The translations under genes and the position numbers were made by a program. Below, one piece after another: positions 1-20,102 of a stretch of 20,102 bases of DNA. The notes under the pieces were generated by a model that searched no databases, had not been told where the DNA came from, and saw only the letters and a list, made by a program, of their open reading frames with translations. Each line of letters begins with the position of its first letter. Position 1 is the stretch's first letter. Source of the DNA: a virus. The DNA is taken from positions 2,179 to 22,280 of the IMG/VR virus record IMGVR_UViG_3300000101_000204. The stretch is one strand, 5' to 3'.

Positions 1-21
1 TGGGTACTTTAAAAATATATT

Positions 22-1269
22 ATGCCAGATAACACAATAGAATGGGGACAAGGTGCAGTAAACAACAGCAACGATTGGGGTAAAGCAAAAGCTAATGCTA
101 CAAATAACTTTGGTGCTGTTTATGATGATTCGCCAAGTGGTGATACTAATATTGCTGGTGGTACGGCTGTTGCTCTTAGAATTACTTATTCGGCTAGTGC
201 TTTTTGTGAAGATGCAAGCGACCCTACACCAACAGTAACTGGTAATGCTGGAGCTGGTACATTTAGTTCTACTACTGGTTTAGTGTTTGTTAGTACAGCT
301 ACTGGAGTTGTTGACATCTCTGCTTCAACATCAGGTGCTACTTATGTAATTACTTATACAGATACAAATGCTGCTACTGCAACTTTTAATTTAACTATTA
401 ATGCTTTAGATGATGCTGCTTTCTCTTATTCAGATAGTAGTTATCCACAAAACTTCCCAGACCCTACTCCTACTATAACAGGTTTAGCTGGTGGAACTTT
501 TAGTGGTTCAACTGGTTTAGTGATTGATTCTAGTACTGGAGTTATTGATTTAGATGCTTCAACTATTGCATCTCATACTATTACTTATGATACTACTTCA
601 AGTGGTTCAAGTGTATGTCCAAATACATCTACACAAACAGTAGGAATTACATCTGCATTAGCTCAAGTAAACAATGTTTATTCTATGGCGTTTGATACTT
701 TAATTAATGAAAGCGTAAGTGCTGGAAACACTTTAACTAATGGTTTTTCTCAATTAAGCATATCACTTTGGGCAAATTTTGCTTCTGTTCCGACAAATAG
801 AGTTTTAGGGTTGGCTTCTAAAGATGATACTAATGAGAGAAGTTTTGATTTAAGATATATACAAAATACTGGAGTAAATTTTTTGGTATCAACTGATGGC
901 GTAAACAGCGGTCAGACTGCATATTATCCTAAAGCAAGTATAAGTGCAGGTCAATGGTATCATTTTGTTGGTGTTTATGATGGTTCTAATGTTTTACTTT
1001 ATGTAAATGGTGCTTTATTTGATGGCACATCTACTTTAACAGGTTCTTTACAAAATACAACTTCAGAATTTTTCATAGGAAAAAGAGGATTTGGTATAAC
1101 AAACTCAGGGTTTGACGGAAAACTTGACGAAGTAGCAGTATTTAACACAGCTTTAACAGCACAAGATGTACAAAGTATTTACTTAGCAACAGCAGTTGTA
1201 GGTGGAGTAAAGAAAACAGCAGATTTAAGTCAATTAACAACACCACCAGTAGCGTGGTATAGAATGTAA
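22..1269 (+). CDS. LamG-domain tail fibre / receptor-binding protein with adhesin-like repeats
   Basis: A 415-residue protein, probably a virion appendage that binds host surface glycans. The N-terminus (about 1-45) holds the motif NTIEWGQGA and a YDDSPSGDTNI segment, which I associate with virion attachment ends of Bacteroidota phage fibres. Residues about 58-113 and 138-190 are two tandem copies of a beta-rich repeat with the pattern DPTPT(V/I)TG..G.GTFS..TGLV...TGV(V/I)D..AST....ITY. This repeat is typical of flavobacterial surface adhesins and gliding-type proteins. Residues about 220-385 form a LamG/concanavalin-like domain (QWYHFVGVYDG, LYVNG, FFIGKRG, GKLDEVAVFN). The ATG at 22 follows an A/T-rich leader with no Shine-Dalgarno, as elsewhere here. 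The stop lies 3 bases before the next gene, which carries three more LamG domains. The fold calls rest on motif recognition; a role in adsorption is inferred. Confidence 0.75.
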   Translation: MPDNTIEWGQGAVNNSNDWGKAKANATNNFGAVYDDSPSGDTNIAGGTAVALRITYSASAFCEDASDPTPTVTGNAGAGTFSSTTGLVFVSTATGVVDISASTSGATYVITYTDTNAATATFNLTINALDDAAFSYSDSSYPQNFPDPTPTITGLAGGTFSGSTGLVIDSSTGVIDLDASTIASHTITYDTTSSGSSVCPNTSTQTVGITSALAQVNNVYSMAFDTLINESVSAGNTLTNGFSQLSISLWANFASVPTNRVLGLASKDDTNERSFDLRYIQNTGVNFLVSTDGVNSGQTAYYPKASISAGQWYHFVGVYDGSNVLLYVNGALFDGTSTLTGSLQNTTSEFFIGKRGFGITNSGFDGKLDEVAVFNTALTAQDVQSIYLATAVVGGVKKTADLSQLTTPPVAWYRM

Positions 1270-1272
1270 ACT

Positions 1273-3402
1273 ATGGCAACAGAATATTTTAATGACGCTT
1301 GGAGAATACCAAACAATAAAAATCAAAGTTTAGTTTCGAACTATTCTATGGAGTTTAATGGTGGTGAAAATGTAAATATATCACCAGAAGTTGATTTAGG
1401 AATAAATTCAACTGTTTCTGTATGGACTAATTTTAGTTCAGCACTAAATTTTGTTATTCTTGGAAATAATCTTACTTCTAACTATTTATTATATGCAGAT
1501 GCGACAAGTATATATGCAAGAATAAATACTGTTTTTAAAACATTTACTCATTCTATAGTATTAAATCAATGGTATAATATAATTTTAGTAAGAACTGGAG
1601 ATAGTATTGAAGTTTTTCAAAATGGTAATTCTTTAGGTACACAAACTGGATATGGAACTACTGTAACTACTAAAATTAGCACAATAGGTTCTAAGCCAGC
1701 AGGAACTTTTGCTGTTATTGGTAAAATAGACCAAGTAAGTATTTTTGATTATGCCTTACCAGCAACAGGAACAAACTCTGTAGCTACTCTTTATGGTGGT
1801 GGAACAGCTGTTACAAATCCAATGTCGTTATCACCTAAGCCAGTATCTTACTATCAATTAGGTGACCAATCAGTAGATAACGGAGCTAATTATTTAGTTC
1901 CAAATAATAGTTTACAAGATTATGTATTTGATTTAATTACAGGTGATTACATAAGTTTTGTAAATGGTCTTACAATGGCAAGACAACAAAATATAAGTTA
2001 TTCAGCTTGGGTTAACACTACAAATTTATCAACAACTCAATACATTGTAGGTAATAATAACAGCTCAAATCAAGGTACGTCTATTTTTATATTAAATACA
2101 GCAAGTTATCCAGATAGATTAGTATTTCAATTTGGAGATTTAGTAAACTTTAACAATCAATCTTATTTTAATAGTATTGTTTCAAATTTATCCACCTATG
2201 TAAGTGCTAATGAATGGTTTCACGTTGCTGCTTCTTGGGATGGAACTACTTCAAAAATATATATTAATGGAATAGAAAGAAATAGCTGGACTCCTACTCA
2301 ACCCCCCACTTATACTATATCTAACTGGGGTTCATTTAGAATTGGTAGAAGAGGAGATTCTGCTACTTCATATTTTAATGGTATGTTGTCAAATGTTGCT
2401 TTTTGGGATAACGGTTTAACACCTTCTCAAGTGATTACACTTTATAACAACGGCGTACCTGGAGACATTTCTTCATTAAGTCCTGTTTCTTGGTGGAAGT
2501 TAAACGCTCAAGATACTTTTGATGGTACTAACTGGACAATAAAAGATTATGCTGGCAGCAACGATGGAACAAGTAATGGTATGGATTCATCAAACTTAGT
2601 TGTAAGTGATTTACAGCACACATCAGGTTTTAGTCCGTACGCACTAAGTCTTTCTGGTGGGGGTGAATTTATGTACACTAATATAAGTGCGCTAACTTCA
2701 ATTAGTACAATTACAACTTCAATATGGATTAAACTTTCTACTACAAATTTTGGTTATGCTTTAAATATTAACGGAAATAATAGCACAGAAATAAGTTTTG
2801 GATATAACTCAGGTAAATTCTTCTTTTATTCTGGAGCTGTTCAGGGTTATGCTGCTAATCCATCAAGTGCTGGTGTTTGGTATAATATTGTATTAACAAG
2901 GTCAGGAGATACACAAAAAATGTATATTGATGGAGTTCTTGAAGCAACTGCAACTGGCTTAACAACATTGAGTTTAAATGATTATGTATTAATTGGTAAA
3001 AGAAACAATGGTTTTAATATAGCTGCTGATGTTTCAAACTTAGCTATTTGGTCATCTGAATTAACAACTTCACAAATAACAACATTATATAATCAAGGAT
3101 TACCATCTAATTTAAGTACGTTTTCAACAAAGCCAATATTTTGGTCACAATTTGGAACTAACAGTTCTTTTAATGCTGCTGCTAATAGATGGACTTCAAT
3201 AGATGAAATATCAGGCAATAATGTTTTAAGTCATACTGTAATGGCAGGAGATGACATTACAAATGGTGTTGGATATTCTGCAAATGGTTTAGGAACAAGC
3301 TCTATTGAAATTATTGGAGATGCTCCCTACTCTACAGCAAATGGCATATCAAATTCAATGGACGTTTTATCTCGTTCAACAGATTTACCACCAACAGTAT
3401 AA
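1273..3402 (+). CDS. Triple-LamG virion appendage protein
   Basis: A 709-residue protein made almost entirely of three LamG-like jelly-roll domains, at about residues 22-165, 218-395 and 455-610. Each contains the family signatures: an input strand such as YSMEFNG or YVFDL, a W(Y/F)H/N...(V/R) strand (QWYNIILVRTGD, EWFHVAASWDG, VWYNIVLTRSGD), a (I/L)xxNG or DG hairpin, an IG(R/K) strand and a final (D/N)(V/Q)(S/A)(I/F)(F/W) strand before a LTxxQ(I/V)xxLY helix. Linkers of the type SPVSWWKL connect the domains. Such domains bind carbohydrate or peptide ligands, so a role as tail fibre, appendage or virion decoration in host recognition is likely but inferred. It lies directly after another LamG protein, and the two were probably transcribed and assembled together. 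The ATG at 1273 is 3 bases after the upstream stop. Confidence 0.75.
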   Translation: MATEYFNDAWRIPNNKNQSLVSNYSMEFNGGENVNISPEVDLGINSTVSVWTNFSSALNFVILGNNLTSNYLLYADATSIYARINTVFKTFTHSIVLNQWYNIILVRTGDSIEVFQNGNSLGTQTGYGTTVTTKISTIGSKPAGTFAVIGKIDQVSIFDYALPATGTNSVATLYGGGTAVTNPMSLSPKPVSYYQLGDQSVDNGANYLVPNNSLQDYVFDLITGDYISFVNGLTMARQQNISYSAWVNTTNLSTTQYIVGNNNSSNQGTSIFILNTASYPDRLVFQFGDLVNFNNQSYFNSIVSNLSTYVSANEWFHVAASWDGTTSKIYINGIERNSWTPTQPPTYTISNWGSFRIGRRGDSATSYFNGMLSNVAFWDNGLTPSQVITLYNNGVPGDISSLSPVSWWKLNAQDTFDGTNWTIKDYAGSNDGTSNGMDSSNLVVSDLQHTSGFSPYALSLSGGGEFMYTNISALTSISTITTSIWIKLSTTNFGYALNINGNNSTEISFGYNSGKFFFYSGAVQGYAANPSSAGVWYNIVLTRSGDTQKMYIDGVLEATATGLTTLSLNDYVLIGKRNNGFNIAADVSNLAIWSSELTTSQITTLYNQGLPSNLSTFSTKPIFWSQFGTNSSFNAAANRWTSIDEISGNNVLSHTVMAGDDITNGVGYSANGLGTSSIEIIGDAPYSTANGISNSMDVLSRSTDLPPTV

Positions 3403-3420
3403 AATATCAAAATAAAAAAA

Positions 3421-3669
3421 ATGAATAATAAAAAATATGTAGTAATTCTAATGCAAGATTCCAACGGAATTATTTTTAGTCAAGTTGACCAGTTAAACGC
3501 TCAGTCAATGCGTAGAAGTTTAGACAATTCAATGGGTTTGTTTTCGTATAGAGTAGAACCAAGTTTTATAACAGATGGTTCTTTGCCTTATTTATATACG
3601 ATTATGAATCAAGATGAATGTTTAGCTCTAATGGCAACTAGCGAATGGAGTACACCAGAACCTGAATAA
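3421..3669 (+). CDS. Hypothetical small protein of the appendage/lysis junction
   Basis: An 82-residue protein I do not recognise. It begins with a predicted beta strand (KKYVVILMQDSNGIIF) and ends in an acidic, Pro-rich tail (STPEPE). There is no signal peptide or membrane segment. The ATG at 3421 follows an A-rich leader (AATAAAAAAA), the usual Bacteroidota-style initiation context. The stop overlaps the start of the next gene by one base (TAATG), which suggests translational coupling. Its position after the LamG fibres suggests a fibre-associated or assembly role, but nothing in the sequence proves this. Confidence 0.6.
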   Translation: MNNKKYVVILMQDSNGIIFSQVDQLNAQSMRRSLDNSMGLFSYRVEPSFITDGSLPYLYTIMNQDECLALMATSEWSTPEPE

Positions 3670-3800
3670 TGAAAAAACCTACAATTTTAAAGAAATACAA
3701 GCCTAAAAAAAAGCGTAAAGGAATACACGCTAAGACTAAAACGTCTACAATTAAGGGTTCTAAATTGTATGTAAAAAAGTATAATGGACAAGGTAAATAG
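3669..3800 (+). CDS. Tiny Lys-rich basic protein
   Basis: A 43-residue frame running from the ATG that overlaps the preceding stop (TAATG at 3667-3671) to the TAG at 3798-3800. Sixteen of the 43 residues are Lys and one more is Arg. It ends in SKLYVKKYNGQGK, a tail I recall from short basic proteins in other phages of this type, though I cannot verify that here. The density of Lys suggests contact with nucleic acid or with an acidic partner. It is supported as a gene by its exact coupling to both neighbours: the next gene's ATG lies inside its last codons at 3784. Function unknown. Confidence 0.55.
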   Translation: MKKPTILKKYKPKKKRKGIHAKTKTSTIKGSKLYVKKYNGQGK

Positions 3801-4104
3801 TTTGAGAATGGATGACCACGGATTGTTAATAGCTTTAATTTCGGCTTTAGGGATTAAGGAAATTTGGAATATAATAAAGCAAAAAATAGACATAGGAGCT
3901 AAAAGAGAACAGCGTCAAGACTCTATACAAGCTCAGGTCATTTTACAACTTAAAGACAAAATAGATTCTTTAGAGTCTAGGATAGATGTTTTAATAGAAG
4001 AAAATGGTAGGCTTAGAGAAAAATTAGCTAGAGTTGAAGAACGTTTAATATTGAACGCAAAAAAAAAAGTCAATAGAAAAGTAAATAGAAATGAAACTAA
4101 GTAA
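3784..4104 (+). CDS. N-terminal hydrophobic helix plus coiled-coil protein, spanin-like topology
   Basis: A 106-residue protein. A hydrophobic stretch (GLLIALISALGIKEIWNII, residues about 13-31) is followed by a long heptad-rich, charged coiled coil (about 45-95) and a basic tail. It sits immediately before the M15 endolysin, overlapping it by 14 nt, and is two genes before a holin-like gene. That location and topology would suit an inner-membrane spanin or lysis accessory protein. This is inference: the hydrophobic stretch is short and could instead be an amphipathic oligomerisation helix. The start could be the ATG at 3784, inside the end of the preceding gene, or the ATG at 3808 (MDDHGLLIAL), which lies just after that gene's stop and keeps all visible domains. 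Confidence 0.65.
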   Translation: MDKVNSLRMDDHGLLIALISALGIKEIWNIIKQKIDIGAKREQRQDSIQAQVILQLKDKIDSLESRIDVLIEENGRLREKLARVEERLILNAKKKVNRKVNRNETK

Positions 4105-4585
4105 AAATTTAAGTCTTTCAGAGATGCTAAAAAGTAAAACAGCGTCAAGACTGGGAATAGATAATAGTCCAACTAAAGAACATATAGAAAATATGAAGGC
4201 TTTTGCTGAGAATATATTTCAACCTATTAGAAATCATTTTAATGTACCTTTTAGTATTAGTAGCGGTTATAGGTCAGAGGCTTTAAATAAGGCTATTGGT
4301 GGAGCTAATAAAATAATTGATGGTAAGTATGTAGCAACCTCACAACATTGCAAAGGTGAGGCGGCTGACTTAGACAGGGACTATAAAAACGCGCCTAACA
4401 ACGCTGAAGTCTTTCACTATATAAAAGATAATTTAAGATTTGACCAGTTAATCTGGGAGTTTGGAAATGATGAAAACCCTAATTGGGTACACGTTAGTTA
4501 TAACGTAGATGGTAAGCAAAGAGGACAAATATTAGTTGCATACAAAGACGAAAACAATAGAACTAAATATAAGTCTTATGAGTAA
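4091..4585 (+). CDS. Endolysin, peptidase M15A family (D-Ala-D-Ala carboxypeptidase-like)
   Basis: A 164-residue zinc peptidase of the M15A type, which cleaves peptide cross-links or stem peptides of peptidoglycan. The zinc-binding pattern is clear: SQHCKGEAADLD at residues 84-95 gives His86 and Asp93 of the SxHxxGxAxD motif, and WVHVS at 132-136 supplies the third ligand, His134. ISSGYRS at about 56-62 is the family's conserved strand and turn. Length is normal for a single-domain phage M15A lysin, and there is no signal peptide, so export would depend on a holin. It overlaps the preceding coiled-coil gene by 14 nt and the following holin-like gene by 8 nt, forming a compact lysis cassette. 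Assignment to the family is secure; the lytic role follows from context. Confidence 0.88.
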   Translation: MKLSKNLSLSEMLKSKTASRLGIDNSPTKEHIENMKAFAENIFQPIRNHFNVPFSISSGYRSEALNKAIGGANKIIDGKYVATSQHCKGEAADLDRDYKNAPNNAEVFHYIKDNLRFDQLIWEFGNDENPNWVHVSYNVDGKQRGQILVAYKDENNRTKYKSYE

Positions 4586-5021
4586 AAAGTTTAAAGATAC
4601 TAAATTAGGTAAGTTTTTAAAAGACAAAGCACCAAACATTTTAAATATAGTAGGGAATGTTTTACCAGACAAAGGGGTTTTAGGTATAGTTAAAAACCTA
4701 GTAGACGTTGAACCTAATTTAACACCTGAAGAAAAACAACAATTACACAACCAAGTCACAGAACTATATAAACTAGAAGTACAAGACAGAGACTCAGCTA
4801 GAAAGAGAGAAGTTGAAATGGCTAAAGCTGGTGGCAATGATTGGATGATGAATCTAACAGGTGTTGTTGGTTTATTTTGTTTTATATTTATAGTGTATTC
4901 CGTCGTATATATTCCAGAAGTTTTACACAATGAATTGTTTGTACATTTAATGGGTATGGTAGAAGGTGTTGTTATTGGAAACATATTTGCGTTTTACTAC
5001 GGTACATCCTCAAAAAAGTAA
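4578..5021 (+). CDS. Holin-like membrane protein
   Basis: A 147-residue protein counted from the ATG at 4578, which overlaps the endolysin stop by 8 nt. A possible ATG at 4536 would overlap 50 nt and adds only a Lys/Thr-rich stretch, so I reject it. The N-terminal half has soluble amphipathic helices with VQDRDSARKREVEMAKAGG at about 68-86. This D..SAR segment resembles the gene-transfer-agent-type 3TM holin family. Two strong transmembrane helices follow, at about 92-112 (GVVGLFCFIFIVYSVVY) and 121-141, with a charged SSKK end. Holins permeabilise the inner membrane so that the lysin reaches the wall. The order lysin then holin and the topology support the call, but experimental function is not implied. 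Confidence 0.72.
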   Translation: MSKKFKDTKLGKFLKDKAPNILNIVGNVLPDKGVLGIVKNLVDVEPNLTPEEKQQLHNQVTELYKLEVQDRDSARKREVEMAKAGGNDWMMNLTGVVGLFCFIFIVYSVVYIPEVLHNELFVHLMGMVEGVVIGNIFAFYYGTSSKK

Positions 5022-5068
5022 AGTATAATTTTTTTACTATATTTACCAAAACCAATACTTATTAAAAA

Positions 5069-6124
5069 TTGAAATCTCATAAAAAAAGATTTAGAGACAA
5101 GTCAGGAAATCCACGCTATAGGCTAAATAATGACGAGGCCGAAATAATAAACAACTACAGAAGAGCAATAGAAGAGTGTGAGAAAGAGGGTTTAGACCCT
5201 CAAACTTTACATAGTGGATGGATTAAAAATGACAACGCTAGTCTTTATTTCAAACAACCTAAAGTAGCTGACAAAGACTTTGAGAAACTAGCTAAGGAAG
5301 TAATTAAAGAGGCTAAAGAATACTCCCCTAAATACCCTAAACTAAATTATAAGAAATATACAGACGGACATTTATTATTTATGTGTCCTAGTGATTTACA
5401 TATTGGCAAGCTCTGTAGGTCTTTTGTAAGTGGTGAGGAGTATAATGACCAGATAGCAGTTAGTAGAGCGTTAGAGGGCGTTAGAGGGTGCTTAGCTAAG
5501 TCGCAAGGGTTTAACATAGATAAAACTATTTTATTACTGTCAGGGGATTTATTGCACGTTGATAATTTTAATATGACTACTACTGGTGGAACTCGTCAGG
5601 ATAGTACTGGGTTATTAAGTGACCATTTCCTTATAGCTAAAAGATTAATGGTAGAGATTATAGAAATGCTTTTACAAGTCTCTACAGTTCACGTAATGTT
5701 TACGCCTGGTAACCACGATAATACAGTTGGTTGGATGGTTGCTGAATTATTAGCGGCTTGGTTTAGACATAATAAAGACGTTACTTTTGATGTTAGTTTG
5801 CAAATGCGTAAATACTACAAGTACAAAAACAATTTAATATCATCTTGTCACGGTCATAAGATTAAGGCTGACACGTTACCAATGATAGTAGCTGACGAAT
5901 GTCCAGACTGGTCCAGTACTAAATATAGATATATGTTTACTCAACATATTCACCATAAAATATCTAAGCAATATCCTGGTTTATGGGTAGAGTCTCTTAT
6001 GTCAACGTCCGAAGCAGATACTTGGCACGCAACCTCAGGCTATAAAAGCTCTAATAATAAGGCTATAGAGGCTTTTTTATTTAGTGAGTTTGGTCAAATA
6101 GCTAGAATAACACACCTATTTTAA
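5069..6124 (+). CDS. Calcineurin-like metallophosphoesterase
   Basis: A 351-residue protein with the complete metallophosphoesterase motif set in order: SDLHIGK (Asp109, His111), SGDLLH (Asp160), GNHDN (214-218), CHGHK (His261/His263) and TQHIHHK (291-297). This fold binds two metal ions and hydrolyses phosphoesters, either in nucleic acids (Mre11/SbcD-like) or in small substrates. The first 100 residues are charged and helical and could bind DNA. The frame opens one codon before a TTG at 5069. The next in-frame Met is residue 105, at the edge of the catalytic core, so TTG is the credible start. The gene stands apart, 47 nt after the lysis cassette and 89 nt before the early operon. Phage copies of this family are often called putative DNA-repair exonucleases; that substrate is not shown here. 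Confidence 0.82.
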   Translation: MKSHKKRFRDKSGNPRYRLNNDEAEIINNYRRAIEECEKEGLDPQTLHSGWIKNDNASLYFKQPKVADKDFEKLAKEVIKEAKEYSPKYPKLNYKKYTDGHLLFMCPSDLHIGKLCRSFVSGEEYNDQIAVSRALEGVRGCLAKSQGFNIDKTILLLSGDLLHVDNFNMTTTGGTRQDSTGLLSDHFLIAKRLMVEIIEMLLQVSTVHVMFTPGNHDNTVGWMVAELLAAWFRHNKDVTFDVSLQMRKYYKYKNNLISSCHGHKIKADTLPMIVADECPDWSSTKYRYMFTQHIHHKISKQYPGLWVESLMSTSEADTWHATSGYKSSNNKAIEAFLFSEFGQIARITHLF

Positions 6125-6138
6125 CAATCATTTGTTAA
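6121..6138 (+). terminator. Perfect AT-rich inverted repeat, possible weak terminator or operator
   Basis: TTAACAA at 6121-6127 and TTGTTAA at 6132-6138 are perfect 7-bp arms separated by TCAT. The left arm includes the stop codon of the phosphoesterase gene. A T5 run follows at 6144-6148. It could form a weak terminator hairpin closing the upstream unit. It could equally be a dyad operator just upstream of the early promoter region and the ribbon-helix-helix gene. The stem is AT-only apart from one G:C pair, so terminator strength would be low. Confidence 0.4.
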
Positions 6139-6143
6139 TAAAG

Positions 6144-6190
6144 TTTTTGTAGTGTTTTGTAATTTGTATTATATTTATATATATATTTAC
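6144..6190 (+). promoter_or_regulatory. Candidate Bacteroidota-type promoter for the early operon
   Basis: This 89-bp gap is the largest before the long early gene run. It holds TTTTTG (6144-6149), a 20-bp spacer and TATATTTA (6170-6177). That is close to the Bacteroidota primary sigma pattern of TTTG, about 19-21 bp, then TAnnTTTG. A second TATATTTA lies at 6182-6189, with TTTTG at 6155-6159 as a possible partner. The start codon at 6214 then lies 24-36 bp downstream behind an A-rich leader. The call is by eye; AT-rich DNA produces such matches readily. Confidence 0.45.
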
Positions 6191-6213
6191 AATATAATTT
6201 TAAAAAATAAAAA

Positions 6214-6369
6214 ATGTCAAGAACAATAAACTATACTACTAGGACTTTTTATGTACCAGCTGACAAGCTAGAAATATTAATTAAGTTCCAAAACAAATGC
6301 AAAGAAAACGGACATAAGTCTTATTCTGAAGTAATACTTAAACTAATGGAGGGTTACAACAATGGATAA
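6214..6369 (+). CDS. Small ribbon-helix-helix-like DNA-binding protein
   Basis: A 51-residue frame starting at the first ATG after the promoter region, behind an A-rich leader (TAAAAAATAAAAA). Its layout fits a MetJ/Arc/CopG ribbon-helix-helix unit: a short strand with basic and hydroxyl side chains (TRTFYVPAD, residues 9-17), a first helix (KLEILIKFQNKCKENG), a turn (HKSYSEV) and a second helix (VILKLMEGYNN). Proteins of this kind dimerise and insert the ribbon into the DNA major groove. As first gene of the early operon it could autoregulate, perhaps through the 7-bp-arm repeat at 6121-6138. The stop overlaps the next gene by 8 nt. The fold call is from pattern only. Confidence 0.6.
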   Translation: MSRTINYTTRTFYVPADKLEILIKFQNKCKENGHKSYSEVILKLMEGYNNG

Positions 6370-6688
6370 ATATGAATTCTACTACAGAAAAAAACAGGAG
6401 TGGGATTTTTGGCAATGTAACGAAAGACATAATGTTTTAAGTAATAGACTTTTAAATATTATAATTCAGGCTCAATACAATAAAAGGTTAATTACTAAAT
6501 TTAAACTAACTAATAATGATATAGAAATACATCAAAACAGATTTAGTAATTTAATAACAGAAGTTGTTAAAATATCTTTAGAGCTTAAAGACTTAGCAAT
6601 TAATTACAACCCTAAAAGAATACAAAACATAATAATAATATTAACCAAAATTAAAAACTACAACAATGAAACAATTAAAAACAGTTGA
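6362..6688 (+). CDS. Hypothetical helical protein
   Basis: A 108-residue protein with no motif I recognise. It is Asn/Lys/Ile-rich, apparently all-helical and basic, with aromatic residues clustered at the N-terminus (YEFYYRKKQEWDFWQ). There is no signal peptide or membrane helix. It overlaps the regulator gene before it by 8 nt and the putative annealing-protein gene after it by 23 nt, so it belongs to the same operon. Phage early operons often carry small unknown host-takeover proteins here, but nothing in the sequence points to a particular role. Confidence 0.6.
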   Translation: MDKYEFYYRKKQEWDFWQCNERHNVLSNRLLNIIIQAQYNKRLITKFKLTNNDIEIHQNRFSNLITEVVKISLELKDLAINYNPKRIQNIIIILTKIKNYNNETIKNS

Positions 6689-7013
6689 TATAAAAGGCAA
6701 AGCCTACGTAACAGTCAATGAACGAATTAAATATTTTAGAGAACATTTTACAGGATATTCAATGACCTCAGAAATAACTCATATTAATGATAATGGAGTA
6801 ATAATAAAAACAGTTATAAAAAATGACGCTGGCTTAGAGGTATCTAGTGGACACGCTCACGAAAAGCAAAACTCTACATTTATAAATAAGACATCATTTA
6901 TCGAGAATTGTGAAACTAGTAGTTGGGGTCGTTGTTTGGCTAACTTTGGTATTGGTGTAGATGCTAATGTAGCAAGTGCTGACGAGGTAGCTAATGCAAT
7001 TAAAAACCAATAA
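6666..7013 (+). CDS. Putative single-strand DNA annealing protein (Rad52/ERF-like recombinase)
   Basis: A 115-residue protein with a beta-rich N-terminal half (KAYVTVNERIKYFRE, then alternating strands to about residue 64). The signature block follows: SGHAHEKQNSTFINKTSFIENCET (61-84), then SSWGRCLANFGIGVDANVASADEV (85-108). The combination of H/Y-E, SxIN+TS, IENCET, GRxLxxxGIG and ASADE is what I recall from short phage proteins related to Rad52-type annealing proteins. They pair complementary strands during recombination or replication. The call is supported mainly by the next gene, a YqaJ/lambda-exonuclease-like nuclease, since annealing proteins and such exonucleases usually occur as a pair. 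A full Rad52-domain protein is longer, so this is either a minimal form or a distinct family; moderate confidence. Confidence 0.55.
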   Translation: MKQLKTVDIKGKAYVTVNERIKYFREHFTGYSMTSEITHINDNGVIIKTVIKNDAGLEVSSGHAHEKQNSTFINKTSFIENCETSSWGRCLANFGIGVDANVASADEVANAIKNQ

Positions 7014-7014
7014 G

Positions 7015-7686
7015 ATGAAAGACTTTAAAATAAGATGTTCTGCTATTGGTAAAATAATGACCAACGCTAGAAGCAAAACAGAAACACTTTCTAAGACTAC
7101 TATTAGTTTTTTAGAAGAGTGGAGTAAAGAGCAAATATATAATCGTAGAAAAGAGATATTTAGTAAATACCTTGACAAAGGTAATGCAGTAGAAATAGAG
7201 TCTTTGGACTTTATAGCTAAAGAATTAGACTACTCTAATTTAGTTAAGAATGAAAAGTCTTTTGAAAATGAGTATTTAACTGGAACTCCTGACGCTATTT
7301 TAGATGACAATTTAGATGAACATATAATAGACGTAAAAAATAGTTGGGATTGTTTTACATTTCCATTATACTTTAATAGTGTACCTAATAAAGACTACTA
7401 CTACCAGGCTCAAGGTTATATGGCTTTAACTGGAATAGATAAATATAAATTAATTTATACCTTAATGGACACTCCAGAGGACTTAATACAAAGAGAATAC
7501 TTTGGGGATGTAAATAAAGACTATGAAACTTTTGCAAGTCAATATAAATATTCTAATATTGATTCTAAATACAGGATTAAAGTCTTTGACATTTATAGAA
7601 ATGATGAGGACATACAAAACATTTACAATAGAGTTGAAGAGTGTAGACAATATATTAATAATCTTTGGGTAGATTTAAACTTTTAA
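7015..7686 (+). CDS. PDDEXK exonuclease, YqaJ / lambda Exo-like
   Basis: A 223-residue nuclease counted from the ATG at 7015, one base after the preceding stop. A more upstream ATG at 6994 would overlap the previous gene needlessly. Catalytic pattern: Glu60 in KGNAVEIES, Asp93 in LTGTPDAI, Asp106 and Lys108 in IIDVKNS, and Tyr/Gln in YYYQAQGYM (128-136). This matches the viral alkaline exonuclease family, which resects one strand of duplex DNA to give single-stranded tails for an annealing protein. The partner is probably the immediately upstream gene. All catalytic residues appear intact. Its stop overlaps the ParB-like gene's ATG (TAATG). Confidence 0.8.
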   Translation: MKDFKIRCSAIGKIMTNARSKTETLSKTTISFLEEWSKEQIYNRRKEIFSKYLDKGNAVEIESLDFIAKELDYSNLVKNEKSFENEYLTGTPDAILDDNLDEHIIDVKNSWDCFTFPLYFNSVPNKDYYYQAQGYMALTGIDKYKLIYTLMDTPEDLIQREYFGDVNKDYETFASQYKYSNIDSKYRIKVFDIYRNDEDIQNIYNRVEECRQYINNLWVDLNF

Positions 7687-8507
7687 TGATAAAAAAAGAA
7701 TGGCATTGGATGTCAGATTACAAACAACAAAAACAAATAACAATGGATACAACAAAAAAAATAACCGAAATTAATGAACATAAAATTGGTAGTTATAAAA
7801 GTGATTACTTAATTGATAATTTAAAAGAATCTTTAGTCAATAGGGATATAGTAGAAAACCATACAAAAACATTTAAAAATAAAATTAAAGAATTTGGTTG
7901 GTTATCTCCAGTTATAATTGATAAATCAGGCAATATAATTGAGGGTCATCATAGGGTATTGTCAGCAAGTAAATTAAATTTAAAAACAATTCCAGCTTAT
8001 ATTGTTGACTGGGTTAACACTAGTGACCTTGACGAATATCAAAAATATATAATAAGTTTAAATAATTCAAATAGAAAGTGGTCAGCTATAGATTATTTAA
8101 AGAGTTACGCAAGAAATAAAAAAGATTATACATTTGTTTATGATAAGTATAATAAAACAAAAAATGTTTTTTCAGTAGGAAATGTATTAAATATATTTTT
8201 TAACTGTGGTACAAGTCAAGAGTTTAAAGATGGAAAGTCTAAAATAAAAAACTTAGATTATAGTTTATATTTATATGAAAACTTTTTAAGTTTAAAGTCT
8301 AAGTATGGTGGTGTTAAATTTCAAGCATTTACAATTAATAGAGCTTGTGTTTTTGCACATCAAAAATCAATTAGCAATATAAAGATTATGAATTATATAT
8401 TTAAACAAATGGAGTCTTTAGCTAAAAACAATAGTCCACTTTTATCATCAGTTGAAATGATTAAACCCTGGTTAAAAGAACAGGTAGCAATTTATAAAAC
8501 AAAATAA
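7686..8507 (+). CDS. ParB/sulfiredoxin-like domain protein
   Basis: A 273-residue protein. Residues about 27-107 form a ParB-like N-terminal domain: INEHKIGSYKSDYLIDNLKE, then SPVIIDKSGNIIEGHHRVLSA with the GHHR motif (87-90) in place of the usual GxRR/GHHR nucleotide-binding turn. The rest is helical, with WSAIDYLKSYA at about 131-141 resembling the helix that follows ParB domains in phage proteins, then a unique C-terminal region. ParB-like proteins act as DNA-binding CTPases, nucleases or regulators. Sitting between an exonuclease and an SSB-like gene, this one probably works in recombination or replication. Starts at 7686 (TAATG coupling), 7710 or 7743 are possible; 7743 has the best A-rich leader and retains the full domain. 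Confidence 0.7.
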   Translation: MIKKEWHWMSDYKQQKQITMDTTKKITEINEHKIGSYKSDYLIDNLKESLVNRDIVENHTKTFKNKIKEFGWLSPVIIDKSGNIIEGHHRVLSASKLNLKTIPAYIVDWVNTSDLDEYQKYIISLNNSNRKWSAIDYLKSYARNKKDYTFVYDKYNKTKNVFSVGNVLNIFFNCGTSQEFKDGKSKIKNLDYSLYLYENFLSLKSKYGGVKFQAFTINRACVFAHQKSISNIKIMNYIFKQMESLAKNNSPLLSSVEMIKPWLKEQVAIYKTK

Positions 8508-8519
8508 AATAAACAAACA

Positions 8520-8789
8520 ATGGAAAAACAAAAAACAATATACTGCGGAGGCGGTAAAAAAATGAATGATAACTGGATGACTGTTACTGTTCACATAGAC
8601 AAAGTTAAAGAACACGTTTTCGATTATAAAGGAAATAAGTATCTTAAATTAAATGTAAACCTTAAGGACCAGCCTGACCAATTTGGCAAAGATGTTTCTT
8701 TGAGTGTTAATACTTATAACCCTGAAGAACAAAAAGAGACTAAGCCAGTTGCTGAGGTTTCTAATACTTCAGATGATTTACCCTTTTAA
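8520..8789 (+). CDS. Small SSB-like protein with acidic C-terminal tip
   Basis: An 89-residue protein. Residues about 20-64 alternate strands in the manner of an OB-fold (WMTVTVHIDKVKEHV, KYLKLNVNLKD, KDVSLSVNTYN). A flexible polar linker leads to the tail SNTSDDLPF, which closely resembles the DDxPF tip with which bacterial SSBs recruit partner proteins. The role would be to cover single-stranded DNA and recruit repair or replication enzymes. It follows the exonuclease and ParB-like genes and precedes replication genes, which fits. It is shorter than a standard SSB (about 110-180 residues), so either a reduced OB-fold or a different ssDNA-binding family is possible. Confidence 0.62.
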   Translation: MEKQKTIYCGGGKKMNDNWMTVTVHIDKVKEHVFDYKGNKYLKLNVNLKDQPDQFGKDVSLSVNTYNPEEQKETKPVAEVSNTSDDLPF

Positions 8790-8794
8790 GTATC

Positions 8795-9112
8795 GTGAAA
8801 GAGTCAAGCGTCTTGAAAGCATTGGGTTTAAGTTCGTTAGATATACAAACTATGTTAATGAACGGAATGACAATGCCAGAAATATCAAAGAAATATAATA
8901 TAAAATACATTGCTTTAATTCAGGCTTTTAAAATACAAAAGAAAGAGTTTAAGTATATTGACTTTAAACAACCTAAAAAAGAAGTAGAGGACATAAAAGA
9001 CGTGTCCTTTACTTCCGAAAGGTTATATACTGAAGATTCTTTAAATGATAATGAATTACTAGCCTACTATAAGTATGAACAAAAAAACCACGCCTATTAT
9101 GATTCACAATAA
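8795..9112 (+). CDS. Hypothetical protein with a helix-turn-helix-like N-terminus
   Basis: A 105-residue protein with a GTG start at 8795, 5 nt after the SSB-like stop; no ATG is placed to include the N-terminal helices. Residues about 12-47 read as two short helices followed by a recognition-type helix (LSSLDIQTMLMNGMTMPEI, then SKKYNIKYIALIQAFKIQKK), like the homeodomain or resolvase-type helix-turn-helix. The C-terminal half is acidic and Tyr-rich (LAYYKYEQKNHAYYDSQ). A DNA-binding or regulatory role is possible. The next gene starts inside its last codons. Function unknown. Confidence 0.6.
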   Translation: MKESSVLKALGLSSLDIQTMLMNGMTMPEISKKYNIKYIALIQAFKIQKKEFKYIDFKQPKKEVEDIKDVSFTSERLYTEDSLNDNELLAYYKYEQKNHAYYDSQ

Positions 9113-9452
9113 TGACTTTAAATATGACCTTAAACTAGGTATAAAAGGCGAGAGTTTAGTAGCTAAATTATTATCTAATAAAAAAATAGAAGTTAAAACA
9201 GATTTAAAAGCTAATAAAACTGGAAATGTTTTTATAGAATATGAAAGCAGAAAAAAACCTAGTGGAATTTCTACTACTCAAGCTGAATGGTTTTGTTTTG
9301 TTTTATCAAATGAAAATATAATATTTGTAGAAACCAAAAAATTAAAAGCAATGTGTAGATTTTTTTTAAAGACAAAAAAAGATGTTTTAGGTGGTGACAA
9401 AAATACATCTAAAGGAATATTATTACCAATAAATTATTTAATAAAATTATGA
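9075..9452 (+). CDS. Putative PDDEXK endonuclease / resolvase-like protein
   Basis: A 125-residue protein with a reduced PDDEXK-type core. It has Glu26 in IKGESLVAKLL, the catalytic pair IEVK (Glu39, Lys41), a following strand NVFIEYESRKKPSGI, and a strand and helix ending in NIIFVETKKLK. This arrangement (helix with Glu, ExK strand, EYES..KPSGI) is one I associate with small phage nucleases of the Holliday-junction-resolvase type. The substrate could be branched or single-stranded DNA. It overlaps the previous gene by 38 nt from the ATG at 9075, or by 14 nt if the ATG at 9099 is used; both keep the core. It precedes two replication genes. Enzymatic role inferred. Confidence 0.6.
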   Translation: MNKKTTPIMIHNNDFKYDLKLGIKGESLVAKLLSNKKIEVKTDLKANKTGNVFIEYESRKKPSGISTTQAEWFCFVLSNENIIFVETKKLKAMCRFFLKTKKDVLGGDKNTSKGILLPINYLIKL

Positions 9453-9838
9453 GTGAAAAACTACCCTTCTTTAAAGCTTTCCCTAGTCAATGGCTAGGAG
9501 GTGACATAATGTATTTATCAAAAGAGGACAAAGGTTCTTTTATAGACGCTTGTTTTCACTATTGGAATAAAGAATGTTCAATGACTTATATAAAAATGTC
9601 TAGGCGAATTAGTCAAAGTTCTTTAGATTTATTAATAGATGAGGGGATGATTGAAAAAAAGGACAACCAAATTAATATAAAATTTTTAGATATACAATAC
9701 CAAGAACGAAAAGAGCAATATAATAAACGAGTAGAGGCGGCTAAAAAGTCTAAGAAAAAAACTACATTTAGTGACCCTATTCATAAAAATACTAAATCAT
9801 TAAACAAATTTTTAAGCACTATCAATGGCAATACTTGA
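9449..9838 (+). CDS. Replisome-organizer-like protein (DUF1376/YdaU-like N-terminus)
   Basis: A 129-residue protein. The N-terminus LPFFKAFPSQWLGG...MYLSKEDKGSFIDACFHYW matches the pattern of DUF1376-type proteins, found at the start of phage replication initiators and primosome components as a winged-helix DNA-binding unit. After about residue 85 it becomes a strongly basic low-complexity tail (YNKRVEAAKKSKKKTT) without the usual C-terminal loader domain. It overlaps the upstream gene (ATGA at 9449) and the helicase-like gene by 14 nt. It probably acts as origin-binding or helicase-loading partner for the ATPase next door. The family link is moderate and the exact role is inferred. Confidence 0.62.
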   Translation: MSEKLPFFKAFPSQWLGGDIMYLSKEDKGSFIDACFHYWNKECSMTYIKMSRRISQSSLDLLIDEGMIEKKDNQINIKFLDIQYQERKEQYNKRVEAAKKSKKKTTFSDPIHKNTKSLNKFLSTINGNT

Positions 9839-10700
9839 GAAAGGTTTCGGACTAGACTACGCAATTAAATATAAAAACGGTGAAATTAAAAAAGGTCTAG
9901 GAATAAGCTGTCAAATTACTGATAAGTTTGTAAGGTTTAAGCCTGGACAAATGGTTGTCGTCTCAGGATTCCCAAACGTAGGTAAAACTTACTTTTTTAT
10001 TTGGTATTTACTTTGTCACTCTATAAATAATAAATTAAAATGGTGTGTTTGGAGTGGTGAAAATAGTCCAGAACTATTAAAAATTAGTATGATTCAAATG
10101 CTAACTGGACAAAAAGTTGAGGACCTTTCTGAGTCAGAGATTAAAAAACAAATAGAAATTATAGACCATTACTTTAAATTTGTAGACAATAGGAAACTAT
10201 ATACAGCATCAGACCTTTTAAATATATTTGCTAAACAAAGTGTAGACGGTTGTTTAATAGACCCTTATACTGGCTTAAATATTGAAAGAGGTGGCAAATT
10301 AGGACAGTTTGACCGTAACTATGTATTTTGTAACAACGTAAGGGAGTTTTGTAATAGGACAAATAAGACTATTTACATTAATACACATCCAATAAGTGAG
10401 GCTGCTAGACGAGTTTACAAGCCTGGACATCCTTTAGAGGGTTATGTTCAGCCCCCTAAGTCTAGTGATATAGAGGGTGGAATGGGATTTATTAATAGAG
10501 CCGATGATGTTTATGCTATTCACAGAATGGGCAACCACCCAGAGTTTAAAACAATGACAGAACTACACGTCCAAAAGGTTAAAAATGTTATGACTGGAGG
10601 AGAACTAACTACACTAGATGAGCCATTAAGATTTAATTTTTATAATGGTTATTATACAATTGGAGGTAATAATCCACTAAAACACATACAAAATGGATGA
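9825..10700 (+). CDS. DnaB/RecA-fold ATPase, probable replicative helicase
   Basis: A 291-residue RecA-fold ATPase. The Walker A motif GFPNVGKT is at 48-55 after a KPGQMVVVSG strand typical of DnaB-family C-terminal domains. The catalytic Glu lies in WSGENSPE (about 75-82), the Walker B strand is GCLIDPYTGL (141-150) and sensor-like YINTHP is at 183-188. The block SSDIEGGMGFINRADDVYAIHR resembles the region around the DnaB arginine finger. It lacks the DnaB N-terminal domain and no primase or polymerase is visible in the window. A helicase or recombination ATPase (Sak4/DnaB-like) is therefore the best description. The upstream replisome-organizer-like gene is a likely loading partner. Confidence 0.78.
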   Translation: MAILEKGFGLDYAIKYKNGEIKKGLGISCQITDKFVRFKPGQMVVVSGFPNVGKTYFFIWYLLCHSINNKLKWCVWSGENSPELLKISMIQMLTGQKVEDLSESEIKKQIEIIDHYFKFVDNRKLYTASDLLNIFAKQSVDGCLIDPYTGLNIERGGKLGQFDRNYVFCNNVREFCNRTNKTIYINTHPISEAARRVYKPGHPLEGYVQPPKSSDIEGGMGFINRADDVYAIHRMGNHPEFKTMTELHVQKVKNVMTGGELTTLDEPLRFNFYNGYYTIGGNNPLKHIQNG

Positions 10701-11004
10701 ATTAGATGTAATTTTAAGAAAAAACAAACTAGACATAATGATTATTAAGGCTAGTGCTGAGGTTGAAAAGACTAATAACAAAGTAAAGAAAGAGGGTTTA
10801 GAGATTTTAATGGATATACTAGAGCTTATTCACGACCTACAGCACGAAATAAGACAAGACAATAGGTTAATATCAAAACTTAAATATGAGAACGCTGTAG
10901 CCTACAAAGAAAATGCTATATTAAAAGCAGACTTTTCAAAGTATAAACATCAATTAATAAAAGCAGAATTAGAAACACCAAATAAAATTAAAAAAAATGG
11001 ATAA
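10693..11004 (+). CDS. Coiled-coil hypothetical protein
   Basis: A 103-residue, highly charged, all-helical protein. Heptad-like spacing runs from about residue 20 to 95 and should form a coiled coil. There are no catalytic motifs or membrane segments. The ATG at 10693 overlaps the stop of the ATPase gene by 8 nt, and its own end overlaps a tiny membrane-protein gene by 8 nt. It could be a scaffold or an accessory factor for the helicase, judged only by position. Confidence 0.6.
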   Translation: MDELDVILRKNKLDIMIIKASAEVEKTNNKVKKEGLEILMDILELIHDLQHEIRQDNRLISKLKYENAVAYKENAILKADFSKYKHQLIKAELETPNKIKKNG

Positions 11005-11098
11005 AATTTATTTTCTTATATTAGCGTCAAACATTGCAACTTTTTTTTGCGGTTGTGTATTTACTTTTATAGTAGAAAAGTATAATGATGAAAGATAA
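10997..11098 (+). CDS. Small single-span membrane protein
   Basis: A 33-residue frame starting at the ATG that overlaps the preceding stop. Residues about 4-26 (IYFLILASNIATFFCGCVFT) form one strong transmembrane helix containing two Cys, followed by a charged end VEKYNDER. This looks like a typical tiny phage membrane peptide. Its reality is supported by overlap at both ends: 8 nt with the upstream gene, and the next start (11088) inside its last codons. Function unknown; antiholin or superinfection-exclusion roles occur in this size class but are not shown. Confidence 0.5.
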   Translation: MDKIYFLILASNIATFFCGCVFTFIVEKYNDER

Positions 11099-11252
11099 AA
11101 ACAGAACTCTTAATGAATACCGACAAACAAAAGACTCAGTTTATAAAGATAATGATAGTATTGTTGAGCGTGATATTAATTTGCTTTGTAGGATATATCC
11201 TAATAACTATGAGTTAGGTAAAATAATAAGAAAACACTTTCAAAAATTATGA
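11088..11252 (+). CDS. Small hypothetical protein
   Basis: A 54-residue frame from the second ATG of an ATGATG pair (11085 or 11088) to a TGA at 11250-11252 that overlaps the ATG of the next gene. It begins KDKNRTLNEYRQTKDSVY and has a C-terminal helix LGKIIRKHFQKL. The Asn-Glu-Tyr-Arg-Gln start looks familiar from short conserved flavophage proteins, but I cannot name it. It fills what would otherwise be a 150-bp gap in a tightly packed operon, which supports it being real. Confidence 0.5.
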   Translation: MKDKNRTLNEYRQTKDSVYKDNDSIVERDINLLCRIYPNNYELGKIIRKHFQKL

Positions 11253-11623
11253 CTTTAAATGCTAACCAAAAAGGCAAACGTTTTGAGAGAGACGTAGCTA
11301 AACAACTAAATAAAAAGTTTGACACTAATGTAAGACGGACTCCAATGAGTGGCGGAATGTCCATAAAAGGCGACATTATAGACATTAATCCAGACTCTAT
11401 TTTATTTGACTACCATTGGGAATGTAAAAACCAAGAAAAGCTAAACATCTGGAAAGCCTTAGAACAGGCTAGAAGTGATAGACCTAGAGGCAAAACTCCA
11501 GTTGTAGTATTTACTAAGAACTTTGAGAAAGACTATGCCTGTTTAGAATTTGAGGACTTTATGAATTTATTATTAACCATACAACAACTACAAGATGAAA
11601 TCAACACTAGACCGAATAGCTGA
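11249..11623 (+). CDS. Holliday-junction-resolvase-like PDDEXK nuclease
   Basis: A 124-residue protein with the archaeal-Hjc/VRR-type core: helix NQKGKRFERDVAKQL with Glu13, RRTPMSGGMSIKGDI with Asp42, and HWECKNQEKLNIWKA with Glu58 and Lys60 (ExK). The strand KTPVVVFTKN follows. These residues form the metal site that cuts branched DNA. In phages such enzymes resolve replication or recombination intermediates before packaging. The operon also holds an exonuclease and another small ExK protein. It overlaps the previous gene by 4 nt and the next by 29 nt. The fold is confident; specificity for four-way junctions is inferred. Confidence 0.72.
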   Translation: MTLNANQKGKRFERDVAKQLNKKFDTNVRRTPMSGGMSIKGDIIDINPDSILFDYHWECKNQEKLNIWKALEQARSDRPRGKTPVVVFTKNFEKDYACLEFEDFMNLLLTIQQLQDEINTRPNS

Positions 11624-11939
11624 AATAATTAAAGAATATAAACAAACTGACGTATTTGACGGTAACAGCTTAAATAAACAACTAAAAGAATTAACAGCCT
11701 ATCTATATCATATAGAAACTATTAGAACTAAGGCACATAACGACTTTGAAAAGGTTATACATAATAGAGTCAAAGAGGGTTTTTCTGTAGCTAGAGCAAC
11801 TAATGAGGCTAATGTAGAAGTCCCTGAAATGTATGAGCTTAGAAGATTGTTAGAGTCTGGCTATAGGGTAATAGATGCAATGAGGACTAATATAAGTTTC
11901 TTAAAATCTGAAATGTACAACGTAACAAAAGAATATTGA
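11595..11939 (+). CDS. Hypothetical helical protein
   Basis: A 114-residue soluble helical protein. It starts with KSTLDRIAEIIKEYK and has a middle segment rich in Glu/Asn/Ala (EGFSVARATNEANVEVPEMYELRR). No motif that I recognise is present. It overlaps the resolvase-like gene by 29 nt and the methyltransferase start by one base, as part of the same operon. The position between a nuclease and a methyltransferase suggests DNA metabolism, which cannot be refined. Confidence 0.6.
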   Translation: MKSTLDRIAEIIKEYKQTDVFDGNSLNKQLKELTAYLYHIETIRTKAHNDFEKVIHNRVKEGFSVARATNEANVEVPEMYELRRLLESGYRVIDAMRTNISFLKSEMYNVTKEY

Positions 11940-12574
11940 TGACTATTACTAACGAAGATAATATGGAACTAATGGCAAGGTATGAAGATAACTACTTTGA
12001 CCTTGCAATAGTTGACCCGCCATACGGCATAGGAGCTGACAAGGCTCAAAATGCTGGAGGAGAGAAATATGGTTATAAAAAATATAAAGAAACTGACTGG
12101 GACAGTTCTATTCCTGACGCTTATTATTTTAAAGAATTATTTAGAGTAAGTAAAAACCAAATAGTATGGGGTGGCAATTATATGACTGAACATTTACCAC
12201 CTAGAATGGGATGGGTTTTATGGGATAAAGGACAAAGAGAGTTTAGTTTAGCAGATGGAGAGTTAGCTTGGACTTCTTTTCAAAAGGCATTAAGAATATT
12301 TACAATGCCTAGAGGTGCAGCACTTTCCGACGCTAACAATAGCGGTGGGAAACTTCATCCAACACAAAAACCAATTAAACTTTATGAATGGATATTAATG
12401 AACTATGCAAAGGAAGGCGATAAAATACTTGATACTCACTTAGGAAGCGGCTCAATAGCTTTAGCTTGCCACAATCTAGGATATGACTTAACAGCTTGTG
12501 AACTTGACAAAGAGTATTACGATGCAGCAATGAAAAGAATAAAACAACATAAACAACAAATAAGAATGTTTTGA
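11939..12574 (+). CDS. DNA methyltransferase 1, beta-type N6-adenine (DPPY) class
   Basis: A 211-residue enzyme counted from the ATG at 11939 (TGATG overlap with the previous stop); a TTG one codon earlier is unnecessary. Motif IV is DPPYGI (about 24-29). The C-terminal HPTQKPIKLYEWIL (motif X region) leads to motif I DTHLGSGSIALACHNLGYDLTACELD, where S-adenosylmethionine binds. The order DPPY, target region, HPTQKP, GSG is that of N6_N4_Mtase beta-class enzymes. DPPY favours N6-adenine. No restriction endonuclease is adjacent, so it is an orphan, likely for evading host restriction or for regulation. Both ends are nearly identical to a second methyltransferase at 14008, while the middle, the presumed target-recognition region, differs. 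Confidence 0.85.
   Translation: MTITNEDNMELMARYEDNYFDLAIVDPPYGIGADKAQNAGGEKYGYKKYKETDWDSSIPDAYYFKELFRVSKNQIVWGGNYMTEHLPPRMGWVLWDKGQREFSLADGELAWTSFQKALRIFTMPRGAALSDANNSGGKLHPTQKPIKLYEWILMNYAKEGDKILDTHLGSGSIALACHNLGYDLTACELDKEYYDAAMKRIKQHKQQIRMF
11960..11997 (+). repeat. 38-bp exact direct repeat, copy 1 (5' end of methyltransferase 1)
   Basis: These 38 bases occur again without change at 14029-14066, in the same reading position of the second methyltransferase gene. A second exact match of 26 bp links 12506-12531 with 14548-14573 near the 3' ends. The two genes therefore share near-identical ends at DNA level, pointing to duplication or gene conversion more recent than the divergence of their central parts. 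Recombination between the copies would delete about 2.07 kb. Confidence 0.9.
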
Positions 12575-13059
12575 ATAAAAAACTAATTAAAAAAATAGAA
12601 AACTTTATACTTTGGATTGGTAGAGAATATAATGTCGTGGAGTTACAAGACTTTAAACAGGACATTTTTATGATATTACTTAATAAAGGTGAGGATTTTA
12701 TCATACAATTAGACAAAGAAAACAGCGTTAAAAAATACGTTTATAAACTTTGTCTCTACCAAATAATTAGCGAGCGTGGACAGTATAGAACTAAATATTA
12801 TTTACCTAGTCAATTTAGTAGTATAGACGACATAGAAACATACTCTAATAGTTGTTTTAAAGACCAAGTATTAAAAGATTTAATTAACTCTTTACAAGGT
12901 TTAGACCGTATTATGATGGAACAACTACTAATTTGTAGTGGAAATAGAAACTGTTTAGCTGAAAAAAGCGACATACATAGAAACACTATACAATATAAGT
13001 TTAAAGAATTAGCAAATAAGATAAAAGAAAAATGGTCACTCAATGAATTCTATAGTTAA
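12571..13059 (+). CDS. Sigma-factor-like (ECF-type) transcription regulator
   Basis: A 162-residue protein starting with TTG at 12571, inside the stop of methyltransferase 1. No in-frame ATG exists before residue 33. Residues about 24-75 (ELQDFKQDIFMILL, then KYVYKLCLYQIISERGQY) resemble sigma region 2, with D..QD.F and a helix like the -10-binding one. Residues about 107-152 (LQGLDRIMMEQLLI, NRNCLAEKSDIHRNTIQYKFKELANKIKE) resemble region 4 with a helix-turn-helix. The length fits a minimal two-domain ECF-type factor. Located just upstream of terminase and structural genes, it could direct late transcription. A generic HTH regulator is the alternative; sequence similarity is distant. Confidence 0.55.
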   Translation: MNKKLIKKIENFILWIGREYNVVELQDFKQDIFMILLNKGEDFIIQLDKENSVKKYVYKLCLYQIISERGQYRTKYYLPSQFSSIDDIETYSNSCFKDQVLKDLINSLQGLDRIMMEQLLICSGNRNCLAEKSDIHRNTIQYKFKELANKIKEKWSLNEFYS

Positions 13060-13258
13060 TATATTAATAATAATTACAATAACTACTACTTGGGTAGACT
13101 ATGCTAGACCCTTAATAGATAAGTGGGATTTTAAGCCTTTAAACTGTAGCTTTTGCTTAACCTTTTGGTTATCCTTAATATTTTTTTTAATAACTTTAGA
13201 CCCAATAGTATTAACCTCACCTTTAATTTTACGTATAATTGAAAGACGACTAATATGA
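13043..13258 (+). CDS. Small membrane protein with Cys-Pro-like CxxC loop
   Basis: A 71-residue protein with two transmembrane segments at about 4-18 (IVNILIIITITTTWV) and 41-60 (TFWLSLIFFLITLDPIVLT). Between them lies a hydrophilic loop, DYARPLIDKWDFKPLNCSFCLTFW, with an NCxFCLTFW cluster. Similar loops (C-x-x-C before a Trp-rich helix) occur in small phage membrane proteins of Bacteroidota, but I know no function. The paired Cys could bind metal or form a disulfide. It overlaps the sigma-like gene by 17 nt and the next gene by 4 nt. Confidence 0.6.
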   Translation: MNSIVNILIIITITTTWVDYARPLIDKWDFKPLNCSFCLTFWLSLIFFLITLDPIVLTSPLILRIIERRLI

Positions 13259-13512
13259 CAGTAGAAGAAACTATAAAACTATATAATAAAACAAGTGCAT
13301 TTCCAGGCTCTATAGACATATCCTTTTTAAGAAATAACCTAGACCCTATTTTAAAAGAATTACATCCAGAAATGAAAATTAGTTGGGCGTGTAATAGTTG
13401 CGTAAAAAACCAAATGCAAATATTATTTAATTGGCTAGTCCAAAAAGAGGCAAAAGAAGTAAAGAAAGTAAAAAAGAAAAAAAATGTTAGACGAAAGCGA
13501 ATTACTAAATAG
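13255..13512 (+). CDS. Hypothetical protein with CxxC motif and Lys-rich tail
   Basis: An 85-residue protein, coupled to the membrane-protein gene by an ATGA overlap. It has a helical N-terminus (EETIKLYNKTSAF), a central SWACNSCVKNQMQILFNWL with a CxxC pair, and a strongly basic tail (KEVKKVKKKKNVRRKRITK). The basic tail suggests nucleic-acid contact. It has no recognisable family. The following gene begins inside its last 29 nt. Confidence 0.55.
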   Translation: MTVEETIKLYNKTSAFPGSIDISFLRNNLDPILKELHPEMKISWACNSCVKNQMQILFNWLVQKEAKEVKKVKKKKNVRRKRITK

Positions 13513-13708
13513 TGATTTTAGTTATGGTTATTTCATAGACGAGGACGGACTGTTTTTTTATTCCGAAATCAATGGTGATACTTACGAATGTTTTGATATT
13601 AATGGAGTAGCCTCCTCAACTTTTGATTTTAATGACAATTATAGAATTTTAGAATTAGCTTATATATACGAAAAGAATAATGAATTGGATAACAAAGAAG
13701 ATGTTTAA
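13484..13708 (+). CDS. Small acidic hypothetical protein
   Basis: A 74-residue acidic, aromatic-rich protein with alternating short strands (FSYGYFIDEDGLFFYSEI, then DTYECFDINGVASSTFDFND). The composition and beta pattern contrast sharply with the basic proteins on either side. Acidic phage proteins of this size can mimic DNA or bind host proteins, but there is no motif here to claim that. It is coupled to its neighbours by overlaps of 29 nt upstream and 8 nt downstream. Confidence 0.5.
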   Translation: MLDESELLNSDFSYGYFIDEDGLFFYSEINGDTYECFDINGVASSTFDFNDNYRILELAYIYEKNNELDNKEDV

Positions 13709-13859
13709 AGAAAAAATGTTAAAAAGGAGATTAACATATAATAATAAAAGAGTTTTTATAAAATCCTTAGATAGTAAATTAGCTATAGTAAGCCATACCG
13801 AAGAGGGAAACTACAAACAGTTTAAAGTTAATATAGAGGACCTAGTAGACTTTAAATGA
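13701..13859 (+). CDS. Small basic hypothetical protein
   Basis: A 52-residue frame from the ATG at 13701, which overlaps the previous stop by 8 nt; a start at 13680 would add seven residues. It has a basic N-terminal part (FKEKMLKRRLTYNNKR) and strands VFIKSLDSKLAIVSH and KQFKVNIEDLVDF, suggesting a small beta domain. The stop overlaps the next ATG (AAATGA). Function unknown; supported by its precise overlaps with genes on both sides. Confidence 0.5.
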   Translation: MFKEKMLKRRLTYNNKRVFIKSLDSKLAIVSHTEEGNYKQFKVNIEDLVDFK

Positions 13860-14011
13860 AATTAACACCTAAAGAAATAAAAGAGCAAAAGGCTAAGTTT
13901 GGTAGTGAGGCTGTAAATTACTTTATTAGGTTTATGGAAGCTAGAAGAAAATGGAGGAGACTTCCTGACTCATTTATAAAACAAGTTATAGAGAATAGCG
14001 AGAAACAATGA
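13856..14011 (+). CDS. Small basic helical hypothetical protein
   Basis: A 51-residue helical frame starting KLTPKEIKEQKAKFG, with a central helix EAVNYFIRFMEARRKWRRLPDSF. The start overlaps the preceding stop by 4 nt and the TGA overlaps the methyltransferase 2 ATG by 4 nt. The TPKE start and basic helix resemble small phage accessory proteins, but I cannot identify it. Confidence 0.5.
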   Translation: MKLTPKEIKEQKAKFGSEAVNYFIRFMEARRKWRRLPDSFIKQVIENSEKQ

Positions 14012-14625
14012 ATATTACAAACGAGGACAATATGGAACTAATGGCAAGGTATGAAGATAACTACTTCGACCTTGCTATAGTAGACCCGCCTTATGGGATT
14101 GATGCAGGTAAAATGACAATGGGGAGCGGAAAGCACGAATTTGTTAAAGGCAAGGATTGGGATAGCGCAGTACCTAATGATGATTATTTTAAAGAATTAT
14201 TTAGAGTGAGCAGTGAACAGATAATATGGGGTGGTAATTATTTTAAACTGCCTTTAAATAATAATTGGATAATATGGGATAAAAGAAACCCAAACTTAAG
14301 TTTTTCTGAAGCCGAGTTAGCGTGGTGTAGTATAAATAAAAATGTTCGCATATTTCAAAGACTATCAACGCTGCCTGATTATGATGGTAAAAAGAAACAC
14401 CCAACACAGAAGCCTATAAAGCTGTATGAATGGATTTTAATGAAATACGCAAATGAAGGGAATAAAATACTTGATACACATTTAGGTTCAGGTAGTATAG
14501 CAATAGCTTGTCATAATTTAGGATATGATTTAACAGCTTGTGAGTTAGACAAAGAGTATTACGATGCAGCAATTAAAAGACTTAAACAACATCAACAACA
14601 ATTAACAATGTTTAATGACAAATAA
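14008..14625 (+). CDS. DNA methyltransferase 2, beta-type N6-adenine (DPPY) class
   Basis: A 205-residue paralogue of the enzyme at 11939. Motif IV DPPYGI, HPTQKPIKLYEWIL and motif I DTHLGSGSIAIACHNLGYDLTACELD are intact, so it should be active. The first about 29 residues and the last about 75 are nearly identical to methyltransferase 1. The middle (DAGKMTMGSGKHEFVKGKDW onward and RIFQRLSTLPDYDG) is different, which suggests a changed recognition sequence. It has no companion endonuclease. It is coupled upstream to a small gene and downstream, by an 11-nt overlap, to the small terminase. This raises the possibility that methylation and packaging are expressed together. Confidence 0.85.
   Translation: MNITNEDNMELMARYEDNYFDLAIVDPPYGIDAGKMTMGSGKHEFVKGKDWDSAVPNDDYFKELFRVSSEQIIWGGNYFKLPLNNNWIIWDKRNPNLSFSEAELAWCSINKNVRIFQRLSTLPDYDGKKKHPTQKPIKLYEWILMKYANEGNKILDTHLGSGSIAIACHNLGYDLTACELDKEYYDAAIKRLKQHQQQLTMFNDK
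14029..14066 (+). repeat. 38-bp exact direct repeat, copy 2 (5' end of methyltransferase 2)
   Basis: Identical to 11960-11997 in the first methyltransferase gene. Identity stops abruptly outside the shared coding segments: upstream the two start regions differ, and downstream similarity drops after the DPPYG codons until the 3' conserved block. That layout is what conversion or duplication with a swapped central part would give. Confidence 0.9.
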
Positions 14626-15085
14626 ACTAACACCTAAACAAAGTAAATTCGCTGAGGAGTATGTCAATACTGGTAATGCGTCAGAGGCTTATAGACGAGC
14701 TTATGATGTTGCTAAAACTACGTCTAATGAAGTTATAGCAGTTAAAGCTAGTGAACTACTTAAAAATGGTAATATATCGGTAAGGGTCAAAGAGTTGCAA
14801 ATAAAAGTATCTGAAGCCTTTCAAATAACACGTAAGGAAGTAGCTGAGGGCTATTTTAAGATGATTAAATCTTGGGAGTATCTAATGGACTTAGCAGCAA
14901 AAGAAAGTCTCACAAAAGACCAGAAAGCTAAGTTTTATTTATTAAAGGAAATGGTTAAAGGTTCTGACTATCGTGGTGCTTATGATTCTATAGCTAAGAT
15001 GTTTGGACTAAATGCACCAGACAAACAAGAAATAGAGTCCACTGTAAACAATATAAACATTAATATTAAGCGTGGAAGCGACTGA
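14615..15085 (+). CDS. terS: Terminase small subunit (Terminase_2 type)
   Basis: A 156-residue protein. The N-terminal LTPKQSKFAEEYVNTGNASEAYRRAY (residues 4-29) is the classic Terminase_2 helix-turn-helix block, followed by EVIAVKASELLKNGNISVRVKEL. The protein recognises the packaging site on concatemeric DNA and regulates the large subunit. The C-terminal tail ends in a strand-like NNININIKRGSD, which may form the oligomer rim or contact the motor. It overlaps methyltransferase 2 by 11 nt and the large terminase by 14 nt. Length is normal. Confidence 0.88.
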   Translation: MTNKLTPKQSKFAEEYVNTGNASEAYRRAYDVAKTTSNEVIAVKASELLKNGNISVRVKELQIKVSEAFQITRKEVAEGYFKMIKSWEYLMDLAAKESLTKDQKAKFYLLKEMVKGSDYRGAYDSIAKMFGLNAPDKQEIESTVNNININIKRGSD

Positions 15086-16250
15086 AATATTCGAGCGTAA
15101 CTATGATAGTAACTCTAAGATTGTAATAAATAGAGGAGGGACTAGAAGTTCTAAAACTTGGTCCTTAAATCAATTATGTGCTTTATGGTTAATTAGTGGT
15201 AACTATGGTCAAGATAAATACTGTTATGAGGGCGTTTGGACCACTGTAAGGAAGTATAGGACTAATTTAGATGGAACTGTAATTAGAGACTTTGAGGACA
15301 TTTTAAAGGCTGAGGGTTGGTATGATGGGGTAGAACATAACAAAACTAAGAAACAATATAGATACGGTAAAAGGTTGGTAGAGTTTATAGGTGCAGATGA
15401 TGAGCAAAAGCTAAGAGGTGCTAAAAGAAATATACTATATTGTAATGAGGCAAATGAATTAGAATACAAACAGGAGTTCTTCCAACTATTAATGAGGACC
15501 GAAAATAAGATATTCCTAGACTTTAACCCAGATGACGAGCAACTCTGGATAAACCAAGAACTTGAAATAAAGCGTTCTAAAGAGGTTGGAGATGTTGAGG
15601 TAATAGTAAGCAACTATAAAAACAATTCGTTTCTACCTAAGTCACTAATTAAAGAAATAGAGTATTTAAAACAAACAGACAAAGAGTTTTGGAAAATATA
15701 CGGTTTAGGTGAGTATGGTAATATAAGTGGGTTAATATATGATAATGTTAAATATGTTGATAGTATGCCAGATTGTAGGCTTGTAGCTTATGGCTTAGAC
15801 TTTGGGTATAGTATAGACCCCTCAGCGTGTTTAGCTGTTTATAAGAAAGATGATGAGCTATATTTAAAAGAAATAGTATATGAAAGACAATTAACTAACC
15901 AGGACCTAGCAGAAAGGCTAAGACCAATACTAGGTAATGATGAGGTTATTTGTGATAGTGCTGAGCCTAAAAGTATTGAGGAGATATATAGACTAGGTTT
16001 AAATGCTAAGCCAGCTGCTAAAGGTCGTGACAGTATTCTAAACGGAATAGATATATTAAAAAGGTATAAAATCAATGTTGTAAATAGTAGCAATCTTAGA
16101 CGTGAGTTTAGAATGTATAAATGGGCAACTGACAAGAACGGTAATAGTCTACAAAAACCAATAGGCTCTGACCACCTTTTAGACGCTTTGAGATACGTTG
16201 CACTAATACACTTAAAAGAAAACAATCGTGGATGGTATTCAATTAGATAA
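15072..16250 (+). CDS. terL: Terminase large subunit (Terminase_3 / ATPase-nuclease)
   Basis: A 392-residue DNA-packaging motor. Walker A GGTRSSKT is at 22-29, Walker B with the catalytic Glu is ILYCNE at 121-126, and the coupling motif is around LDFNPDD (149-155). The RNase-H-like nuclease shows Asp243 in YGLDFGYSIDP, Asp295 in ICDSAEPKS and Asp367/Asp371 in SDHLLDALRY. Both activities look intact. The start is GTG at 15072 within the end of the small subunit; no usable ATG precedes Walker A. It is slightly short but complete for the PBSX/Terminase_3 group. What follows is a 425-bp region without a gene, then tail genes in place of the usual portal gene. Confidence 0.93.
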   Translation: MEATEIFERNYDSNSKIVINRGGTRSSKTWSLNQLCALWLISGNYGQDKYCYEGVWTTVRKYRTNLDGTVIRDFEDILKAEGWYDGVEHNKTKKQYRYGKRLVEFIGADDEQKLRGAKRNILYCNEANELEYKQEFFQLLMRTENKIFLDFNPDDEQLWINQELEIKRSKEVGDVEVIVSNYKNNSFLPKSLIKEIEYLKQTDKEFWKIYGLGEYGNISGLIYDNVKYVDSMPDCRLVAYGLDFGYSIDPSACLAVYKKDDELYLKEIVYERQLTNQDLAERLRPILGNDEVICDSAEPKSIEEIYRLGLNAKPAAKGRDSILNGIDILKRYKINVVNSSNLRREFRMYKWATDKNGNSLQKPIGSDHLLDALRYVALIHLKENNRGWYSIR

Positions 16251-16307
16251 ATTACTATATTTGATATGACAAAAATTCTAGCCAATGGAATTTACGTTTT
16301 GGGAATT

Positions 16308-16342
16308 GGGAGTGGTCGGCAAAAGAGCGTCACTCCCTTTTT
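16308..16342 (+). terminator. Rho-independent terminator after terL
   Basis: GGGAGTG (16308-16314) pairs perfectly with CACTCCC (16331-16337), with two more G:T-type pairs possible inside, and is followed directly by TTTTT (16338-16342). A 7-bp stem with five G:C pairs stands out strongly in this AT-rich DNA. It lies 58 nt after the terL stop and most likely ends the long early/middle transcript that began near 6190. Confidence 0.78.
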
Positions 16343-16360
16343 ATTTACAGGAAGAAAATT

Positions 16361-16404
16361 AGCAAATGCTGAGCAAATGCTATGCAAATGCTGAGCAAAT
16401 GGGG
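16361..16404. repeat. Four tandem 11-bp iterons
   Basis: Four contiguous 11-mers: AGCAAATGCTG, AGCAAATGCTA, TGCAAATGCTG and AGCAAATGGGG. The first two contain an internal dyad AGCA-AA-TGCT; the third keeps it except for its first base. The 11-bp period places each copy on about the same face of the helix, as in iteron arrays bound by replication initiators, repressors or terminase. The last copy is degenerate. The array is 19 bp downstream of the terminator and 14 bp upstream of an 18-bp palindrome. Confidence 0.8.
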
Positions 16405-16418
16405 TTATATAAGATAAG

Positions 16419-16436
16419 ATAAGATAATTATCTTAT
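16419..16436. repeat. 18-bp perfect palindrome
   Basis: ATAAGATAATTATCTTAT reads the same on both strands and is preceded by two further AAGAT units in phase (16411-16420). It has no T-run immediately after, so it is less likely a terminator than a protein-binding dyad or a cruciform site. Its closeness to the iterons suggests a composite control site. Confidence 0.75.
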
Positions 16437-16675
16437 TATTGATATATAGTAATTCATAAACCAGCTAATTAAATATATTAGTTTTAAGACACTATAAATA
16501 GTTAATGTATGTAAACATATATAAAAAGTGTTAAAGTTTCTTAGAATTGATTTAAATACTATTCTCAGCCATTGTAAGTTAGTATTTTAGTTAGTGTTTA
16601 GTTGTTTAGTTTTTTAACTTAAATTATTTATTTTAGTGTTTTGTTATAATTCAAAAATTTGTTATATATAATATT

Positions 16676-17320
16676 ATGGAAATTACAATACCTACAAAGT
16701 GGTCAGATGTTACAATAGGTAACTATATAAATTTAAGACCAGTATTAAACTCTGACTTACAACCTATAGAAAGAGTAGTGAATATCCTAGCAGTCTTAAC
16801 AGGACAAAAAAGAGATGTAATAAAGAATATTAGTTTGGACCAGTTTAAGTCTATTAAAAAGAAAATGAGTTTTTTAGAAACTGAATTACCTAATAAACTA
16901 AAAGACAAAAGATTTAAGATTGGTGGTCAATGGTATGAATTTAAACTAGATGCTAAGAAGTTATTATTTGGCGAATATATAAACAGTATGGAAATACTAC
17001 AAAACGCTAAGGATGACCAGGAGGCTATATTCAATAACTTACATCATATATTAACTACAATATGTAGACCAGTTAAGAAAACTATTTTTGGATGGAAATA
17101 TATAAAGGTAGATGGTGAGATACTTAGAAAGACCGCAGATAACTTTTTGAACAATATGCCGATAACAATAGCTTATCCAATCGGTGTTTTTTTTTACAGT
17201 CACTCGGAGGATTTAACAAAAGCTATAAAAACCTCTTTGATGGACCAAGCAAAAAAGATGACGAGGGAAGCCAAAAAGGAACTGGATTTGCTGAGAGATG
17301 GGGATGGTGGAGTACATTAG
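16676..17320 (+). CDS. Tail assembly chaperone, short (G-like) form
   Basis: A 214-residue protein beginning EITIPTKWSDVTIGNY, a start I associate with Bacteroidota phage tail assembly chaperones (IPTKWSDVT...). The middle is helical (INSMEILQNAKDDQEAIFNNL), followed by PITIAYPIGVFFYSHSEDL. It ends in an unstructured Asp/Gly tail. In the -1 frame an unbroken coding stretch continues from within its last codons to 17472, with no start of its own, exactly as in the G/GT genes of siphophages. Two slippery sequences lie in frame near the end. The chaperone coats the tape-measure protein during tail assembly; the short form is the major product. It starts after the 425-bp control region. Confidence 0.65.
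   Translation: MEITIPTKWSDVTIGNYINLRPVLNSDLQPIERVVNILAVLTGQKRDVIKNISLDQFKSIKKKMSFLETELPNKLKDKRFKIGGQWYEFKLDAKKLLFGEYINSMEILQNAKDDQEAIFNNLHHILTTICRPVKKTIFGWKYIKVDGEILRKTADNFLNNMPITIAYPIGVFFYSHSEDLTKAIKTSLMDQAKKMTREAKKELDLLRDGDGGVH
17251..17257 (+). promoter_or_regulatory. -1 ribosomal frameshift slippery heptamer A_AAA_AAG
   Basis: In the reading frame of the chaperone gene the bases GCA AAA AAG at 17249-17257 contain A_AAA_AAG, the same heptamer used in bacterial dnaX. After a -1 slip decoding resumes with GAT at 17257 and stays open to TAA at 17470-17472. A run of nine T at 17187-17195 (in frame T_TTT_TTT) upstream is a second candidate, since the -1 frame is also open from there. No strong downstream hairpin is evident by eye. 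Confidence 0.65.
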
Positions 17321-17472
17321 ATAACTTGACTAATAGTAGAATAGACAAGTGGGATGAAATACTTAATTGGGATATAACTAAGGCACTAAATATAGTTTCT
17401 TATTATAGTGATAAACAAAAAATGGAGCAACAAGCTCAAAGAGAAATGAAGCAAAAGTATAAACATAGATAA
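17257..17472 (+). CDS. Tail assembly chaperone -1 frameshift extension (T-like domain)
   Basis: This is the -1 frame continuation, 71 codons after the slip. It has a hydrophilic linker (DDEGSQKGTG), then FAERWGWWSTLDNLTN, SRIDKWDEILNWDITKALNI and VSYYSDKQKMEQQAQREM. The Trp-rich W.W..LDNL..G/S...D...L..........LSY..D pattern is what I recall from C-terminal parts of Bacteroidota tail chaperones. No start codon precedes it; its only Met is near the end. It can therefore be expressed only by frameshifting from 16676, giving a fusion of about 265 residues. Its stop overlaps the next ATG by one base (TAATGG). In known siphophages the T domain recruits the tail tube and tape measure; this role is inferred. 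Confidence 0.65.
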   Translation, partial: DDEGSQKGTGFAERWGWWSTLDNLTNSRIDKWDEILNWDITKALNIVSYYSDKQKMEQQAQREMKQKYKHR

Positions 17473-18050
17473 TGGCTGAACAGTTAGACATATTCGGTTT
17501 TGATACTGACCAACTAGAAGAGGTCAAAGTAGACAATCCAACTACATTAAGTGAGGTGTTTAATAACATTGCTGCGGATATGGTTTACTGTCTTAAACAA
17601 TCTGTCACAAAAGAGGGTTTAGTGTATAAAGGAAAATTACACGACTCAATAAGAATGCCAGTTAAAATGTTTGGTTTTAAAATGATAGCGACATTATTCT
17701 TAGCTGACTACTATGACTACCTTAATAAAGGTGTTAAAGGTATTGGAGGCACTAGAAAGAGTGGAGATAAGAAAGGTCAGGGATGGGTTATTAAAGCACC
17801 TAATAGTCCTTATCAGTTTAAGAAAGGTCCAAGCGTTAGTCATATAAAAGCCTGGTCTAAAAGTAAAGGACTTAATGAATATGCAGTAAGAAACTCTATA
17901 GCTAGAACTGGTATTAAGCCTAGATACTTTTTTGATAATTGTATGCAACAAACTTTTTATGGTGAGGCTTTTAATAGGTTTAAAACAGATATTAGAATTG
18001 TCTCTGGTGAGAGAATAGCAAAAGGAATAAAAGAAATATTAAAGAAATGA
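17472..18050 (+). CDS. Tail completion / head-tail joining-like protein (HK97 gp10-like)
   Basis: A 192-residue protein. The central pattern ADMVYCLKQSVTKEGLVYKGKLHDSIRMPVKMFG, with a leading helix, a GxLxxSI turn and paired strands ATLFLADYYDYLNKGVKG, resembles the HK97 gp10-type tail-completion fold (helix, Lx.SI, strands, Y...YG). The insert GTRKSGDKKGQGW and the C-terminal helix add length over the usual 110-150 residues. These proteins sit at the head-tail junction or terminate the tail tube. It is coupled to the chaperone extension by TAATG and to the next gene by ATGA. A general minor tail protein is the alternative. Confidence 0.5.
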   Translation: MAEQLDIFGFDTDQLEEVKVDNPTTLSEVFNNIAADMVYCLKQSVTKEGLVYKGKLHDSIRMPVKMFGFKMIATLFLADYYDYLNKGVKGIGGTRKSGDKKGQGWVIKAPNSPYQFKKGPSVSHIKAWSKSKGLNEYAVRNSIARTGIKPRYFFDNCMQQTFYGEAFNRFKTDIRIVSGERIAKGIKEILKK

Positions 18051-19381
18051 GTTTAGAAATTAAATACTTACCGCAACAATATAGAACAGTTTACAATCCA
18101 GTTGAAATAGTAATGTTAGAAACAAACTCAACAACTAGGGGTTATGTTGGTTTTGCTTATTTAATTGATGTTAAAGACGGTGGAAACTTACTAGGACGTC
18201 TAAGAGTACCGCCTACTCAAAGTACTGGGTTTGGTAGGTTTGATATGTCAGGCGTAATGAAGTCATATATGTCAAGTGATGTTGGTTTATTAAATGGTAC
18301 TAATATAGAGTCAATGTTTAATAATACTAACTCTTATAAAGATTTATCTTTACAATTTGGGTGGATTCATTATAATGGTGGAACAGCTACAATTAGTATG
18401 AACCAAACAGTTACATTTCCAGATTCAACAACAGCCAATTCTTTTAACTTATTAACTTTTAATAGTAGTTTACCAAACTATAGAAGAGATATTGTTAATT
18501 TTTATGATTGGCAAAATACAAACTATTATCAAAATTATAGTAGTAATGTACTAACTAGAAAATTCTTAACTAACTCACCTCCTGGAATATCACAAAACAA
18601 TCAATATAATCAAAAGGTTAAATATACTGATGAGGGTTATTTATATTTTTTATATGATAATTCAAGTGCTGGAGGTTTAACAGGATTTGTAGTACAGCCT
18701 TATAATAATAATTTAAATATGCAACAGGTAACAGTTTCAACTCCAACCTTGTCAACATTTAAACATATTAGAATACCCTCAGCTCCAGCTACATTAAATA
18801 AAATAATAGGAAGTAGACTAACAATAGGAACTCAGCCAATAATAGCAACAACAGCGACTAGTTACTATATACAATTAATAACTGAAGAGGGTTTAGGTAG
18901 TCAAAAGTTTTATTATAATATTGAAACGGAATGTAGATATGAAACAAGGCGAATAGAGTTTTTAAATAGTTTAGGCGGTTTTGACTATTTTAACTTTACT
19001 AAAGTATCTAAACATACTGAAGAAATAGAAAGAAAGTATTTTCAAACTACTGCTAATGATTTAACCTCAACTGGGTCTATAAACTATTCTATAAGTAATA
19101 GAGAAAAAGTACAATACTATACTAAGTCAAGTCCTAAGTTAAAATTAAATTCAGATTGGGTAGATAGTAAAACTTTTAATTGGTTATTAGAATTAATAGA
19201 AAGTCCAGAAATTTATTTAATTGACAGCTATACATCTACTATAGATAGTATAGAGCTTAGACGTATTCCAATTAAAAACATAAATGGAAATTGGGAAGAA
19301 AAGTCAGATAGTGTAGATAAGTTATTTAATTTAGAAATAGAGTTAGAGTTTGGTATGGATAATTTTAGACAATCATTTTAA
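18047..19381 (+). CDS. Putative virion/tail structural protein
   Basis: A 444-residue, Asn/Ser/Thr/Tyr-rich, largely beta protein starting SLEIKYLPQQYRTVYNPVEIVM. I associate this type of start with a common but unnamed Bacteroidota phage virion protein. It has several aromatic-rich strand pairs, and C-terminal SIELRRIPIKNINGNWEEKSD followed by LFNLEIELEFGMDN reads like a terminal beta sheet. There is no signal peptide, membrane helix or catalytic motif. It sits in the tail operon between the tail-completion-like gene and a 37-residue gene, with one-base to four-base overlaps. A baseplate or distal tail role is possible; not assigned further. Confidence 0.6.
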   Translation: MSLEIKYLPQQYRTVYNPVEIVMLETNSTTRGYVGFAYLIDVKDGGNLLGRLRVPPTQSTGFGRFDMSGVMKSYMSSDVGLLNGTNIESMFNNTNSYKDLSLQFGWIHYNGGTATISMNQTVTFPDSTTANSFNLLTFNSSLPNYRRDIVNFYDWQNTNYYQNYSSNVLTRKFLTNSPPGISQNNQYNQKVKYTDEGYLYFLYDNSSAGGLTGFVVQPYNNNLNMQQVTVSTPTLSTFKHIRIPSAPATLNKIIGSRLTIGTQPIIATTATSYYIQLITEEGLGSQKFYYNIETECRYETRRIEFLNSLGGFDYFNFTKVSKHTEEIERKYFQTTANDLTSTGSINYSISNREKVQYYTKSSPKLKLNSDWVDSKTFNWLLELIESPEIYLIDSYTSTIDSIELRRIPIKNINGNWEEKSDSVDKLFNLEIELEFGMDNFRQSF

Positions 19382-19494
19382 TGAAAGAGAAAGAGACAGA
19401 ATTTGAAAAGATGTTAAGGAACTTAGAAAGTAAGCCAGTTCCTGAAAGGACTTGCAATATAGATGATGAAACTTGTGAAAGCTGTAGCGGATAA
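19381..19494 (+). CDS. Tiny Cys-containing peptide
   Basis: A 37-residue frame coupled to both neighbours by one-base overlaps (TAATG at 19379-19383 and again at 19492-19496). It begins with a charged helix (KEKETEFEKMLRNLES) and ends RTCNIDDETCESCSG, with three Cys in the last 13 residues that could bind a metal. This double coupling is the main reason to accept it. Function unknown. Confidence 0.5.
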   Translation: MKEKETEFEKMLRNLESKPVPERTCNIDDETCESCSG

Positions 19495-20102
19495 TGGTTA
19501 GAGAGGAATTATATATAGGTGGGTATGTAGTAGAGTTGTTAGGGTCTTTAAATCCTAATTTGACTTTTAATATTGCAGACATATCAAAGCCAGACACTAG
19601 AAACGCGGATTATTCTAAAACTATAAATTTACCAGCTAGTAAAAGAATAAATCAAATCTTTGAACATATATTTGAGTTAAGTAGTGACTTACAAACATTT
19701 AATCCTAATTTAAGAACTGAGGTTATTTATTTAGTAGATGGTGAGGTCCAAATAGACGGATATTTACAGTTAAAATCTATTAACAATAAAGATGGTGAAA
19801 TATCTTATAGCTGTATTATAATTGGTAGAGTAGGGAATTTTATAGCAGATTTACAAGACGCTGAATTAGTTGACTTAGATATAAGTTCATTAAATCATAT
19901 ATATAATAAAACAAACCAAGCCGCCACCTGGAATTTACCTTTAACAACTGACTATGTTTATCCAATGATTAACTATAATACTAATTATGGTGTGATAACT
20001 TCTGGCTTAGAAAATTGGTCAGTTGGAACATTTTATCCAGCTGTTAAAGCTAAAAAATACTTAGATTTAATATTTGCCTCTATTGGTTATACATATACCT
20101 CA
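19494..20102 (+). CDS. Large putative virion protein, 3' part outside window
   Basis: The first 203 codons of a longer gene that is open to the window end. It contains VREELYIGGYVVELLGSLNP, then ISKPDTRNADYSKTINLPASKRINQIFEHIFEL. The D.R...YSKTI.LP.SK.N...F.HIF block is one I recall from a widespread Bacteroidota phage structural protein, usually large and beta-rich. Repeating strand units such as GEVQIDGYLQLKSINNKDGEISYSC fit a baseplate or appendage hub. It belongs to the tail operon by position and by coupling to the preceding stop. Confidence 0.6.
   Translation, partial: MVREELYIGGYVVELLGSLNPNLTFNIADISKPDTRNADYSKTINLPASKRINQIFEHIFELSSDLQTFNPNLRTEVIYLVDGEVQIDGYLQLKSINNKDGEISYSCIIIGRVGNFIADLQDAELVDLDISSLNHIYNKTNQAATWNLPLTTDYVYPMINYNTNYGVITSGLENWSVGTFYPAVKAKKYLDLIFASIGYTYTS

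Follow-up and report, generated by a model that had tools for sequence, protein, structure and literature searches.

A conserved run of nine T's as the candidate site of a programmed frame change in a probable tail assembly chaperone gene of environmental tailed phages

The DNA analysed here, hereafter called the window, is a 20.1-kb stretch out of a 22.3-kb IMG/VR virus record. Its right-hand part carries a terminase gene followed by a gene that is read in two overlapping frames and by further genes in the same direction. The features of this region that are discussed below are as follows.

15072 to 16250, plus strand: terminase large subunit gene (Terminase_3), the upstream neighbour
16676 to 17472, plus strand: the whole frameshifted gene, with a GT-like fusion product of 265 amino acids
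16676 to 17320, plus strand: the ORF as called, giving the short, G-like 0-frame product of 214 amino acids
17187 to 17195, plus strand: T9 slip run, read in frame 0 as GTT TTT TTT TAC
17188 to 17194, plus strand: U_UUU_UUU heptamer, in phase and within T9, a possible ribosomal slip site
17194 to 17472, plus strand: T-like segment in the -1 frame, 92 codons and a stop, LQSLGGFN...GFAERWGWW...
17195 to 17320, plus strand: dual-coding overlap, under constraint in both frames
17251 to 17257, plus strand: A_AAA_AAG, the slip site of the sequence-only reading; a bystander that is not conserved
17472 to 18050, plus strand: next gene, whose start overlaps the -1 frame stop (TAATG); weak match to phrog_29822
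18047 to 19381, plus strand: gene for a 444-amino-acid protein in the same block, phrog_35281 (unknown function)
19494 to 20102, plus strand: first part of an ORF that continues past the window's end and by position corresponds to the 998-amino-acid ORF of the relative G001

An open -1 frame extends from 17143 to 17472 and covers both candidate slip sites, T9 and A_AAA_AAG; each was found where the sequence-only reading had placed it, and A_AAA_AAG is in phase as stated there. The TAA stop of this frame shares a base with the start codon ATG of the next gene (TAATG, 17470-17474), again as described earlier. The accompanying statement that the frame lacks a start codon holds for the part 5' of a TTG at 17326, but this TTG and two later ATG codons, at 17422 and 17446, are potential starts. 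They are the only ones, and all three sit 3' of much of the conserved part of the segment. A frame change at T9 adds 92 codons, counted from 17194, instead of the 71 that had been proposed, and gives a fusion of 265 amino acids with the junction ...GVFFLQSLGG...

Relatives were collected by scanning IMG/VR with queries from both parts of the gene, N and T, and from remoter members of the family, which together gave at least several hundred loci. The queries were back-translated degenerate peptide patterns; because these were drawn from several parts of the protein, the scans should not select for the T run. Among 50,697 phage records, the only isolates with sequence-level relatives were the Nonlabens phages P12024L and P12024S. 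A scan of bacterial genomes with the N-part profile gave no match, and a scan with the Nonlabens T segment gave one Winogradskyella MAG contig. The designation "flavophage-type" made from the sequence agrees with these nearest relatives, the two isolates infecting Flavobacteriaceae and the single MAG contig.

Relative to the N part, the T part was shifted by -1 in 290 of the 291 non-identical sequences listed, down to about 20% identity. In none of the 291 were the two parts joined in one unbroken frame, an arrangement that had been named beforehand as pointing to a sequencing error in the window. The sole exception to the -1 relation is a contig with one T fewer (IMGVR_UViG_3300017763_001333, loci L016 and L112, T8 at about position 2758), whose close relative L007 has T9; its T8 either arose in assembly or sequencing or marks a truly broken allele. 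Since the same two-frame arrangement recurs in 290 of 291 sequences, the split is not a sequencing error, and an indel artefact is refuted. The same recurrence, together with conservation in both frames, also argues against a decaying gene and bears out the earlier proposal that the second frame encodes a real protein and is not open by chance. To judge from the aligned sequences, the two-frame gene is real, and the lack of an in-frame fusion in any relative suggests that both products, short form and fusion, are needed. Translation of the second half as an independently started gene, by re-initiation, finds a precedent of sorts in P12024L, where gp41 is annotated from an ATG that overlaps the stop of gp40 (L255, 23946-24640). 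In the window, the first potential start in the -1 frame, TTG 17326, would omit the FFL...WGWW part. An explanation by artefact, decay or re-initiation, with no programmed event, is accordingly very improbable.

The position of the frame change was then judged by which signal is conserved, as the sequence-only reading had recommended. That reading placed the slip at A_AAA_AAG and regarded the T run as an unusual second option. The run was correctly recognized as slippery, but it is no mere second option, being universal bar one contig. Across the 407 loci listed, its length was nine in 383, ten in 22 and eight in two, the last both from one contig; outside that T8 contig (L016/L112), an unbroken T9 or T10 was present in 405 of 405 listed loci. 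These include relatives at about 20-26% identity, both Nonlabens isolates and the Winogradskyella MAG contig. When loci were reduced to 61 dissimilar clusters, the run was nine in 54 and ten in seven, and the residues FFL at the run were invariant across 40 diverse T segments.

A_AAA_AAG, by comparison, is nearly absent from relatives. The window and its nearest relatives, L002-L006, keep it in phase; of 35 non-redundant close relatives, two had it and 33 did not. Its presence alone is weak evidence for a slip site: it occurs 15 times on the plus strand of the window, four times in phase inside ORFs (four different ORFs). U_UUU_UUU occurs in phase just once in the window, at 17188, and T9 at 17187-17195 is the sole run of at least nine T's on the plus strand. 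Constraint on the protein leads to the same result. In the stretch that separates the T run from A_AAA_AAG, the third position of the -1 frame is the most variable (0.224), and variability at the third position of frame 0 is lowered (0.145 vs 0.421 upstream). Protein constraint in the -1 frame thus begins about 60 nt 5' of A_AAA_AAG, so this stretch is already read as protein in both frames, -1 and 0. Ribosomal -1 frameshifting at 17251-17257 is hardly credible on these grounds, and A_AAA_AAG was rejected as the slip site; it could serve at best as a minor additional site within the clade of the window. The sequences show that the conserved two-frame architecture has the T run as its site and that the overlap is dual-coding.

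How the run changes the frame is less direct. Most messages would be read in frame 0 and give the 214-amino-acid short form. In a fraction of messages, a frame change within T9 (17187-17195) would give the 265-amino-acid fusion with its C-terminal T-like segment. In the mechanism that we consider the most probable, at somewhat better than even odds, RNA polymerase slips on T9 and makes mRNA with one extra U; this U10 message, GUU UUU UUU UUA CAG, would lead into the frame of the T segment. The polymerase may act alone, or the ribosome may contribute a share by slipping -1 on the same U run. Both the machine that slips and the ratio of the products are inferred; the evidence on the machine is as follows.

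The first line of evidence is the base at 17194, where T and C encode the same residues in both frames (TTT/TTC, Phe; TTA/CTA, Leu) and C would leave the heptamer U_UUU_UUC. T was nevertheless present in 58 of the 61 clusters, when codon usage predicts about 14-18 changes (with nominal P values of 2e-4 to 1e-6, which are approximate because the clusters are not fully independent). The three clusters without T at this base have a T10 moved 3 nt upstream. The second line is the avoidance of long runs elsewhere. In 357 other ORFs of these phages (91,254 codons), compared with synonymous-codon shuffles, no run of nine or more T's was observed against 4.2 +/- 1.3 expected, and three A runs of this length were observed against 17.4 +/- 3.2 expected. 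The locus therefore combines a fixed run of at least nine T's, conserved in length among homologues, with avoidance of such runs in other coding regions of the phages, the combination that published comparative criteria take as the mark of programmed transcriptional slippage. Baranov et al. 2005 (PMC1088944) named conserved overlapping ORFs, conserved run length and run avoidance as criteria for functional slippage, and considered a run of nine A's or T's with a length conserved among homologues very likely to represent purposeful transcriptional slippage. Slippage in vivo at nine A's or T's is efficient (PMC5009743). A third line of evidence for a signal in the run length is the negative result on conserved RNA structure downstream of the run, given below. 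Against the polymerase, the avoidance of long runs may stem from replication errors rather than from transcription.

Two further observations were set aside. The flanking T's at 17187 and 17195 were considered as proof of selection on run length, but conserved hydrophobic residues explain them, and they are not decisive because other columns are just as strictly hydrophobic. Immediately 5' of T9, the window has a hairpin resembling an intrinsic terminator (UGCCGAU...AUCGGUG), as in stem-loop-mediated slippage; it is broken in the closest relatives and not conserved.

Ribosomal -1 frameshifting on U_UUU_UUU (17188-17194) would make the same fusion from an unaltered mRNA, in the manner of lambda with another heptamer, and we hold it to be a real possibility, at rather less than even odds. 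Every run of at least nine T's implies a heptamer in phase, and the one in the window has the X_XXY_YYZ form; since T9 always holds it, the run suits the ribosome as well as the polymerase. Protein constraint can account for the two T's beside the heptamer, and the tail chaperone frame changes so far studied have been described as ribosomal (PMC5009743). Several observations fit this alternative less well. T is held at 17194 even though a change to U_UUU_UUC would alter the protein in neither frame, no relative uses another heptamer, and runs of nine or more T's are kept here but avoided elsewhere. A search for pseudoknot-free folds found no conserved downstream RNA structure, RNAalifold windows being at the level of shuffled alignments and single-sequence z scores about 0, and no Shine-Dalgarno-like sequence was seen directly 5' of the run in the window, as had been anticipated from the sequence. 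A downstream structure or an upstream Shine-Dalgarno stimulator is usual in ribosomal -1 frameshifting but not obligatory. What stands of the lambda-like ribosomal event first proposed is the programmed -1 change; its ribosomal nature is not established, as a run of at least nine T's is also a signal for transcriptional slippage.

The gene product is a probable two-form tail assembly chaperone of the lambda G/GT type. In such pairs, G binds the tape measure and T binds the tail-tube protein, and both forms are needed for tails. We infer this function from the architecture, short and -1-extended products from overlapping ORFs that are kept in relatives, as the sequence-only reading had also recognized, and from the gene neighbourhood; the assignment rests on these two because comparisons with lambda G and P2 E and with the PDB were negative. 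Short-form relatives match phrog_32199 and, in distant relatives, the T segment matches phrog_38404, both of unknown function. Weak matches were obtained to phrog_166 (tail protein; seven members, best E 0.005) and to Phage_TAC_7 (one member, E 0.022), and NCBIfam gave only implausible weak ones. Alignment of the profile with hhalign to lambda G and P2 E, each as a single sequence, detected no relation. The structure model of the short form is confident (mean pLDDT 85), and a PDB fold search with a second look gave no convincing match to it. Its matches in BFVD are mostly uncharacterized phage proteins, including one from Nonlabens phage P12024S, and one match named as a tail assembly chaperone has an E of 0.016. 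A further BFVD match, R9VW65, is probably AGN89393 of Flavobacterium phage 6H, as judged by length only. In that phage (L416, 9500-11000, minus strand), AGN89393 ends in ...CFFYSTR with TTTTTTC, followed by a second-frame ORF. This probable counterpart, with T6C and a second frame built differently, may be a distant chaperone that changes frame at a different signal.

The genes around the chaperone-type gene are consistent with a structural module. The next gene weakly matches phrog_29822, the family of P12024L gp43, which in turn weakly matches a tail completion/Neck1 family. Of the relatives, G001, G003 and P12024L have a tape-measure-like gene in the structural module; the window itself ends before reaching one. 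In G001 the tape-measure gene lies after the 998-amino-acid ORF, with three genes between it and the chaperone-type gene. Upstream, the terminase and chaperone genes are separated by a 425-nt gap in the window, whereas in P12024L the two genes abut. A tandem 11-bp repeat (AGCAAATGCTG, 3.7 copies) followed by ATAAG x 3.8 occupies 16361-16427 within this gap.

Like lambda G/GT, the window has a short and a -1-extended form from overlapping ORFs among structural genes, with the frame change in the 3' part of the short form. Lambda uses ribosomal -1 frameshifting on G_GGA_AAG, whereas the slip site here is a T9 run; homology in sequence to lambda is not detectable, the two frames overlap by about 125 nt in the window and by more in some relatives, and the gene follows the terminase gene and, in G001, is separated from the tape-measure gene by three others. 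Its direct relatives are gp40 and gp41 of P12024L/S, which share T9 and the -1 frame T segment. Their short form is about 24% identical to that of the window, their overlap is shorter, and the halves are annotated as two unrelated hypothetical proteins. With the known cases of transcriptional slippage (Shigella mxiE and spa13, Thermus dnaX, IS elements, C. rodentium tssM) the locus shares an A/T run of at least nine with conserved length, an ORF continued in another frame, run avoidance and the lack of a conserved stimulator. It differs from them in being a gene of a phage structural module, in a large phage family, and in being known from sequence alone.

The tail chaperone frame change is a textbook conserved phage recoding event and is treated as ribosomal. 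A literature search, thin on subscription papers, found no report of such a change at T runs or in Bacteroidetes phages, so the novelty of the present case is provisional. Transcriptional slippage itself is well known, including in multiprotein machines such as Shigella type III secretion and the C. rodentium tssM system (PMC5009743, PMC4256274). We give an even chance to the broader proposition that polymerase slippage on T9/T10, and not the ribosome, produces the tail assembly chaperone pair in a large family of tailed phages that is widespread in the environment and probably infects Bacteroidota. If so, the ratio of short form to fusion would be set during transcription, and a homopolymer at the threshold for polymerase slippage, as the only conserved signal, would show that RNA polymerase can set a two-product system. 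The two-frame structure also explains the split annotation of this gene, with its halves in phrog_32199 and phrog_38404 and as hypothetical proteins in isolates.

Other parts of the window were also of note. An A10 run at 4059-4068, near the end of an ORF (3784-4104) and directly before a peptidase M15 gene, contrasts with the strong avoidance of A runs of nine or more in these phages. Two adjacent Laminin_G_3 (concanavalin-like) genes at 22-3402, the first with one such domain and the second with three, encode what may be receptor-binding proteins or proteins of the virion surface. Two paralogous N6/N4 DNA methyltransferase genes, 11936-12574 and 14008-14625, lie about 1.4 kb apart; at 66% protein and 71.6% DNA identity, the pair looks like a diverged duplication.
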